A DNA stretch of 64,000 nt, taken from positions 186,001-250,000 of the forward strand of contig NZ_KB899993.1 of NCBI RefSeq assembly GCF_000378505.1, written 5' to 3'. Positions 1 through 64,000 of this stretch are shown here, in pieces. The stretch's first letter is position 1, and every line of letters begins with the position of its first letter. The position numbers were made by a program, and so were the translations under genes. Origin of the DNA: Modicisalibacter luteus DSM 23508. Lineage in GTDB: Bacteria > Pseudomonadota > Gammaproteobacteria > Pseudomonadales > Halomonadaceae. The notes below the pieces were generated by a model. The model saw nothing but the letters and a program-made list of their open reading frames with translations. It ran no database searches and was not told the DNA's origin.

Positions 1-3000
1 TCGCAATATTTAATAATGCGATGAAAGTATCCATCAAAATAGTCAGTATCTGCCAAGCGCTCAGCTTCACGTTGATCACCTACTACATAGCCAAGCTCAA
101 AGAAAAGGTGCTGTAGAGATGTTGTGCCGGTTTTGTTACGACCTATACAGAATATCTTATTTTTTTCACGTGGGGAATGTGCCTGATTTATTTTATTTAG
201 GCTAGATGTTTTTTTCCAAAAATCTATAAAGTCAAAATACTGAACATTGTCAATAGCATTTAATGGTGAAATGCGAACCATTTTGTTTCCCTTGTGCCAT
301 CCTAGCTCACGTATCATTCGACAGAATGTTCTAATTCCTTCTTGGTTTCCATACTGCCTAGAGGTGTGGCTGGACTGTTCAGCGGAAATCCTAAAACTCG
401 ACAGGTTTTCCTTTAGCATAACTAGATTTCCACTGCGTAGAATATTCATCCACGCTGCTAAATCAGCACGTCCATATATATCTTCCCCCCCTAGTAAAAA
501 AAGATTTCTTCCATAATGCTCAACTAGGCTTTTGCGGAACATAACGCACGTAGGCTCGCCAATAAAATTAATTAAGCCATGCGCATATAATGACACTAGG
601 TCTTCACCATTGATGTAAGTGTCTTTATCAAATGGGAACTGATATGCAATAGGCTTAGATTGCATAAGAGCTCCCTTTTCATCAATAATATTCCGCTGAG
701 AGCTTGCTAGTGCTGTATTCGGAGTATTATAAAATACGCTTACTAGATTCTTGACGGAGTTAATTGACAAAGTATCATCGTCATAGAGTGGTTTAATAAA
801 TTTGCCGCGCGACTCTCTTATGCATCGAGTGATGTTTTCTATCTCGCCTAAAGGTTTTTCATTCCTAAAATATCTAAGTGGCACTCTTGATGTAGAGAGG
901 TAACGCATAACAATCTCTCTAATACCATCTGTAGGGCAGTCATCACAGACGACCACTTCAAAAGATGAATAATCTTGAGAAAGTGCGCTTAGTAAGGCCT
1001 CTTCAAACCAGCGAGGCTTAAACGCTGGAATGACAATGGAAACCTCAATATCAGGTTCACTCGATCTTTTCTCTATAGAGTCATAGCCTCGTGTCGCATT
1101 TTTACCATTAGGGAGACTTAATCTTTTATCTCTTAAATCAATGCCATAGTCTTTTGAGATCTTCTTTAGCTTGTTTAATGAAGCTAGCTGGTCGAATCCA
1201 GTAAAAAAGCGCTCCTGTAGAAGCAAACGATCTTGGCGATTCGCTTTACCGACAAAGTCTTTCTCTGGGTCAACCTCAATCAGTGTGGCCTCTGGGCTAT
1301 AAATGTGTTCGCCATTGGCCCGCGCTAGGATTGTCAATTCATCATCCGCTGCATGTGACTGGTAACCTGAATAGAACAAGCTTCCATTGTACAACTTGAT
1401 TATCCAATCCCTCCTCACCATTCCAAAGGATGCTATGAGCCCATTCCATTTCCCATCATTAAATGCCAAGAGTCCCTTGCCGCTTTTTTCTAGCGTCTGA
1501 TACGCATATCGAAGCCAGTTGCGTCCTGGAAAAGCATCTTCAGCAAGATATACAATATATTTTGTTTCGATATACTTAAATGCGTCATTGATCGTCTTGA
1601 TAAAGCCTTGGCGAACAGTGTCATGTAAAAGTATGATATTGCAATCAGTTCCTGCCCGCTTTTTAAGGATACGGGCCGTTGCCAGACCTTTCTCGGTGTC
1701 AATGGTCGGCATCAATACAACAATGTCAGTTGGATCTTGTAATATGAAACTAGGCAAGTCTCGAACATCAACCATGACGGCATATTCTGAAATATGCTGA
1801 TTGGGTACTGCAATCGACGGTGGGGTAATCGCGGTCTTTGTAAGCAGAGTGGCAAAGTGGTCCCTGCTGCTCAAATTGCCTTTATATGTTGCTTCCTCTC
1901 CCGCTAAGTACTGATCGGCTCTTGTCTCATCCATTTGTGAGAGCAGTTCATATGTTAGGTCTTTCACGCCATACATGGTACGCAGAACAAACGCTAGCTT
2001 TGTTAGCTGGTTATCATTGAGTTGCGTTAACCGCTCTTGGCTGGGCAGGTATAGCGCGTCAGCAGTTACCAGTTCTGTGGCTTGGCACTGCTCCGAGAGC
2101 TTATCTTTAGGCAAACGGCTTCGATGTTGCGGCTCATGTAGGCGATAGAAGCGGAACCCATGGCGAGAAGCCCAATGGCTCATCTCCGCCAAGTTGGGTT
2201 GGCGTTCGTGACTATTCTGAAAGACTACTTTGGCCTGAATGAGCAGGGCATCTTTCAACGCTTGCCCACCATTTTCAAGAATGGCGGCGCTGTCGTTCAT
2301 GGCGTCCAAGACTAGCCAATCGATAGCGGGCAGGCCCTCGACCTTATCCAATGCAATGGTACTAAGCGGCACCTGCGTCAGAATTTGGCTGCCTTTGGCA
2401 ATGTCTTCAGGCAGGTCACTACCCTGAAGTGGCTTCAGTGAAGCGCTGAGCTTGGGATCAAGGCAGGCATAAAGTGCTCCGGGCTGCCCATTGCCCAACG
2501 TTGTATTGGGATAGTAGTGCACCCCTTCATGGTTCTTAAGCGAGGTGTCCAGTGCATGGCTAGCTGGGTCGAAAACGATCAGTTCTAGCGTCTTATTCTG
2601 GAGCATCTGACGTATTACATCGCTATGCAGCAGCTGACCACCATTGTTGATCGCAATGATCTTGCCTTTGAATTGCCAGCTGAATTCGCTGCGACCTTCT
2701 TCCAATGCCTCAGGGTGAGTAATCTCGACTGGCTGATCTTCATCCTCAAACTGAGCGATTCCCTCCTTATCCAGGGTAAGGGCAGCAGGGGATTTGCCTT
2801 CGCAGTAGCGCTGCCAGATGGCGCGCATCGCAGTGGTGAAATGCTTTGCGAAGCGCGGGCCATCACAGACTGGGGATTGCAGGAGAACATCACGCAAATG
2901 AGTACGAATAGTACTTAGGCTATCCAAGTCACTTGCCAGCTCAATGACACGGGCACGGTACTCATCCCAGCTGTTCGTTACCAGCTCCGGCATGCCGGCA

Positions 3001-4739
3001 TTGACCAGGTGAGTTGCCGAATGGCGACCGGCAAAGGTAGGCCCGGGCATTGTAACGACTGGGACGCCCATAAGGAGGGCTTCGCAGGTAGTCAGGCCGC
3101 CGGAGTAAGGCCAGGAATCGAGGGCGATATCTACTTGATTATAGGCTTCGAGAAACTCTTTATGCCCGGCAGGCCCCTCCATAATGACGCGGTGTGCCTC
3201 GACACCCTGCTGTTTTAATGTGGCGAAAATCCTATTGCAGAATCCTTGATCATCATACTGCGCTCCCTTCAGCAATAGCCTCGAATCGGGAACTGATTGA
3301 AGTAGCTGCGCCCACTCGATAAGTAAAACATCGTTGATCTTGGCTGGGTTGTTGAAGCAGCCAAAGGTAACATGCCCGTTAGCCAAGGCAGGAAGTGACT
3401 GGATATTCGGGGCATATTCAGGAGGCATATAGCAAATATAATCATCTGGCAGGCGAATCAGCTTTTCCAGATAAGCATCGTCAATGCCTGGCGGGGTTTC
3501 CACAACATCGCTGAGTAGGTAATCGATTGCCTCAAGTCCGGTTGTATTTACCAATCCACCGACCCACTTGATAATGAGCGGAGCCGGCTTGCGGACCAGC
3601 GTGTCTAGCCTATTGCCATCTCCATGACCGCTTAAATCAAACAGGATATCGATTTTATCGCTACGTAATTTATTAGCCAATGCTTCGGCATCTAAAGACG
3701 CGATAGGGTGCCAATATTGAACACACTGCTTGAGACGTGCAGTGACATGGTCATTAATATCATTGGTGGGGTAGGCTATGACCTCGAATGCTTCGACTGG
3801 CAGGGCCTCCAAAACCGTAGTAATCATTAAGCCTACTGGATGACTGCGTAAGCCTGCCGAAATCAAACCCAGACGTAGCCGTTTTCTAGACTCGGCCTGT
3901 GTCGAGTGCTCAAGATGCGCTTCGCCAGCAGAGGACAGCTTTCGACCCCAGTGAAGAATCTGCGAATGAATATACTCGGCATTGTGGGCCGGATTGTAGT
4001 GCAAGTTGAACACCAAACTCGAAAAGGCCAACACGTTTTGGCTATCCAGCGTCAAGGCTTTTTGAAAATGCTGTTCCGCTTCATCGAAGTGCCCAAGCTC
4101 AGCGAGCTTGTTGCCTACCAGTGTGTAAAGAGATGGATTTGACTTATTAATTGAGATTAGTTGATGACATTTTTCCCGCATGCCATCGAAACGTCTGGCC
4201 TTGGCGCGTATCGTAATGTAATAGGTAAGTATTTCGTCATCGTTTGGTAACAAGGCGTAAGCCTTATCAATCTCATCCACGGCTTGCAGAAACTTACCCT
4301 GACCGAAGCGGGCCCGGGCGATGCCTAGGTGTGCGTGAGCTATATCTGGATGGATAGTCAGTGCCTGCTCCAATGCATCGGTGGCCTCTTCCCAGCGATG
4401 CAGGCTGAGGTTGGCCTTGCCCAACGCTAGCAGTAGCTCGGTATCGCCGGGGTGCAAAGATAGCGCCATGTCGTACACGGCAATAGCATCTTCCGTTCGC
4501 TGGCTATGGGTGAGGCACAGGCCCAGCCACTTCCATCCGAAAGCTTGGTCGGGATAGCGCTGGGTAAGTTTATCTGCTAAGCGGCGTACCTTGGCCATTT
4601 CCCCTGATTGGTAAGCCTTCAAGAGTGTATGCTGTTGCGCCACAGGGATGGTGGAAGCATTATCGCTTTGCCGAGAAATAGTGCTCGGCGTGCTCTGGCG
4701 TGTTGAAGGGGAGAGCGACTTTCTTGACTTGCGGGACAT
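1..4739 (-). CDS. Giant TPR / GT41 / glycosyltransferase / sulfotransferase protein, probable flagellin-modifying enzyme (partial, runs off left edge)
   Basis: I translated this frame at several points and read it as one ORF from ATG 4739 to the window edge, at least 1,579 codons. Order seen: Ser/Thr-rich N-terminus; TPR repeats (about residues 40-240); GT41 O-GlcNAc-transferase (SPINDLY-like) domain (about 240-640) with a conserved His near 300 in RLGLISAGLRSHP and SGGLTTCEALLMG near 547; a degenerate FkbM-methyltransferase-like stretch (about 680-875, LVLDAMND where the family has a KiDvqG-type motif); a GT-A-like region (about 985-1150, YLAEDAFPG); a GT2 domain (about 1228-1480, VSIVIPAFKP, then YDDDTL near 1320); and a sulfotransferase-type P-loop (about 1530 on, FCIGRNKTGTTSL). 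GT41 enzymes transfer sugars to Ser/Thr. The position just downstream of fliC suggests flagellin is the acceptor (inference). The 3' part is clearly more AT-rich than the rest of the window. The C-terminus is not visible. Confidence 0.88.
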   Translation of the reverse strand, partial: MSRKSRKSLSPSTRQSTPSTISRQSDNASTIPVAQQHTLLKAYQSGEMAKVRRLADKLTQRYPDQAFGWKWLGLCLTHSQRTEDAIAVYDMALSLHPGDTELLLALGKANLSLHRWEEATDALEQALTIHPDIAHAHLGIARARFGQGKFLQAVDEIDKAYALLPNDDEILTYYITIRAKARRFDGMREKCHQLISINKSNPSLYTLVGNKLAELGHFDEAEQHFQKALTLDSQNVLAFSSLVFNLHYNPAHNAEYIHSQILHWGRKLSSAGEAHLEHSTQAESRKRLRLGLISAGLRSHPVGLMITTVLEALPVEAFEVIAYPTNDINDHVTARLKQCVQYWHPIASLDAEALANKLRSDKIDILFDLSGHGDGNRLDTLVRKPAPLIIKWVGGLVNTTGLEAIDYLLSDVVETPPGIDDAYLEKLIRLPDDYICYMPPEYAPNIQSLPALANGHVTFGCFNNPAKINDVLLIEWAQLLQSVPDSRLLLKGAQYDDQGFCNRIFATLKQQGVEAHRVIMEGPAGHKEFLEAYNQVDIALDSWPYSGGLTTCEALLMGVPVVTMPGPTFAGRHSATHLVNAGMPELVTNSWDEYRARVIELASDLDSLSTIRTHLRDVLLQSPVCDGPRFAKHFTTAMRAIWQRYCEGKSPAALTLDKEGIAQFEDEDQPVEITHPEALEEGRSEFSWQFKGKIIAINNGGQLLHSDVIRQMLQNKTLELIVFDPASHALDTSLKNHEGVHYYPNTTLGNGQPGALYACLDPKLSASLKPLQGSDLPEDIAKGSQILTQVPLSTIALDKVEGLPAIDWLVLDAMNDSAAILENGGQALKDALLIQAKVVFQNSHERQPNLAEMSHWASRHGFRFYRLHEPQHRSRLPKDKLSEQCQATELVTADALYLPSQERLTQLNDNQLTKLAFVLRTMYGVKDLTYELLSQMDETRADQYLAGEEATYKGNLSSRDHFATLLTKTAITPPSIAVPNQHISEYAVMVDVRDLPSFILQDPTDIVVLMPTIDTEKGLATARILKKRAGTDCNIILLHDTVRQGFIKTINDAFKYIETKYIVYLAEDAFPGRNWLRYAYQTLEKSGKGLLAFNDGKWNGLIASFGMVRRDWIIKLYNGSLFYSGYQSHAADDELTILARANGEHIYSPEATLIEVDPEKDFVGKANRQDRLLLQERFFTGFDQLASLNKLKKISKDYGIDLRDKRLSLPNGKNATRGYDSIEKRSSEPDIEVSIVIPAFKPRWFEEALLSALSQDYSSFEVVVCDDCPTDGIREIVMRYLSTSRVPLRYFRNEKPLGEIENITRCIRESRGKFIKPLYDDDTLSINSVKNLVSVFYNTPNTALASSQRNIIDEKGALMQSKPIAYQFPFDKDTYINGEDLVSLYAHGLINFIGEPTCVMFRKSLVEHYGRNLFLLGGEDIYGRADLAAWMNILRSGNLVMLKENLSSFRISAEQSSHTSRQYGNQEGIRTFCRMIRELGWHKGNKMVRISPLNAIDNVQYFDFIDFWKKTSSLNKINQAHSPREKNKIFCIGRNKTGTTSLQHLFFELGYVVGDQREAERLADTDYFDGYFHRIIKYC

Positions 4740-4870
4740 GACAATCACCAGACCATAATTACAAATCCGGAGCTTATCAGTACGATCAGCCAGCTGAATC
4801 GAAGAAAAGGCTCTCCCAAGTCGCGTATATGTGACCTTCAAGTGTAAGCGGGATGGAGGGGGCAGATACG

Positions 4871-4895
4871 AAAAAAGGCCCCCAATATGGGGGCC
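4871..4895 (-). terminator. Rho-independent terminator of fliC
   Basis: A perfect 7-bp stem GGCCCCC/GGGGGCC with a 5-nt loop is followed, on the minus strand, by six T residues (aaaaaa at 4871-4876 on the plus strand). It lies 43 bp after the fliC stop and separates fliC from the large glycosyltransferase gene downstream. That gene may therefore depend on read-through or on its own promoter in 4740-4870; I saw no clear sigma-28 site there. Confidence 0.85.
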
Positions 4896-4937
4896 GGCGA
4901 TACCTGAAGGTATCTAAGGTTCACCGTAGGCTTGGTC

Positions 4938-6020
4938 TTAGCCCAGCAGAGACAGTACGCCCTGCGGAACTTGGTTAGCCTGTGCGAGTACAGAAGTACC
5001 AGCCTGCTGAAGAATCTGGGCGCGGGTCATGTTGGAGACTTCGACGGCATAGTCGGCGTCTTCGATACGTGAACGTGCTGCTGACAGGTTGGTCTCGGTT
5101 GTCGCCAAATTATTGATGGCGCTGTCGAAACGGTTCTGGATGGCACCCAGGTCACTGCGCAGAGCATCTACTTCATTCAATGCACTATCCAGTCGGTCAA
5201 GGCTGCCAAGCCCGGCTGCTTGCATTTCGGCTTCAGTTTTTGGAGTAGATGTGCCATCAAACGTGACGTCTACAGTACTCGAACCTGCGCTAGCAACATC
5301 GACTGTAGCAGTGTCGTAGTAGTTTCCTTCTGTGTCACGCACGTAGTAACTATCGTCGCTACCCTTAAACACACCATCCACAGTGACAGTCGAAGAAGCG
5401 CTGCTGTCAGTGAAATTAAAGGTGGCGTCGGATGCTGCAACATCGCCGCCAGCGTCTTCAAAGCCACCTGCTTGGACGGATTTAGCGAAGCCACCAGTAA
5501 CATCGAACCCTTGCAGGCCCAACTCGTCAGAATTAATTTCCTTCAAGCTGATGTTAATAGTCTCTCCGTCGTTGGCGCCAACCTGGATGGAAAGCTCCTG
5601 ATCGCTGGCAAGTACCTTGACGCCGTTGAAGCTGGTTTCCTCTGAGATACGGTTGATCTCGTTGAGGCGCTGGCCAATCTCGTTCTGGATGGACTCCAGG
5701 TCGGAATCGCTATTGGTGCCATTCTGAGCCTGAACGGTCAGCTCACGAACACGCTGCAGGTTGTCGTTGATCTGGTTCAGGGCGCCTTCGGTGGTCTGCG
5801 CGACGGAAATACCGTCGTTGGCGTTACGCTGAGCAGTTGACAGGCCGGTGATTTGGGCTGACATGCGGTTGGCAATGGCCTGACCAGCAGCGTCATCGGC
5901 GGCGCTGTTGATGCGCAGACCGGAGGACAGACGCTCCATGGAGGTGGTCAGCGCCGATTTGGAGTTGGTCAGGTTCTGCTGAGAGATCAGCGCAGTGATG
6001 TTGGTATTGATGACTGACAT
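4938..6020 (-). CDS. fliC: Flagellin (filament subunit)
   Basis: This 360-residue protein polymerises into the flagellar filament. The N-terminal D0/D1 region (MSVINTNITALISQQNL, then LSSGLRINSAADDAAG) and the C-terminal D0 helix ending in VPQGVLSLLG are classic flagellin. The surface-exposed central part (about residues 175-275) is short and very rich in Ser, Thr, Asp and Gly, and would carry any O-glycans. A good ribosome site (AGAAGGAA) precedes ATG 6020, and a sigma-28 promoter lies about 100 bp upstream. It is flanked downstream by the giant GT41-containing gene. No second flagellin gene is visible in the window. Confidence 0.97.
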   Translation of the reverse strand: MSVINTNITALISQQNLTNSKSALTTSMERLSSGLRINSAADDAAGQAIANRMSAQITGLSTAQRNANDGISVAQTTEGALNQINDNLQRVRELTVQAQNGTNSDSDLESIQNEIGQRLNEINRISEETSFNGVKVLASDQELSIQVGANDGETINISLKEINSDELGLQGFDVTGGFAKSVQAGGFEDAGGDVAASDATFNFTDSSASSTVTVDGVFKGSDDSYYVRDTEGNYYDTATVDVASAGSSTVDVTFDGTSTPKTEAEMQAAGLGSLDRLDSALNEVDALRSDLGAIQNRFDSAINNLATTETNLSAARSRIEDADYAVEVSNMTRAQILQQAGTSVLAQANQVPQGVLSLLG

Positions 6021-6120
6021 CTGTATTTCCTTCTAAAAACCTAGTTAGGTCTTGGGGGCTCCAGCAGTGAAGGCTGCTTGTTCGCCCTCACCACAACGGC
6101 GCCGTTGGCCGTTACCCTGT

Positions 6121-6147
6121 ATATCGTCGCTATCGGGAAATGCTTTA
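6121..6147 (-). promoter_or_regulatory. Sigma-28 (FliA) promoter of fliC
   Basis: Read on the minus strand: TAAA at 6147-6144, 15 nt, then GACGATAT at 6128-6121. The FliA consensus is TAAA-N15-GCCGATAA, so the -35 matches fully and the -10 matches at 6 of 8 positions. Transcription would start near 6114, giving a leader of roughly 95 nt that contains the palindrome AACGGCGCCGTT (6095-6106). Confidence 0.8.
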
Positions 6148-6226
6148 GGGTAAATTGCACTTTTTTTGGAAGGGAAACAGGAAGAAGGGAAACGGCCCTT
6201 TTAATGGCGCCATCTGGGGGTTGTGC

Positions 6227-6460
6227 ATGCCGAGTATCGATGTGGTCGTTCAGCTATCTGCTGATGAGTGCCTTAGGCATTACCGGGGTGAGGTACAGAG
6301 CGTTTACGCGACCAGCGTCGATGGGCGTCGCGTGCTGTTTCCTGCCAGGGCGCTGCGGCGCATTTTGCGCCGCGATGGGGTTAACGGCGTGTTTCGGCTT
6401 GTCTTTACCGAAGACGGGCGGTTCGAGTCGATCACCGCCCTGCGGTCAGCTAGTGGCTAA
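6227..6460 (+). CDS. DUF2835 family protein
   Basis: A 77-residue protein starting MPSIDVVVQLSADECLRHYRG, with the conserved block VDGRRVLFPARALRRILRRDG. This matches the small DUF2835 family of gammaproteobacteria, whose function is unknown to me. I chose ATG 6227 rather than the upstream in-frame ATG 6155 because family members begin with this sequence and a G-rich ribosome site (CTGGGGG) precedes it. It converges with the asparaginase gene, and the two stop regions overlap by 4 bp. Confidence 0.75.
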   Translation: MPSIDVVVQLSADECLRHYRGEVQSVYATSVDGRRVLFPARALRRILRRDGVNGVFRLVFTEDGRFESITALRSASG

Positions 6461-7503
6461 CGCTCACCAGCCAGAGATGTTAGGAAGCGCTTTCGCTTTT
6501 CTTCGGAACTAAGGGGCTGGGCTGACAAATGGATCAGTTTGGTCATGGCGGCCTCGGGCGTCATGGCATCACCTGCCATAACGCCGGCCTCGATCAGCGC
6601 TTGGCCGGCAGCGTATGTGCCGATCGACACAGGGCCTTGCGGGCATTGGCTGATCGCGGCGAGCAGCTTGCCTTCGCCGACGGCTTGAGCGAATACACCG
6701 GCCAGTTCGCGGTCATCGGGAATGTTGCCGCTGCCCCAAACTTCCAGTAATGCGCCATGCACGTTTTCATCAAGCAACCAGTTGGCAAGCAGGCGCGGCG
6801 ACATGCCTGGCCACAGCGCGATGCGTACGATAGGCGAGGTACCGAGAGCGGCATAATCGGGTAACTCGAAGCGCGGCAGGCCGCGCTGCTGAACCTCGAG
6901 CCCGCGTGATGGGTAAAGCACAGGGGCGCAATCTACCATCTCGCCTAGCAGTGGGTAGTTAGGGCTGGCGAAGCCATCGAAGCGGTGGGTATCCCACTTG
7001 CGTGTACAAACACCCCGCATCAGCTTGCCGGCGAAGCAGACGGCGACTTCCTGTAGCGAAGGCAGGGCAGCGAAGCGCAGGGCGGTTTCTACATTGTTCA
7101 GGGCATCGCTACCTTCCGCTTCCAAAGGCAACTGGGCGCCGGTCACGATGACGGGGCGGTCGATGCCTTGAAGCTGATACGCCAGGCTAGCGGCGGTCCA
7201 GGCCAGCGTATCCGTGCCATGCAGGACGACAAAACCTGCGTAGGTCACCGGGTCGCTATACCGTTCCGCAATGTCGCGCGCCAACCGCTGCCAATCGGCG
7301 GGTGTGGCGGCACTGGAATCGATCGGCTGGGTATACTCCAGCACCTCGAAATCGGGGAGTGAAGCCTGGCGATCCGGAGGTAACTGGCTCAACGCGTTGC
7401 GCAGCCGCTGCTCGATATTTTTACCCGGGATCAGGCCGCGTTCACCCGGTACCATGCCAAGGGTGCCGCCAGTGTAGATGACAAGAAGGGGGGTAGAAGT
7501 CAT
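6457..7503 (-). CDS. ansA: L-asparaginase, type I (cytoplasmic AnsA-like)
   Basis: The 348-residue enzyme hydrolyses L-asparagine to aspartate and ammonia. The N-terminal YTGGTLGM supplies the nucleophilic Thr (T14), and HGTDTLAW (H95-L100) carries the second catalytic Thr-Asp pair. There is no signal peptide, which points to the cytoplasmic type I form rather than periplasmic type II. The length fits the family. It has no evident link to the flagellar genes on either side. Upstream lies a 70-bp gap and then the MFS gene on the same strand. Confidence 0.9.
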   Translation of the reverse strand: MTSTPLLVIYTGGTLGMVPGERGLIPGKNIEQRLRNALSQLPPDRQASLPDFEVLEYTQPIDSSAATPADWQRLARDIAERYSDPVTYAGFVVLHGTDTLAWTAASLAYQLQGIDRPVIVTGAQLPLEAEGSDALNNVETALRFAALPSLQEVAVCFAGKLMRGVCTRKWDTHRFDGFASPNYPLLGEMVDCAPVLYPSRGLEVQQRGLPRFELPDYAALGTSPIVRIALWPGMSPRLLANWLLDENVHGALLEVWGSGNIPDDRELAGVFAQAVGEGKLLAAISQCPQGPVSIGTYAAGQALIEAGVMAGDAMTPEAAMTKLIHLSAQPLSSEEKRKRFLTSLAGER

Positions 7504-7573
7504 GGGACGGTTTACCTGTGTGTTAAGCCCTGTCTAAAGTCGGCGAGCGCAGGCACGTTTCAGACAGGTCGAG

Positions 7574-8791
7574 TTACTGGCGCGCAGTGATCAATTGGCC
7601 TTGCGGGTCCAGGTCCAGTTGACGCTGGCGACCGGCTAGCAACGCGCAAGCCATGGCGGCTGCCACGAAGGCCAGGAGAACACTGGTCAGCACACCCAGC
7701 CCGGTGGTGTACTCCAACAAAATGCCAACGAGCAAGGGACCGGTGGCAGCAAGGCTATAGCCAATGCCCTGTGCCATACCCGATAACTTGCCGGCCAACC
7801 GAGAATTAGCACTACGTAGCACGATGAGTGTCAGGGCCATGCTGAAGCTGCCGCCTTGACCGAGGCCCAGCAGGATGACGCCCGGCCAGCGCCAGGATAG
7901 GGGCGCCTGAAGAAGGATGACGATGCCGGCCGCCGTACAACTGAGCAGCAACAGTATCGTGGGGCGCTGATCGCGACCCAGTCGTGCCAGCCAGGGCGCG
8001 CCCAATGCGGTGATTAACTGGCCCATGACGGATGCCGCGAGCAGCCATCCTGCTTCGGCTTCACCAAGACCGCGGCGTTGCAGCAGGACGGGCAGCCAAC
8101 CGAAGACGATATAGGCTAGCGCCGATTGGCTGCCCATATAGCCGGTGACTTGCCAGGCGAGCGGATTACGGAGTAGGCGCACCTTGGGCATGCTTGGCGT
8201 AGCGTCGGTGGATTGGGTAGGGCGAGGATGTGGCATGCGTAGACGCCAGGCGATCAGCGCCAGGAATGCCAGCAATGCCCAGCTACCGAGCCCTAGCTGC
8301 CAGCTCCCCAACCAGTTGGCCAACGGCACGCTAAGCCCTGCACCTAGCGAGCCGCCCAGACACAGCGCCATGGTGTAAACGCCCGTGACGATATCCGCCC
8401 CTTTAGGTAATTCACGTTTGACCAGGGCAGGCAGCAACGTTCCGGAAATGCCGATCGCCGCGCCGACAAGCAGGGTGCCGGCGTATAGGGGGAAGGGATG
8501 GCTATTGGCACGTAGGGTCAGGGCGCACCCCAGCAGCAGCAGGGCCAGACTAAGCGTTCGTTCCGCGCCGAGGTGTTTGGTTAGCCAAGGTGCCAAGGGT
8601 GCGAAAATTCCTAGACACAGCACCGGTAGGGTCGTCAGCGCGCCGATTGCCATCGCCGACAGGCCCATGTCCTGCTGTATGCGGACTAGCATCGGGGCCA
8701 TGGAGGAGAGCGCCGGACGCAAGTTGAGCGCGACCAGAATCATCAGTGCTAGGAAGGGAGCGAGCTGGCGCCAGTTAACGGTAGCCGTCAT
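7574..8791 (-). CDS. MFS transporter, CynX/NimT (cyanate/nitroimidazole-type) family
   Basis: A 405-residue inner-membrane protein with about 12 hydrophobic helices, beginning MTATVNWRQLAPFLALMILV and followed by LNLRPALSSMAPML, typical of the CynX/YeaN branch of the major facilitator superfamily. The substrate cannot be told from sequence. I chose ATG 8791: a strong AAGGA site sits 7 nt upstream, and the longer in-frame extension to 9049 is Arg/Pro-rich and overlaps the preceding gene. It follows the 170-residue unknown gene after 8 bp, so the two are probably co-transcribed. Confidence 0.85.
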   Translation of the reverse strand: MTATVNWRQLAPFLALMILVALNLRPALSSMAPMLVRIQQDMGLSAMAIGALTTLPVLCLGIFAPLAPWLTKHLGAERTLSLALLLLGCALTLRANSHPFPLYAGTLLVGAAIGISGTLLPALVKRELPKGADIVTGVYTMALCLGGSLGAGLSVPLANWLGSWQLGLGSWALLAFLALIAWRLRMPHPRPTQSTDATPSMPKVRLLRNPLAWQVTGYMGSQSALAYIVFGWLPVLLQRRGLGEAEAGWLLAASVMGQLITALGAPWLARLGRDQRPTILLLLSCTAAGIVILLQAPLSWRWPGVILLGLGQGGSFSMALTLIVLRSANSRLAGKLSGMAQGIGYSLAATGPLLVGILLEYTTGLGVLTSVLLAFVAAAMACALLAGRQRQLDLDPQGQLITARQ

Positions 8792-8799
8792 TGGGATCC

Positions 8800-9312
8800 T
8801 TACGATTGATAAGGGTCGTTGTCCTTGTCGGCCCGTTGCCATTGAGGCGAGGTGTGGCCGAGAGGCTCGATAGGAATGAATTCGCTCTTGGCGCGTGGAG
8901 ATTCGACTTTGGCACGAATCCCGCTGGTGTCTTCCACGCTGATTCGGCGAGGTTGGCCCTGGTAATCGATTGGCTGGATAACCAGGCGTCCTTCGTGAAG
9001 CCAGCAGCGCTGCGGGACCCAGGCAACCTTCCAGTGACAATCGCGCCATGTGGCATGATTGTCGCTATCGAGCCGGAAATCCTCTTCAGGAATCAATGCA
9101 GCGAATTGCGCGGAATTGAGTACGGCGTCGTTGCCCCCCATGCGCACCGGGCCGCGGAATTCTCCGTTGCGTAATTGCTGAAGCGTTTTATTGGCATTGC
9201 CTTTCGCCGCCACGCTGCCCTTGCCGCACACGTGCAGCAAGCCCTCGTCGACTTGCTTGACGATCCAGAGCGAAAGGACTTTCTTGCGTGTTAACCAGTC
9301 AGCGAGTCTCAT
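8800..9312 (-). CDS. Hypothetical protein
   Basis: A 170-residue protein I do not recognise. No signal peptide or membrane helix is apparent. The middle is Trp-rich (ATWRDCHWKVAWVPQRCW) and followed by a basic segment. It lies 8 bp upstream of the MFS transporter gene and 44 bp downstream of another unknown gene, all on the same strand, so a three-gene operon is likely. The ribosome site before ATG 9312 is weak. The length and codon use are compatible with a real gene. Confidence 0.65.
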   Translation of the reverse strand: MRLADWLTRKKVLSLWIVKQVDEGLLHVCGKGSVAAKGNANKTLQQLRNGEFRGPVRMGGNDAVLNSAQFAALIPEEDFRLDSDNHATWRDCHWKVAWVPQRCWLHEGRLVIQPIDYQGQPRRISVEDTSGIRAKVESPRAKSEFIPIEPLGHTSPQWQRADKDNDPYQS

Positions 9313-9356
9313 TCAGTTGTGCCCGAGCGGCTCCATAGAAAAAGTCGGTGAGGTGG

Positions 9357-9863
9357 TCATGGTTTCATGAACGTTGCCAGATCACCACGAACGCTATCCA
9401 AAAACGTCACGAAGCGGATGTCTTGAGTCTGGTCATGTCGATCGATGCGACAACCCATGGTCATGCTTCGTTTAACGAGAATTTCGTCGAAGATTTCCAG
9501 TGTCACCTTGCTGGCGGTTTTTTCACCGGGCTCGATGAAGCCATCTTCAAGGGTGAAGGACTCCAGTAGCGTGGCGCGGACCCGAGTCGTTCCGCCTTCT
9601 GCAAGCACGCGGCGAACGAATAACCAGCCCTCACAGGCTAGAGATTCGCCATTGTCCCGCTTTCGCTCGAAAAGCGTGCGATAACAGGCGCTTTCCTTGG
9701 CACCCTTGTCGGCCATGCTGCGATACGCTTCCGTGACCCGGCTGGCCATGGCCCCCGAGTCGGCCAGCTTGCGTAGTGCGGCGGCATGCTCGCGCTGCAA
9801 CTGATCCTGGCGTTGGAACGTTTGCCAGCGTCGATAGTCGGCAAACAGATTGGTCGAATCCAT
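9357..9863 (-). CDS. Hypothetical protein
   Basis: A 168-residue, Arg/Glu/Ala-rich, probably cytoplasmic protein of unknown function. The first ~60 residues look helical (ADYRRWQTFQRQDQLQREHA). A good ribosome site (AAGGAAG) precedes ATG 9863. It is divergent from fliD and heads an apparent operon with the second unknown gene and the MFS transporter. I found no catalytic motif or known domain. Confidence 0.65.
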   Translation of the reverse strand: MDSTNLFADYRRWQTFQRQDQLQREHAAALRKLADSGAMASRVTEAYRSMADKGAKESACYRTLFERKRDNGESLACEGWLFVRRVLAEGGTTRVRATLLESFTLEDGFIEPGEKTASKVTLEIFDEILVKRSMTMGCRIDRHDQTQDIRFVTFLDSVRGDLATFMKP

Positions 9864-9960
9864 GACGGCTTCCTTGGTGTATATGGCGCGTTGGCTCAGG
9901 TAGGGCTGAACCAGGAAAGGCCCCTATGATGGCGCACCTGATTCACCCTGTCACGAGCCC

Positions 9961-9987
9961 TAAAGCTACAGCCGTTTACGCCGATAC
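9961..9987 (+). promoter_or_regulatory. Sigma-28 (FliA) promoter of fliD operon
   Basis: TAAAGCTA at 9961-9968, an 11-nt spacer, then GCCGATAC at 9980-9987. Against TAAAGTTT-N11-GCCGATAA this is a near-perfect FliA site, with exact TAAA and 7 of 8 in the -10. It lies 86 bp before the fliD start codon. Confidence 0.9.
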
Positions 9988-10073
9988 AGTGAAATGAATA
10001 GCTATCACCAAGCTTTTTGAGACGTTGAACTCTCTAGGGGCTGGTAAAAAGGTCTTATCTATAGGGGATCGTC

Positions 10074-11438
10074 ATGGCGAGTATTTCTTCACTGGGTATC
10101 GGTTCGGGGATGGACCTGAACGGGCTGCTCGGGCAGCTCGAGTCCGCCGAGCGGCAGAAGCTAACGCCGATTACAGCACAGAAAAGTAGCTATAACGCCA
10201 AGATTTCGGCGTTTGGCAAGCTGGAGTCGGCACTGGACAAGTTTCAGCAAGCCGCAGCCAAGCTCAACAACGCAGATGCCTTTCGTGCAGTAAAAAGTAG
10301 CGTCACTGGGGATGCATTTACGGCGGCCGCAGACACCACAGCGGTGGCTGGGACTTACAAGATCAGCGTGAGCCAGTTGGCTCAGGCCCACTCTCTAGCT
10401 TCTACTGGTGTCGCAGACAAAACAGCAGAGCTTGGAGCGGGAACCATGAGCATCACCATGGGTGGCGAAACCATGGATGTCTCCATCGTGGATGGCGAGA
10501 GTTCCCTTGAAGATATTCGTGATGCCATCAATACGAAAGAAGGCGGAGCTACTGCATCCATTATCAATGATGGTGGCGCGACGCCTTATCGATTGGTTCT
10601 TACATCCAAAAGTACTGGCACCGATTCTGCCATGAGTGTCGCTATCAGTGGCAATACGCAGCTGAATGCCGATGGTTCCAATACGTTAGTGGAAACGGTT
10701 GCGGCGCAGGATGCCAAGCTTTCAGTCAATGGTATCGGTGTTACCAGCCAGTCAAACAGTGTCAAGGAAGCCGTGCAGGGGGTGACGCTCAATCTCACCA
10801 AGACAATTGACGCGGCTACGCCAGAAACCCTGACTATTTCTCAAGACAGCGAGGCCATCACCAAGAATATTCAGTCATTCGTTGATGCCTACAATTCTCT
10901 CAAAACCACCATGGATAGCCTGACGTCATACAACGCTGAAACCGGCTCTGCTGGGCAGTTGCTTGGTGACAATACCATGCGCAGCGTAGAAACCCGTCTG
11001 CGTAGCGTAATGACAGGCAGTCTGGGAGAAGGCAGCTTGCAAATGCTGTCAGATATCGGTGTCGAACTGAAGCTTGATGGCAAGCTGGAAGTCAATACCG
11101 AGAAGCTGGACGAGCTGGTGGCCAATAGCCCAGAGGGCTTGAGTCGCTTCTTTGGCGGTAGCGAAACAGTCGATGGCTTTTCCGACAAGCTGGAAGCCAC
11201 GCTAAAGACCATGCTTGACGACAAAGGGATGCTTGATAACGCTACTTCCGGTTTGAAAGACCGGATAAGCTCGCTTGATGATCGCTACGATCGTGTCGAG
11301 AGCAGCATCAACTCAACCATCGAGCGCTATCGAAAGCAGTTTGCGGATATGGACATGCTGGTGTCTCAAATGAATTCGACCATGAGCTATCTGAGCCAGC
11401 AATTTGAAGCCATGAACGCTCAACTGGGCAAGAGTTAA
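10074..11438 (+). CDS. fliD: Flagellar filament capping protein
   Basis: The 454-residue cap (HAP2) sits at the filament tip and helps fold each exported flagellin subunit. The N-terminus MASISSLGIGSGMDLNGLLGQLE matches FliD_N. The C-terminal coiled region (DDRYDRVESSINSTIERYRKQF onward) with MNSTMSYLSQQFEAMN is typical FliD_C. It leads the operon fliD-fliS-fliT-fliK-like-fhlB and is driven by a clear sigma-28 promoter. Confidence 0.96.
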   Translation: MASISSLGIGSGMDLNGLLGQLESAERQKLTPITAQKSSYNAKISAFGKLESALDKFQQAAAKLNNADAFRAVKSSVTGDAFTAAADTTAVAGTYKISVSQLAQAHSLASTGVADKTAELGAGTMSITMGGETMDVSIVDGESSLEDIRDAINTKEGGATASIINDGGATPYRLVLTSKSTGTDSAMSVAISGNTQLNADGSNTLVETVAAQDAKLSVNGIGVTSQSNSVKEAVQGVTLNLTKTIDAATPETLTISQDSEAITKNIQSFVDAYNSLKTTMDSLTSYNAETGSAGQLLGDNTMRSVETRLRSVMTGSLGEGSLQMLSDIGVELKLDGKLEVNTEKLDELVANSPEGLSRFFGGSETVDGFSDKLEATLKTMLDDKGMLDNATSGLKDRISSLDDRYDRVESSINSTIERYRKQFADMDMLVSQMNSTMSYLSQQFEAMNAQLGKS

Positions 11439-11449
11439 CGGAGCATAAA

Positions 11450-11845
11450 ATGGGTGCAATGCGTGGTGCCGGTGCTTATGCCCGGGTAGGCGTAGAAACG
11501 GGAGTGATGTCAGCATCACCTCATCAATTGATCGTCATGCTGTTCGACGGGGCTCAGGCGGCGATTCGGGCTGCCAAGCTGCATATGCAGCAAGGTAACG
11601 TGACTGAGAAGGGCAAGTCGCTTTCGAAAGCGATTGATATTGTCAATAACGGCTTGTTGGCGGCGCTGGATCGGGAAAAAGGCGGAGAAATCGCTGACAA
11701 TCTCGGTTCGCTCTATGATTACACTTGCCGCTTACTCTTGCAGGCCAACCTGCATAACGATGAGCAGCGCCTCGACGAGGCGGCGAAGCTGCTTGAAGAC
11801 ATTAGTTCTGCCTGGCGTGAAATCGCGCCGCAGGCAAGGAGTTAA
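11450..11845 (+). CDS. fliS: Flagellin export chaperone
   Basis: A 131-residue helical chaperone that binds the C-terminus of flagellin in the cytoplasm and prevents early polymerisation. The family motif is present as SPHQLIVMLFDGAQAAIR, and DYTCRLLLQANLHND matches the conserved second half. It starts 11 bp after fliD and is followed by fliT after 6 bp. Confidence 0.95.
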   Translation: MGAMRGAGAYARVGVETGVMSASPHQLIVMLFDGAQAAIRAAKLHMQQGNVTEKGKSLSKAIDIVNNGLLAALDREKGGEIADNLGSLYDYTCRLLLQANLHNDEQRLDEAAKLLEDISSAWREIAPQARS

Positions 11846-11851
11846 CCATAA

Positions 11852-12220
11852 ATGACGGCGGCAAACGAAGTGCTTGCTGGTTATGAGAAGCTACTGCAGC
11901 GCTCGGCGCGTATGTTGGCTTGGGCCCGACAAGGGGAGTGGGCGCAACTCGTGCAGGAAGAGTCCGTATACGTTGTAGCAGTCGAAAACCTGAAGCGACT
12001 GGAAGCCGAATGCATGCTGGACTCAGCAAGTATGCAGCGGAAGGCCGACCTGCTTGAACGTATCCTTGAACAGGATGTCGAGGTGCGTCAGTGCCTGGAA
12101 GCGCGCCGTGATGAGCTGAGCGGGCTCATCGGCGAGACTCGTCGTCGTCATGATATGTCTCGGTCTTATGGTGCTGTAGCGGCTGCCCAGCCAACGCCGA
12201 TCGAACAAGGGCGGCGGTGA
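11852..12220 (+). CDS. fliT: Flagellar chaperone for FliD / FlhDC anti-activator
   Basis: A 122-residue helical protein in the standard fliT position. Known FliT proteins chaperone the FliD cap, and in enterics they also inhibit FlhDC. Sequence conservation is low, as usual for FliT, so the call rests on length, helical content (EKLLQRSARMLAWARQGEWAQLVQEE has the common FliT N-terminal pattern, read in part) and synteny. Its TGA overlaps the GTG start of the next gene. Confidence 0.8.
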   Translation: MTAANEVLAGYEKLLQRSARMLAWARQGEWAQLVQEESVYVVAVENLKRLEAECMLDSASMQRKADLLERILEQDVEVRQCLEARRDELSGLIGETRRRHDMSRSYGAVAAAQPTPIEQGRR

Positions 12221-13431
12221 GCGGCATCATCACCCCGATTCTCGACACGCTTCTGCATGAGGTGCTGGGCAAGCGTGTCGAGACTCAGGTCAATCGAGAT
12301 CTGCTCGAGCCAGTCAAGCCGCTTACCACGGGACATGCGCCAAGAGCGGTGCATAGTGACTCCCGTCTTAATGCCGAACAAGCCGCTACCCAGCGGCAGA
12401 GTGGAGTTGGGGGGGCGGCCACATCGCAGGCTTCCCAGTCACCTTCCTTGGCGCCGGCCTCCACATATACCCATTTCAGCGCGGCAGCGCGCAGCATTGC
12501 CGATATTCTTGTCAAGTTCCCGGCACCCCCGTCTGTCGTTAAGTCGCCTGCGCCACTCGTGGAGAATGGCGAATCCATTGAGCCGTCCCAGCTAGCTTCA
12601 CGTCTGCGCCAGAACATTGAAGCGTCTGGCCTCTTTTATGAGGCGCATTTGGCGCGCTGGCATCGTGGTGACATATCTCGCTCGCTGCTTGAGCGCGAGC
12701 CACAGATGCAGCTCTTCTTTCAGCGGCATCAAGGCGGGCCGCTTGGTGTGCCTGAGGGGCAACAGGGTAGAAGTCTTACCGGAAACCGTGGAAGCGATGC
12801 GATAGGAGCGCAACAGGGGCGGGCGCAGCCACAAGCACCTGGTACCTTGATTTACACCCCTCCATCCTCGACAGCCTCAACGACTCAAAGCCCGCTTTTG
12901 CCTATGCAGCAGGAGGGAATGCAGCCGGCTCAGGGGCATGCATTTGCTCAAACCGGCGATAATGGTCCTGATGCGCCCCGCATGGCACTAGCCAATGGCA
13001 GTGAGCTGGCTGATGACGCGCTGCAAGGCATCGTGAGGCATCAGCTGGAACTGATGGTAACGCCAACACTTCGCTGGGAGGGGGACCTTTGGTCTGGGAT
13101 CTTCATGGCGTTAGCCATTCATGTTCCCGAGGCGATGGGAAGGCATGGGGAACGAGGTGGAGAAGAGGCGGAACAAGATAGCGAGGAAGACGAAGCCGTT
13201 TGGCATAGTGAATTGACCTTGAGCCTGCCCAGACTGGGCACGCTGGGTGTCAATTTCTATCTCAAAGGGACCTCGCTGAACTTGACTTTGGAATGTGACG
13301 ATGAGTCCAGCGTTGCTGCCTTGCGAACCGAAAGTCATGATCTGGAGGCTCGTCTGGGCCGCTGTGGGTTGGCTGATGTCAAGGTCAGTATCATGCCGAA
13401 GCGTGATGCATCGGAGGGTATGGAACCATGA
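12217..13431 (+). CDS. FliK-like flagellar hook-length control protein
   Basis: A 404-residue protein with a long low-complexity Pro/Gln/Ser/Ala-rich N-terminal two-thirds and a C-terminal Flg_hook domain (about residues 290-400; ELTLSLPRLGTLGVNFYL, then LEARLGRCGLADVKVS). FliK proteins measure hook length and switch export specificity through FlhB. The start is GTG 12217, overlapping the fliT stop. The gene immediately downstream is an FlhB C-terminal-domain paralogue, so the two may form a second specificity-switch pair. A canonical fliK is probably elsewhere in the genome (inference). Confidence 0.8.
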   Translation: MSGIITPILDTLLHEVLGKRVETQVNRDLLEPVKPLTTGHAPRAVHSDSRLNAEQAATQRQSGVGGAATSQASQSPSLAPASTYTHFSAAARSIADILVKFPAPPSVVKSPAPLVENGESIEPSQLASRLRQNIEASGLFYEAHLARWHRGDISRSLLEREPQMQLFFQRHQGGPLGVPEGQQGRSLTGNRGSDAIGAQQGRAQPQAPGTLIYTPPSSTASTTQSPLLPMQQEGMQPAQGHAFAQTGDNGPDAPRMALANGSELADDALQGIVRHQLELMVTPTLRWEGDLWSGIFMALAIHVPEAMGRHGERGGEEAEQDSEEDEAVWHSELTLSLPRLGTLGVNFYLKGTSLNLTLECDDESSVAALRTESHDLEARLGRCGLADVKVSIMPKRDASEGMEP

Positions 13432-13703
13432 CGAAAGAGCGGCAGATGCCAAGCCGGCGTCGCCAGGCGGTGGCCTTGGCTTACACGGGGGGTGACCAAG
13501 CCCCCACGGTGCTTGCCAAGGGCTATGGCGAGCTGGCAGAGCGCATCATCAATGAGGCTCAGTCGCAAGGCATTTTCGTCCACGATGCCCCCGAGTTGGT
13601 TAGCTTGTTGATGCAAGTCGACCTGGACTCGCGTATCCCACCGGTTTTATACGAGGTCATTGCAGAGCTGTTGGCTTGGGCGCATGGGATTGATTCTCAA
13701 TAA
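13428..13703 (+). CDS. FhlB: stand-alone FlhB cytoplasmic-domain homologue (EscU/YscU/HrcU family)
   Basis: A 91-residue protein equal to the C-terminal cytoplasmic part of the export switch protein FlhB, with no membrane domain. The stretch AVALAYTGGDQAPTVLAKGYGELAERI corresponds to the FlhB region just after its cleavage site, and LYEVIAELLAWAHGI matches the FlhB C-terminus in this same window (LYTAVAEVLAWAFRL). The autocleavage NPTH motif is absent. It overlaps the fliK-like gene by 4 bp. Known FhlB-like proteins can partly substitute for the cleaved FlhB C-domain; the role here is inferred. Confidence 0.85.
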   Translation: MTKERQMPSRRRQAVALAYTGGDQAPTVLAKGYGELAERIINEAQSQGIFVHDAPELVSLLMQVDLDSRIPPVLYEVIAELLAWAHGIDSQ

Positions 13704-14016
13704 AGTGGCCATGTTCGTTGAAGCGGTTCGTCTCGCATTTAACGCAGGTTAGAATTATCACAATATTCAGCCTAACTATTACTTGAGAAATATTTAGTAA
13801 ATTCTTTTAAAAACAGTCGCTTACGTAAAACTCTTGCGTTTGGTCAATAAGATTAGAACTTTAGTCATTTCTTTTGTGTAAAGTGTTGCAACGTTTCATA
13901 AAAACGTCTCACAATAGGGACATAATGAAACACCAAGAGTCGTCTTCTGGAGACAGGCTCATAATAACCGAATGGCCTTAGGCCATCGTTTTACGCAAAC
14001 GCAGGGAATGACCAAC
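13704..14016 (+). promoter_or_regulatory. Long AT-rich leader/promoter region of flhDC
   Basis: This gap of about 313 bp is much more AT-rich than the flanking genes. It contains the short inverted repeat CGTTT-CATAA-AAACG near 13890-13906 and several A/T tracts. It is the only visible upstream region for the master regulator flhDC, so it should hold the promoter(s). I cannot assign one -35/-10 pair with confidence; TTGTGT and CATAAA with 17-bp spacing, near 13875-13903, is a weak candidate. No ORF was supported here. Confidence 0.5.
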
Positions 14017-14343
14017 ATGCTGACTGATAGCCTCCTGAATGACATTCAGGACATTAATCTCTCGTACCTGTTGCTGGTGCAGCGTCTCATTAATGAAGAT
14101 CGCGCCACTGCCATGTTCCGCCTCAAGATCAGCGAACCTATGGCAGACATGCTGGCTTCGCTTTCCGTCAAGCAACTGGGCCAGTTATCACGGACCAACC
14201 AGTTACTGTGCCGTCTGTGTTTCGATGACCCCGAGCAGCTCTTGAAGCTGACCACTGATCCGCGTGAGCAGGGGCTGGGCCAGACGCATGCCGCGCTTCT
14301 GATGGCCTCGGTGTCGACTCGCTCCAACGTTCAGGCGGGGTAA
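14017..14343 (+). CDS. flhD: Flagellar transcriptional activator subunit FlhD
   Basis: With FlhC it forms the FlhD4C2 master activator of class II flagellar genes. [20 protein letters not shown] aligns position for position with enteric FlhD ([20 protein letters not shown]), which supports ATG 14017 (108 residues). AGGGA sits 9 nt before it. The longer starts at 13972 and 14008 are possible but less well supported. flhC follows after 6 bp, as in enterics. Confidence 0.93.
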   Translation: [108 protein letters not shown]

Positions 14344-14349
14344 GTCGAC

Positions 14350-14940
14350 ATGGCCGAGAAGAGCCTGGTCAGTGAAATGCAGCAGGTCCAGATGGCCATC
14401 GAGTTGATTGAGCTCGGTGCTAGGCTGCAGGTTCTCGAGACCGAGACAGATCTAAGTCGTGCGCGCCTTATCAAACTTTATAAGGAAGTCCGTGGCATGT
14501 CTCCCCCCAAGGGTATGCTGCCGTTCTCCACAGACTGGTTTGTTACCTGGTTGCCGAACATCCATTCCTCGCTGTTTTACAATATTTATGAACGGCTGGT
14601 GGAAGATCACGGCTGTGAGCGGATGAGCGCATTCGTCAGAGCGTTTCGGCTGTATCTTGAGCAGTTGGCTCTTGAAGACGCCGAGCCGGTGCTAGGGCTA
14701 ACCCGCGCCTGGACGCTGGTGCGCTTTTTCGAAAGCGATATGCTCGAATTATGTAAATGCACCAGCTGCAGCGGCCAATTCGTGGTTCATGCGCATACGC
14801 CATCGCGCGATTTTGTCTGTGGCATTTGTCAGCCTCCATCACGGGCTGGTAAGACCCGCAAGCGCCGTGAGGCACTCGAAGCAGGGCGACGGGCCGCGAG
14901 CGATAATGAAATGACATTGTCACAAGCTCGTCGGGCCTAG
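14350..14940 (+). CDS. flhC: Flagellar transcriptional activator subunit FlhC
   Basis: This 196-residue DNA-binding partner of FlhD has the four zinc-binding cysteines in place: C137, C140, C157 and C160 (CKCTSC and CGIC), at the same numbers as enteric FlhC. The body (TDWFVTWLPNIHSSLFYNIY) is strongly conserved. A strong terminator follows, so flhDC is a two-gene unit. Confidence 0.96.
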   Translation: MAEKSLVSEMQQVQMAIELIELGARLQVLETETDLSRARLIKLYKEVRGMSPPKGMLPFSTDWFVTWLPNIHSSLFYNIYERLVEDHGCERMSAFVRAFRLYLEQLALEDAEPVLGLTRAWTLVRFFESDMLELCKCTSCSGQFVVHAHTPSRDFVCGICQPPSRAGKTRKRREALEAGRRAASDNEMTLSQARRA

Positions 14941-14959
14941 CAGAGGCCCTCTCCCGCTA

Positions 14960-14990
14960 AACCGCAGCGTTTTACGCTGCGGTTTTTTTT
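14960..14990 (+). terminator. Rho-independent terminator of flhDC
   Basis: Stem CCGCAGCG/CGCTGCGG (8 bp, extendable by A-T pairs into the T run), loop TTTTA, then eight T residues. It lies 20 bp after the flhC stop and insulates flhDC from the mot/che operon. Confidence 0.93.
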
Positions 14991-15016
14991 GCGCGAAATC
15001 TGTGTGCTCGTAGCCC

Positions 15017-15043
15017 TCAAGCTCAACGCAACGTTGCCGATAA
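15017..15043 (+). promoter_or_regulatory. Sigma-28 (FliA) promoter of motA operon
   Basis: TCAAGCTC at 15017-15024, 11 nt, then a perfect GCCGATAA at 15036-15043. It lies just upstream of motA with a leader of about 35-40 nt. The -10 is exact; the -35 has TCAA in place of TAAA. Confidence 0.85.
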
Positions 15044-15085
15044 CAGATTTAAGTAACTCATTCTGCAAGGCGAGGACGTGTCCGC

Positions 15086-15958
15086 GTGTTAATCCCCATC
15101 GGCTATTTCATTGTTATCGCGTCGGTCTTCGGCGGTTACTTGATGGTGGGCGGCCATCTCGGCGCCCTCTATCAGCCTGCTGAGTTGGTCATGATCGGTG
15201 GCGCGGCTGTCGGCGCTTTTGTGGCGTCGAACAGCGGCAAAGCCATCAAGGCAACGTTCCGGACCTTTTCCAAGCTCAAGCGAACCGCCAAGTACAACAA
15301 GCTCATGTACATGGAGCTGATGGCACTGCAGTACAAGTTGCTGGCCAAGGCGCGCCGTGACGGCATGCTGGGCATCGAGCGAGACATCGACGACCCGCAG
15401 AACAGCGCCATTTTTGCCGACTATCCCAAGCTGTTGGCGGATCCCATGGTGATGGCTTTTTTGACGGACTATCTGCGTCTAATGGTCAGCGGCAACATGG
15501 ATCCGTTCGAGATCGATGCACTGATGGAACACGAGATCGAAACCTTTCAGCATGAGGCGGAAGTGCCGGCACACGCCCTGCAAACGGTGGGTGATGGTTT
15601 GCCCGCGTTCGGCATCGTTGCCGCCGTGATGGGGGTCGTTCATGCCTTGGGTTCAGCGGATCAGGGCGCCGCTGAGATGGGAATCCTGATCGCCCACGCT
15701 CTGGTCGGCACCTTCCTGGGTATCCTGCTGGCCTATGGTTTCGTCAATCCGCTGGCTGCGCGTATCAACCTGCAAATCGCTGAAGCGGTGAAAATGCTGC
15801 ATTGCATTCGCGTCACGCTGATGGCGAGTCTCAATGGCTACGCACCGCAATTGGCCGTGGAGTTTGGTCGCAAGGCGCTCTATACCGCCGAACGTCCTAC
15901 CTTCAGCGAGCTGGAGGATCACGTGCGAAATTCCAAGAGCTCGGTGGGGGGATCATGA
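15086..15958 (+). CDS. motA: Flagellar motor stator protein MotA
   Basis: A 290-residue inner-membrane protein that with MotB forms the proton (or sodium) channel driving rotation. It is close to enteric MotA over its whole length (FGGYLMVGGHLGALYQPAEL; PAFGIVAAVMGVVHALGSAD; NGYAPQLAVEFGRKALY). The start is GTG 15086, fixed by alignment with MotA N-termini (MLIPIGYFIVIASVFGGYL). Its stop overlaps the motB ATG. The organism may be halophilic, so the coupling ion is not certain from sequence. Confidence 0.96.
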   Translation: MLIPIGYFIVIASVFGGYLMVGGHLGALYQPAELVMIGGAAVGAFVASNSGKAIKATFRTFSKLKRTAKYNKLMYMELMALQYKLLAKARRDGMLGIERDIDDPQNSAIFADYPKLLADPMVMAFLTDYLRLMVSGNMDPFEIDALMEHEIETFQHEAEVPAHALQTVGDGLPAFGIVAAVMGVVHALGSADQGAAEMGILIAHALVGTFLGILLAYGFVNPLAARINLQIAEAVKMLHCIRVTLMASLNGYAPQLAVEFGRKALYTAERPTFSELEDHVRNSKSSVGGS

Positions 15959-16911
15959 GCGGCGCCCATCGTCCCATTGTCATCAAGCGCAAGAAGAAAG
16001 TTGCTGGCGGACATCATGGAGGGGCCTGGAAGATAGCCTACGCCGACTTCATGACCGCGCTGATGGCCTTGTTTCTCGTTTTATGGTTGTTGTCGACGGC
16101 ATCGCCGTCAGAACTCAAGGGCATATCTGAATACTTTCGTACGCCGCTGCCGGTCGCCATGGCAGGAGGGGACAAGAACACGGCCAGTAATAGTGCCATT
16201 CCTGGTGGCGGGCCTGATCCGGCGCACGTCGATGGAGAGCAGATGCGTGTCGATCGTCGCCAGGAAACCCGCCCGAGCGATGAGCAGCGTCGCCTCATCA
16301 ATCTAGAAAAGCGCATTGAATCAGTGATCGAGAGCAAGCCTAACCTGAGGGAGTTGCGTTCCCAACTGCGGATGGCAATGACGCCTGAAGGCCTGCGTAT
16401 CCAGATCGTCGATACTGAAAAGCGCCCCATGTTCGAGTTGGGTAGTGACCGTGTTGCCCCCTATATGCGGGACATCTTGCGGGCCATTGCCCCCGTACTC
16501 AATGAGCTGCCCAATCGCATCAGTCTGAGTGGCCACACCGATAGCGTGCCTTACGTCAATGGTGAGAAAGGCTACAGCAACTGGGAGTTGTCAGCCGATC
16601 GTGCCAATGCCTCCCGTCGTGAGCTGGTAGTCGGCGGGCTCGATGCCGAAAAGCTGCTGCGCGTCGCGGGGATGGGCGCCCGTATACCGCTTACAGAGGT
16701 TGATGGCAACGATGCCGCCAACCGGCGGATTAGCATTCTTGTGCTCGACAAGCGAGCAACCGCGTCTATCACCAACCAAAGCGTGCAGACCTGGTCTGAA
16801 GCGCCGCCGAAAATAGCGTCTCCCGCCGGTGAAGATGTACCGGAAGAGTCGGCCGTAGTGGTACCCAATATGGCATTGGAGTCGCTCAACGATGCGATCA
16901 ATGCCCCTTGA
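15955..16911 (+). CDS. motB: Flagellar motor stator protein MotB
   Basis: A 318-residue stator anchor. One N-terminal membrane helix carries the essential Asp (D31 in AYADFMTALMALFLVLWLL). A C-terminal OmpA-like peptidoglycan-binding domain holds ISLSGHTDSVPYVNGEKGYS and SNWELSADRANASRREL. I chose ATG 15955, which overlaps the motA stop (ATGA); the longer upstream extension only reads through motA in another frame. Confidence 0.96.
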   Translation: MSGAHRPIVIKRKKKVAGGHHGGAWKIAYADFMTALMALFLVLWLLSTASPSELKGISEYFRTPLPVAMAGGDKNTASNSAIPGGGPDPAHVDGEQMRVDRRQETRPSDEQRRLINLEKRIESVIESKPNLRELRSQLRMAMTPEGLRIQIVDTEKRPMFELGSDRVAPYMRDILRAIAPVLNELPNRISLSGHTDSVPYVNGEKGYSNWELSADRANASRRELVVGGLDAEKLLRVAGMGARIPLTEVDGNDAANRRISILVLDKRATASITNQSVQTWSEAPPKIASPAGEDVPEESAVVVPNMALESLNDAINAP

Positions 16912-16930
16912 GACCTGTGTGGATTAGAGA

Positions 16931-19042
16931 ATGGATATTACTGAATTCTATGAAACCTTCTTCGAGGAGGCGGAGGAGCTCCTGGGCGACATGGAGCGTC
17001 ACCTGCTCGAGTTGGATGTCGACGACCCGGACTCCGAACAGCTCAATGCGATTTTCCGTGCTGCGCATTCCATCAAGGGGGGGGCCGGGACGTTCGGTTT
17101 CCTGGTGTTGCAGGAAACCACCCATATTCTCGAAAACCTTCTCGATCACACGCGACGTGGAGAACTAACACTGCGGCGTGACATCGTCGACACCTTTCTG
17201 GAAGCCAAGGATATGTTGCACGACCAGCTAAACGCCTATCGCAATAGCGCCGAGCCCGACCCGGAAGCCTTCGAGCGCATCTGCAAAACCCTTAAGCAGC
17301 TGGCCTTGGATGAGTTGGGCAAGTCGATGGGTGACGTTGCGAGTGGTGCCTCCGCCTCGGCGCAGCCGGCCCCACCGCAGCCGGAGCCTGAACCCGAACC
17401 GGTTGCCGAAGCGTCTGTTGGGGCGGGAGATGAAGGTAACGCCTTATGTGTGGCGTTGCTGGGTGTCGATGACAAGGACCGCGAGTTGCTCGTCGAAGAA
17501 CTGGGCCAGCTAGGTGAGATTCGTGAGCAGCGGGGCGATGCCAAGCGCTACGAAGTCATCCTGTCGACCGGTGTGAGCACTGACGATATCGAAGCTGTCA
17601 TGTGCTTTATCGTCGAGCCCGAGCAGGTTCAGATCAGCAGCGTTAGTGGAGGAGCTGCCTCCGCGGTACCTGACATCAGTGCCAAGAAGGACGAGGCGCC
17701 AGCGGTAGAAGACAAGCCGGCTCCCAAGGCCCAAGCGCCGGATGAACCGGCCAAGCCTGCTGCCGAAAAGGCTGCCAAGCCGCCTGCCAAGGTGCAGGGC
17801 GGAAAGAACAAGGCAGGCGGGGAATCTTCCCTGCGTGTGCCGGTGGACAAGGTCGATCAGATTATCAACCTGGTCGGTGAACTGATCATCACCCAGTCAA
17901 TGCTCGACCAGACGGCTAGCGAGTTCGATGGCGTGACTCACAGCGCCTTGCATAACGGACTCAATCTGCTGCAGCGCAACGCGCGCGACCTGCAGGAAGC
18001 GGTCATGTCGATCCGCATGATGCCGATGGATTACGTGTTCAGCCGTTTTCCGCGTCTGGTTCGTGATCTGGCTGCCAAGCTCGACAAAGACATCGAACTC
18101 GTCACTGAAGGCAAGTCTACCGAACTCGACAAGAGCCTGATCGAGCGCATCATCGATCCGCTGACCCACCTGGTCCGCAACAGTCTCGACCATGGCATCG
18201 AGTCGCCGGACAAGCGTGAAGCCGCCGGCAAGCCGCGTACCGGTAAGCTAACGTTGTCCGCCCAGCATCAGGGCGGCAACATTTTGATCGAAGTCATCGA
18301 CGACGGTGCCGGCCTGTCTCGCAAGAAAATCCTCGCCAAGGCCGAGGCCAATGGCCTGGCTGTCTCCGACAGCATGAGTGACGACGAAGTCTGGCAGTTG
18401 ATCTTCGCCCCGGGCTTCTCTACCGCTGACAAAGTCAGTGACGTGTCCGGCCGTGGCGTTGGGATGGATGTCGTCAAGCGCAACATCCAGTCGATGGGCG
18501 GCCATGTCGAGATAGTCTCTCGTGAAGGTCAGGGCACGACGACACGTATCGTACTGCCGCTGACGCTGGCGATCCTCGATGGTATGTCGATCAAGGTGGG
18601 TGAAGAGGTGTTCATTCTGCCGCTGGGTGCTGTCCTCGAATCGCTGCAGCCCAACGAAGACGACCTGTATTCCATGGCCGGTAACGACCTGCTGCTCAAG
18701 GTGCGGGACGAGTACCTGCCGGTCATTGCCCTCCATCAGGTGCTGGATGTGCAGCAGGCGCGTACCAAGCTCACCGAGTGCATCGTGGTCATCGTGCAGG
18801 GTGAAGGTCGTCGCTACGCTCTGGTAGTGGACGACCTTGTCGGACAGCAGCAGGTCGTCGTCAAGAATCTTGAAACCAACTATCGCAAGGTGCCGGGGAT
18901 TTCCGCGGCCACCATTCTCGGCGATGGCAGCGTCGCACTGATTTTGGATATTGCCGACCTGCATCGCCTCAGTCGCCGTAAGGCGCCGCGCCGTAGCAAT
19001 GATCAACAGCACCAGCTCGTTCAGGAGGTACTTCCGTCATGA
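16931..19042 (+). CDS. cheA: Chemotaxis histidine kinase CheA
   Basis: The 703-residue kinase phosphorylates CheY and CheB in response to receptors. Domains: Hpt with phospho-His H46 ([14 protein letters not shown]); Pro/Glu-rich linker; P2 response-regulator-docking domain (about 165-240); Ala/Lys/Pro linker; dimerisation domain (about 290-350); ATPase (N box [17 protein letters not shown], then [11 protein letters not shown] and [13 protein letters not shown]); CheW-like C-terminus (about 550-690). It lies 19 bp after motB and overlaps cheW by 4 bp. Confidence 0.97.
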
Positions 19043-19554
19043 CTGCCGTTTCTCAGGCTAACAACTCGCTCCAGCAGGCCAGCCACGCTGCCATCGACAC
19101 CCAAAGCAGCGAGTTCCTCGTCTTCTCGCTGGGCGAGGAAGAATATGCCGTCGATATTCTCAAGGTTCAGGAGATTCGTGGCTACGAGAACGTTACGCGT
19201 ATCGCCAACGCGCCCGACTTCATCAAAGGGGTAACCAATCTGCGCGGCGTGATCGTGCCGATCGTCGATCTGCGTATCAAGTTCCACCTCGATAAGGTCG
19301 AGTATGGTGGCCAGACCGTAGTGATCGTGGTGAATGTTGCCGACCGTGTGGTAGGCATCGTGGTCGATGGTGTCTCCGATGTCATGACGCTGTCGCCCGA
19401 TCAGATCAAGCCGGCACCGGAGTTCGGTGTGGCCTTGTCCTCAGACTACCTGAGTGGCCTGGGCAGTCTGGATGATCGGATGTTGGTGCTAGTCGACATC
19501 GACAAGTTGCTGACCAGTGAGGAAATGGCCCTGGTCGACCGGACGGCCAAGTAA
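19039..19554 (+). CDS. cheW: Chemotaxis coupling protein CheW
   Basis: A 171-residue adaptor linking chemoreceptors to CheA. It is a single CheW domain with the expected [33 protein letters not shown] and [11 protein letters not shown] segments. Its ATG overlaps the cheA stop (ATGA), so the two are translationally coupled. Confidence 0.97.
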
Positions 19555-19581
19555 ACAGGCTAGGAAACCCTCCTGGTATCA

Positions 19582-19611
19582 CCCGCGCGGCTAAACAGTA
19601 GCCTGCGCGGG
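19582..19611 (+). other. Strong hairpin between cheW and the first chemoreceptor gene
   Basis: CCCGCGC and GGCTA pair with TAGCC and GCGCGGG (12 bp with one bulged T) around a 5-nt AACAG loop. No T run follows, so it is not a standard terminator. It may stabilise or delimit the motA-cheW mRNA, or attenuate read-through into the receptor gene. Confidence 0.5.
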
Positions 19612-19693
19612 ATGCGTCGAATGATAGGCATAGACCATAACAAAAGAACCCAGCGAGGCCTTGAGCCTTGGGTACAAGAACAGGGGAAGCGTC

Positions 19694-21865
19694 ATGCAGA
19701 ACAATCAACCGGTTACGCACCGGGAATATGTCATTGATGATGATAGCTATCTGATTTCCCGTACCGACCTGAAGGGCCGGATTACTTACGCTAACCCGGC
19801 CTTTATCGAGGTCAGTGGCTTTTCTCATGAAGAGCTGGTTGGGGCGCCACATAGTATCGTTCGGCACCCCGACATGCCGGAAGCGGCCTTTGCCGATCTT
19901 TGGCAAACCCTCGAAGCCGGCAAATCCTGGGAAGGACTGGTCAAGAATCGCCGTAAGGACGGTGACCATTATTGGGTTCATGCCAGCGTAACGCCGATTT
20001 TCGAAGGCGGGGAAATCCAGGGCTACGCCTCGGTGCGCGTTAAGGCGACGGCCGAAGAGTGTCAGCAAGCCGAGCAGTCCTACGCGCTGATGCGTGAAGG
20101 TAAGGGCAAGCGGTTGATGCTGCATCATGGCCAGCTCCGGCGGCGTGGCTTGGTGGCACGGCTGAGACGGCTCAACCTGCGTTCCATGCGCGCTCGGTTA
20201 GTGATGCTGATAGGGGTAGCCGCAGCGCTGATCTTGGCGAGCGGGGGAATGGGGCTTTATGCCCTCGAAGAAGCAGGCCAGCGTTTTACTCGGTTGAATC
20301 AGGACGGTTTAGAAGACGTTGCGCGTCTGCAAAAGATCGAACAGCTAGTCACCCAGAGCCATCAGTCCCTTTCTCGTCTCGAGCGGCTCGAACTGCTCGA
20401 TACTCGTGGCGAGCGCGCCGACGAATTGCAGGGCCTGATCGAGCGCATCAATGCATATTGGGCCGAGTTTAACCGCCCTGCCAACCAGACTGCGTTGATC
20501 AATGAGTTCGGCAAGCATCTGCATCATTATGTAGATGAGGATCTTCAAGATACAGTCGATGTGCTGCGCAGCGAGGATGCCTTCCAGGCGTTCGTTGCAC
20601 TGGAAGGCATGATTGAAGAGTTACAAAAGGAAGGTGACCTCACTTCGCAGCAAGTCAATGAACTGATCGCGGAGAAGCAGTCACAGGCGCGTACCCTGGC
20701 TGAACAGGCTACTGCCGAAGAGCGGCAGATGTGGCTCTTTCAGGCCGGGCTGTTGCTGGCGGGATTGACGTTGCTGATCCTTATGGGGGCGTTCATCATT
20801 CGCGCCATTCTGCGACCTGTCAATGAATCGGTGGCGTTCACCCGGCAGATCGCGGCGGGCAATCTGGGCGCCAGCATGCCCAGCCAGCGAAATGATGAAC
20901 TAGGGCTGCTCATGCGTGCTCTGGACACCATGCGCCAAAGTCTCGGCAGCATCGTGGTAGACGTTAATCAGAGCGTGAGTGTGGTGCGTCCGGCGTCGCG
21001 CGATATCGCGTCGGGTAACGAAGACCTGTCGTCACGAACCGAGCAACAGGCTGCCTCGCTGGAGGAAACCGCCTCGAGCATGGAAGAAATGACGGCGACC
21101 GTGAAGCAGAACGCGGCCAATGCGCGTGAAGCGAGCGGCTTGGCCAGCAGTGCAGCAGGAGCCGTGCGAGAGAGTGGCGAGGTCATGGGGCAGGTGGTAA
21201 CCACCATGGATCGCATCACCGAAAGTTCGCGCAAGGTCTCTGAAATCATTGGTGTCATCGACTCGATTGCCTTTCAGACCAATATTCTGGCGCTCAATGC
21301 CTCGGTCGAAGCAGCACGGGCTGGTGAGCAGGGACGCGGATTCGCGGTAGTGGCTGGTGAAGTACGCAACCTGGCGGGTCGCTCTGCGGACGCTGCACGT
21401 GAGATTCGTGCCTTGATCGATGGTTCGGCCCAGGAAATTGGTGGTGGGGCTGACCTGGTCAAGAAAGCCGAATCCTCCATCGAACAGGTCGTGGCCTCGG
21501 TGCTCAAGGTCAACGACATCATGGGCGAGATCGCCTCTGCCTCCGATGAGCAGACGCGCGGTATCGAACAGATCAATCAGGCCATTGCGCAAATGGATGA
21601 AGTGACGCAGCAAAACGCTGAACGTGTCCAGACTTCCGCAAGGGCAGCGACCAACCTGACTCAACAGGTCGCGCAGCTTGCCAATGCCGTGGCCGTGCTT
21701 CGCTTGAGGGGGCAGGGGGAGGAAGCGGTTGATCGTGCAACGCGCTTCAAGGCTGCTGACGCACGTCACCAATCCACGACTAACTCACTGTCTATCGGTG
21801 CCAATGAAAAGAAAGCAGCCAGGTTGGTCAAGACCGAAACAAAAGAGGAGTGGGAAGAGTTTTAA
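19694..21865 (+). CDS. Aer-like PAS chemoreceptor with a periplasmic domain
   Basis: A 723-residue methyl-accepting chemotaxis protein. The N-terminal PAS domain (about 15-125; NPAFIEVSGFSHEELVG, IVRHPDMPEAAFADLW) strongly resembles the FAD-binding PAS of the energy/oxygen sensor Aer. Unlike Aer, it then has two membrane helices (about 175-195 and 345-370) enclosing a ~150-residue helical periplasmic domain, followed by HAMP and the signalling domain. It ends in EEWEEF, a CheR-docking pentapeptide. I chose ATG 19694 (AGGGGA 7 nt upstream) over the upstream TTG at 19661. Whether it binds FAD is inferred. Confidence 0.88.
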   Translation: MQNNQPVTHREYVIDDDSYLISRTDLKGRITYANPAFIEVSGFSHEELVGAPHSIVRHPDMPEAAFADLWQTLEAGKSWEGLVKNRRKDGDHYWVHASVTPIFEGGEIQGYASVRVKATAEECQQAEQSYALMREGKGKRLMLHHGQLRRRGLVARLRRLNLRSMRARLVMLIGVAAALILASGGMGLYALEEAGQRFTRLNQDGLEDVARLQKIEQLVTQSHQSLSRLERLELLDTRGERADELQGLIERINAYWAEFNRPANQTALINEFGKHLHHYVDEDLQDTVDVLRSEDAFQAFVALEGMIEELQKEGDLTSQQVNELIAEKQSQARTLAEQATAEERQMWLFQAGLLLAGLTLLILMGAFIIRAILRPVNESVAFTRQIAAGNLGASMPSQRNDELGLLMRALDTMRQSLGSIVVDVNQSVSVVRPASRDIASGNEDLSSRTEQQAASLEETASSMEEMTATVKQNAANAREASGLASSAAGAVRESGEVMGQVVTTMDRITESSRKVSEIIGVIDSIAFQTNILALNASVEAARAGEQGRGFAVVAGEVRNLAGRSADAAREIRALIDGSAQEIGGGADLVKKAESSIEQVVASVLKVNDIMGEIASASDEQTRGIEQINQAIAQMDEVTQQNAERVQTSARAATNLTQQVAQLANAVAVLRLRGQGEEAVDRATRFKAADARHQSTTNSLSIGANEKKAARLVKTETKEEWEEF

Positions 21866-21901
21866 GCTGCCTGCCTCTTTTCTCTTTAGCTACGTGCTCC
21901 C

Positions 21902-21930
21902 AAGCATGTGCCCGTAGGCACATGCTTTTT
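21902..21930 (+). terminator. Rho-independent terminator after the PAS chemoreceptor
   Basis: An 11-bp perfect stem AAGCATGTGCC/GGCACATGCTT, loop CGTA, with a T run 21926-21930. It lies 36 bp after the stop codon and ends the motA-to-receptor transcript. Confidence 0.9.
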
Positions 21931-22026
21931 AGCCTAACTGAACTTGGTCGACTTTAGTTATTGCGCCGGCCGATGGGCTTGCCAACAACCCTTGAAAGTT
22001 TATTGCAATCATCGACAGAGAATTAT

Positions 22027-23628
22027 ATGCAACATTGGACAATGAACAGGAAGCTTTGGGCGATTCTGGTCCTGATGTGGGTCGGAATGATGTTGATCGT
22101 TGGTTGGTCCGCATTCGATAAGCGCGAAACGCTGCTTGAAGAGCGTAAACGGAGCCTGCAACTTTTCATAACTAGCGCCCATAACATGGTCGAAGATTTT
22201 GTCGGCCGGGCAGAGAGTGGTGAACTTACGGTCGAAGAGGCCAAGCAACGTGCTACCGAGCGTCTGGCGACCCTGAGCTTCGGCGATGGCGGGTATATTT
22301 TCGTCTTCGATAGTCAGCAGGACATTGTCTATCATCCGCGTCGCGAGCCGGGCAGTGACATGACGTCGTTCCAGGATGATAACGGCAAATATCTTTATCG
22401 TGAGCTGACTCAGGTTGCCCAGGCCGAAGGGGGCGGTTTCGTCGACTACATGTCGAGAAATACTGAAGGGAATACTGAAGAGCCTAAGCTAAGTTACGTG
22501 CTTCGTATTCCCGAATGGGATTGGCAAATGGCGACTGGTGTCTACCTGAAAGATGTCCAGGCGGCGTTCTGGAGCAGCTTGTTCGGATTGGGACTGATCT
22601 TGTTGGCGGTTGGAGCCACCCTGTCAACAGCCATGTTCTTTATCATTCGTGACGTTCTGAAAAGCCTGGGCGGCGATCCGCGCCACGCCCGCGATGTCGT
22701 CCAGCAAATTGCCAGCGGCGACCTGACCCGCCCGCTTCAGTTGAAGTCGGGTGATTCGAGCAGCCTGTTGGCGGCGATTGAAGGCATGCGTCAGCGGCTT
22801 TCGTCATCGCTGGCGCAAGTGCGCCAGGCGGCTGAACAGATCAATTCAGGCTCCAGCAGGATTGCAGCCGGTAACCAGGACCTCTCGGCCCGCACCGAGC
22901 AGCAGGCCGCGTCCATCGAAGAGACGGCATCCAGCATGGAAGAGCTGACCCAGACCGTACGCCAGAATGCCGACAACGCCCACCAGGCCAGCACGATTGC
23001 CGATGAAACCAGCAGTACGGCACGTCAGGGCGGCACGATGATGGGTGAGGTAGTAACGACCATGCGGGGTATCTCTGAAAGTACCCAGCGCGTCAATGAA
23101 GTCATCAGCGTCATCGACTCGATTGCCTTCCAGACCAATATCCTTGCGCTCAACGCATCGGTTGAGGCTGCGCGTGCCGGCGAGCAGGGGCGCGGCTTTG
23201 CCGTCGTCGCCGGCGAGGTGCGCACGCTGGCCAGTCGTAGTGCCGAAGCGGCGCGCGAAATTCGAACCATGATCCAGGCATCGAACGAGCAGGTCGAGGC
23301 TGGGGCTACCCTTGTCGACCAGACCGGAAATACAATTCATGATGTCGTGACTTCGGTGGCACGCATGTCGGAACTCATGCGCGAGATCGCCTCGGCCTCC
23401 CAGGAACAGAGTGCCGGCATTGAGCAAGTGGGGCAGGCCGTTGGCCAGATGGATCAGGTAACACAGCAGAATGCCAGCCTGGTACAGGAGGCCAGTGTCA
23501 CATCGAGTTCACTGGAGGCCCAGGCTCATCAGCTGGAAGAGATCGTGGCTTGGTTCAAACTGGCGGATGTCTCGCAGCAAAAGGCGTCCTCCGCGCCCAA
23601 GGCACTGGCTTATGAAAGCGCCGATTAA
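22027..23628 (+). CDS. Methyl-accepting chemotaxis protein with single Cache sensor (sCache_2-like)
   Basis: A 533-residue chemoreceptor: TM helix (about 8-28), periplasmic single-Cache domain (about 30-180; GDGGYIFVFDSQQDIVYHP, then IPEWDWQMATGVYLKD), second TM (about 185-210), HAMP, and the cytoplasmic signalling domain ([17 protein letters not shown]). Small carboxylates are common ligands of this sensor class, but the ligand here is unknown. Unlike the other receptors here it ends ALAYESAD, without a CheR-binding pentapeptide. The start is uncertain (ATG 22027 or 22042; weak ribosome site), and I found no convincing promoter. Confidence 0.88.
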   Translation: MQHWTMNRKLWAILVLMWVGMMLIVGWSAFDKRETLLEERKRSLQLFITSAHNMVEDFVGRAESGELTVEEAKQRATERLATLSFGDGGYIFVFDSQQDIVYHPRREPGSDMTSFQDDNGKYLYRELTQVAQAEGGGFVDYMSRNTEGNTEEPKLSYVLRIPEWDWQMATGVYLKDVQAAFWSSLFGLGLILLAVGATLSTAMFFIIRDVLKSLGGDPRHARDVVQQIASGDLTRPLQLKSGDSSSLLAAIEGMRQRLSSSLAQVRQAAEQINSGSSRIAAGNQDLSARTEQQAASIEETASSMEELTQTVRQNADNAHQASTIADETSSTARQGGTMMGEVVTTMRGISESTQRVNEVISVIDSIAFQTNILALNASVEAARAGEQGRGFAVVAGEVRTLASRSAEAAREIRTMIQASNEQVEAGATLVDQTGNTIHDVVTSVARMSELMREIASASQEQSAGIEQVGQAVGQMDQVTQQNASLVQEASVTSSSLEAQAHQLEEIVAWFKLADVSQQKASSAPKALAYESAD

Positions 23629-23670
23629 AGGCCCGTATTAATCCTAAGGCTGTTTTTACAGCTCTTGTAG

Positions 23671-23702
23671 CCGCCCTGGTCATGGCCAGGGTGGTTTTTT
23701 TT
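23671..23702 (+). terminator. Rho-independent terminator after the Cache chemoreceptor
   Basis: Stem CCGCCCTGG/CCAGGGTGG (9 bp with one G-U pair), loop TCATGG, followed by eight T residues (23695-23702). It lies 43 bp after the stop codon. Confidence 0.92.
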
Positions 23703-23744
23703 GTACCTCCTGTCTCGCAAGAGCGCAGGACAAGCCTTTCACTA

Positions 23745-23771
23745 TCAAGTCTTTTCCATAACGGCCGATAG
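23745..23771 (+). promoter_or_regulatory. Sigma-28 (FliA) promoter of the third chemoreceptor/cheR-cheB unit
   Basis: TCAAGTCT at 23745-23752, 11 nt, then GCCGATAG at 23764-23771: 6/8 and 7/8 matches to the FliA consensus. The leader to the receptor start is about 200 nt and otherwise empty. The ORF crossing it (23701-23994) starts inside the terminator and looks spurious. Confidence 0.85.
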
Positions 23772-23977
23772 TTCTCTCGACGGCTGGGACTATCGGGCAT
23801 CTTCCCGAGGGCGGGTTCCTTTATTAGCCGTACCGTACTGCCTGTTGGATTCCGGTTGCTTACAACTGGCCGGGGCGCAGCTAAAGACCATGCATGAACA
23901 TGGCGATAAAGAGGCAGCGCAGAAAGTCGGTGGCGATCCGCTGAGGCGCCTCACATTCAATAAGACGCAGGGATCTT

Positions 23978-25681
23978 ATGAAGCTGATCGATAACATGAC
24001 CGTAAAGACCAGCTGGTTGCTGGTATTGGCAGTGTTCACGGTGTTGGTGTTCTGTGTGAGTGGCTTGGGCGGCTATGCAGTCATGTACAGCCAACAAGCC
24101 TTGGGTACGCTCAATAAGGTCAATGTCGAGCAACAGTCCACGCTGAACCGGGCCAACAGTCAGCTGCTCAATCTGAGACTGGCGATTCAGAGCGAATATG
24201 CCCAGCTCAATGGTGCGGGGTGGGGGAGTCAGGATTCGCAGATGGATGCGTTGCCCGACATGCTCGATGAACTGCGCAATACCTTCGAAGAATTCAAGGC
24301 GATTCCCATCGAGCCCAATCATGAGGCGCTGGTCGCTCAGATCGAACAGGATTTCAACACGCTTGTAGAAGGAGCGCTGGCACCACAAATCGCCGCGTTG
24401 CAGGATCTGGACCTGTTCACGTTCAGCGAGAACGCAGCAACCGCTCAGGCCCTAAATGATGCCTTTTACAGCAGTGCTGTCGATTTCTTCGTCGCTGCCG
24501 AAAGCGATGGTCGTCAGCTTTACGGAACCTTCCAGGAGACGGCTCTGTTACTGGAGATCGCTATCGGCGCGGCCGTGGTGATTTCCATTATCATGATTCT
24601 GGTCGTGTTGTGGGGCATTACCATAAACGTCATTCGTCCGCTGGGGCGCGTCGTGCAGCACTTCGAGCGCATGGCCGAAGGCGATTTGTCGGCCAGTATC
24701 GAACAGCGCGGCGACAACGAGATTGGCAAGCTGTTCTCTTCGCTAGCGCGAATGCAGCAAGGCCTGTCACGTACCGTAGGCAGGGTGCGAAGCAGTAGCC
24801 AGAGCATACATGCCGGCTCGCGAAGCATTGCCCAGGGCAACACCGACCTCTCCTCGCGGACCGAACAGCAGGCGGCCTCGCTCGAAGAAACCGCGTCCAG
24901 CATGGAGCAACTGACCTCTACCGTCAGCCAGAACGCAGACAATGCCCGTCAGGCCAGTCAATTGGCACAGAGTGCGTCGCAGACCGCCCAGCGCGGTGGC
25001 GAGGTAGTCGGCCAGGTCGTCGATACCATGCAAGACATCAGCGCCAGCTCCCATAAGGTCGTCGACATCATCGACGTCATCGATTCGATCGCTTTCCAGA
25101 CCAACATCCTGGCGCTCAATGCCTCGGTTGAGGCGGCGCGTGCCGGCGAGCAGGGCCGGGGGTTCGCGGTCGTTGCAGGCGAGGTGCGTAACCTGGCCGG
25201 ACGCTCGGCCGACGCCGCCAAGGAGATCCGCGGCCTGATCGAAGCCTCGGTCGAGCGTGTCGATCTCGGGTCGAAGCTGGTTGACCAGGCCGGCAGCACC
25301 ATGGGCGATATCGTCGCTGCCGTACAGCGCGTCAACGACATCATGGATGAGATTGCCTCTGCCTCCCAGGAACAGAGTAACGGCATCGGCCAAGTGAATC
25401 AGGCCATCACCCAGATGGACCAGGTCACCCAGCAGAATGCCAGCCTGGTGCAGGAAGCTGCCTCTGCCGCTACCGCACTCGAGCGCGAAGCCGAGGCACT
25501 GCGTGAAGCCGTAGCGTTGTTCCGCTTGGCGCAGCAGGCCGGCGCCGAGCACGACCCGTTACCGGCCCCAACTGCGCGAAGTGCGACCCGGGCTCCCGCA
25601 GCCCCGAACGCCGATACGCAAACCAGGCTGCCCAGCTCCCGTTCGGCGCAGCCTGCCGAGGAAGAGTGGGAAGCTTTCTAG
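23978..25681 (+). CDS. Methyl-accepting chemotaxis protein, Tar/Tsr-type (helical-bundle sensor)
   Basis: A 567-residue chemoreceptor: N-terminal TM (about 12-37), ~150-residue periplasmic four-helix-bundle type sensor, second TM (about 190-215), HAMP ([20 protein letters not shown]), long signalling helices with the conserved hairpin tip, and a Pro/Ala/Arg-rich flexible tail ending EEEWEAF, a CheR-tethering pentapeptide. The ligand is unknown. It has its own sigma-28 promoter and is followed by the orphan receptor tail and cheR. Confidence 0.93.
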
Positions 25682-25748
25682 GGCTGTTACTGCGAAAAAC
25701 AACAACAAGAGCACGCCTGGGAAGTTACCCGCAGCAAAGAGTATTGAC

Positions 25749-25988
25749 ATGCACAACCACCGACAGGTCACCCAACGCGACCGGCAGATAGCACTGCTGG
25801 GCCAGGCCATGGCGGTATTGCGTATGAGTGGCAGCGGAAAGGAAACCGTCGACCGTGAGACGCGTTTCAAGGCGGCGGGGGCACGTTGTGCGCTCCCGTC
25901 TAGGCAGACAGAGCCGGCTGCGGTGCAACCTGTGAAGACACAGATCAAGCATCACGCGGCCAGTGAGGATGAATGGGAGGCTTTTTGA
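25749..25988 (+). pseudogene. Orphan chemoreceptor C-terminal tail with CheR-binding pentapeptide
   Basis: A 79-codon ORF matching only the end of a chemoreceptor. LLGQAMAVLRMSGSGKETVD and then TRFKAAGAR line up with LANAVAVLRLRGQGEEAVD and TRFKAADAR at the end of the PAS receptor (19694-21865), and it finishes EDEWEAF like the intact receptors. No sensor, membrane or signalling-helix sequence precedes it. It is either a relic left by deletion of a receptor gene or an expressed mini-tail. Its last codons overlap the cheR start, so it may be kept for translational coupling. Ribosome site before ATG 25749 is modest (AAAGAG). Confidence 0.7.
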
Positions 25989-26914
25989 GCACACCAATCC
26001 ATCGGTCCGTCATGGAGGGTGATGCCACCCGGGAGACAGCCTTTGATGGTAGCTTCCCGGGAGGCAGTGGCCTCGAACGTGACCTTGTGATGACCGATGC
26101 AGATTTCGAACGCGTGCGCAAGCTGATCTACGAGCGCGCCGGCATCGTGCTGGCGGAACACAAGCGCGAGATGGTCTACAGTCGCCTGGCGCGCCGGCTG
26201 CGTCAGCATAACCTGATTCGCTTTGCGGATTACCTGGTACGTCTCGAACGGCAACCCGAGTCCAAGGAGTGGGAGGCATTCACCAATGCCCTGACCACGA
26301 ACCTGACGGCATTCTTCCGGGAGGCGCACCATTTCCCCTTGCTCGCAGCCCACGTGGCGAAAAGTGCCGGGCCCGTACGCATCTGGAGCTCGGCCGCCTC
26401 TACCGGCGAGGAGCCATACTCCATTGCCATGCTCTTGCAGGAAACGCTGGGGAGCAGGGCACGCGATGCCCGTGTAGTGGCTACCGATATCGACACCGAC
26501 GCACTGAACAAGGCGCGCGCAGCCGTCTATCCCATGGATCAGGTCGATAAACTGACCGAAGAGCGCCGTAAGCGCTTTTTCCTGCGCGGTAGCGGGGCGC
26601 GAGCGGGTTTAGCGCGGATACGTCCGGAACTTGCCGCTATGGTCGAGTTTCAGGCGCTCAATCTGCTGGCGCCGAAATGGGACATGAAAGGGCCCTTTGA
26701 CGCCATTTTCTGCCGCAACGTGATGATCTATTTCGACAAGGCAACCCAGGCAAAGATACTCGAGCGATTCGTGCCTTTTCTCAAGCCGGACGGACTGCTT
26801 TTCGCAGGCCATTCCGAGAATTTCTCGTACATTAGCCAAGCCTTCCGTCTGCGCGGCCAGACAGTTTATGAATTGGCCAGCTCACCCTCAAGCCGACCGG
26901 GCCATGGCCGATAG
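25985..26914 (+). CDS. cheR: Chemoreceptor glutamate methyltransferase CheR
   Basis: The enzyme methylates receptor glutamates with S-adenosylmethionine. N-terminal helical domain (FERVRKLIYERAGIVLAEHK, read in part), then the SAM-binding fold with RIWSSAASTGEEPYSIAML and FDAIFCRNVMIYFDK. I chose TTG 25985 (309 residues) because GGGAGG lies 5-6 nt upstream and the TTGA overlap couples it to the receptor tail; ATG 25973 and ATG 26012 are alternatives. It is followed by cheB after 63 bp. Confidence 0.93.
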   Translation: MSTPIHRSVMEGDATRETAFDGSFPGGSGLERDLVMTDADFERVRKLIYERAGIVLAEHKREMVYSRLARRLRQHNLIRFADYLVRLERQPESKEWEAFTNALTTNLTAFFREAHHFPLLAAHVAKSAGPVRIWSSAASTGEEPYSIAMLLQETLGSRARDARVVATDIDTDALNKARAAVYPMDQVDKLTEERRKRFFLRGSGARAGLARIRPELAAMVEFQALNLLAPKWDMKGPFDAIFCRNVMIYFDKATQAKILERFVPFLKPDGLLFAGHSENFSYISQAFRLRGQTVYELASSPSSRPGHGR

Positions 26915-26977
26915 TCTGAGAATTACATCCTCTTACGCTACCGATACATGTCAGCGTAACGGAAAGGAGAGTTTCCA

Positions 26978-28039
26978 TTGAGTGCACCCAAGATAAAGGT
27001 GCTGTGTGTCGACGATTCGGCGCTGATTCGCGACTTGATGACCGAGATCATCAATTCTCAGTCGGACATGGAAGTCGTGGCGACGGCGCCGGATCCGCTC
27101 GTTGCCCGTGATCTGATCAAGCGTACCAATCCCGATGTGCTCACTCTGGACGTGGAAATGCCGCGCATGGATGGGCTCGACTTTCTCGAGCGCCTGATGC
27201 GCCTGCGGCCGATGCCGGTATTAATGGTGTCATCACTGACTCAGGCCGGGTCGGAAATCACCTTGCGTGCCCTTGAGTTGGGCGCCGTGGATTTCATTGC
27301 CAAACCGCAGTTGGGCATTCGTAGCGGCATGCTGGATTACAGCAATATGATCGCCGACAAGTTGCGCGCGGCGGCACGTTCGCGGCCCCGCAGCATACGG
27401 CGTGAGGGTACTCCGCCACCCCCGGCCATCAAGGCGCCGCTGATCTCCAGTGAAAAGCTGATCATTATCGGCGCATCCACAGGCGGCACCGAAGCAATTC
27501 GTAGTGTGCTGGAACCGTTGCCGGCCAATAGCCCGGCGATTCTGATCACTCAGCACATGCCGGGAGGGTTCACCCGCTCGTTTGCCGAACGACTCAACCG
27601 CTTGTGCCGTATCACCGTCAAGGAGGCCGAGGACGGCGAGCGCGTGCTGCCGGGGCATGCCTATATCGCACCAGGTGATACACACCTCAAGTTGGGCAGA
27701 AGCGGTGCCAACTATGTCGCGCTGTTGGATAACGGGCCGCCGGTGAATCGACACCGTCCATCGGTGGATGTGCTGTTCAATTCCGCCGCTCAGCAGGCCG
27801 GACGTAACGCCATAGGCGTCATTCTGACGGGCATGGGCAAGGACGGTGCAGCGGGGTTGCTGGCCATGCGCCAAGCGGGATCGCATACCTTGGCGCAGAG
27901 CGAGGCGACCTGCGTGGTGTATGGCATGCCTCGTGAGGCGGTGGCGCTGGGAGGCGCCGCTGAAATCGTCGATCTGGACCAGATGGCCAGTCAAATCATG
28001 CATCAGGTTGCTGCGTCGGGGCGTGCCCAGCGCGTATAA
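26978..28039 (+). CDS. cheB: Chemotaxis methylesterase/response regulator CheB
   Basis: A 353-residue two-domain protein that removes receptor methyl groups (and deamidates) when phosphorylated by CheA. Receiver domain with phospho-acceptor D58 ([14 protein letters not shown]) and an esterase with catalytic S167 ([13 protein letters not shown]), H193 (TQHMPGGFT) and Asp in GMGKDGAAG. The start is TTG 26978, backed by AAGGAG 9 nt upstream and by alignment. Confidence 0.96.
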
Positions 28040-28075
28040 ACACAATTATTTCAAACAGAACAGGGAATTAGAACG

Positions 28076-29803
28076 ATGAAACGCCTGCTCGGAAACATTT
28101 CGATCAATACCTTGCTGACCTCGGTGTTGGTGTGCGTCGGTGTGTTCTTCGTGGGGCTGGCTGGTCTGGCCTATACCGGCAATCGGAGTGCTGAAACGTC
28201 GATTGGCACCCTCAACAAGGTCAACGTCAGGCAGCTCAGCGAGATCAGCCGTGCCGATGTGCTTATGCTCAGGGCGCGTCTGAACATGGAAGGCGCATCC
28301 TCGGCGCTTTACCTGGGCCGCAGCGACCTGGCCGAGGCGCAGGTTGATAAGGCGAAAGAACTGTTGGACCGGGCCCAGGCACGCTTTGAGGCGTTCCAGG
28401 CCGTGCCCAGGAGCGATGAAGTGCGCCAGTTCATCGATCCTGTAGAAGCCAATTTCGCTGAGGTTCTCAAGTTATTGAACCATCAGCAGCAGGCATTGGC
28501 CGGCAATAACATTGCTGGCTACGACACGTTCAAGGCGGAGCTCGAGAAAGTCGAAGCTGTGCTGGCTACCGCCATGACCGAGTTCGTGCACTATGCCAAT
28601 GAGCTGGGGCAGGCCAGCATGACGGATTATCAGGAGCGCACTCAACTATTCGAAGCCATTGGCCTGGCTGTCGTGATTTTTGCCCTGTTGATGCTGGTGG
28701 CCGTGCGCTTCGGCCTGGTGACCATGGTCGTGCGGCCTCTACGTGAGGCGGGAGAACACTTCGAGCGCATCGCCAAGGCGGACCTGTCTCATGAAATCAA
28801 GGTATATAGCCGCAACGAGATCGGTCAGCTTTTCGCGGCCATGCGCGATATGCAGCAGGGATTGAGCAAGACCGTTGGCACCGTACGTCAGAGCAGCGGC
28901 TCCATCCATATTGGTACGCGTGAAATCGCCAGTGGCAATGCCGACCTGTCATCGCGTACCGAGCAGCAGGCCGCGTCTATAGAAGAGACTGCAGCCAGCA
29001 TGGAACAGCTGACCGCGACCGTGAAGCAGAATGCCGACAATGCCCGCCAGGCAAGTACGCTGGCCAACGATGCGTCCTCGACGGCAGGCCATGGCGGTGA
29101 GGTCGTTGAGCGCGTCATCTCTACCATGCATGGCATTTCCGATAGTTCGAAGAAGATCTCCGACATCACGGGAGTGATCGACTCCATTGCCTTCCAGACC
29201 AATATCCTGGCCTTGAATGCCTCCGTGGAGGCGGCGCGCGCCGGTGAGCAGGGTCGGGGTTTCGCCGTGGTTGCCGGTGAGGTTCGTAACCTGGCTAGCC
29301 GCTCCGCTGGTGCAGCCAAGGAAATCAAGGCACTGATCGATAACTCCGTCGCACAGATCCAGCAAGGCTCGACGTTGGTGGAAGAGGCTGGCGCGACGAT
29401 GCGTGATGTGGTCTCGGCGGTACGCCGGGTCACCGACATCATGGACGAGATCTCTGCAGCGTCGCAGGAGCAGAGCGACGGCATCGAGCAGGTCAATACC
29501 GCGATTACCCAAATGGATGAAGTTACCCAGCAGAACGCGGCACTCGTTCAGCAGGCGGCCGCAGCGGCGGCTTCCCTGGAAGAGCAGGCCAGTCGCTTGG
29601 AGCATGCCGTAGCGGTGTTCCGTCTGGCAGGCCGTGTCCAGGCGGGAAACGAGGCGGTGGCCAAGCTGCCGCGGGATAATGCGCCGGCGGCCACCCCTGC
29701 AGTGAAAAAGCCTGCCACGCCCCAGCCGCAGGTCGCCCAAGGGAGAGCGGCGGTCAAACCTCAGCCGGTCACCGAGAGCGACGATGACTGGCAAGAATTC
29801 TGA
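28076..29803 (+). CDS. Methyl-accepting chemotaxis protein, Tar/Tsr-type
   Basis: A 575-residue chemoreceptor 36 bp after cheB, in the same transcript. TM1 (about 12-35), helical periplasmic sensor (about 36-190; it shares GTLNKVNV with the receptor at 23978, so the two are paralogues), TM2 (about 193-213), HAMP, signalling domain, and a Pro/Ala/Lys-rich linker ending DDWQEF, a CheR-docking pentapeptide. Ligand unknown. Confidence 0.93.
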
Positions 29804-29966
29804 TCGAACATGACAGGACCGCCCTGTGTCGCCAATCGTCGAGACAGGGCAATGCAACGGTAAAATGCGCTGGGAATGCCGGTTATCTCGCGACTTTGTA
29901 CCCATCATTTTACTGACACAATCACGATAGCCGTTTGGCGTGCCACTTAGACGACGAGGAAGAAAG

Positions 29967-30356
29967 ATGGCCGATAAGAATATGAGCATTCTGGTGGTAG
30001 ATGATTTCCCTACCATGCGCCGTATCGTGCGCAGCCTGCTCAAGGAACTGGGTTATACCAATGTGGAAGAGGCGGAAGACGGCCAGGATGCCCTGGGTAA
30101 GCTGCGCTCCGGCGGCTTTGAATTCGTCGTTTCCGACTGGAACATGCCTAACCTCGATGGCCTGGAAATGCTCAAGCAGATCCGTGCCGATGACGCACTC
30201 AAGTCGCTTCCAGTGTTGATGGTCACGGCGGAAGCCAAGAAGGAAAACATCATCGCTGCGGCGCAGGCCGGAGCCAATGGTTACGTAGTCAAGCCTTTCA
30301 CCGCCGCGACGCTGGAAGAAAAGCTCAACAAGATCTTTGAAAAACTGGGCAAATAA
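29967..30356 (+). CDS. cheY: Chemotaxis response regulator CheY
   Basis: A 129-residue single receiver domain which, once phosphorylated by CheA, binds the motor switch protein FliM. All key residues are at the classic numbers: D12/D13, D57, T87 and K109. I chose ATG 29967 (GAGGAAG upstream); the longer in-frame start at 29940 adds only basic residues. cheZ follows after 17 bp. The 163-bp gap upstream holds the inverted repeat GCCCTGT/ACAGGGC but no clear promoter. Confidence 0.97.
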
Positions 30357-30373
30357 TTAGAGGAGGGCCGGCC

Positions 30374-31033
30374 ATGAGCGGTGAAGCGCAGCAAGCCGTT
30401 AATAACGGCGATGATCTGATCCTTAGGATCGGACAATTGACACGTATGCTTCGAGACAGCATGCGTGAACTGGGGTTGGATAAGGAAATCGAAAAAGCGG
30501 CTGAAGCCATTCCCGATGCGCGCGACCGCTTGAGCTATGTGGCGTCAATGACAGAGCAGGCGGCCGAGCGCTCTCTCAACGCCATTGATCGGGCACAGCC
30601 GATACAGGAAGGGCTTGAGACTCGGGCCAACGAACTCGACAAACGCTGGGCGGAATGGTTTGCCGAGCCGAAGGAACTCGATGACGCCAAGGTATTGGTG
30701 ACGGATACGCGTAATTACCTGTCTGATGTACCGGTGCAGACCCAGGCGACCAACGCCGAACTTCTCGAAATCATGATGGCCCAGGATTTTCAGGACCTGA
30801 CTGGCCAAGTGATCAAGAAGATGATGGATGTCATCAAGCAGATCGAGAATCAGCTGGTACAGGTGCTGCTGGATAACGTGCCGGACAGCGACGACCGCCA
30901 GGAATTGCGTCGCGCGATGGACGCCGAGCGTGAGTCGTCGCTGCTCAACGGCCCGCAGATCAAGCCCGATGCTCTCGATGTAGTCAGTAGTCAGGACCAG
31001 GTGGACGACCTGCTCGATTCGCTAGGGTTCTAA
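30374..31033 (+). CDS. cheZ: CheY-P phosphatase CheZ
   Basis: A 219-residue helical protein that speeds CheY-P dephosphorylation. The catalytic region [19 protein letters not shown] contains the family Asp and Gln, and the extreme C-terminus ([13 protein letters not shown]) is the CheY-binding helix. A good ribosome site precedes it. It is followed by a strong terminator that ends the chemotaxis unit. Confidence 0.96.
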
Positions 31034-31107
31034 CCTGCTGAGGATCGATCCACGGCGTATCGCTGGCTTCCCGATGCGTTGTGCCCCCGCTTAACTTGCC
31101 CGCTTAC

Positions 31108-31149
31108 GCGCGACAATCGTGAATTAACGCACGATTCGTCGCGCTTTTT
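31108..31149 (+). terminator. Rho-independent terminator of the che operon
   Basis: A long stem GCGCGACAATCGTG/CACGATTCGTCGCGC (14 bp with one bulged C), 8-nt loop, followed by TTTTT. It is 75 bp after cheZ and separates it from flhB. Confidence 0.9.
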
Positions 31150-31178
31150 GTGTGATCGTCCCTCGCCTGCACCACGCA

Positions 31179-31211
31179 GAATAGCCAGCGTCCACTCCGT
31201 TTACGCTATTC
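31179..31211 (+). promoter_or_regulatory. Candidate FlhDC-type inverted repeat upstream of flhB
   Basis: GAATAGC (31179-31185) and GCTATTC (31205-31211) form inverted 7-bp arms just before flhB. FlhD4C2 boxes are inverted repeats built on AAATAGCG/CGCTATTT half-sites, usually 10-12 bp apart. The cores match but the spacing here is longer, so this is tentative. Confidence 0.35.
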
Positions 31212-31224
31212 GCACGCAGGAACC

Positions 31225-32391
31225 ATGGCCGAAGAGACCAGCCAGGATGACAAGACCGAAGAGCCGACACCTCGACGCATCGAAAAAGCGCGAGAGGAAG
31301 GCCAGGTTGCCCGATCCCGTGAGCTAGCCACCTTCATGATGCTGATGGCGGGTGTCGCCAGCCTGTGGTTCATGGGGTCGCTGCTCTACGATCAGCTAGG
31401 CCTGATGATGGAGCAAACGTTCCTCTTCGATCGCGGCATAGCCTTCGATACCGCCTTGATGCTGACGAATTTCTGGGCCCTGGGTACTCAGACCTTAATA
31501 ACGCTGCTGCCGTTGTTCTTGCTGTGGACCGTGGTGGCGCTGATTGCTCCGGCGCTGCTCGGTGGCTGGCTGATTTCCGGTAAATCCCTGAAACCCCAAT
31601 TATCCAAGCTCAATCCGCTCAAGGGCCTGAAGCGGATGTTTTCCACCCAGGCATTGGCCGAGTTGGCCAAGGCGATTGCCAAGTCGGTACTGACCGGCAG
31701 TGTGGCGATCGGTTTCTTGTGGTCCAAGCGTGGCGACCTGCTTGCCCTCACGGATCAGCCCCTCGAGATGGCGCTATTTCATGCCTTGAAACTGGCGGCG
31801 CTGTGCTGTGGCCTCATCGTGCTCTCGCTGGTCGTGGTCATTCTGATCGATGTGCCTTACCAACTGTGGAGCCACAACAAGAAGCTGCGCATGACCAAGG
31901 ATGAAATCAAGAAGGAACACAAGGAGTCCGAGGGCGATCCGCACGTCAAGGCACGTATTCGTCAGCAACAGCAGGCCATGGCTCGTGGACGCATGATGAG
32001 CAAGGTACCCGAGGCGGATGTCATCGTTACCAACCCCACCCACTATGCCGTCGCACTGAGCTACCAGGATGGCAAGATGGGCGCGCCGCGAGTTGTCGCC
32101 AAGGGGGTCGATGCCGTGGCGGTTCGTATCCGTGAACTGGGTGACGAACACAAGATACCTCGGCTGGAAGCACCGCCGCTGGCGCGTGCCCTGTACCGTC
32201 ATGTCGATCTCGACCGGGAAATACCCGCTGACCTGTATACCGCCGTGGCCGAGGTGTTGGCTTGGGCGTTCCGCCTCAAGCAAGTCCGTCGCGAAGGCGG
32301 CGACATGCCCGATACGCCGCGCGATTTGCCGGTGCCCCCTGAACTCGACGACGCCACGCGGCGCGAAACCCCTTCCGAGGATGCTCAATGA
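31225..32391 (+). CDS. flhB: Flagellar export gate/switch protein FlhB
   Basis: A 388-residue component of the type III flagellar export gate. Four N-terminal membrane helices and a cytoplasmic domain with the autocleavage NPTH motif (N270) in VIVTNPTHYAVALSY. The N-terminal EEPTPRRIEKAREEGQVARS is typical. It starts a unit with flhA and flhF (4-bp overlaps). AGGAA precedes ATG 31225. Confidence 0.97.
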   Translation: MAEETSQDDKTEEPTPRRIEKAREEGQVARSRELATFMMLMAGVASLWFMGSLLYDQLGLMMEQTFLFDRGIAFDTALMLTNFWALGTQTLITLLPLFLLWTVVALIAPALLGGWLISGKSLKPQLSKLNPLKGLKRMFSTQALAELAKAIAKSVLTGSVAIGFLWSKRGDLLALTDQPLEMALFHALKLAALCCGLIVLSLVVVILIDVPYQLWSHNKKLRMTKDEIKKEHKESEGDPHVKARIRQQQQAMARGRMMSKVPEADVIVTNPTHYAVALSYQDGKMGAPRVVAKGVDAVAVRIRELGDEHKIPRLEAPPLARALYRHVDLDREIPADLYTAVAEVLAWAFRLKQVRREGGDMPDTPRDLPVPPELDDATRRETPSEDAQ

Positions 32392-34472
32392 ACCTGTTGG
32401 ATTCCCTGGGTCGTCAGAACTTGCTGGGCAATGCCCACATGAAGCTGCTGGCCGGTCCGGTACTGATCATCATGATCCTGTCGATGATGATCCTGCCGCT
32501 GCCGCCGTTCGCGCTGGACCTGTTCTTTACCTTCAACATCGCGCTGTCGATCATGGTGCTGCTGGTCAGCATGTTCACGCAAAAGCCGCTGGACTTCGCG
32601 GCGTTTCCTGCCGTGCTGCTGTTTACCACCTTGCTGCGCCTATCGCTCAACGTAGCCTCGACCCGTGTGGTATTGATGGAAGGGGACGAGGGCGGCGATG
32701 CGGCGGGCAAGGTTATCGAGGCATTCGGCGAGTTCCTCATCGGTGGTAACTTTGCTGTGGGTCTGGTGGTGTTCCTGATCCTGGTCATCATCAACTTCAT
32801 GGTCATCACCAAGGGTGCCGGACGTATTGCAGAAGTCGGCGCACGTTTCATGCTCGACTCCATGCCAGGCAAGCAGATGGCCATCGATGCCGACCTCAAC
32901 GCTGGCCTGATCGGGGAAGAAGATGCCAAGCGTCGCCGTGGAGAAATCTCTCAGGAGTCCGATTTCTACGGTTCCATGGACGGTGCCAGCAAGTTTGTAC
33001 GTGGCGATGCGGTTGCCGGCCTGATCATCATGGTGGTCAACCTGATCGGTGGTCTGATGATCGGCGTGATGCAGCACGACATGGCCTTCAGCGATGCCGC
33101 CCGCACCTATACGCTGCTAACTATCGGTGACGGCCTGGTTGCGCAGATTCCCGCGCTGGTCATCTCCACCGCGGCCGGTGTCACCGTATCCCGCGTCAAT
33201 ACCGAGCAGGACGTGGGACAGCAGATGATGAGTCAGCTGTTCAACAAGCCCCAGGTCCTGATTCTGGCAGCCTGTGTCATGGGCTTGCTGGGCCTGGTGC
33301 CGGGCATGCCCAACTTCGTTTTCCTGCTGTTCACCGTACTGCTGGGTGGTCTGGCTTGGTGGATAATGCGTCGTAACGATGAAAAGTTGGCCGAAGAGAC
33401 CATCAACACATCGGCAGCCCCGGCACAGCAAGAAGTGCCCGAGGCAAGCTGGGATGACGTGCAATTGGTCGATACCCTGGGTCTCGAGGTCGGCCACCGT
33501 CTGATTCCTATGGTCGACCACCGTCAGGGTGGCGAGCTGCTCGGGCGCATCAAGAGCGTACGCAAGAAGTTTGCCCAGGAGGTCGGTTTCCTGCCGCCCG
33601 TGGTGCACATTCGCGACAATCTCGAGTTGGGGCCCAATACTTACGTCATTTCGCTCAAGGGTGCCGAAATCGGGCGTGCCGAGGCCTATCCCGGCAAATG
33701 GCTGGCTATCGATCCAGGCCAGGTCTCCGGCCACCTGGAAGGCACGCCAACCCAGGATCCCGCCTTCGGTTTGCCGGCGGTGTGGATCGACAGCAACCAG
33801 CGCGAGCACGCCCAAGTGTATGGCTACACCGTGGTGGATGCCGGTACGGTGGTTGCCACGCATCTCAACCACTTGCTGCATCGGCATGCCGGCGAGATGC
33901 TGGGGCGCCAGGAAGTCCAACAGCTTCTCGATAAGCTGGCCGAGGAAAACAAGACGCTGGTCGAGGATGTGGTACCCAAGCTGGTCTCGCTGACCACGCT
34001 GCAGCGGCTGCTGCAGAATCTGCTTGAGGAGGATGTCCCGATCCGTGACTTGCGCACCATCCTGGATACGCTGGCCGAGCATGGCTCGCCGCAGAGCGAC
34101 GCGCATGAGCTGACTGCCATGGTGCGTATTGCCTTGGGCCGTATCATCACGCAGCAGTGGTTCCCGGGCCAGGACGAACTGCATGTGATTGGCCTGGATG
34201 CCAACCTTGAGCAGGTGCTGAGCCAGGCTCTGCACGGCGGTGGAGCCCTCGAGCCGGGTTTGGCCGAAACTCTGATGACACAATCGGAAGCCGGTGTTGC
34301 ACGTCAGGAGGCCAGCGGTGAACCGAGTGTGCTGGTAGTACAGCATGAACTGCGTCCATTGCTGGCGCGCTTCCTGCGCCGCCGTCTACGACAACTTGCC
34401 GTCCTTTCCCAAGCGGAAATCCCCGATGACCGTACCCTGCGGGTCACTACCCTGATCGGAGGCCGTACATGA
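32388..34472 (+). CDS. flhA: Flagellar export gate protein FlhA
   Basis: A 694-residue protein: eight-helix membrane domain (about 20-325) and a large cytoplasmic docking domain. Conserved segments include FAAFPAVLLFTTLLRLSLNV, MDGASKFVRGDAVAGLII and ALVISTAAGVTVSRV. It forms the nonameric ring that receives export substrates and chaperones. It overlaps both flhB and flhF by 4 bp. Confidence 0.97.
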   Translation: MNLLDSLGRQNLLGNAHMKLLAGPVLIIMILSMMILPLPPFALDLFFTFNIALSIMVLLVSMFTQKPLDFAAFPAVLLFTTLLRLSLNVASTRVVLMEGDEGGDAAGKVIEAFGEFLIGGNFAVGLVVFLILVIINFMVITKGAGRIAEVGARFMLDSMPGKQMAIDADLNAGLIGEEDAKRRRGEISQESDFYGSMDGASKFVRGDAVAGLIIMVVNLIGGLMIGVMQHDMAFSDAARTYTLLTIGDGLVAQIPALVISTAAGVTVSRVNTEQDVGQQMMSQLFNKPQVLILAACVMGLLGLVPGMPNFVFLLFTVLLGGLAWWIMRRNDEKLAEETINTSAAPAQQEVPEASWDDVQLVDTLGLEVGHRLIPMVDHRQGGELLGRIKSVRKKFAQEVGFLPPVVHIRDNLELGPNTYVISLKGAEIGRAEAYPGKWLAIDPGQVSGHLEGTPTQDPAFGLPAVWIDSNQREHAQVYGYTVVDAGTVVATHLNHLLHRHAGEMLGRQEVQQLLDKLAEENKTLVEDVVPKLVSLTTLQRLLQNLLEEDVPIRDLRTILDTLAEHGSPQSDAHELTAMVRIALGRIITQQWFPGQDELHVIGLDANLEQVLSQALHGGGALEPGLAETLMTQSEAGVARQEASGEPSVLVVQHELRPLLARFLRRRLRQLAVLSQAEIPDDRTLRVTTLIGGRT

Positions 34473-36745
34473 GCGTCAAGCGATTTGTAGGCGTCACTAG
34501 TCGTGATGCTATGCGTCAGGTGCGAGCCGCCCTGGGTGACGATGCCCTGATTCTCTCCAACCGCCGGGTACCCGAAGGGATAGAGATTTTAGCCTTGGCC
34601 GACGAAGAGCACGGGCGTATGACGGCTCCGGCTCCATCAGTGGAAGCACCCGTCGAGCGGCCGTTTCCTGCTCCCCCAGCTGGTTCGCTGGGAGGGGGCG
34701 GCATTCCCAAGGCGACCGATCTCGATAGCGAAATGTCTTCGGGCGTGCAGGCGGTGCCTGTCGATTTTGCGGCGTTCAGTGAACGGGTGCTCGGTGAGAT
34801 GCAGGACTTGCGCACCCTGTTGGCGTCACAGGCGCACAAGCCGGCGGGGCCGGAAGGCGACACTCTTGTTGATCGCCTGCGCCAGCGCCTTTATGCGGCC
34901 GGCTTTGGGGTGCGCCTGGTGCAGGAGCTGCTCGAGACGCCACCTACGGAACTGCTGACTGCCAGCGACGAGCAGGCCCAGGCTTGGCTGGCCCGACAGC
35001 TGTCGTCACGCCTGGCTGTCCTCGATGACGAAGCTGGGCTGCTTGATGCCGGTGGCGTGTTTGCCCTGGTTGGACCGACCGGGATCGGCAAGACAACGAC
35101 GACGGCCAAGCTGGCTGCACGTTATGTGATGCGCCATGGCGGGAACGGGGTCGCGCTAGTCACCACCGATAGCTACCGTATCGGTGCTCATGAACAGTTG
35201 CGAATCTATGCACGTTTGCTGGGTATCGAAGTGCACGCGCTGGAGGCGGATGCACCACTCGGCGATCTTCTGTCCAGGCTGGCTGACAAGCGCCTGGTCA
35301 TCATTGACACCGTCGGCATGAGCCAGCGTGACCAGCGCCTGGTCGGCCAGATAGCCATGCTCGGCGACACCTCGGGCGGCGCGGAACAACGGCCGATCCG
35401 CCGCCTGTTGCTGCTCAATGCGGCCAGCCATGGCGATACACTCGAAGAAGTCGTCGACACTTACCAGCGCGCTTCGTTGGCGGCCGGTGCCCCGCTTTAT
35501 GGCGCGATTCTGACCAAGGTCGATGAGGCGCCAAGGCTGGGGGCGGTGCTGGATATCGCTATCCGCCATGGGTTGTGCCTGCATTATGTGTCGCATGGTC
35601 AACAGGTTCCTGAAGACCTGCGTCTGGCGGAGCGCGATGCACTTGTGCAGCAGGCGCTCAGTGCTGCAGGGCAGTCCTCGTTCGCTATCGATATGCCTGT
35701 AGCGCCATCCTCCGGACAGCGTATCCAGGCGCTATCTCGAGGTCTGCTGGGTCAAGGCCGCGCCTTGGCCTCCACGCTGGCGAACCTGCGTCGCGAGATC
35801 GCCGGCTTCGCCCTGCTCGAGGAAGCCTGGCCGTTGCTGGGCTATCCGCTGGAGCAGCAGCGGGCTCGGGTTCCTGGCCTGGTCAATACCGATCACCGGT
35901 TGCAACATGGCCAGCAGGAATCCCTGCACGCCTTACTCTGGGGACGCTCAAAAACCGTTAGCGGCATGGATTGGGCGATGCCGGCGGTCAGCTTGAATAC
36001 GGCCGGCCATGCCCAGGCCATGCCGTGGTTGGCGCATCTGCTGCCGGCGGGCGAGGCCGAGCGCTTGATGTGGGCCGAAGCCGAGTTGGGGCCGGCCTGG
36101 CATCTGCTACCCAGCTGCCCTGGTGTGCTGGCGCGTGACATGCTGGACAACCTTGGCATGGCATGGCTAGCGATAGGACAGGCAAATTCCCGGGTCATTG
36201 CCGCTGGGGAGCGACATGCGCTGGCAAACCTGAATGTTCATGCGGACTCACGCGCCCATCTCACATGCCGGTACCGTGGTCGGGACTCGCGCCTCGAGTT
36301 GTCTCGCCTGGCTGTTGGCTTGAACGATGGCGAGCGACTCCATGCCTGGTTCGGCACCCTTTCGGAAACCGAAACCGGCCGACAGCTGGGGCAGCGCTAC
36401 TGGTTGGCACCGCGCGACGATGCGAGGGAGCAGACCATCATGAAGGCAATGGTCTCTCAATTGGGCCATGACGACTTGCCGTTATTGACTCGCCGTGCCT
36501 GGCGCATGGTGGGAGAGGCCAGTCGAACTCCCCTCGATCCCGAACTGCAGCTCCTGGTCGCTGCGAGTCTGGCTGCGGTCGCGTCCCGCCTCGATCAGGA
36601 GAGTGCCGATTGGGCGATGGACGTTCGGGCACACGTCATGGCCGTGCTTGGAGGGCGGCGGGCACGCTCATCTACTGCCTTGCTGGAAGGATTGATAAAC
36701 GTGTTGACGGCACGTGATGCCTTCCGCTTGGTCGGCGCACAGTAA
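34469..36745 (+). CDS. flhF: Flagellar GTPase FlhF with a long C-terminal extension
   Basis: The SRP-type GTPase governs flagellar placement and number in many bacteria. N-terminal basic start (MSVKRFVGVTSRDAMRQVR), variable B region, N domain, and G domain with the P-loop GPTGIGKTTTTAKLAAR (about 202-218) and IIDTVGMSQRDQRL. At 758 residues it is far longer than the usual 400-500. About 330 residues after the G domain (about 430-758) have no motif I recognise and are rich in Leu, Ala, Arg and Trp. No frameshift or stop separates the parts. It overlaps flhA by 4 bp and is followed by a possible flhG relic. Confidence 0.9.
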   Translation: MSVKRFVGVTSRDAMRQVRAALGDDALILSNRRVPEGIEILALADEEHGRMTAPAPSVEAPVERPFPAPPAGSLGGGGIPKATDLDSEMSSGVQAVPVDFAAFSERVLGEMQDLRTLLASQAHKPAGPEGDTLVDRLRQRLYAAGFGVRLVQELLETPPTELLTASDEQAQAWLARQLSSRLAVLDDEAGLLDAGGVFALVGPTGIGKTTTTAKLAARYVMRHGGNGVALVTTDSYRIGAHEQLRIYARLLGIEVHALEADAPLGDLLSRLADKRLVIIDTVGMSQRDQRLVGQIAMLGDTSGGAEQRPIRRLLLLNAASHGDTLEEVVDTYQRASLAAGAPLYGAILTKVDEAPRLGAVLDIAIRHGLCLHYVSHGQQVPEDLRLAERDALVQQALSAAGQSSFAIDMPVAPSSGQRIQALSRGLLGQGRALASTLANLRREIAGFALLEEAWPLLGYPLEQQRARVPGLVNTDHRLQHGQQESLHALLWGRSKTVSGMDWAMPAVSLNTAGHAQAMPWLAHLLPAGEAERLMWAEAELGPAWHLLPSCPGVLARDMLDNLGMAWLAIGQANSRVIAAGERHALANLNVHADSRAHLTCRYRGRDSRLELSRLAVGLNDGERLHAWFGTLSETETGRQLGQRYWLAPRDDAREQTIMKAMVSQLGHDDLPLLTRRAWRMVGEASRTPLDPELQLLVAASLAAVASRLDQESADWAMDVRAHVMAVLGGRRARSSTALLEGLINVLTARDAFRLVGAQ

Positions 36746-36764
36746 TTGTCTAGGGAGGCAACAG

Positions 36765-37265
36765 GTGAGTCAGACGGATCAGGCGGCGGGACTGCGTCGC
36801 TGGGCTGAGTCCATGGCGCCGGCAGAGCCCAAGCCTTCTTTCGAGGCTATGCCTTCACGCGTTTTGTTGACGCTGGGGTTGCCGGAGGGTGCGGGGAGCG
36901 ATATTGAGCCTGTCGTTGACGCGCTGCGTCGTTGGCATGAGCAGGGGCAATCATGGGTCGGCGACCCTTCGGCTTGGCGAGTGGTGGCACTGGATGTGCA
37001 AAGCCCGCACTTCACGGCGTTGGCCAGCCAGCAGAAACGCTGGGCCCTTTGGGTGGACGATGATGCGGATGGCTTTCGGCGCGCCTACCGCACGTTGAAG
37101 CAATTGGCTCAGCATCCAGGGGCACCGCGTCGACTGCTGATGGTACATCCGCCGTTACTATCAGGTGCCGGCCTGCTGGGTAATCTGCGCGATGCGGCAT
37201 CCCACTTCTTTGAAATCCAACTCGTCATGATCGGTTTCGCGAAACCCAAGAGTAAGCGTAGATGA
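36765..37265 (+). CDS. Unknown protein in the flhG position, possibly a degenerate FlhG/FleN without P-loop
   Basis: A 166-residue protein between flhF and flhE, where many bacteria have flhG (MinD-like ATPase). No Walker A motif (GGKGGVGK type) is present. The segment WALWVDDDADGFRRAYRTLK and the following RRLLMVHPPLLSGAGLLGNL can be laid beside the FlhG region that reads as 'PE-ptaltDAYaliK' and 'lvvN', but the likeness is weak. The start is GTG 36765 with AGGGAGG upstream. It overlaps flhE by 4 bp. It could equally be an unrelated flagellar accessory protein. Confidence 0.6.
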   Translation: MSQTDQAAGLRRWAESMAPAEPKPSFEAMPSRVLLTLGLPEGAGSDIEPVVDALRRWHEQGQSWVGDPSAWRVVALDVQSPHFTALASQQKRWALWVDDDADGFRRAYRTLKQLAQHPGAPRRLLMVHPPLLSGAGLLGNLRDAASHFFEIQLVMIGFAKPKSKRR

Positions 37266-37678
37266 GGCTCCTCAAAGGTATTGCTTGGCTGATGCTGACA
37301 GCCTGCAGCTTGGCCCCCACAACGAGTATTGCCGCACCGGGTAGTTGGGTAAGTGCTGGGGAGAGCGTGCGATTGTTCACTGCTGGCCGGGCGGTCGAAT
37401 CGCAGCCATTGGTGCCGCGCGGTGATCTGATGAAGGGCACTCGTATTCGTCAGATCCACTGGCAATATCGGAGCCCCCCCGGCCAGCCTTTCCTTGAGGC
37501 CTGGCTCTGCGCTTCACGGCAATGCATTCGCCTGGGAGGCGCACGTGGATCCAGCCGTGCCTTGGCCGGCCTGGCGGCGGATCAACCGTTGCATTTCCGT
37601 TTCCGCCTACCCGAGGGGCGTCAGCCGGCTAAGCCGTTTCGCGTTGAGGGTCTTCAGGTCATCGTGGATTTTCGATAG
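37262..37678 (+). CDS. flhE: Flagellar protein FlhE (periplasmic)
   Basis: A 138-residue protein with a signal peptide (MRLLKGIAWLMLTACSLAPT, cleavage near AIAA/APG-type site at 24-26). The mature part shares the FlhE pattern: GSWVSAGESVRLFTAG, IHWQYRSP, then LCASRQCIRLGGARGSS and LQVIVDFR at the end. Two cysteines in CASRQC match the conserved pair. In enterics FlhE helps keep the flagellar export channel proton-tight. It is the third partner of the flhBAE group, here displaced by flhF. Confidence 0.85.
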   Translation: MRLLKGIAWLMLTACSLAPTTSIAAPGSWVSAGESVRLFTAGRAVESQPLVPRGDLMKGTRIRQIHWQYRSPPGQPFLEAWLCASRQCIRLGGARGSSRALAGLAADQPLHFRFRLPEGRQPAKPFRVEGLQVIVDFR

Positions 37679-37697
37679 TGAGTGCATCGCGTGTCGC

Positions 37698-37724
37698 TAA
37701 AGCACGAATAAACCATGGCAATAG
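37698..37724 (+). promoter_or_regulatory. Candidate sigma-28 promoter upstream of fliA
   Basis: TAAA at 37698-37701, 15 nt, then GGCAATAG at 37717-37724 (5/8 against GCCGATAA). Autoregulation of fliA by its own product is known in enterics. The leader downstream also contains the inverted arms GCTGCCG/CGGCAGC (about 37745-37781). The -10 is poor, so this is tentative. Confidence 0.35.
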
Positions 37725-37831
37725 GGGGTTTTCGTTGCTTGGTCGCTGCCGGCACAACGCAATAATGTAAATATCGGCAGCCAATCACATATGTTTACGT
37801 GCTGCCGCTTACTCTTTTCGAGGCGAGTGGA

Positions 37832-38533
37832 ATGTACACGGCACAGGGCAAGATCGACCAACGCGCATTACTCGATCAATACCTTCCCATCGTGCGGCGA
37901 CAGGCGCTGGCGCTTCAGGTGAAGCTGCCGGCCAGCGTCGAGCTTGATGATCTGATTCAGGCAGGCATGCTCGGCTTGCTGGACTCTCTGGGACGTTATG
38001 ACTCCTCCCAGGGAGCCAGCTTTACCACTTATGCCAGCCAGCGTATTCGCGGCGCGATGATCGACGAGTTGCGTAGCCGCGACTGGGTACCGCGCAGTGT
38101 CAGGCGCAATGCCCGCGAAATCGAAGAGATGATTCGCAGCCTGGAACAGCAACTGGGGCGCACTGCAGAAGAGCGCGAGATCGCTGAAGCGCTGTCGTTG
38201 AGTCTGGAGGAGTATCATCAGCGTCTGGCGGACACCAATGGTGGGCAGCTGCTCGGCTACGAGGATATCGTGGCTGAAGGCGGCGAGCCCGAGGCGGACG
38301 AGCGTTCGCCACAATCGCCTTTCGATGCCCTCGCCAGCGGCGAACAGCGCCAGCGCCTGGTAGCGGCCATTGAGCGCCTGCCCGAGCGTGAAAAGTTACT
38401 GCTTGGCCTTTACTACCAGGAAGATTTGAACCTCAAGGAGATTGGGGCGGTTCTGGGAGTCAGTGAATCACGCGTGTGCCAGCTTCATAGCCAGGCCGTG
38501 GCGCGTTTGCGTGCGAAACTGGCCGATATCTGA
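37832..38533 (+). CDS. fliA: Flagellar sigma factor FliA (sigma-28)
   Basis: A 233-residue RNA polymerase sigma factor for late flagellar and chemotaxis genes. Region 2 (LDDLIQAGMLGLLDSLGRYD, FTTYASQRIRGAMIDELRS), region 3 (SVRRNAREIEEMIRSLEQQ) and region 4 (LKEIGAVLGVSESRVCQLHS) are all clear. I chose ATG 37832 (GAGG upstream) rather than the in-frame GTG at 37799. The FliA-type promoters read upstream of fliC, fliD, motA and a receptor are its expected targets. Confidence 0.95.
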   Translation: MYTAQGKIDQRALLDQYLPIVRRQALALQVKLPASVELDDLIQAGMLGLLDSLGRYDSSQGASFTTYASQRIRGAMIDELRSRDWVPRSVRRNAREIEEMIRSLEQQLGRTAEEREIAEALSLSLEEYHQRLADTNGGQLLGYEDIVAEGGEPEADERSPQSPFDALASGEQRQRLVAAIERLPEREKLLLGLYYQEDLNLKEIGAVLGVSESRVCQLHSQAVARLRAKLADI

Positions 38534-38551
38534 TCGGCCAGACCGATTGCC

Positions 38552-39778
38552 CTAACCGAATGTCTTGATCGATTGCAGCAGGGCATCCGCTTCTTCGTTG
38601 GCTTGCAGATAACAGCGGCGCAACTGGGCGCGTTCTGTAGACCCGCTGTCATCGACAGCCATCTTCTCGTAATCCTCCGCCAGGGTCAGCAGGGCACCGA
38701 GGCTCCCTGCGCGAGAGCGCAGCGCGACAATCACGTCTTCCGGCAAGGGGACCTCGTGTAACAAGGTCTCCATGGGCAGGCCGAGCATCACATCCATCAG
38801 CGAGAACAGGCCTGCCGTGAAAGCACTTTCCCTGTCGATACCAGGGAAAGGATCGGCCAGCAGCCGGCACATCAGCGCACGGGTCAATGCCAATTTTATG
38901 GTCAAACGACAGACCGGCCCGTTCTGAGACAACATCACGGTGGCAACCAAGGTACGCAGCTCGATCAAACCCAGTAATTGCAGGCTGCGCTTGAGTTGGG
39001 TTATCTGCCTGCCTTGGCCGAAATACCCCGAGTTGGCACGCTTGAGCACCGTGACATAAAGGTACGGATCCTGGGCAATGAGCTTGGCGAGTTCGTCGAG
39101 ATTCACCGTGTCGCGGTAGAGTTCGGTAATCAGCCTCAACTGAATGCTCTGATTGCCACGGCGCGCGTTCATGCTTGAGGCATGAGTCTTCGGCTTGGCA
39201 AAGAAATAGCCTTGGAATAACCGAAAACCCAGCGATCTGTAACGTTTGAAGACGTCCAGATCATCGACCTTCTCGGCAAGGAATGTGCGCTCGCCATTGT
39301 CCAGCGACTGAATGGCTTTCTTGTCGTAGGGCTGGGTCGTATCGACCTTGATGATATCCGCGAGTTCGCCAAGCATGCGAGTGCGGCTGTCATCGCTTCC
39401 CAAGGTCCACGAGATGCGGTAGCCATAAGCCTTGATGACTTGGATGGCACGAATGGTTTCGCTATCCGCGGCAACCGATTCGGTTATCTCGATGACGATC
39501 TGTTCCGCTGGCGTGGGCAGCAACTCGGGGCGGGCTAGCCACTCGCTAGAGACATTCAGGAACAGCCAGCGATTTCCGACCAGTTTTTCCAGGCCGATAT
39601 CGTAGATGGCAGCACTGCAGGCGCGAGCGGTGGCCAGCAGAGGGTCGGATATTTCAGCCGTGTTTGCCTGCGGTGATGATCGATAGAGCAGTTCATCGCC
39701 AACATGATGAAAATGCGCATCGCATACAGGTTGCAGAGCAATGCAGTATTGATCGTCGTCCTCGACGGAAGCGCTCAC
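38552..39778 (-). CDS. EAL-like/HDOD signalling protein (probably catalytically inactive EAL)
   Basis: A 408-residue protein of the YuxH type: N-terminal EAL-like domain (about 10-205) and C-terminal HDOD domain (about 205-400; LAKLIAQDPYLYVTVLKRAN). Some EAL landmarks survive (GDELLYR, VIEITES, LFQGYFFAKP), but the DDFGTG loop is replaced by TLGSDDSRTR. That should remove metal binding, so hydrolysis of cyclic di-GMP is doubtful and a binding or scaffold role is more likely. It converges with fliA, ending 19 bp from it. Its promoter and any tie to motility control are not evident. Confidence 0.85.
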   Translation of the reverse strand: MSASVEDDDQYCIALQPVCDAHFHHVGDELLYRSSPQANTAEISDPLLATARACSAAIYDIGLEKLVGNRWLFLNVSSEWLARPELLPTPAEQIVIEITESVAADSETIRAIQVIKAYGYRISWTLGSDDSRTRMLGELADIIKVDTTQPYDKKAIQSLDNGERTFLAEKVDDLDVFKRYRSLGFRLFQGYFFAKPKTHASSMNARRGNQSIQLRLITELYRDTVNLDELAKLIAQDPYLYVTVLKRANSGYFGQGRQITQLKRSLQLLGLIELRTLVATVMLSQNGPVCRLTIKLALTRALMCRLLADPFPGIDRESAFTAGLFSLMDVMLGLPMETLLHEVPLPEDVIVALRSRAGSLGALLTLAEDYEKMAVDDSGSTERAQLRRCYLQANEEADALLQSIKTFG

Positions 39779-39900
39779 ACAGGATCTCTCGATAAAAAGT
39801 GAGACAAGTCAATCTTTTGCAAAGCATAAGAGTACTCGGCCAGGCGAGTTGAAACAATTGATGCCATGCGGCATCAAGGGCCTGGGCTTCAACGCAAGGT

Positions 39901-39930
39901 CGCCGGCACCGAGCGATGTCGGTGCCGGCG
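39901..39930 (-). other. Strong hairpin just downstream of the RNA helicase gene
   Basis: A 12-bp perfect stem CGCCGGCACCGA/TCGGTGCCGGCG with a 6-nt loop, 10 bp after the helicase stop codon. There is no T run on either strand. It could protect the helicase mRNA 3' end or act as a weak terminator. Confidence 0.5.
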
Positions 39931-39939
39931 TGAGCGTGA

Positions 39940-41265
39940 TCAGGCTTGCTGGGAACGTTGGGGACGGCGGCGGCGGCGCTTGTTGGCGGGATTGTCACCC
40001 TGGCGTTGCTGGGTGTCGTTGCGTGAATCGTTCTGCGACTTCCCTTGACGAGGGCTTGCAGCCTTGTTGCGTGGCTGCTGTCGACCATTGCCACTGCGGC
40101 GACCGTTCTCGATGGGCTCAGGCTTGGCGTTGGGGTCGGGCTCGAATCCCGTCTCGACATGCTTGGGCAGGTCGCGCTTGATCAGCTTCTCGATGTTTCG
40201 CAACAGGCCATGTTCGTCGACACAGACCAGCGAGACTGCCTGACCTTCGCTACCGGCCCGACCGGTACGTCCAATACGATGGACGTAATCTTCAGCGACG
40301 TTAGGAAGCTCGAAGTTGACGACGTGGGGTAGCTCACTGATATCGAGGCCGCGGGCGGCGATGTCAGTTGCCACCAGCACTTGGAGGCTTCCATCCTTGA
40401 AGGCAGCCAGCGCACGGGTGCGTGCGGACTGGCTCTTGTTACCATGGATGGCCATGGCTGGAATATCCTGCTTGCCCAGCTGTTCTGCAAGCCGGTTGGC
40501 CCCATGCTTGGTGCGCGTGAATACCAACACTTGGTACCACTGATGGCGCTTGATCAGGTGGGCCAGCAAGTCGCGCTTCTTTTCCCTGTCCACACTATAG
40601 ACGGCCTGATCGACAGTCTCGGCCGTGGTATTGCGGCGTGCGACTTCGATCATTGTGGGTTGGTCCAGCAACTTGCCAGCGAGCTGTTGGATCTCGTCGG
40701 AAAAGGTCGCCGAGAACAGTAGGTTCTGTCGCTTGACCGGCAGCAGCTTCAGCAGTTTCTTGATGTCATGAATGAAGCCCATGTCGAGCATGCGATCGGC
40801 TTCATCGAGTACCAGCGTCTCGACCTGTGACAGGTCGATATGGCGCTGCTGATGCAGATCCAGCAGGCGGCCAGGAGTTGCAACGAGGATATCGAGCCCC
40901 GGACGGATGGCATCGATCTGTGGCTGGGCGCCAACGCCCCCGAAGATGACGTGTGAACGCAGCTTGAGATAACGCCCGTAAGTAGCCACGTTGTCACCGA
41001 CCTGGGCGGCAAGTTCGCGTGTCGGGGTGAGAACCAAGGCACGTACCTGACGGGGGCCGGGGCGGCCACCAGCACTAAGGCGTTGCAGCAGGGGCAGGGT
41101 GAACCCCGCGGTCTTGCCAGTGCCCGTCTGGGCGCTGGCCAGCAGATCACCGCCCTTGAGCACGGCGGGTATCGCCTGGCGCTGGATAGGGGTCGGTGTA
41201 GAATAGCCCTGCTCTTCGACGGCACGTAGCAGTTCGGTGCGCAGGCCAAGGTCGGAAAAACTCAT
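39940..41265 (-). CDS. rhlE: DEAD-box ATP-dependent RNA helicase, RhlE type
   Basis: A 441-residue RNA helicase. Q motif ([14 protein letters not shown]), motif [10 protein letters not shown], motif [18 protein letters not shown] as FSATFSDEI, and motif [12 protein letters not shown] are present. The C-terminal tail (about 370-441) is basic, rich in Arg, Gln and Asn, and likely binds RNA. I chose ATG 41265 ([12 protein letters not shown] 6 nt upstream); the 10-residue extension to 41295 lacks support. RhlE and the similar SrmB/RhlB groups differ in the tail; RhlE fits best. Confidence 0.9.
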
Positions 41266-41364
41266 GCAAGCTCCGGATAAACGCACTTGCCGCACACCTG
41301 AAGGGTGCGTCCCGGGCCAATGCGTAGAAAAAAACGGTGACAGTGGAGGCGCAGCAGGGGGACG

Positions 41365-41429
41365 AAAAAGCCGCGACGCGCATCATGACAGAAAGTCATG
41401 CATGATGCACGCCGATCGGAGCGCGGCTT
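41365..41429 (-). terminator. Structured terminator of the pqiABC operon
   Basis: On the minus strand, directly from the pqiC stop, an outer stem pairs AAGCCGCG with CGCGGCTT and an inner hairpin pairs GCATCATGCATGAC with GTCATGATGC around TTTCT, followed by TTTTT (41369-41365). The exact fold is uncertain because the inner arm has two alternative pairings. Confidence 0.6.
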
Positions 41430-42000
41430 AGAGAGCCCGGATGCGTTGGGCCACGTTGTTGGCCACTTCGTCCCAGCTCTTGCCCAAGGCGCGGACAAGG
41501 GCCGGGTAGCCATCGCTGGTCAGTGGGACACTTGCAGAGAAGGGCTCGACCGTCAGGATCTCGCCGTCGGCATCACGGAGTTGCCAGCGGCCTCCGGCCA
41601 CGGCCATGCCATCGTAGCGACCCTGGAATTCATCGACTTCCATGCGGAGATGCCAGGCATTACTGGTGTTGCCACTATCCAGCACGCGAGTGTCGGGCAG
41701 ACGCTCAGCCAGCCGCTGACGAAGGCCACGGCGCAACTGTCGGCCCAGATCCTCGGCCCACAAGTGGGAGCTGGCTTGATGCATCAAAACATCGTTACGC
41801 TGCAGGACGATGCCTTGCCCCGCAAGATAGTTGGCTAGCTGAACACTATCGATGATCAGGGTGCGTTCGGGCGATGGCTCTGTCTGTTCGGCAGTATAAG
41901 TGCCTGGTGGCAGCGTATAGCGCTCCAGCGAGGAGCCACCGCCACCCGCGGCACACCCCGTCAGCCAAACCATCAGCAAAAGCAAGAACAGGACTCGCAT
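41428..42000 (-). CDS. pqiC: PqiC-type outer-membrane lipoprotein (ABC-type transport auxiliary lipoprotein)
   Basis: A 190-residue lipoprotein: signal peptide with lipobox LTGC (MRVLFLLLLMVWLTGCAAG, Cys near residue 16), then a PqiC/YmbA fold (LERYTLPPGTY; LAGQGIVLQRNDVLMHQASS; DEFQGRYDG). In E. coli PqiC docks the PqiB tube to the outer membrane. It lies 59 bp downstream of pqiB, with a strong hairpin in the gap. Confidence 0.88.
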   Translation of the reverse strand: MRVLFLLLLMVWLTGCAAGGGGSSLERYTLPPGTYTAEQTEPSPERTLIIDSVQLANYLAGQGIVLQRNDVLMHQASSHLWAEDLGRQLRRGLRQRLAERLPDTRVLDSGNTSNAWHLRMEVDEFQGRYDGMAVAGGRWQLRDADGEILTVEPFSASVPLTSDGYPALVRALGKSWDEVANNVAQRIRAL

Positions 42001-42030
42001 CGTGGTGTCGTCCTCCGTTGGTAAATCTTC

Positions 42031-42055
42031 TGCCGGCGCCGTCTGGGCGCCGGCA
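42031..42055 (-). other. Intercistronic hairpin between pqiB and pqiC
   Basis: A perfect 10-bp stem TGCCGGCGCC/GGCGCCGGCA with a 5-nt loop, with no T run. It could tune the relative amounts of PqiB and PqiC by mRNA processing or partial termination. Confidence 0.5.
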
Positions 42056-42059
42056 ACAC

Positions 42060-43706
42060 TCAGCGACTCGGGGCCCTGGGAACCGGATCTGTGCCGCCGC
42101 TACGGTCGAAGATCAGGGCGCTGGGCTGCTCGCTCAACGTTCTGGCGATCGGCTGAAGATCGCGGATCAGCTGATCGAGGCTCTCCAGCGTTTCCGTCAA
42201 CTCGCGATACGCATCCGATTCGGGGGAGAGCCCCTGAAGCGTCTGACGCAGTTCGCGCAGCGACGCGTTGATATTTTCCAGCAGATCCCCGGTCTTCGGA
42301 TCATCCAGCAGCGCCTGCAAGGATTCTGCCGTATTGCGAACCTCGGCAAGGACTGACTGCGAGGACTGCAGGTTCTGGTCCAGCCCTGTCAGGATAGGCT
42401 CGATCTCCAGTTTGTTAAGCTTCTCGAGCAGGTTGGAGACCTGTTGTTCGATCTGCGCGAATCCGCCGGCTGTAGTGGGGAACACGGTCACGCCGTCAAA
42501 GGTCTCGCGCTGATACTCATCGGCGTCCTCTTGGAAGTTGAGATCTACGAACATCGCTCCGGTAAGCAGGTTACCGGTTTTAAGCGAGGCTCTCAGGCCG
42601 TGGTCGAACATGCGACTGATTCGCTCGCGCCACGCGTCCAGATCGATATCGGGGGCATCGTCGTTACTGCCAAGACGCTGGGGTTCGATGCGGACCAGCA
42701 CAGGGATGGCAAAACGCTGCCGCGTGTCAGGCTGTGGCGCACTGAAATGCCACGGGACACTGACTACCGTACCGACACGTACGCCTCGGTATTCTACAGG
42801 CGAGCCGCGTGACAGGCCGCGCACCGTATCGTCGATCAAGAGTACGTATTCCAGATAGCGATTGAAGGTGCCCTGGAGGGCGCTTTCCTCGTCTGAATAG
42901 AGTCGATAGGTCGTGTCCGGCGATGCCACAGGACCCATGGGGATATCCGAGGGTACGCCGAACGTTACACCACCGCCGACCAGCGTCTCGAGCGACTCGA
43001 CGTTGGCCCGGAACCCTTCGGAATCCAGGTTCAGGCTGATCGCGGCTGCTGTCCAGAAGCGCGTACTTTCGGTTACCAGCACATCATATGGCGCTTCGAT
43101 GAACAAACGGTGGCGCATCTCGCGCTTGTTGGGATCGAACTCGGTATTTTCCACCCGGCCTACGGTAAAGCCCTGGTAGGTGACCGGGTCGCCGACGTTG
43201 AGCGAGCTGCCCATTTCACTGACGAGGTTGATGCGAATCCCTTCGGCATTGGGGGGGGCAACCGGGGGTTGTTCGAGGACTTCGAAATGATATTGAGGCA
43301 GCTCGTTGTTGCCAGGCTGCAATTGGATGTATGCACCCGACAGCACGGTGCCCAGGCCGCTGATGCCTTCTCGCCCGATACGCGGCTTGACGACCCAGAA
43401 CCTGGTGCCTTCGTTAAGTAACCGGTCGGTATCCTCCGCCATGCGTGCCGTCACTACGGTATGGGTGAGGTCATCCGACAAGCGCACCCCGGTAACACGG
43501 CCAACCTCGACATTGCGTGTCTTGATCAGCGTCTTGCCTGCCTCGATGCCTTCCGCATTAGGCATCTCCAGCGTGATTTCGGGCCCCCGCTTGGCATAGT
43601 TGTCGTAGACCAGCCACAACCCGATGATCACGGCGACCAGCGGTACGATCCATATGGGCGACAGGCGGGATTGACGGTGACGTTCAGCGCGATGCGCTTC
43701 AGGCAT
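42060..43706 (-). CDS. pqiB: PqiB: MCE-domain intermembrane lipid transport protein
   Basis: A 548-residue protein with one N-terminal membrane helix (IWIVPLVAVIIGLWLVYDNY) and three MCE/MlaD repeats (about 45-135, 160-260 and 280-400; e.g. VGRVTGVRLSDDLTHTV, GDPVTYQGFTVGRVENTEF, GSPVEYRGVRVGTVVSVP), then a long C-terminal coiled coil (about 410-530). PqiB forms a hexameric syringe-like tube across the periplasm. It overlaps pqiA by 8 bp. Confidence 0.95.
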   Translation of the reverse strand: MPEAHRAERHRQSRLSPIWIVPLVAVIIGLWLVYDNYAKRGPEITLEMPNAEGIEAGKTLIKTRNVEVGRVTGVRLSDDLTHTVVTARMAEDTDRLLNEGTRFWVVKPRIGREGISGLGTVLSGAYIQLQPGNNELPQYHFEVLEQPPVAPPNAEGIRINLVSEMGSSLNVGDPVTYQGFTVGRVENTEFDPNKREMRHRLFIEAPYDVLVTESTRFWTAAAISLNLDSEGFRANVESLETLVGGGVTFGVPSDIPMGPVASPDTTYRLYSDEESALQGTFNRYLEYVLLIDDTVRGLSRGSPVEYRGVRVGTVVSVPWHFSAPQPDTRQRFAIPVLVRIEPQRLGSNDDAPDIDLDAWRERISRMFDHGLRASLKTGNLLTGAMFVDLNFQEDADEYQRETFDGVTVFPTTAGGFAQIEQQVSNLLEKLNKLEIEPILTGLDQNLQSSQSVLAEVRNTAESLQALLDDPKTGDLLENINASLRELRQTLQGLSPESDAYRELTETLESLDQLIRDLQPIARTLSEQPSALIFDRSGGTDPVPRAPSR

Positions 43707-45042
43707 GACGAGCTTCCTTGTCAGACGTTTCGAGCGGGGAGGATTCCCACAACAAGCGTGGATCGAAAGTGATGGCAGCCAGCATGGTCAGTACCACGAC
43801 ACTGGCAAAGGCCAGGGCGGCAGGCCCCGGTGTTATGGTCATCAGCGCGTCGGCGCGGATCAGGGCCACCAGAATCGCCACCACGAAAATATCGACCATG
43901 GACCAGCGGCCAATGAATTCCGTCAGGCGGTAGAGCCGAGTGCGCGTGACGGGGTGGTAGCCCGAGCTGCGGCGGGCCGCGATGCACAGCCAGGCCAGCG
44001 CGATCAGCTTGCCGACCGGGACCAGCACGCTAGCGATGAAGATGACCAGCGCCACCGGAATCGAGCCTGCCTGCCAGAGCTCCACCACACCACCAATGAT
44101 CGTCTGCGGATCGCTGCTGCCAAGGTAGGTGGTGGTCATGATCGGAAAGATATTGGCTGGAACATATGCCACCGCAGAAGCGAACAGCAGTGCCCAGGTA
44201 CGTTGCAGGCTATGCGGCAGCCGTGCATGCAGGCGTTCACCGCAGCGACGACAACGGCCGTGCCTACGTTCGTCGAGGCGATTGACCAGGCCGCAGGTCG
44301 GGCAGCCACTGAGCCCCTGAGGTGCAGCGACGGAACCGGCCCGGCTGCCTTCCGGAGCCAGCGGTTCGCCAGCCAGAGAGAACCACATCCAGTCGCTGTC
44401 GATGGATTGGGTTGTGGCCAGTAACAGGACGGCGAAACAACAGAAGGCCCAGAACGAGATGCCCAGGGTGACACTTGCCAACCCGGCGATCTTAATAAGG
44501 CTGACCAGAGCACCGATGATGAATACGTCGGCCATCATCCAGGGGTGTAGATGGGCCAGGGCACGGGCGATGTAACGGCTGGCAGGCAGCGGTATGCGAT
44601 ACATCAGGCCGGCATGCAGCCAGATGACTCCCGCCAGATAGACAGCCGGCAACACCATAATCGTCAGCGCCACGGTGATGGCAACGAGGGATTGATCAAA
44701 GTCGATCAGGGTGGCTGCCGTCTGAGGAAGCTCGATACGATTGCTGACCCCGCTGACTTCAAAGCTGACGAAGTCGAACGAGACGGAGAGGACCAAGGCT
44801 ATCAGCGCCGCGATGCCCAGCGCCAGGCAACGCTCGGCAGGTTGATGGTGGCGTGTCGCCAGGGTGTGGCCACAACGGGGACAATCGGCTTTTTGCCTGG
44901 CGCGCAGTGGCGGCAAGGCTACCAGCCAGTCGCACTCGTGACAGACGCGCAAGCGCCGCCGTGTTTGCCGGGGCGTTGGGCTTTCCGGACGCATGTCTTG
45001 AGCGAAAGGCTCCGAAGTCATTGATGTAGAACGTAGGTCCAC
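43699..45042 (-). CDS. pqiA: PqiA: inner-membrane partner of PqiB (paraquat-inducible protein A)
   Basis: A 447-residue membrane protein of two tandem PqiA domains. Each half has a CxxC-CxxC zinc ribbon (VCHECD and CPRCGH near the N-terminus; CPTCGL and CRRCGE near residue 245-270) and four membrane helices. It is thought to feed lipid to PqiB. The start is taken as GTG 45042 because AGGAAG lies 7 nt upstream; ATG 45021 is the alternative and has no ribosome site. Confidence 0.93.
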   Translation of the reverse strand: MDLRSTSMTSEPFAQDMRPESPTPRQTRRRLRVCHECDWLVALPPLRARQKADCPRCGHTLATRHHQPAERCLALGIAALIALVLSVSFDFVSFEVSGVSNRIELPQTAATLIDFDQSLVAITVALTIMVLPAVYLAGVIWLHAGLMYRIPLPASRYIARALAHLHPWMMADVFIIGALVSLIKIAGLASVTLGISFWAFCCFAVLLLATTQSIDSDWMWFSLAGEPLAPEGSRAGSVAAPQGLSGCPTCGLVNRLDERRHGRCRRCGERLHARLPHSLQRTWALLFASAVAYVPANIFPIMTTTYLGSSDPQTIIGGVVELWQAGSIPVALVIFIASVLVPVGKLIALAWLCIAARRSSGYHPVTRTRLYRLTEFIGRWSMVDIFVVAILVALIRADALMTITPGPAALAFASVVVLTMLAAITFDPRLLWESSPLETSDKEARHA

Positions 45043-45247
45043 GAGCTAGCTTCCTGCCGACACCTGACGATAAAAATCGTTCCTTGACGTATGAACAGTG
45101 TAACCTTACTGGTTGCGTGGTACGAACCAGTGTCGTTGCACTTGTGCATCGTGCCGACCATGCTTTACCTGCGTAGCGCATCCACCTTGTTGTCCGTAAG
45201 CGGTCATGCTTCGCTATGGGCACACTCATCGGGAAGGGAGAAATACC

Positions 45248-46219
45248 GTGTTAATGGCCATTGCCGCCATCGTCGTAGGATTGATCATATTGGTCTGGAG
45301 TGCAGATCGCTTTGTGGATGGCGCTGCCGCTACCGCAAATCACCTGGGGGTGCCGACCCTGCTCATCGGGATGCTGGTCATCGGCTTCGGCACTTCAGCG
45401 CCTGAATTGATGGTATCTGCCCTGGCTGCCGGCCAAGGCAATCCCGGCCTGGCATTGGGCAATGCCTATGGCTCGAACATTACCAACATCGGGTTGATTC
45501 TCGGCTTGGTTGCCTTGATGAGCCCGCTTGCGGTTCATTCTCAGGTGTTGAAACAAGAGTTGCCCCTGCTTGGCTTGGTCACGTTGATCTCGGCCTGGTT
45601 TCTGTGGGATGGAAGTATTTCCCGGCTTGATGCCACGATCCTGATCGTCCTGCTTTTTATTGTCATGGGCTTCAGTATCTGGCGTGCCCGTCAGGGAAAT
45701 GGCGATGCCCTTGGCGTGAATACCGAGCAGGACATTTCGGAAAACACCATGAGCCTGAAGGCTGGAATAGTCTGGACCTTGGTCGGGCTTGTCCTGCTGA
45801 TCGCCAGCTCACGGATGCTGGTGTGGGGTGCCGTCTATATTGCCCAGACGTTTGGTGTCAGTGATCTCATCATTGGCCTGACTGTCGTCGCCGTGGGAAC
45901 TTCCCTGCCTGAGCTGGCCTCGTCAATCAGTGCCGTGCGCAAGAACGAACATGACCTGGTCTTGGGCAACGTGGTCGGCTCCAATCTGTTCAACACCTTG
46001 GGTGTCGTAGGTCTGGCTGGGGTAATTGCGCCGATTCACTCCGTTTCCGAGGCCCTGGCCCGCGACTGGCCTGTCATGGCCGCGCTGACTTTGGCCGTAG
46101 TCATCTTCGGTATTGGCTGGCGAGGTCAGGGGCGGATCAACCGTCTTGAGGCGGCCGCTTTGCTTGCCACATACCTTGGGTACACCGGTTATCTTGTTTA
46201 TACCGTTATCTCAGCGTGA
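45248..46219 (+). CDS. CaxA/YrbG-type Na+/Ca2+ antiporter
   Basis: A 323-residue inner-membrane protein of the Ca2+/cation antiporter superfamily with about 10 helices in two inverted repeats. The paired alpha motifs are present: GFGTSAPELMVSALAAGQGN with GLALGNAYGSNITNIGLILG, and VAVGTSLPELASSISAVRKN with LGNVVGSNLFNTLGVVG. I chose GTG 45248, since AAGGGAG lies upstream and the N-terminus then matches the neighbouring paralogue in length. The next gene is a close tandem copy. K+ dependence cannot be told from sequence. Confidence 0.9.
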   Translation: MLMAIAAIVVGLIILVWSADRFVDGAAATANHLGVPTLLIGMLVIGFGTSAPELMVSALAAGQGNPGLALGNAYGSNITNIGLILGLVALMSPLAVHSQVLKQELPLLGLVTLISAWFLWDGSISRLDATILIVLLFIVMGFSIWRARQGNGDALGVNTEQDISENTMSLKAGIVWTLVGLVLLIASSRMLVWGAVYIAQTFGVSDLIIGLTVVAVGTSLPELASSISAVRKNEHDLVLGNVVGSNLFNTLGVVGLAGVIAPIHSVSEALARDWPVMAALTLAVVIFGIGWRGQGRINRLEAAALLATYLGYTGYLVYTVISA

Positions 46220-46292
46220 TTCACATATGACATGCCGGTGTCGAAAGGGATTCTGACACCGGCATGCTCATCCAACAGGAGGAGACAGGGAC

Positions 46293-47273
46293 GTGTGGCT
46301 TCCTCTAGTGGCGATCATTGTCGGGCTCGTTTTGCTGGCCTGGAGCGCTGATCGCTTCATTGACGGCGCGGCGGCGACCGCATTTCATCTTGGAATGCCG
46401 CCACTTCTGGTTGGCTTGCTGATTATCGGCTTCGGTACCTCTGCACCGGAAATGGTGGTATCGGCCCTGGCTGCCATTCAGGGCAGCCCCGGCTTGGCCC
46501 TGGGCAACGCCTATGGCTCGAACATCGCCAACATTGGCTTGATACTAGGGGTAGTGGCGTTGCTGAGCCCGTTGGCGGTGCCTCGTCAGCTGCTTCGCCT
46601 GGAATTGCCGTTTCTGGGAGCCGTCACCCTGCTTTCCGGTGCCTTGTTAATCGATGGCACAATCTCGCGAATTGACGCGGCATTGCTGCTGTTCCTGCTG
46701 TTATCGGTCATTATCCTTAGCATCCTGCGCGCACGCCAGCGAGCTGTAAACCAGGCCACCACGCCGGATGAGAACCAGGTGGCAGTGCAGAAGCTGTCGC
46801 TAAGGCAGGGCCTGTTCTGGACCGTGGCCGGGCTGGTGGTGCTCATTGCCAGTTCTCGGCTGCTGGTCTGGGGGGCGGTGAGTGTGGCCGAGGCAATGGG
46901 GGTCAGTGACTTGATTATCGGGCTGACCGTTGTCGCTATCGGGACCTCGCTACCTGAGTTGGCTTCGTCGATCAGTGCCGTACGCAAGCAAGAACACGAC
47001 ATAGTGCTCGGCAACGTGGTGGGGTCCAATCTTTATAACACCCTCGCTGTGGTCGGACTGGCCGGCATCATTTCGCCGATCGATAGCGTATCGGAAGCCC
47101 TCTACCGAGACTGGCCCGTCATGGCAGTACTGACGTTGGCCATGGCTCTTTTTTGCCTTGGCCGGGGTGGCCCGGGGCGTGTCTCCCGTCCCGAAGCCAC
47201 GTTACTGCTGGTGGCCTACCTTGGCTACAACGCCTATCTAATCGGCTCGGCAGTCATTGGCCAGACGGTTTGA
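46293..47273 (+). CDS. CaxA/YrbG-type Na+/Ca2+ antiporter (tandem paralogue)
   Basis: A 326-residue antiporter very similar throughout to the preceding gene (WSADRFxDGAAATAxHLG; ALGNAYGSN; VGTSLPELASSISAVRK), starting 73 bp after it with GTG 46293 and AGGAGG upstream. The repeat looks like a local duplication with later divergence, strongest in the central loop (about 150-175). Both alpha motifs are intact, so both are likely functional. Confidence 0.9.
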   Translation: MWLPLVAIIVGLVLLAWSADRFIDGAAATAFHLGMPPLLVGLLIIGFGTSAPEMVVSALAAIQGSPGLALGNAYGSNIANIGLILGVVALLSPLAVPRQLLRLELPFLGAVTLLSGALLIDGTISRIDAALLLFLLLSVIILSILRARQRAVNQATTPDENQVAVQKLSLRQGLFWTVAGLVVLIASSRLLVWGAVSVAEAMGVSDLIIGLTVVAIGTSLPELASSISAVRKQEHDIVLGNVVGSNLYNTLAVVGLAGIISPIDSVSEALYRDWPVMAVLTLAMALFCLGRGGPGRVSRPEATLLLVAYLGYNAYLIGSAVIGQTV

Positions 47274-47579
47274 GCCAACGGTTGCGAGTGGCTGCGACAA
47301 ACGACCACGCGGTGAAATCCCTCAACTGCGTCAACGAGACACACCTAAGGCGGGGAGCTTCGCTTCAGGCAGCGCTGTCAAATGCGTAGCATGGCATTAG
47401 CAAGATAGCTCTACGTCTGGATACAGTTTGTTTCGCTGCACAAGCTGTATGAATGACTATCCTCTGTGTGTCGTTTACGAATGCGCGACGGCCGGCTGGC
47501 CCGAGTGACAACAACCGGGAATACCCCGAAAACGCATCAACGGCTGCCTCTGAACCACGACTAATGTCAAGGAGAAGCC
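47274..47579 (+). promoter_or_regulatory. Upstream region of cioAB with an inverted repeat
   Basis: A 306-bp gap without a supported gene. ATACAGTTTG (47421-47430) and CAAGCTGTAT (47441-47450) form an inverted repeat with 9 of 10 positions complementary and a 10-bp spacer, about 130 bp before cioA. The centre-to-centre spacing of 20 bp suits a dimeric regulator. I saw no FNR/ANR box (TTGAT-N4-ATCAA). Confidence 0.4.
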
Positions 47580-48989
47580 ATGGAACTTGATCCGATACTT
47601 CTATCGCGATTGCAGTTCGCTTTCGTTGTCTCTTTTCACGCGATATTTCCCGCGTTTTCAATCGGCATGGCTTCGTTTGTGGCCCTGCTTCAGGGGCTTT
47701 TTGTCACGACGGGCAATCCAGCTTGGGAAAGGTTGTCGATCTTCTGGACCAAGGTGTTTGCCGTTGTCTTTGGCATGGGCGTGGTGTCGGGCATCGTCAT
47801 GGCTTTTCAGTTCGGCACGAACTGGAGCAACTTTTCTCAGGCCACGGCTAACTTTTTCGGCCCCATGCTCAGCTACGAAGTGCTGACGGCTTTCTTCCTG
47901 GAAGCTGGTTTTCTGGGTGTGCTGTTGTTTGGCCGTGATCGCGTCTCACCTGGGGTGCATTTGTTCGCTGCCATCATGGTCGCTCTGGGTACGCTGATAT
48001 CGTCGTTCTGGATCCTTGCTGGCAATAGCTGGATGCATACACCCGATGGCTTCGAGTTCCGCGATGGCGTGTTTCATATCACGTCCTGGTTCGATGCGAT
48101 CTTTAACCCGTCTTTCCCTTATCGGCTGACACACTTTCTTATGGCGTCCTTCCTGGCGGGCGGCTTTGTTGTGGCGGGGGTCAGTGCCTGGTTCTTGCTG
48201 CGCAGACATGATGTAGAGGCCAACAAGAAAGCATTGTCGATGACCTTGTGGCTGTTGCTGTTCGCAGCGCCGGCTCAGGCGGTAATCGGTGACTTTCATG
48301 GCCTGAATACACTGGAGCATCAGCCGGCCAAGATCTCGGCGATAGAGGCCATCTGGGAAACCGAGGAATCCGTACCATTACTGCTTTTTGCGATTCCCGA
48401 CCAGGAAAACCAGACAAACCACTTCGAGATTGGTATTCCAAAATTGGGTAGCCTGATCCTGGCCCACGATCCCAACGCTGAGCTGCCCGGATTGAATGAG
48501 GTAGCCCGGGACAAGCAGCCTCCTGTGTGGTTCACCTTCTTCGGTTTCCGCATCATGGTGGGGCTGGGGGTGTTGATGATTGTGTTTGCTGTAGTCGGGC
48601 TGGTATTGCGCCGCGGCGGGAAAGTCTATACCAGCCGGTGGTTCCTGCAGGGGCTGAGACTGATGAGCGTGACTCCGTTCATAGCCTTGCTTGCCGGCTG
48701 GATCACGACTGAAACCGGGCGGGCGCCTTGGATGGTGTATGGAATGATGACTCATTCCGAGGGGGTCACGCCGTCGCTGAGTACCGGCATGGTACTGTTT
48801 ACGCTGCTGGGCTATATCGCGGTCTACGCCATCATCTTCTGGGCTGGGCTCTATTACCTTACCCGGGTAATTCGCAAGGGAATTCAGGAGGGCGAGACCA
48901 GTACCGATGAAAGCCATCGGGCCATGCGACCCATGTCGGCCTCGCATGTGTCGTTCGACAATGACGATGTTGCACCAAGGAGGGGATAG
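47580..48989 (+). CDS. cioA: Cytochrome bd-type (cyanide-insensitive) ubiquinol oxidase subunit I
   Basis: A 469-residue membrane protein holding the quinol site and haems. The haem-ligand His near the N-terminus (VVSFHAIFPAFSIG), the GRAPWMVYGMMTHSEGVTP stretch (CydA signature, here TTETGRAPW in place of QTETGRQPW) and short Q-loop region fit the CIO branch rather than E. coli CydA. A strong AAGGAG site precedes ATG 47580. It transfers electrons from quinol to oxygen. Confidence 0.92.
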   Translation: MELDPILLSRLQFAFVVSFHAIFPAFSIGMASFVALLQGLFVTTGNPAWERLSIFWTKVFAVVFGMGVVSGIVMAFQFGTNWSNFSQATANFFGPMLSYEVLTAFFLEAGFLGVLLFGRDRVSPGVHLFAAIMVALGTLISSFWILAGNSWMHTPDGFEFRDGVFHITSWFDAIFNPSFPYRLTHFLMASFLAGGFVVAGVSAWFLLRRHDVEANKKALSMTLWLLLFAAPAQAVIGDFHGLNTLEHQPAKISAIEAIWETEESVPLLLFAIPDQENQTNHFEIGIPKLGSLILAHDPNAELPGLNEVARDKQPPVWFTFFGFRIMVGLGVLMIVFAVVGLVLRRGGKVYTSRWFLQGLRLMSVTPFIALLAGWITTETGRAPWMVYGMMTHSEGVTPSLSTGMVLFTLLGYIAVYAIIFWAGLYYLTRVIRKGIQEGETSTDESHRAMRPMSASHVSFDNDDVAPRRG

Positions 48990-48994
48990 TCGTT

Positions 48995-49996
48995 ATGGAT
49001 ACTTACGTTTTATCTACCATCTGGGCTGTCATCCTCGCCTTCAGCATCATCATGTACGTGCTGTTGGACGGTTTCGTGCTGGGCATGGGCATGCTCTTCC
49101 CGTTGGCTCCCGACGAGGAAGCCCGCGACGTCATGATGAATACCGGCGCGCCTATCTGGGATGGTAACGAAACCTGGTTGGTTCTGGCGGGCACGACTCT
49201 GTTGGGGGCGTTCCCGCTGGTTTATACCATCGTTTTGCCAGCGCTCTATATCGGGATATTTCTGATGGTCGCTGCGCTGATTTTTCGAGGCGTGGCGTTC
49301 GAACTCCGTTTCAAGTCCCATCGGTCGCGCAAATGGTGGAATCTGGCTTTTACTGGCGGCTCCGCGGTGGCGGCTTTCGCTCAGGGTGCGGTGGTAGGCG
49401 CGTACATCCTTGGCTTTGAAACCGAAAGCCGGACCTTTGCCGGCGGCCCGTTTGACTGGCTGACACCGTTTACCGTCATGACCGGCCTGGGCATGATGGC
49501 GGGGTTGGCACTGCTGGGGGCGACCTGGATCATCATGAAGACCGAGGGCGCAATCCAGGAGTGGGCCTACCGTCTAGTGCCAAAGCTGCTTGCCATCGTG
49601 CTGTTGGTGTTCGCCATCGTCAGCTTGTGGACGCCGTACGTCGATCCCAATGTCTGGAACCGCTGGTTCAGCAACATTCACGTGATCTGGATATTGCCGG
49701 CTATGGCGATGTTCAGCGCAGCATTGCTGTTCTGGGCGGTTAGAAAGCGGCGCGACAGGTTGCCTTTCTTGGCCACCTTGAGCATGTTCATCTTTACCTA
49801 TCTGGGCCTGCTGGTCAGCCGCTGGCCATACGTCGTTCCGCCCAACCATACCTTGTGGGATGCCGCTGCTTCGCCGAGTTCGCAGTTGTTCCTGTTGATC
49901 GGGACGTTGTTCGTTATTCCTATCATCCTTGCCTACACCGCTTGGGCGTATTGGGTATTCCGAGGCAAGGTACGGCCGGGTGAGGGGTATCACTGA
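48995..49996 (+). CDS. cioB: Cytochrome bd-type (cyanide-insensitive) oxidase subunit II
   Basis: A 333-residue membrane partner of CioA, starting 5 bp after it. Typical CydB/CioB features: LDGFVLGMGMLFPLAPDEE near the N-terminus and GNETWLVLAGTTLLGAFPL (read in part). About nine helices. No CydX-like small subunit follows; cydD begins 6 bp after the stop. Confidence 0.93.
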   Translation: MDTYVLSTIWAVILAFSIIMYVLLDGFVLGMGMLFPLAPDEEARDVMMNTGAPIWDGNETWLVLAGTTLLGAFPLVYTIVLPALYIGIFLMVAALIFRGVAFELRFKSHRSRKWWNLAFTGGSAVAAFAQGAVVGAYILGFETESRTFAGGPFDWLTPFTVMTGLGMMAGLALLGATWIIMKTEGAIQEWAYRLVPKLLAIVLLVFAIVSLWTPYVDPNVWNRWFSNIHVIWILPAMAMFSAALLFWAVRKRRDRLPFLATLSMFIFTYLGLLVSRWPYVVPPNHTLWDAAASPSSQLFLLIGTLFVIPIILAYTAWAYWVFRGKVRPGEGYH

Positions 49997-50002
49997 CCGC
50001 TT

Positions 50003-51700
50003 ATGGTGGAGTCCGATTTAACCCCACGAGGCTGGCTGCGCCATCAGGCGACACACGTACGTACTCTATTGATGCAGGGAGTTGGGCTGGGGCTGGTCGC
50101 GGGGTGCCTGACCATAGTGCAAATGGGCCTGCTTGCATGGATCGTTAGCCGCCTGACCATGAACGGTGTCCTGGTCGACGAGCTATTGTTGCCTTTCATG
50201 GGGCTGGTTTTAGTCATCATATTGCGTGCCATGGCGCAGTGGGGCCAGGAAAGCGCCGGTGTCGAGGCGGGGCTGCGGGTGCGTTCGCGCATCCGCGCCG
50301 AGCTGCTGGATCACCTGGCAGCGTTAGGGCCCCAGCGACTCAGCGATCAGCACAGCGCGGGACTTGGCGGCCAATTGGTCGAGCAGGTTGAGGCGTTGGA
50401 TGGCTATTTTGCACGCTTTCTGCCCCAGCTTCGCCTGGCGGTCTTGTTACCATTGCTCATATTGTTCGTTGTGCTGTGGCTCGACTGGTTGGCGGCGCTG
50501 TTTCTGCTCCTGTCGGCTCCCTTGATTCCCTTGTTCATGGCCTTGGTGGGCATGGGTGCCGAGCGCCTCAACCGCGAGCAGTTTCTGGCCGTGACCCGTC
50601 TGGCCGGCCATTTTCTCGATCGGGTGCGTGGCATAACGACCCTGCAACTTTTCAACCATACCGAGCGAAGCGTCGATGAGGTATTCACGGCGGCGGACGA
50701 TTATCGGCAGCGCAGCATGCGTACGCTGCGTATCGCTTTTCTCTCATCGGCCGTACTCGAGTTCTTCGCGTCGGTGGCGATTGCTGTCGTCGCTATCTAT
50801 ATCGGGTTCGGACTGCTGGGCTACATCTCCTTTGGGCCTGCCGATGAGCTGACACTATTTAGTGGCTTGTTCATTCTGCTGATGGCCCCGGAATTCTTCC
50901 AGCCGTTACGCACCCTGTCTCAGCATTATCACGACCGGGCTGCAGCATTGGGAGCCGCAGACGGACTGGTGAAGCTACTCAAGCGTCCGCTTCCCGCGAA
51001 ACCTTCTTCGTCTGAAGCTACCGCCACAGAAAAGGTGAGGGGATCTCGTATCCGTCTCGAGGGCGCTGTCGTGAGCTATCCCGAGCGCGGCCGAGTACTC
51101 GGACCGCTGGATCTCGTCGTGGAACCGGGTGAGTGCCTGGCCGTGGTAGGGCCTTCGGGAACTGGCAAGTCAACCTTGCTGCATCTACTGGCCGGATTGG
51201 TTACCCCCGACGAGGGGCGTAGCGAGGTGTCACCCGCGTCACCCATCGCCTGGATGGATCAACGGCCTTGGCTGGTCAAGGGCAGCTTGGCCGAGAATCT
51301 ACGCTTGGCCGCGCCCGACGCGGACGATGAACGGCTGCGTCACGCCGTCCGTCAGGCTGGGCTGGAAGCGTTGATCGACACGCTGCCTGACGGGCTTGAG
51401 ACTCCCCTGGGAGAGCGTGGGCTGGGCCTTTCAGGTGGCCAGGGCCAGCGTCTGGCGCTGGCGCGCGTTTTTCTCTCGCAGGCGCCGCTTGTGCTGCTCG
51501 ATGAGCCGACCGTCAGCCTGGATGCTGACACCGAGGCGCAGGTCGTCGAGTCGCTACGGCACCTGATCGATGAAGGCAGGACCTTGATCGTGGCTACACA
51601 CCATCCGGCACTATTCGAGATGGCAGACCGGGTGATCAGGCTGCACGAGGGCCGGGTGATCGATCCCCAACGACGAGGACGCAATGAAATCGAGCAATGA
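50003..51700 (+). CDS. cydD: ABC transporter CydD (cytochrome bd assembly)
   Basis: A 565-residue half-transporter: six-helix exporter domain (about 20-310), then an ATPase with Walker A VGPSGTGKSTLLHLLAG (about 382), signature LSGGQGQRLALARVFL and Walker B LVLLDEPTVSLD. With CydC it exports reduced thiols (cysteine, glutathione) or handles haem and is needed to assemble bd oxidases. It starts 6 bp after cioB and overlaps cydC by 17 bp. Confidence 0.94.
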   Translation: MVESDLTPRGWLRHQATHVRTLLMQGVGLGLVAGCLTIVQMGLLAWIVSRLTMNGVLVDELLLPFMGLVLVIILRAMAQWGQESAGVEAGLRVRSRIRAELLDHLAALGPQRLSDQHSAGLGGQLVEQVEALDGYFARFLPQLRLAVLLPLLILFVVLWLDWLAALFLLLSAPLIPLFMALVGMGAERLNREQFLAVTRLAGHFLDRVRGITTLQLFNHTERSVDEVFTAADDYRQRSMRTLRIAFLSSAVLEFFASVAIAVVAIYIGFGLLGYISFGPADELTLFSGLFILLMAPEFFQPLRTLSQHYHDRAAALGAADGLVKLLKRPLPAKPSSSEATATEKVRGSRIRLEGAVVSYPERGRVLGPLDLVVEPGECLAVVGPSGTGKSTLLHLLAGLVTPDEGRSEVSPASPIAWMDQRPWLVKGSLAENLRLAAPDADDERLRHAVRQAGLEALIDTLPDGLETPLGERGLGLSGGQGQRLALARVFLSQAPLVLLDEPTVSLDADTEAQVVESLRHLIDEGRTLIVATHHPALFEMADRVIRLHEGRVIDPQRRGRNEIEQ

Positions 51701-53411
51701 CGCAACGCTGATTGCTACCTTTCGTCCCTGGATGAAGGTCCTTGGCCGGCGGCAACGCCGGTTGTGGCTGGGGAGCTTGTTGATGCTGCTGACAGTCATC
51801 GCTGCGATTGGCCTGCTGGCATTGTCCGGCTGGTTCATCACGGCGACGGCGATCACCGGCGTGATGCTCGCTGCAGGCATCCAGAGTACGCTCGATATCT
51901 ACCGTCCCGGAGCCGGCATCCGTTTCTTTGCCGTCGGGCGAAGCGTGGTTCGCTATGTCGAGCGAACCTATAACCACGATACGGTATTACGCCTGCTTGC
52001 CGATTTGCGTGCGGGCATGTTCACCGCCATGACCCGCCTTGATGAGCGAGTGATGGGCCAGTTGCGCGCCTCCGAATGGCTCAATCGCCTGACGGCGGAC
52101 ATCGATGCCCTGGATAGTCTCTACCTACGGTTGCTGGCGCCGCCGCTGGTGGCATTGCTGGCGATCGCCGGAATCGGTGTCCTGCTTGGGCTATTCGCGC
52201 CTGGTATCGGCATCGTGGTAACCATTCCCTTGCTTGGGCTATGGCTGTGGCTGGTAGTAGGGCAGGCCCGTCTCGGCCTGGCGGCCAGTCGACGCAGGAT
52301 AGCGACTCTTGATCGCCTACGCATGCGGAGTGTCGAACAGATGCAAGGCCTGGCCGAGTTGCGCTGCTATGACACGCTGGCTTCGCATCGCCGTAGATTG
52401 GCCGATGAAGAGCAAGCCTTGTACGAGGATCAACGGCGATTGGGGCGCTACCAGGCGCTGGGCAACGCCTTGGTAGGCATGGGCGTTACGCTGAGTGCGG
52501 TGTTGGCGCTGTGGCTGGGGGCCAGAGCGTTCAGCGCTGGCGAGATAAGAGGCCCAGTCATGGTCATGATGCCCTTGGCTGTTCTCGCCATGAACGAAGC
52601 ACTGGCAAGCTTGCCTGGTGGGTTCACGCATTTCGGCAGTACCTTGGCCGCAGCCGAACGACTCAATGGGATTGCCTCGCTACAGGGTGCGATTACCGAT
52701 CCGCAATCCGCTGATACCTTGCCGACGGGGGCGCTCTCCCTCGACTTGGTTGATATCTCGCTGGACTACTCCGGCTCGGGATTGCCTACCGAGGTGCGTA
52801 GCGTGACCCCGGCACTCGATCATGTGTCGTTGAGCATTCAGGCCGGTGAACGTGTCGCGTTGCTGGGTGCGTCCGGGGCCGGCAAATCGAGTGTCGCCAG
52901 GCTGGCCGCTCGGCTGATCGAACCTGAGCAGGGCCAGGTCGTCATTGGTGGTAAGGACGTAGGCCAGGTGACATTGGCCGATCTACGCTCGCGTATCGGT
53001 TACCTGACCCAGCAAGCCGAGCTTTTTCACGACACGCTGGCAGCCAACCTGAGGTTGGGCGATGCCCAGGCCGACGACGCGCGGTTATGGGACGTGTTGG
53101 GTATCGTCGATCTGGCAGCCTGGGCACGTGAGCTGCCACAGGGCCTGGACACGTGGGTCGGTGAGTCAGGGCGTCAGCTTTCCGGTGGCCAGGCCCGACG
53201 CGTGGCCTTGGCTCGGGTGCTGCTGAGCGATCCGGGTCTTGTGATTCTCGACGAGCCATTTTCCGGACTGGATGCAGCGACCGCATCACGTATCGCTGAA
53301 CGTCTCGATCCTTGGTTGGCCGGGCGTACCGTGATTTATCTGGCACACGATGACTCGGTCCTGTCGCAAGTCGATAGGACAATCCGCCTACGTGAGGGGC
53401 GGCTGGTTTAG
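51684..53411 (+). CDS. cydC: ABC transporter CydC (cytochrome bd assembly)
   Basis: A 575-residue partner of CydD. Membrane domain (about 20-310, LLALSGWFITATAITGVML), then Walker A LGASGAGKSSVARLAARL (about 394), signature LSGGQARRVALARVLL and Walker B LVILDEPFSGLD. It ends the operon cioA-cioB-cydD-cydC; the adenine deaminase gene starts 59 bp later with its own ribosome site. Confidence 0.94.
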   Translation: MKSSNDATLIATFRPWMKVLGRRQRRLWLGSLLMLLTVIAAIGLLALSGWFITATAITGVMLAAGIQSTLDIYRPGAGIRFFAVGRSVVRYVERTYNHDTVLRLLADLRAGMFTAMTRLDERVMGQLRASEWLNRLTADIDALDSLYLRLLAPPLVALLAIAGIGVLLGLFAPGIGIVVTIPLLGLWLWLVVGQARLGLAASRRRIATLDRLRMRSVEQMQGLAELRCYDTLASHRRRLADEEQALYEDQRRLGRYQALGNALVGMGVTLSAVLALWLGARAFSAGEIRGPVMVMMPLAVLAMNEALASLPGGFTHFGSTLAAAERLNGIASLQGAITDPQSADTLPTGALSLDLVDISLDYSGSGLPTEVRSVTPALDHVSLSIQAGERVALLGASGAGKSSVARLAARLIEPEQGQVVIGGKDVGQVTLADLRSRIGYLTQQAELFHDTLAANLRLGDAQADDARLWDVLGIVDLAAWARELPQGLDTWVGESGRQLSGGQARRVALARVLLSDPGLVILDEPFSGLDAATASRIAERLDPWLAGRTVIYLAHDDSVLSQVDRTIRLREGRLV

Positions 53412-53470
53412 CCTTTGCGCAACCGGTCAAGTCGCGGCAAGATGGTTCAAACCCGATGAGGAGTGTCGCG

Positions 53471-54475
53471 ATGAAGGACTGGCTGAAGGACCTGCCCAAG
53501 GTCGAACTGCATCTGCATATCGAAGGTTCGCTGGAGCCGGAACTGATGTTTGCCCTGGCCGAGCGAAATGGCATTTCATTGCCCTACGCCTCGGTGGATG
53601 AGGTGCGCGCCGCTTACGATTTCAATGATTTGCAGTCCTTTCTGAATCTCTACTATCAGGGCATGGCGGTGCTACGCACGGCGGATGACTTTCATGATCT
53701 GGCTATCGATTACTTTCGGCGCGCCCAAGCCGAGGGAGTCGTGCATGTAGAGCTGTCCTTCGATCCGCAGGCGCATCTGTCACGTGGCATTGGCTTTGAT
53801 GTGCAGATGGAAGGGCTGACTCGGGCCATGCGCCACGCCGAGCGGGAGTGGGGGCTGTCCACGGCACTGATCATGAGCTTCCTGCGCGATCAGCCCGCTG
53901 AGGATGCCTTGGCCGTACTCGAGCAGGCAGAACCCTACCTAGAGCTGATCGACGCCGTGGGCCTGGATAGCGCCGAATCAGGCAATCCGCCGTCCAAGTT
54001 TGCCGAGGTGTTCGCCCGGGCCAAATCGCTGGGATTGCCGCGTGTCGCCCATGCCGGCGAAGAGGGACCGGCGTCGTATATACGTGAGGCACTGAATCTA
54101 CTCGACGTGTGTCGCATCGACCATGGGGTCCGCTGCCTGGAAGATTCCGATCTCGTCGCTCGGTTGCGTGATGCCCAAATCCCGCTGACTGTCTGTCCGC
54201 TGTCTAATGTTCGGCTCAAGGTCGTCGAGCGGATCCAGGATCACCCGTTGCCCACATTGCTGGAGGCGGGACTCAAGATTACCCTCAACTCCGACGATCC
54301 GGCGTATTTCGGTGGTGGAGTACTGGACAATTATCTGGTCTGCGAACAGGCCTTCGGGTGGGACAGGCCGACATTCGTCTCGTTGGCGCGCAACGCCATC
54401 GAGGTTGCCTTCATGGAAGAAGGGCGTCGCCAGGTGCTTCTGGCCAGGCTCGACGAGTTTCCGACATCGGCTTGA
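53471..54475 (+). CDS. Adenine/adenosine deaminase family protein, probably adenine deaminase
   Basis: A 334-residue zinc amidohydrolase-like enzyme. HLHIEGSLEPELMFALAERN (metal ligands HxH), AHAGEEGP, IDHGVRC and NSDDPAYFGG carry the metal and catalytic residues of the adenosine deaminase family. The overall pattern (short, with LDSAESGNPPSKF and SNVRLKV) matches proteobacterial adenine aminohydrolases better than true adenosine deaminase, making hypoxanthine from adenine. ATG 53471 has GAGGAG upstream. The neighbours (guanine deaminase, xdh) support purine catabolism. Confidence 0.88.
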   Translation: MKDWLKDLPKVELHLHIEGSLEPELMFALAERNGISLPYASVDEVRAAYDFNDLQSFLNLYYQGMAVLRTADDFHDLAIDYFRRAQAEGVVHVELSFDPQAHLSRGIGFDVQMEGLTRAMRHAEREWGLSTALIMSFLRDQPAEDALAVLEQAEPYLELIDAVGLDSAESGNPPSKFAEVFARAKSLGLPRVAHAGEEGPASYIREALNLLDVCRIDHGVRCLEDSDLVARLRDAQIPLTVCPLSNVRLKVVERIQDHPLPTLLEAGLKITLNSDDPAYFGGGVLDNYLVCEQAFGWDRPTFVSLARNAIEVAFMEEGRRQVLLARLDEFPTSA

Positions 54476-54723
54476 TCCCGCATGGGAATGCAGCATCGTC
54501 CAGGGCCTGGCGGTGCCAGTCTGGGCCGATCACTTTGCCGGAAAGCAGACGACAGCCCACGCAATGCAGGCTGTCGTGTTCTGGTGTGTACGGCTTATTC
54601 TGGGGACGCTCCAGGGCTGGACACTTCACCGATACATGCCTCGGGCTGTACCGCCTTGCTCGTTTCAAAAAGCGCTTGGAGACATCAGGTTAATGACGCC
54701 GCCACGATGCCTTATCCAGCGAT
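54476..54723. other. Convergent intergenic region with hairpin
   Basis: This 248-bp gap lies between the convergent adenine and guanine deaminase genes. ACGACAGCC (54549-54557) pairs with GGCTGTCGT (54569-54577), a 9-bp stem with an 11-nt loop and only a weak T run. It may serve as a bidirectional terminator. No convincing gene was found. Confidence 0.4.
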
Positions 54724-56046
54724 TCAGCTCACGGCTTCACTACGTTGGTGCACAAGCTGGCCATTGGCCCAGGTCGCGTGTACGGCACGGTCATCCCCCA
54801 GAATCATCAGCGCAAACAGCAGCTCACTCAGACTGGTCGTGCGCGCCGTGCGCCGTTCCAGCAGCGGGGTCGCCTTGGGGTCGAGCACGACGATGTCTGC
54901 CTCGGCATCTTTGCGCAGGCTTCCGATATGAGACTCCAGATGCAGCGCGCGGGCGTTGCCAAGGGTCAACCGATAGAACCCCTGCCAAGGCGTCAGTGGC
55001 TGGTTAAGCAACTGGCCGACTTGATAGGCCGCTTTCAGGGTGCCGAAGCCGGATAGGTCGGTGCCGCCGCCAATGTCGCTGGCCAGGGTCACGTTGAGGC
55101 CGGCTTCGCGACAGGCCAGCCGATCGAACAGACCGCTCCCCAGGAACAGGTTGGACGTTGGGCAGAAAGCGATGTTGGACCCGGCCTGGGCCAGGCGATT
55201 GCGCGCGTCCTGAGTCAGGTGAATACCGTGGGCAAAGGTACTCTTCGGCCCGACCAGGCCGTAGCGTTCGTAAACATTGAGATAATCGCTGGCTTCGGGG
55301 AAGAGTTCTGCAACCCAATCGATTTCGCCGAGGTTTTCAGAAAGGTGCGTCTGTAGGTGCAGGTCGGGCGCGTTGCGTAGCAGGCCACCAGTGGCATCGA
55401 GCTGTTCACGGGTGGAGGTGGGTGCGAAGCGTGGCGTCAATGTGTAGCCAAGTCGGCCCTTGCCGTGCCAGTCGCCGATCAGGCGCTCGGTGTCGCGAAT
55501 GCCCCCATACGTGTCATCAACCAGCGCGTCCGGCGCGTGGCGATCCATCAGCACTTTGCCCGCCAGCATGCGTAAGCCACGACGATGGGCTGCGGCAAAG
55601 AAGGTATCAACAGAGGTTGGGTGCGAAGTGCAGAAGACCTGGGCGGTTGTGGTGCCTACGCGTAGCGTCTCGTCGAGGAACGCCTCTGCGATGGCTTCGG
55701 CATGGGCGCGCTCGGCGAAACGGCATTCTTCGGGGAAGGTATATTCGTTCAGCCAGTCGAGCAGTTGGCGCCCATAGGAGGCCATGATCTCGAGTTGAAC
55801 ATAATGCACGTGGCTATCGATAAAGCCCGGCATCATCAGCTTGTCGCGGTAGTCCACCACTTCGATGCCGTCGGGCAATTCGGATTCGAGTTCTAGATAT
55901 TCGGCAATGGCGTGAATACGCCCGTTCTCGATCCACAGCGCGCCATCCTCGAGGTGGAGCACGCTGCCGGGTTGCGGTGTATCGTCCTCTCCCGGGTCAT
56001 TCATGAAACTGAGCAGCGGGCCGCGCAGTACTCGGGAATCGGTCAT
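54724..56046 (-). CDS. guaD: Guanine deaminase
   Basis: A 440-residue zinc amidohydrolase converting guanine to xanthine. Metal ligands appear in PGFIDSHVHYVQ; further marks are LQTHLSEN, HGIHLTQDARNRLA, FCPTSNLFLGSGLF and ASDIGGGTDLSGF. It is the last gene of the xdhA-xdhB-xdhC-guaD string, overlapping xdhC by one base. Confidence 0.95.
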   Translation of the reverse strand: MTDSRVLRGPLLSFMNDPGEDDTPQPGSVLHLEDGALWIENGRIHAIAEYLELESELPDGIEVVDYRDKLMMPGFIDSHVHYVQLEIMASYGRQLLDWLNEYTFPEECRFAERAHAEAIAEAFLDETLRVGTTTAQVFCTSHPTSVDTFFAAAHRRGLRMLAGKVLMDRHAPDALVDDTYGGIRDTERLIGDWHGKGRLGYTLTPRFAPTSTREQLDATGGLLRNAPDLHLQTHLSENLGEIDWVAELFPEASDYLNVYERYGLVGPKSTFAHGIHLTQDARNRLAQAGSNIAFCPTSNLFLGSGLFDRLACREAGLNVTLASDIGGGTDLSGFGTLKAAYQVGQLLNQPLTPWQGFYRLTLGNARALHLESHIGSLRKDAEADIVVLDPKATPLLERRTARTTSLSELLFALMILGDDRAVHATWANGQLVHQRSEAVS

Positions 56047-56906
56047 CAGCGTTCTCCCAGCCTTGAATTCGGGGTGCGGTCGGCATCGAATACCTTGCGC
56101 AGTACCTGGGGTTCGATACCACGTTGGTCGAGGCGTTCAGCCGAGGGTTTCAGGGTCAGCAATTCGGTGGTTACTGCCAGCGCGATCTCGTAAGGCAGCT
56201 TGCCCTTGGCGCCGGCAACACCGATAGGGCAGCGCACCTGAGCCAGTGACGCCTGGGTGTGTCCTGCTTCACGCAGGCGGCGCTTGAAACTGGCCCACTT
56301 GCTGTGGGAACCGATCAGGCCGATCGACGCGCAATCGCCGCGCTTCAGCAGCGCATCCATTAGTACCCGGTCTTCGGCATGGTCATGCGTCATGATCAGC
56401 GCATGAGTACCGGAGGGCAGCGCGGCGACGCTGGCGCCACTATCCGAGCTATCACGACATTCCAGCCGCGCCTGTGTGTCGGCTCCACTCGCAAACGCAT
56501 CTGGCCGGCTATCGTGCCAAAGCACGCGCCACGGTAGCGGTGCCATCAGCTTCACCAGTGCCTGTCCCACATGACCGGCGCCGAATACGGCCACCGTCAT
56601 TTCAGCACCGGCAAACACTTCGATCAGTACGTTAACGTACCCGCCACAGCACTGCCCGGAACGGCCTCCGAGTGGAAATGCCTCAAGGCGTGTAGTGGCA
56701 TCATGTGCCAAAAGTGCCTGAAGGGCGGCATCAATCACCTGAAACTCGAAAGTGCCGCCGCCCAAGGTGTCATGGACCTCGTCTGCAGTGATGACCATTT
56801 TGGCACCCGGCTCGCGCGGCGTAGAGCCTGATGCCCCGACTACGGTAGCCAGGGCGTGAGGCGCACCCGCATTCTGCAGACGATGCAGGGCGTCATGCCA
56901 GGTCAT
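56046..56906 (-). CDS. xdhC: XdhC: molybdenum-cofactor insertion chaperone for xanthine dehydrogenase
   Basis: A 286-residue accessory protein that binds molybdenum cofactor, protects its sulfuration and delivers it to XdhB. N-terminal XdhC/CoxI region (GASGSTPREPGAKMVI) and a C-terminal Rossmann part (AVFGAGHVGQALVKLM; MTHDHAEDRVLMDALL). It overlaps xdhB by 14 bp. Confidence 0.94.
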   Translation of the reverse strand: MTWHDALHRLQNAGAPHALATVVGASGSTPREPGAKMVITADEVHDTLGGGTFEFQVIDAALQALLAHDATTRLEAFPLGGRSGQCCGGYVNVLIEVFAGAEMTVAVFGAGHVGQALVKLMAPLPWRVLWHDSRPDAFASGADTQARLECRDSSDSGASVAALPSGTHALIMTHDHAEDRVLMDALLKRGDCASIGLIGSHSKWASFKRRLREAGHTQASLAQVRCPIGVAGAKGKLPYEIALAVTTELLTLKPSAERLDQRGIEPQVLRKVFDADRTPNSRLGER

Positions 56907-59334
56907 CGCTCGTCTCCACTGACGGGGCGAAGGCAGGGGACTGGCGAAGGGCCTCGGCGGCCATCAGTACCCGCTCCGGTGTGGCTGGTGTATCCAGGCG
57001 CGGCGCCTGCCGATAGTCGACAAGGCTGGCCAGGGCATCGCAAAGCGCCGACCACACAGAAATGCCCAGCATGAAGGGCGGCTCACCCACGGCCTTGGAG
57101 CGGTAGATGCTGGCTTGCGAGTTGGGGTGCCCCTGCAGCAGCTCCACGTTGAATTCCGGCGGCAGGTCGCCGAACGCGGGGATCTTGTAGGTGGCGGGAC
57201 CATCAGAGAGCAGGCGGCCCTGGGCATTCCACTTGAGTTCCTCGGTGGTCAGCCAACCCATGCCCTGGATGAAGCCGCCTTCGACCTGGCCCATGTCGAT
57301 GGCCGGGTTCAGCGAATCGCCCACGTCGTGCAGGATATCGACACGCGTCAGGCGATACTCGCCGGATAGGGTATCGACTTCGACCTCGGCGGCGGCGGCG
57401 CCATGCGCGAAGTAATAAAAGGGTCGGCCCTTGCCGGTGTTGCGGTCGTAATGGATCAATGGCGTGGAGTAGAAACCTTTGGCCGACAGTGAAATCCGTG
57501 ACAAATAGGCGGCCTGAACCAGCTCTCCCCACGGAATGCGGCGGTTGAAGGCAACCAGATCGCCGTTCTCCATCATCATGCCTTCACGATCGATGGCATA
57601 GTGCTCGGCGGCGAAGTCGAACAGCCGTTCACGAATCTGGCTGGCAGCATCGCGTGCGGCCATGCCATTCAGGTCGGCCCCGCTGGACGCGGCAGTCGGC
57701 GAGGTGTTGGGTACCTTGTCAGTGCGTGTCGCGGTGATTCGCACCTGTGCCAGATCCAGCCCCAACTCGCGCGCCACGACCTGACAGACCTTGGTATGCA
57801 GGCCCTGACCCATCTCGGTACCGCCGTGATTGATCATCACGCTGCCGTCGGTATAGACGTGCAGTAGGGCACCGGCCTGGTTGAGGTGCTTTGCCGTGAA
57901 GGAGATACCGAACTTTACTGGCGTCAGTGCCAGACCCTTCTTGACGATCGGGCTGCGGGCGTTGAACTCGATGATCGCCTTGCGCCGCTTCCAGTAGTCG
58001 CTGCTGGCTTCCAGTCGCTCGATGATTTCGAGGATCAGCGAGTGCTGATCCACGCTCTGTCCGTAATGAGTAACGTCCCGGCCGGCACGGTAGAGGTTGC
58101 GCTTGCGCACTGTCAGCGGGTCTTCACCGATGTGCCGTGCGATGTCATCCATCGCCGCTTCTATGATCATCATGCCCTGAGGGCCACCGAAGCCACGGAA
58201 GGCAGTATTTGAGGCGGTGTTGGTACGGGCGCGGTGGCCGGTGACGCGTGCATCACCCAGCGAATAGGCGTTGTCGGCGTGGAACATGGCGCGGTCGACG
58301 ATTGCCTCGGACAGGTCCGGGGAGTAGCCACAGTCACCGATTATCGTAATGTCCCCTCCGATCAATACCCCTTGATTATCGAAGCCCAGCCGGTAGCGAT
58401 TGTGGAACGGGTGGCGCTTGCCTGTCGCACGGGTATCCTCGGCGCGCGGCAGGCGCAGACGAATCGCTCGACCGGTACGACGGGCGAACAAGGCCGCGAT
58501 ACAGGCCCAGGACGAGGCTTGGGTTTCCTTGCCGCCGAAGCCGCCGCCCATGCGTCGGGTTTCTACCGTGACGGCATGAAAGGGCACGTTTATTACCTCG
58601 GCAACCAGCTTCTGTGTCTCGCTGGGGTGCTGATTCGACGTAAAGACGGTCACGCCCTCGTCTTCGGTGGGCGTAACCAGGCACGCCTGACCTTCGAGGT
58701 AGAAATGCTCCTGGCCGCCGACGAACTGCTCACGCTCCAGCACGTGGGGGGCGCTGTCGAGCGCCTGCTGCCAGTCGCCGCTCTGCTGGACGTGGGTCGG
58801 ACGCACGACGTCGCCGGCCTCGGCGGCAGCGATTGGATCGAGTTGGATGGGCTGTTCATCGATCTCCACCACGGCCAGGCGCACGGCCAGCCGGGCAGCC
58901 TTATAGCTGGTCGCGGCGACCGCAAACACGGATTGGCCGAGATAACTGATCTCGTCATCGACGAAGATCGGGTCGCCGGGAAATACCGGGCCGATATCGG
59001 TATGCCCCGGAACGTCGACGATGGTGATGACGTCGATGACTCCCGGCGCATGCCTGACCTTGTCCAGATCGAGCCGAGTCAGGCGGCCGTGCGCCACGGG
59101 CGAGAAGCCGATCGCCACATGTAGAGCATCGGCCGGCGCCGGCAGGTCATCGATATACGCGGCACGCCCGGTGACATGCTTGATGGCACTTTCATGGGCC
59201 GCGGAGTGTCCGGCGCTGCCTTGGCTCGTACCGCTCTCGGTATCGCGGGCCAGCGGTCCATCACCCTTGTTTTGGCCGATCTGCTCCTGGCGTGCATGGG
59301 CGGAGTCACGGGAAAGTTCAGTGAGCGTACGCAT
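56893..59334 (-). CDS. xdhB: Xanthine dehydrogenase, molybdopterin-binding subunit
   Basis: The 813-residue large subunit oxidises hypoxanthine and xanthine to urate. MGGGFGGKETQA, AFRGFGGPQGM and the catalytic Glu in GEPPFMLG (about residue 750) are present. The N-terminus is about 40 residues longer than many XdhB proteins before VTGRAAYIDDLPAP. It overlaps xdhA by 17 bp. Confidence 0.95.
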   Translation of the reverse strand: MRTLTELSRDSAHARQEQIGQNKGDGPLARDTESGTSQGSAGHSAAHESAIKHVTGRAAYIDDLPAPADALHVAIGFSPVAHGRLTRLDLDKVRHAPGVIDVITIVDVPGHTDIGPVFPGDPIFVDDEISYLGQSVFAVAATSYKAARLAVRLAVVEIDEQPIQLDPIAAAEAGDVVRPTHVQQSGDWQQALDSAPHVLEREQFVGGQEHFYLEGQACLVTPTEDEGVTVFTSNQHPSETQKLVAEVINVPFHAVTVETRRMGGGFGGKETQASSWACIAALFARRTGRAIRLRLPRAEDTRATGKRHPFHNRYRLGFDNQGVLIGGDITIIGDCGYSPDLSEAIVDRAMFHADNAYSLGDARVTGHRARTNTASNTAFRGFGGPQGMMIIEAAMDDIARHIGEDPLTVRKRNLYRAGRDVTHYGQSVDQHSLILEIIERLEASSDYWKRRKAIIEFNARSPIVKKGLALTPVKFGISFTAKHLNQAGALLHVYTDGSVMINHGGTEMGQGLHTKVCQVVARELGLDLAQVRITATRTDKVPNTSPTAASSGADLNGMAARDAASQIRERLFDFAAEHYAIDREGMMMENGDLVAFNRRIPWGELVQAAYLSRISLSAKGFYSTPLIHYDRNTGKGRPFYYFAHGAAAAEVEVDTLSGEYRLTRVDILHDVGDSLNPAIDMGQVEGGFIQGMGWLTTEELKWNAQGRLLSDGPATYKIPAFGDLPPEFNVELLQGHPNSQASIYRSKAVGEPPFMLGISVWSALCDALASLVDYRQAPRLDTPATPERVLMAAEALRQSPAFAPSVETSDDLA

Positions 59335-60799
59335 CGAGGCAGATCTCCGTTGTATTGTTGTCGTGGCTCGTCTCTTTTTCCAGCATCAGGCGAAGGCGCT
59401 CGAGCAGGTTGGCTGCCGCCACAAGGCGATATTCGCTGGAGCCTCTGACATCGTCGAGGGGCTGGAACTCGTGGCGCAATGCCGCGCGGGCGGCCTCGAA
59501 TGCGGCGCGGCTCGGTGATTGTCCTTCCAGCGCTGCTTCGGCCTGGAGCGCCCGGCGAGGAATGGCTGCCATACCGCCATAAGCGAGTCGTACGTCTTTC
59601 ATGACGCCGTTGTCCAGCCGCCAGGAGAAGGCCGCCAGTACGGCGGAAATGTCGTCTTCGCGACGTTTGGAGAGCTTCCAGACCTTGAGCTGACGGTCAG
59701 CGAGATGTGGCAGGAAGATGGCACGGATGAACTCACCCGCCTTCAGGGCCGTCTGCTTGTAATCGAGGAAGAATGCATCAATGGGAATTTCCCGCTCTCC
59801 CTCGGGGCCATCGAGGGCCAGGCGGGCCCCCAGCGCCAGCAGTACCGGCGGGGTATCGCCGATGGGTGAGGCATTGGCCACATTGCCACCCATGGTGGCC
59901 CGGTTGCGGATCTGCGATGAGGCGAAGCGGTGCATGAGATGCGCGAACGCGGGATAGTGCTCGGTAAATAGCGGCTCCAGTCTGCGGAAGGTCACTGCGG
60001 CGCCCACCCACCAGCCATGAGGGGTTTCCTCGATCCCGTTGAGTTCAGTGACTTCGCGGATATCGACGACCTCGTCGAGTGACTTGAGCTGCTGGGTCAC
60101 TTCCAGCCATAGATCGGTGCCGCCAGCTACCAGGCGGGCATCAGGCTGCTGTCGACGCACTTCGCGCAATGCGGCCAAATCCCGTGGCGCGGTATAACCA
60201 GTGGCTGCCTCGGGAGCGCTCTGGGACATACGGGTAGCATCGGTAGATAGCGTCTCGACGTTGCGAGGCAGGTCCGGATCGTCTGCCCAGGTGGGGTGTG
60301 TATCCGGGTAGTCGCCCATGCGCAGGGCGGCGTCGCGAATCGGACGATATCCGGTGCAGCGGCACAAGTTGCCCCCCAGTGCCGACTCCAGGCGCTCTTG
60401 TGTCAGTGGTGCCGGCTGGTGCCGCTGGCCCTCGTGTAGCGTGAATAGCGACATGATGATACCGGGGGTACAGAAACCGCATTGACTACCGTGACAATCG
60501 ACCATGGCGGCCTGAACCGGATGCAGCGCATCGCCGCGGGCCAACCCTTCGACAGTGACGACATGACACCCGCTCAGCTGATGCGCGGGCATGATGCAGG
60601 CATTGGCATTATGGTAGGCCAAGCCGCCACTGCCATCCGGCTCCCCGACAGCGACCGTGCATGCGCCGCAGTCACCTGAAGCACAGCCTTCCTTGGTTCC
60701 GGTCTTGCCAAGGTAGACACGTAGCAGTTCCAGGGCGCTGGTGTCCGGGCTGATGTCGGCACACTGCTGCCGTTGCCCGTTTAGATAAAAATCGATCAT
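59318..60799 (-). CDS. xdhA: Xanthine dehydrogenase, iron-sulfur/FAD subunit
   Basis: A 493-residue subunit passing electrons from XdhB to NAD+. Two [2Fe-2S] clusters: plant-type CASGDCGAC (about 40-48) and CGFCTPG with CRCTG (about 110-150). The FAD domain (about 200-490) has LVAGGTDLWLEV and ATMGGNVANASPIGD. I chose ATG 60799 (MIDFYLNG) since the upstream extension to 60874 would cover the RutR operator. The promoter is shared, divergently, with the rutR-like gene. Confidence 0.94.
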   Translation of the reverse strand: MIDFYLNGQRQQCADISPDTSALELLRVYLGKTGTKEGCASGDCGACTVAVGEPDGSGGLAYHNANACIMPAHQLSGCHVVTVEGLARGDALHPVQAAMVDCHGSQCGFCTPGIIMSLFTLHEGQRHQPAPLTQERLESALGGNLCRCTGYRPIRDAALRMGDYPDTHPTWADDPDLPRNVETLSTDATRMSQSAPEAATGYTAPRDLAALREVRRQQPDARLVAGGTDLWLEVTQQLKSLDEVVDIREVTELNGIEETPHGWWVGAAVTFRRLEPLFTEHYPAFAHLMHRFASSQIRNRATMGGNVANASPIGDTPPVLLALGARLALDGPEGEREIPIDAFFLDYKQTALKAGEFIRAIFLPHLADRQLKVWKLSKRREDDISAVLAAFSWRLDNGVMKDVRLAYGGMAAIPRRALQAEAALEGQSPSRAAFEAARAALRHEFQPLDDVRGSSEYRLVAAANLLERLRLMLEKETSHDNNTTEICLDAYAH

Positions 60800-60858
60800 C
60801 ACGGAGTTCGCTCGCTCGTTATTATCAGTGGACCTATCGAGAGGAGTCTGCATGTCAC

Positions 60859-60874
60859 TTGACCAAATGGTCAA
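60859..60874. promoter_or_regulatory. RutR-type operator
   Basis: TTGACCAAATGGTCAA is a perfect 7-2-7 palindrome and an exact match to the known E. coli RutR consensus TTGACCA-N2-TGGTCAA. It sits 60 bp before xdhA and 142 bp before the divergent rutR-like gene, so it probably controls both. Confidence 0.9.
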
Positions 60875-61015
60875 TTATTCTAGCGTGGCCGATAGCCCAC
60901 AGGTGCGCAAGCAGGCGGCGCAGGAAATTCCTGTCGGGTCGGGGCGCGAGAATGCTGGCGTTGAGTCCCTCGCCAAGCTAGGGCAAGCTTGCTGCTTTGG
61001 CAGGGGAAAGCTTCG

Positions 61016-61648
61016 ATGACGACGATCACTGCGCCGGAAACGACACGAACGCGATTGCGCAACGAAAGGGCGATTCTCGACGCAGCCGAACAGGTTTTTG
61101 CTTGCCATGGTTACCGTGGTGCAAGCGTGCAGGCAATTGCCGAAGCAGCAGGTTTGCCAAAGTCGAACGTGCTCTATTATGTGGGTAGCAAGCGTCAGCT
61201 CTACGTCACGCTTCTTGAGCGCATGATGGAGCGATGGAACGCGATGCTGGACGATATCAGCGTCGATGACGATCCCGCCGAGGTCATCGAAGCCTTTATC
61301 CGCAGCAAGATGGAGCTCACCCGCATTCATCCCCAAGGGTCTCGCCTGTTCGCGGCGGAGGTATTGCAGGGAGCGCCATTTCTGCAGGACTACCTGCGCG
61401 GGGAATTACGCGAATGGGTCCAGGCGAGGGCAAAGGTGTTTGAGCAGTGGGCGGAAAGGGGGCGGATGGACCCGGTCGATCCAGTCTGGCTGATTTTCCT
61501 GATTTGGTCTTCCACCCAGCACTACGCCGATTTTGAAGCTCAGGTACTGGGTATTACTGGTCGCGAAGCAATGGATACCGAGGACTATCGCAATATCACC
61601 GACTTCCTGTGTCGCGTCATTCTCAAGGGATGCGGTATCCGAACATGA
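61016..61648 (+). CDS. rutR: TetR-family regulator, RutR-like
   Basis: A 210-residue repressor. N-terminal helix-turn-helix (ILDAAEQVFACHGYRGAS, then EAAGLPKSNVLYYVGSKRQLY) and a RutR-type C-terminal ligand domain (RLFAAEVLQGAPFL; DPVWLIFLIWSSTQHYADFE), close to E. coli RutR over the full length. RutR binds uracil or thymine. I chose ATG 61016 with AGGGGA upstream. The operator next to it strengthens the call, although no rut (pyrimidine) genes are in the window. Confidence 0.85.
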   Translation: MTTITAPETTRTRLRNERAILDAAEQVFACHGYRGASVQAIAEAAGLPKSNVLYYVGSKRQLYVTLLERMMERWNAMLDDISVDDDPAEVIEAFIRSKMELTRIHPQGSRLFAAEVLQGAPFLQDYLRGELREWVQARAKVFEQWAERGRMDPVDPVWLIFLIWSSTQHYADFEAQVLGITGREAMDTEDYRNITDFLCRVILKGCGIRT

Positions 61649-61659
61649 GGTTCGAACTA

Positions 61660-61695
61660 ACTTTGAATACAATGTTCTCGTACTTTGGATACGAG
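61660..61695 (+). promoter_or_regulatory. Repeated operator-like sites upstream of the GntR gene
   Basis: ACTTTGAATAC (61660-61670) and ACTTTGGATAC (61682-61692) are direct repeats exactly 22 bp apart, two helical turns. The first overlaps the near-palindrome TTGAATACAA, and the second lies in the inverted repeat CTCGTA-N7-TACGAG (61677-61695). FCD-type GntR proteins often bind such TTG-N4-CAA-like sites, so autoregulation is likely. Confidence 0.45.
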
Positions 61696-61752
61696 TAGCG
61701 CTCGGCGTGGCAACATGCGAAGGTATGCGTGACCGAGCGATGGAGCACGACT

Positions 61753-62475
61753 ATGCCGAAGTCATGGCAGGATACGGTGATCGACGATATTCACGCTGGC
61801 AAGCGTGTCGGTGACCAATATATCGTCGACATGATACGCGACGCCGTGCTGTCTCAACGCCTTCCGCCGGGAACGCGCCTGCCTGAGGCAACACTGGGAG
61901 ACATATTCGGTGTCAGTCGCTCGGTAGTACGCAAGGCATTGACCCGGCTGGTCGCAGATCACATCGTTGTGCAACAGCCTAATCAGGTGGCTCGCATTGC
62001 CTCGCCCGGTATCGAGGAGACGAAAGAGATTTTCGCCGCGCGGCGCTTGGTGGAAGGCGAGGTGGCCGCCTTGCTGGCGGGCCAGCTATCTTCCGCTCAA
62101 TATACCGAGTTACGACAAATCATTGAGGAGGAGCACGACGCGCATCAACAGGGCGAAGAAGCCCGGCGCGTGAAGTGCTCCCTAGCAGTGCATCGTTATC
62201 TGGCGGATCAGTCACCTAACCGAGTGCTGGGCAGCATGTTGGCCGATCTGATCCTGCGCACATCCATTGTCATCGCGCTATACAAGCGTCCAGGCATGGA
62301 AGCCTGTTATCTGGATCACGATCATGCCGAACTTCTGGACTTGCTGGGGTCAGGGGCGCCACAACAAGCCTGTGACAGGATGCGTCAGCATCTGAGTGAC
62401 CTCGAAGCGTTGCTCGATCTGCGTCCCCAGGAAGGGCGTATTGATCTTGCGGCTATCCTTGGTGGGATCGCCTAG
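61753..62475 (+). CDS. GntR/FCD-family transcriptional regulator
   Basis: A 240-residue regulator: winged helix-turn-helix (about 25-90; LPPGTRLPEATLGDIFGVSR, SVVRKALTRLVADHIV) and an all-helical FCD ligand domain (about 100-230; AARRLVEGEVAALLA, HRYLADQSPNR, DHAELLDLLGSG). Metal-binding Asp/His positions typical of FCD domains are present. I chose ATG 61753 (GGAG 8 nt upstream); GTG 61729 is possible. The target is not known; the purine genes nearby are plausible. Confidence 0.88.
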   Translation: MPKSWQDTVIDDIHAGKRVGDQYIVDMIRDAVLSQRLPPGTRLPEATLGDIFGVSRSVVRKALTRLVADHIVVQQPNQVARIASPGIEETKEIFAARRLVEGEVAALLAGQLSSAQYTELRQIIEEEHDAHQQGEEARRVKCSLAVHRYLADQSPNRVLGSMLADLILRTSIVIALYKRPGMEACYLDHDHAELLDLLGSGAPQQACDRMRQHLSDLEALLDLRPQEGRIDLAAILGGIA

Positions 62476-62574
62476 TCGGTAAAACGCGGCTGATTCCTGT
62501 ACAAATCCACTCTTTTTCCTATGCTGAAGCAGTTCGATGCTTCCTGATTATTTCGTTCGAATACCCCTTGTGTC

Positions 62575-62608
62575 GCCGGCCCCTTGAATCCCCGGGGCCG
62601 GCTTTTTT
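62575..62608 (+). terminator. Rho-independent terminator of the GntR gene
   Basis: A 9-bp perfect stem GCCGGCCCC/GGGGCCGGC with a 10-nt loop, followed by six T residues (62603-62608), about 100 bp after the gene. Confidence 0.88.
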
Positions 62609-62628
62609 CGCTCCGCTTTACCTGATTA

Positions 62629-62832
62629 TTAGTCTGGGCCTGGGTCAGCGTCAGTTCCACCTTTATAGGCGCTCCAGTCCGAGTCCTGCATATGGACACG
62701 CTCTGCATCCGCCCGGTCGTAAGTGTCGTAAATCCCCAGACTCACACCAGTATCGCTATCGAAGAGTTCATAACGGGGCGTTGCATGGCCCTTCGTGCCG
62801 ACTTGCCTGATTTCCATTGCGTTTCTAAGCAT
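62629..62832 (-). CDS. Small hypothetical protein
   Basis: A 67-residue soluble acidic protein (MLRNAMEIRQVGTKGHATPR, then YELFDSDTGVSLGIYDTYDR). GGGAG lies 6 nt before ATG 62832. The alternating polar/hydrophobic pattern suggests a small beta-rich fold. I do not recognise the family. It lies between the GntR terminator and the third antiporter gene. Confidence 0.6.
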   Translation of the reverse strand: MLRNAMEIRQVGTKGHATPRYELFDSDTGVSLGIYDTYDRADAERVHMQDSDWSAYKGGTDADPGPD

Positions 62833-62947
62833 ACTGGCTCCCTGCGCTGATCTATGCCATTTAATGGCAACACCCTATCACGCTCTCGGACATGGCAGGG
62901 TATCGCCATGGCAACGGCATGCTCCAATTGGTAACCTTCGGATAGTC

Positions 62948-63904
62948 TTAAAACGTCATGAAACTCAGCCAGACATACACTCCATAGCTGCCAAGCAAAA
63001 TGGCTCCTTCGACACGTGACAGGCGCAAGCCGGTATAAAGAAACGCCAGTAGTACTACCGCGGAACCCAGCATGACCCACTGGTCGAAAACCAGGATGCG
63101 GCCTGCGACCGGCAAAGGTTGAAGGATGGCCGAGACACCGAGAATGCCGAGCACATTGAAAATGTTGCTTCCAAGGATATTTCCCACGGCGACATCGGCA
63201 TGACGGCGCAGGGCGGCAATCACCGATACCGCCATCTCGGGTAGGGACGTGCCCACCGCTACCAGAGTCAAGCCGATCACGGCTTCAGGCACACCCATGG
63301 ATTCGGCGATACCAATGGCACCGTAGAGTAACAGCCTGGAACCGCCAATCAGCAAGGCAAGCCCGCCCAGGATGGCCAGGCCAATAGTGAGCCAGCTTTG
63401 AGGAAGAGCAGTCACTTCCTCCGCTTCTGCGGTATGCATGTCAGCAGCTGGAATGTGTTGCTGACTCTCGCTGCGATAGGCCCATATCAAGTAAGCAACG
63501 AGGCCAGCCAGCAATATGAATGCATCGCTTCTACCCAGGGCTCCACTCAGCGTAAGAACAATAAAGAGAGCACTGGCAACGACCACGACGAGCCCATCGC
63601 GACGCAAGGCCAGAGGCTGCACAGTCATTGGCGAGATCAACGCGCACAGCCCAAGGATAAGAAGCACATTACCGATATTGCTGCCGACGATGTTGCCCAC
63701 AGCAATGTCAGGTTGGTCATTCATGGCGGCATCGATGGACACCACGAGTTCCGGTGCCGACGTGCCAAACCCCACGATGACCAGGCCTGTCAGTAAGGGG
63801 GAAACCCCGACACGGCGCGAGGCGGCGATGGCGCCCCGAATCAGTGCTTCTCCCCCCAGGGTGAGCAGTACGATACCAACTGCCAGACTAAGCGCATATC
63901 CCAT
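62948..63904 (-). CDS. CaxA/YrbG-type Na+/Ca2+ antiporter (third paralogue)
   Basis: A 318-residue inner-membrane antiporter with two alpha repeats: GFGTSAPELVVSIDAAMND with VGNIVGSNIGNVLLILG, and VAVGTSLPEMAVSVIAALRR with VGNILGSNIFNVLGILG. It is clearly more distant from the tandem pair at 45248-47273 than those are from each other, so it is not a recent copy. ATG 63904 has AAGGGA upstream. Confidence 0.9.
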   Translation of the reverse strand: MGYALSLAVGIVLLTLGGEALIRGAIAASRRVGVSPLLTGLVIVGFGTSAPELVVSIDAAMNDQPDIAVGNIVGSNIGNVLLILGLCALISPMTVQPLALRRDGLVVVVASALFIVLTLSGALGRSDAFILLAGLVAYLIWAYRSESQQHIPAADMHTAEAEEVTALPQSWLTIGLAILGGLALLIGGSRLLLYGAIGIAESMGVPEAVIGLTLVAVGTSLPEMAVSVIAALRRHADVAVGNILGSNIFNVLGILGVSAILQPLPVAGRILVFDQWVMLGSAVVLLAFLYTGLRLSRVEGAILLGSYGVYVWLSFMTF

Positions 63905-64000
63905 ATGTTCGAGTCCCTTCGTTGTGGTGTATTACCTTGCCCGAATGCTAGTGCAAGCTGTCAGCGTTTGCGATTGGCATAAACGCACTGAACCGAGCCC

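Follow-up and report, generated by a model that had tools for sequence, protein, structure and literature searches.

The gene next to fliC encodes a protein of 1,729 residues in which TPR repeats are followed by a SPINDLY-type GT41 glycosyltransferase, a 267-residue module with the FkbM fold (MID), two GT-A modules (the first of them putative), and a Sulfotransfer_4 domain. Its front, about 950 residues, is a core shared with many other proteins, and its tail belongs to a large set of interchangeable ones. We favor, with some reserve, the reading that the giant protein is a cytoplasmic flagellin O-glycan synthase in which swaps of the tail alter the glycan, which here would probably be sulfated. 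In the window (the whole stretch of 64,000 nucleotides analyzed here), the frame lies on the minus strand and is open without a break from an ATG at position 4739 to position 1, beginning 198 bp downstream of fliC. The DNA to the left of the window added 451 bp, with the stop at position 185550 of contig NZ_KB899993.1, and completed the gene (Table 1). This confirmed the original prediction of a giant multidomain protein beside flagellin, whose domains were assigned by Pfam or by structural model; the GT41, Glycos_transf_2, TPR, and Sulfotransfer_4 matches all exceeded the curated cut-offs. The earlier interpretation stood in part: its domains, its sulfotransferase, and its link to flagellin were retained, while an O-GlcNAc-type activity, an active FkbM enzyme, and a one-off fusion were not.

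Table 1. Position of the giant gene, its modules, and its neighbors in the window
Feature	Position	Strand	Evidence
Giant gene of the putative flagellin-glycan enzyme, 1729 aa complete	1..4739, remaining 3' 451 bp at contig 185550-186000	-	Frame reading
Sulfotransfer_4 start (residues 1528 onward; remainder left of window)	1..158	-	PF17784, KTGTTSL
GT2, second GT-A module (residues 1233-1485)	285..1043	-	PF00535; VIA-align Z 20.7 to RmlT
GTA1, first GT-A-like module (residues about 1001-1228)	1056..1739	-	Model and fold match; acidic YLAEDAFPG by eye
MID (residues 684-950), FkbM fold, methyltransferase motifs lost	1890..2690	-	AlphaFold, fold match, motif counts
SPINDLY-type GT41 catalytic module (residues about 280-652)	2784..3902	-	PF13844; SPINDLY/TtOGT best PDB matches
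TPR repeats, proposed flagellin-recognition arm (residues about 36-245)	4005..4634	-	Pfam TPR families, to E 3e-19
Terminator-like hairpin, gap between fliC and giant gene	4877..4895	-	8 pairs (7 G-C), then TTTTTT
fliC flagellin, 360 aa, presumed substrate	4938..6020	-	PF00669 and PF00700 (flagellin N and C domains)

The TPR repeats are proposed to form a flagellin-recognition arm, by analogy with FlmG. The GT41 profile (PF13844) matched the protein in two stretches (E = 8e−37; 127.1 bits, cut-off of 25), and its closest relatives in the PDB were SPINDLY (E = 4e−83) and TtOGT (E = 3e−75), far ahead of human OGT (about 1e−38). Since the module is nearest to SPINDLY and TtOGT, O-GlcNAc and HexNAc chains, as in the original prediction, are not to be expected by default, and we discarded the name O-GlcNAc transferase. 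Arabidopsis SPINDLY, a protein O-fucosyltransferase, has the same TPR-GT41 architecture (PMC9715652), and the equivalents of its residues His495, Asn661, Lys665, and Tyr744 are kept here. They are invariant in all 59 non-redundant GT41 rows of the alignment, and the catalytic His and the phosphate-binding Lys (His495 and Lys665) in 86 of 86 rows when duplicates are included. As for the residues of fucose transfer, Tyr744 is kept in 59/59 rows, whereas Ser496 is replaced by Pro in 59/59 and Thr748 by Leu in 58/59. A Val at the Thr748-equivalent position was also found in one of the two readable plasmid-borne controls; tblastn against plasmids with the whole giant protein (158 records) gave none at 80% coverage. 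GDP-fucose is a doubtful donor, to judge from the absence of any GDP-mannose dehydratase above the cut-off in this genome, a further difference from SPINDLY, and from the presence of RmlB. The name O-fucosyltransferase was rejected for the same lack of a dehydratase match and for the changes at Ser496 and Thr748.

MID had been described in the original prediction as FkbM-like, which held for its fold and hardly for its activity. The AlphaFold model (mean pLDDT of 91) found its best VIA-align match in a solved FkbM structure, 2py6 (Z 11.0, rmsd 2.7, 150 aligned), tied with three further rows less than 1 Z below it (Z 10.1 to 10.5). The MID stretch alone had no Pfam match at the usual thresholds; PF05050 did not reach its cut-off, and even at E ≤ 1 it matched only 3 of 41 members (best 0.13). 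A MID profile gave nothing meaningful against PDB sequences (best E of 1), and phmmer connected MID to canonical FkbM modules at 84 to 96 bits. In the 89 unique copies, the K, both G, and the E of the KIDIQGGE motif are always missing, while its Q and the N of DIGAN are each found in a single copy; the MID of the window reads N-N-G in motif I. Because four FkbM motif residues are absent from 89/89 copies, MID is probably a pseudoenzyme, with the FkbM fold minus most of the catalytic motifs, and we rejected the idea of a normal FkbM enzyme. It is unlikely that MID is a functional FkbM-type sugar O-methyltransferase whose motifs are unusual and that the core glycan of MID-bearing members is methylated by it. 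Such an enzyme would agree with the fold, with the retained motif-I Asp (88/89), acidic residue (D) of F-[ED]-P (89/89), and Asp of K-I-D (88/89), and with the methyltransferase domains reported as fused to GT41 enzymes at enterobacterial flagellin loci (PMC4875605). It is hard to reconcile with the lost residues and with the presence, in the tails of at least seven family members, of another FkbM module, a canonical one, as if MID did not supply that function; all the lost residues (D-[IV]-G-A-N and K-I-D-I-Q-G-G-E) are present in 7/7 of these tail modules. In four genomes of the family, a close TPR-GT41 relative lacks MID. Three of these proteins are found beside flagellin, which indicates that MID is dispensable, and two of the MID-less relatives carry the same kinds of tail fused directly to GT41. 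We thus discarded MID as an indispensable hub and regard it as a module for structure or docking that is helpful without being essential.

Of the two GT-A modules predicted originally, the second was borne out by Glycos_transf_2 (PF00535; E = 4.5e−24) and the first by the model only. This first module had no Pfam match, and its best PDB match by sequence was unrelated (E = 0.29). Its model matched both GT-A halves of K4CP (rmsd of 15), and together with motif-like stretches recognized by eye this lower-confidence model suggests a GT-A module. The tail model was of middling quality (pTM of 0.41), and its VIA-align rows span the GT-A modules only. The GT2 module is related to the N-terminal GT2 of multi-glycosyltransferase proteins at the flagellin loci of other bacteria, which may be FgtA orthologues. 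Its relatives came from eight genomes, and the four that were fetched all lay at a flagellin locus, one with fliD in between and one with a weak flagellin match. The P-loop at the C terminus proved, by its profile, to belong to a sulfotransferase as predicted (PF17784; E = 3.6e−15; 56.8 bits, cut-off of 22.8). The window holds the first ~52 residues of this domain, including KTGTTSL, and the RD..W..S motif lies outside. KTGTTSL and FILTIRDNSEQWYQSL both align with stand-alone sulfotransferase relatives, and we take them to be the 5'-phosphosulfate and the 3'-phosphate motif, respectively, of PAPS binding. By sequence, the best PDB match was also a sulfotransferase, at an E value of only 0.11.

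The original prediction saw in the protein a single special fusion. Instead, it belongs to a modular family with a common core and exchanged tails: the core is common to 6 of the 14 genomes of the genus, and MID was found in 114 of 275 Halomonadaceae genomes. In a class-wide search of 369 sampled genomes, MID was seen in the family of the window only (2 genomes), absences being soft since only the top few candidates of each genome were scored in the searches at class and order level. Dropping identical MID sequences reduced the MID loci from 121 to 89, all of which contain MID by construction, as it was used to select them. The front module is GT41 in 60/89 loci and GT4, a sulfotransferase, or another module in the rest, one being ATP-grasp-like by eye, without a profile match. 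The tails are varying sets of sulfotransferases, methyltransferases, and glycosyltransferases, with sulfotransferase modules of several Pfam families fused in 25/89 members; these module counts, made by phmmer with segments of few members, are lower bounds. The composition of most tails differs from that of the core. In the giant gene, GC content falls from 51.6% in the core to 41.8% in GTA1, 40.4% in GT2, and 36.2% in the sulfotransferase. Over the 70 tails of at least 150 aa, the means were 55.0% for the core and 47.5% for the tail, which was lower by more than 3 points in 48 cases and higher in 3. On the core tree, tail type carries no phylogenetic signal, unlike host genus: it required 36 changes, where 1,000 shuffles gave a mean of 33.6 (range 29 to 36; 68 reached 36), whereas genus required 33 against 43.7, and none of the 1,000 shuffles was as low. 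This test covered GT41-bearing members uncut by contig ends (59 rows, of which 54 were labeled and five had tails without a named module). The sharp shift in composition at the border of core and tail is what an assembly or fusion artefact might produce, yet such an origin of the long frame is scarcely credible given its 1,729 codons without a stop, the tails of at least 150 aa that follow the core in 70/89 loci from many separate assemblies, and the relative in locus L054, which aligns from the core into GTA1 as one stretch (46% identical in GTA1).

Short-tailed members end in a conserved peptide resembling D-[DE]-T-I-[SA]..[IL]-D.L-[LM]. A broader proposal, which we put forward tentatively and which the three MID-less relatives beside flagellin make less likely, is a megaenzyme family in which the front module, a pseudo-methyltransferase hub (MID), and the C-terminal cassette are interchangeable and in which replacing the cassette would re-program the flagellar glycan. 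As many cassettes are sulfotransferases, the flagella of halophiles would then bear sulfated O-glycans, and the C-terminal peptide of the short tails may serve to dock two separate proteins, an acetyltransferase and a P-loop protein resembling a sulfotransferase, that do the same job in trans.

The link to flagellin turned out far stronger than the one neighboring gene of the original prediction. Flagellin lies beside the gene or within 3 kb of it in 85 of the 89 non-redundant MID loci, from more than ten genera: at most 500 bp upstream on the same strand in 76, at 940 to 2,847 bp in 5, and divergently at about 235 to 250 bp in 4 (Marinobacterium). It was not seen in the other four, in each of which the contig ends within 1.3 kb. 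Four distant GT41 controls from genomes of the family (26 to 31% identical) had no flagellin in the 3.3 to 19 kb fetched. We infer that flagellin is the acceptor of the giant enzyme. A different surface polymer or protein as the substrate, with the flagellin neighborhood merely a hot spot of glycan genes, is quite improbable. Glycosylation islands at flagellin loci do gather exchanged genes, according to the enterobacterial study (PMC4875605), and the stand-alone sulfotransferase relatives fetched (4/4) are in non-flagellar, glycan-type clusters. Against this stand the link kept in 85/89 loci, even with the order reversed in the four Marinobacterium loci, the controls without flagellin in the stretch fetched, and FlmG, a TPR-glycosyltransferase that is a proven flagellin enzyme (PMC7591256). 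In the genus, 8 of 14 genomes encode a flagellin but lack MID, and the flagellin read in them had none of the family's modules next to it; a flagellin can thus be had without the system. The terminator-like hairpin in the gap suggests that fliC and the giant gene are neighbors, perhaps without a common transcript, the number of such sites in the region (4, against 1.8 with an sd of 1.4 in shuffles) not being significant by itself. A tRNA scan found no tRNA.

That the flagellin glycan is sulfated here is probable, as judged from the sulfotransferase sequence. The alternative, a giant protein that glycosylates flagellin with a sulfotransferase tail idle or acting elsewhere and a glycan free of sulfate, is the less likely of the two, although several observations favor it. 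The copy of cysC beside the giant gene is split over two frames in this genome; since a second flagellin of the island is broken as well, decay of the island may be under way in this strain. The sulfotransferase relatives fetched are stand-alone enzymes of other clusters. An APS kinase ORF was found near 9 of the 89 loci, counting ORFs below 260 aa (thereby without bifunctional CysNC) and querying only with a fragment of the cysC of this genome, and 7 of the 9 have a fused or a motif-type separate sulfotransferase. The association of cysC with fused sulfotransferases was not significant (5/25 against 4/64; Fisher test, P = 0.11); it reached P = 0.012 only with the addition of eight separate P-loop proteins that resemble sulfotransferases in their motif alone, and the loci are not independent, 5 of the 9 being from Chromohalobacter. 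For these reasons, and with the local copy broken, cysC was set aside as proof of sulfation. The separate proteins, of 273 to 283 aa, had no Pfam or NCBIfam match (two tested in each case), and a profile of seven aligned ones had no PDB match, so we did not accept them as proven sulfotransferases. An idle tail, however, fits poorly with both PAPS-binding motifs being intact, with an intact APS-kinase domain encoded elsewhere in this genome, and with the recurrence of sulfotransferase modules of several Pfam families in 25/89 members, hard to explain if none works. Moreover, in the two cysC-bearing loci where no sulfotransferase was seen (L079 and L083), the cysC ORF lacks the P-loop.

According to the mechanism that we propose, the giant enzyme would be soluble and cytoplasmic, and its TPR arm, perhaps together with MID, would hold newly made FliC while the SPINDLY-type GT41 module places a first sugar on Ser/Thr. 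The two GT-A modules may then add more sugars, probably deoxy sugars derived via dTDP-4-keto-6-deoxyglucose and made by enzymes including the products of the DegT aminotransferase and NeuD/VioB-like acetyltransferase genes that adjoin the giant gene. Finally, the C-terminal sulfotransferase would move sulfate from PAPS ahead of FliC export. Exchange of the tail between species would change the glycan, with recognition and first-sugar transfer staying the same.

Parts of this scheme have precedents. Fusions of GT41 with a methyltransferase have already been published for flagellin loci: enterobacterial flagellin islands encode COG3914/SPINDLY-type GT41 enzymes, most of them also with methyltransferase domains, next to DegT and NeuD genes, with low GC and horizontal exchange as here (PMC4875605). 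Gene clusters are exchanged there and tails on one protein here, and the text of that paper contains no word starting with "sulf", in contrast to the sulfotransferase tails of this family. FlmG of Caulobacter also joins an N-terminal TPR flagellin-binding domain to a glycosyltransferase (GT-B) and acts in the cytoplasm before export, but it is described as having 596 aa and one transferase domain, in a pseudaminic acid pathway and without MID, extra glycosyltransferases, or a sulfotransferase (PMC7591256). In Pseudomonas aeruginosa, FgtA/PA1091 is a flagellin-locus protein joining sugar transfer to the transfer of a further group, by a phosphotransferase (PMC11833859), and P. syringae, with its vio and fgt genes, has viosamine-type sugar genes as here (PMC3927599); the available portions of these two papers mention no TPR, GT41, MID, or sulfotransferase. 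In Halobacterium, sulfated glycoprotein N-glycans made by Agl30/Agl31 have effects on the archaellum (PMC11980604), which ties a sulfated glycan to the motility filament of a halophile, although that system is archaeal, N-linked, and made of separate enzymes. Among the papers listed, our literature searches found no report of a sulfated bacterial flagellin, of sulfotransferase tails and tail swapping, or of the modular giant-enzyme family, and nothing relevant on flagellin glycosylation in Halomonas.

Strain-to-strain variation of flagellar glycans has been described largely as an exchange of gene clusters (PMC4875605). In this family, the variation seems to reside within a single protein, with a conserved core for recognition and first-sugar transfer and an interchangeable tail. 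MID would represent a degenerate methyltransferase fold reused within a glycosylation enzyme, and the giant enzyme points to a candidate sulfated bacterial flagellin. The family thus offers O-glycan engineering a system that is modular by nature and open to direct tests.

The open frame predicted at the left edge of the window begins at an ATG at window 4739 on the minus strand and has no internal stop. The sequence left of the window completed the gene, with a stop at G000:C5:185550 and a product of 1729 aa. The predicted C-terminal sulfotransferase (ST) was confirmed by Pfam; residues 660-950, largely the FkbM-fold module (MID), and about 1001-1228, the first GT-A-like module (GTA1), matched no family in the same scan. 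The fliC gene (360 aa) lies upstream, its end 198 bp from the ATG of the giant gene, with a terminator-like hairpin between them. GC content is 51.6% over the core (TPR, GT41, and MID), 45.9% in the linker, 41.8% in GTA1, 40.4% in the second GT-A module (GT2) and 36.2% in ST, compared with 54.4% in fliC and 57.9% in the whole window. A second, larger flagellin gene left of the window is broken; in several related loci (e.g., L051, L056, L063) the flagellin near the giant gene, of about 710-800 aa, is intact.

Features of the giant gene, its island and related loci (L003, own genome left of the window; C5 and C6, its contigs; other L-numbers, loci fetched from genomes)
Feature	Location	Strand	Remark
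TPRs	residues about 40-240		Pfam, over cut-off
GT41	two stretches within residues about 280-650		Pfam, over cut-off
Glycos_transf_2 (GT2)	residues 1233-1408		Pfam, over cut-off
Sulfotransfer_4 (ST)	residues 1528-1728		Pfam, over cut-off
DegT aminotransferase and NeuD/PglB/VioB-type acetyltransferase pair	L003:7305-9159	+	adjacent to giant gene
cysC (APS kinase) copy of the island	L003:6132-6566; G000:C5:182544-182846	+ (L003)	split over two reading frames
Broken second flagellin gene	L003:3710-5556; G000:C5:181568-181962	- (L003)	two ORFs, and N-terminal pieces interrupted by in-frame stops
MID-less TPR-GT41 proteins	L193:8781-12566; L194:8675-10930; L196:8429-10993		immediately behind flagellin
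Near-MID-only members	L149:9845-11056; L156:9872-11059		then separate TPR protein with LicD match
Conserved ~1000-aa protein	L122:9991-13023; L150:10146-13136		after members with unassigned TPR front module; pyridoxal-dependent decarboxylase domain (Pfam, L122 only)
Giants with conserved C-terminal peptide	L080, L087, L088, L090, L097, L098, L140, L151		then acetyltransferase and P-loop genes

The MID was found in 114 of 275 genomes of the family Halomonadaceae, in 6 of 14 genomes of the genus, and in 2 of 369 sampled class genomes, both of this family. A further scan, in which 80 of 93 loci were kept, also recovered it in Marinobacterium, Marinobacter, Microbulbifer, Halochromatium, Alloalcanivorax, Alcanivorax, Parahaliea, Bordetella, and Azotobacter. 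At the 89 loci with distinct MIDs, the front module was GT41 (60), GT4 (16), a sulfotransferase (8), an unassigned TPR-containing module (3), or none (2). Flagellin lay less than 500 bp away on the same strand as the giant gene in 76 loci, 940-2847 bp off in 5, and divergent at about 235-250 bp in 4; it was not seen in 4 others, all with under 1.3 kb to the contig end. Flagellin is present in all eight genus genomes that lack MID, and no giant-family module adjoined the single flagellin locus read per genome. Some members (L069, L070, L072, L074, L076; N-terminal halves) carry TPR and Sulfotransfer_3 in place of TPR-GT41 before the MID, with methyltransferase-type tails. The ~1000-aa decarboxylase-domain proteins of L122 and L150 match each other at about 1717 bits. 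Two members found immediately after flagellin are almost MID alone (302 aa in L149 and 304 aa in L156); a separate TPR protein lies downstream, as if a fused protein had been split, and its LicD match is over the cut-off in L156 and below it in L149.

The closest PDB sequences to the GT41 module were Arabidopsis SPINDLY (4e-83) and Thermobaculum TtOGT (3e-75), with weaker matches to Xanthomonas OGT (about 5e-45) and human OGT (about 1e-38). Using SPINDLY residue numbers from PMC9715652, the equivalents of His495, Asn661, Lys665, Tyr744, and Thr749 were kept in all 59 non-redundant giant-family rows of the alignment, whereas the Ser496 position is Pro in 59/59 and that of Thr748 is Leu in 58/59 (86 rows including duplicates gave the same picture). 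Position 748, read by eye, is Thr in SPINDLY, TtOGT, and XcOGT; in the two readable of three plasmid-borne GT41 controls, it is Thr in Azospirillum, adjoining a GDP-fucose synthase gene, and Val in Methylosinus. The window's genome encodes RmlB (517 bits, over the cut-off), and a profile search of it found no Gmd over the cut-off (best 69 bits vs 415, at the RmlB locus), so that a dTDP- or UDP-sugar is a more likely donor than GDP-fucose.

The MID is well conserved (mean column identity of 63% over 41 copies), and its fold was predicted with a mean pLDDT of 91. The top VIA-align match was FkbM 2py6 (Z 11.0, rmsd 2.7, 150 residues aligned), but three further chains of Rossmann/methyltransferase type came within 1 Z of it, so the family assignment of the predicted fold is a near tie. 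The FkbM-like character originally predicted extends to the fold and not to intact motifs. Canonical FkbM domains occur in some relatives' tails (Methyltransf_21, E 1e-21 to 1e-23), and phmmer joins the window's MID to them at 84-96 bits. Against Methyltransf_21 itself, even a threshold of E <= 1 brings in just 3 of the 41 MIDs. When 89 MIDs were aligned with 7 canonical tail modules, the K, both G, and E of the KIDIQGGE motif were present in 7/7 FkbM modules vs 0/89 MIDs, and its Q, like the N of DIGAN, in 7/7 vs 1/89. The motif-I Gly is kept in 49/89 MIDs and the Asp in 88/89 (Asn in the other; motif I of the window's copy is N-N-G), and F-[ED]-P has D at its acidic position in all 89. We read the MID as a probable pseudo-methyltransferase.

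Since loci had been picked by MID, a check was made of genomes matching the giant protein but not its MID. In 4 of 10 such family genomes a close TPR-GT41 protein (44-47% identity) was found, always with the PYSGGLTT signature. Three of them adjoin flagellin: L193 has a tail of glycosyltransferase plus sulfotransferase and L196 the methyltransferase-like one that is common in the family, each fused straight to GT41, and L194 has no tail. For the fourth (L195), no flagellin was found in 19 kb. Therefore, the MID can be dispensed with, and the sulfotransferase tails found at flagellin do not require it. As a control, four distant GT41 proteins (26-31% identity) had no flagellin in the fetched stretch (3.3 to 19 kb); the two with a readable motif (L197, L199) have H-T-T.

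Of the two GT-A modules predicted in the tail of the window's protein, GT2 was supported by Pfam, and GTA1, which has an acidic YLAEDAFPG stretch (by eye), is GT-A from the model only (pTM 0.41). Mean pLDDT of the tail model was 73: mostly 82-97 with dips in GT2, about 75-95 in ST, and in GTA1 65-85 over the first ~90 residues, then below 75 to 80. The tail model aligned with both GT-A halves of K4CP, a chondroitin polymerase (Z 23.5, 383 residues aligned), although with an rmsd of 15. By itself, GT2 resembles many GT-A enzymes, among them RmlT, a TDP-rhamnose transferase (Z 20.7). A GTA1 relative, 46% identical, sits on another core (L054), and another genome, G126, has a 46% match to residues 988-1209. 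Besides the window's own, 11 of 390 order genomes matched the tail at E <= 1e-15 (8 via GT2, 3 via ST), none being reported via more than one module with two candidates scored per genome. The GT2 relatives fetched (4 of 8) are all N-terminal modules of 1176-1445-aa multi-glycosyltransferase proteins at flagellin loci (three adjoin flagellin, and in the other fliD intervenes; the flagellin match is weak in one), with a DegT match in three. The four ST relatives fetched, two each from the order and family searches, all stand alone, as ORFs of 212-255 aa; three have a DegT gene nearby, and none has flagellin in the stretch read. Judging from these relatives, the tail is a mosaic in which a GT2 of flagellin type is joined to an ST that is known from other clusters.

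Tail modules across the family comprise Sulfotransfer_1, _2, _3, and _4, FkbM and other methyltransferases, GT2, GT56, and Glyco_trans_1_2; Sulfotransfer_3 occurs in 8 and Sulfotransfer_4 in 4 of 33 scanned tails, partly in the same proteins. A common tail of 200-225 aa (L042, L044, L057, L060, L064, and others) with EFGSGGSTVW, GVESD, and FIHDFWNRP stretches had no Pfam match in the one member scanned and by eye reads like a class I methyltransferase. Unrelated tails occur on cores 85-92% identical. Chromohalobacter tails are 215-aa methyltransferase-like, absent, GT-FkbM-ST2, or ST4 plus the 215-aa methyltransferase-like tail, and Salinicola cores 88% identical carry ST3-type vs GT2-ST tails. 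On a quick, simple-model core tree (59 members, 54 with a named tail), tail type required 36 changes; 1000 shuffles averaged 33.6 (range, 29-36), and 68 of them needed as many as 36, so that tail type has no phylogenetic signal. Host genus, the control, required 33 vs 43.7, with 0/1000 shuffles as low. Over 70 tails, mean GC was 7.5 points lower in tails (47.5) than in cores (55.0). On this sequence evidence, tails are exchanged between cores.

Fused sulfotransferase modules were found in at least 25 of 89 members. Nine of the 89 loci have an ORF of under 260 aa for APS kinase: 5/25 with a fused ST vs 4/64 without (P = 0.11). Eight further short-tail members end in a conserved D[DE]TI[SA]..[IL]D.[LI][LM]-like peptide. 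Downstream of them come a hexapeptide acetyltransferase (Pfam for one) and a protein of 273-283 aa that has the motifs HGRTGTT and LNR.FR..A.SL; those of the latter that were tested match no profile. If these proteins count as sulfotransferases, cysC is present in 7/33 vs 2/56 (P = 0.012; the loci are related). Two cysC loci showed no sulfotransferase, and in both the cysC ORF lacks a P-loop. The peptide may be a docking peptide and the downstream proteins an in-trans tail. In the window's genome, an intact APS-kinase domain lies in a 708-aa frame at C6:275525.

In enterobacteria, GT41 enzymes of the SPINDLY-domain type that also contain methyltransferase domains are described at flagellin loci, on horizontally exchanged islands (PMC4875605). 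The giant family shares GT41 and a methyltransferase-type domain at flagellin but exchanges tails on one protein rather than islands. Searches on sulfated bacterial flagellin and sulfotransferases in flagellin glycosylation, on FkbM and flagellin, on GT41 fusions, and on Halomonas flagellin glycosylation, all with most subscription papers outside their scope, gave no report of the giant family, its sulfotransferase tails, or tail exchange on one protein among the papers listed. Halobacterium is known to make sulfated N-glycans (PMC11980604).

The adjacent DegT has a DesI-like match below the cut-off, and its acetyltransferase partner is just over it (161.4 vs 160.8); the pair suggests an acylated 4-amino-4,6-dideoxy sugar, possibly like the viosamine described on Pseudomonas syringae flagellin (PMC3927599). 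Another family of the order has a close DegT (573 bits) at one of its flagellin loci (L173:10559-11719). In FlmG, the N-terminal TPR domain binds flagellin, and the fused glycosyltransferase modifies it before export (PMC7591256); PA1091, a flagellin-locus protein, joins sugar transfer to transfer of a further group (PMC11833859). By analogy, we infer acceptor, donors, step order, and sulfate: the giant protein would bind FliC, its GT41 module would start a glycan there, GTA1 and GT2 would extend it, and ST would sulfate it.
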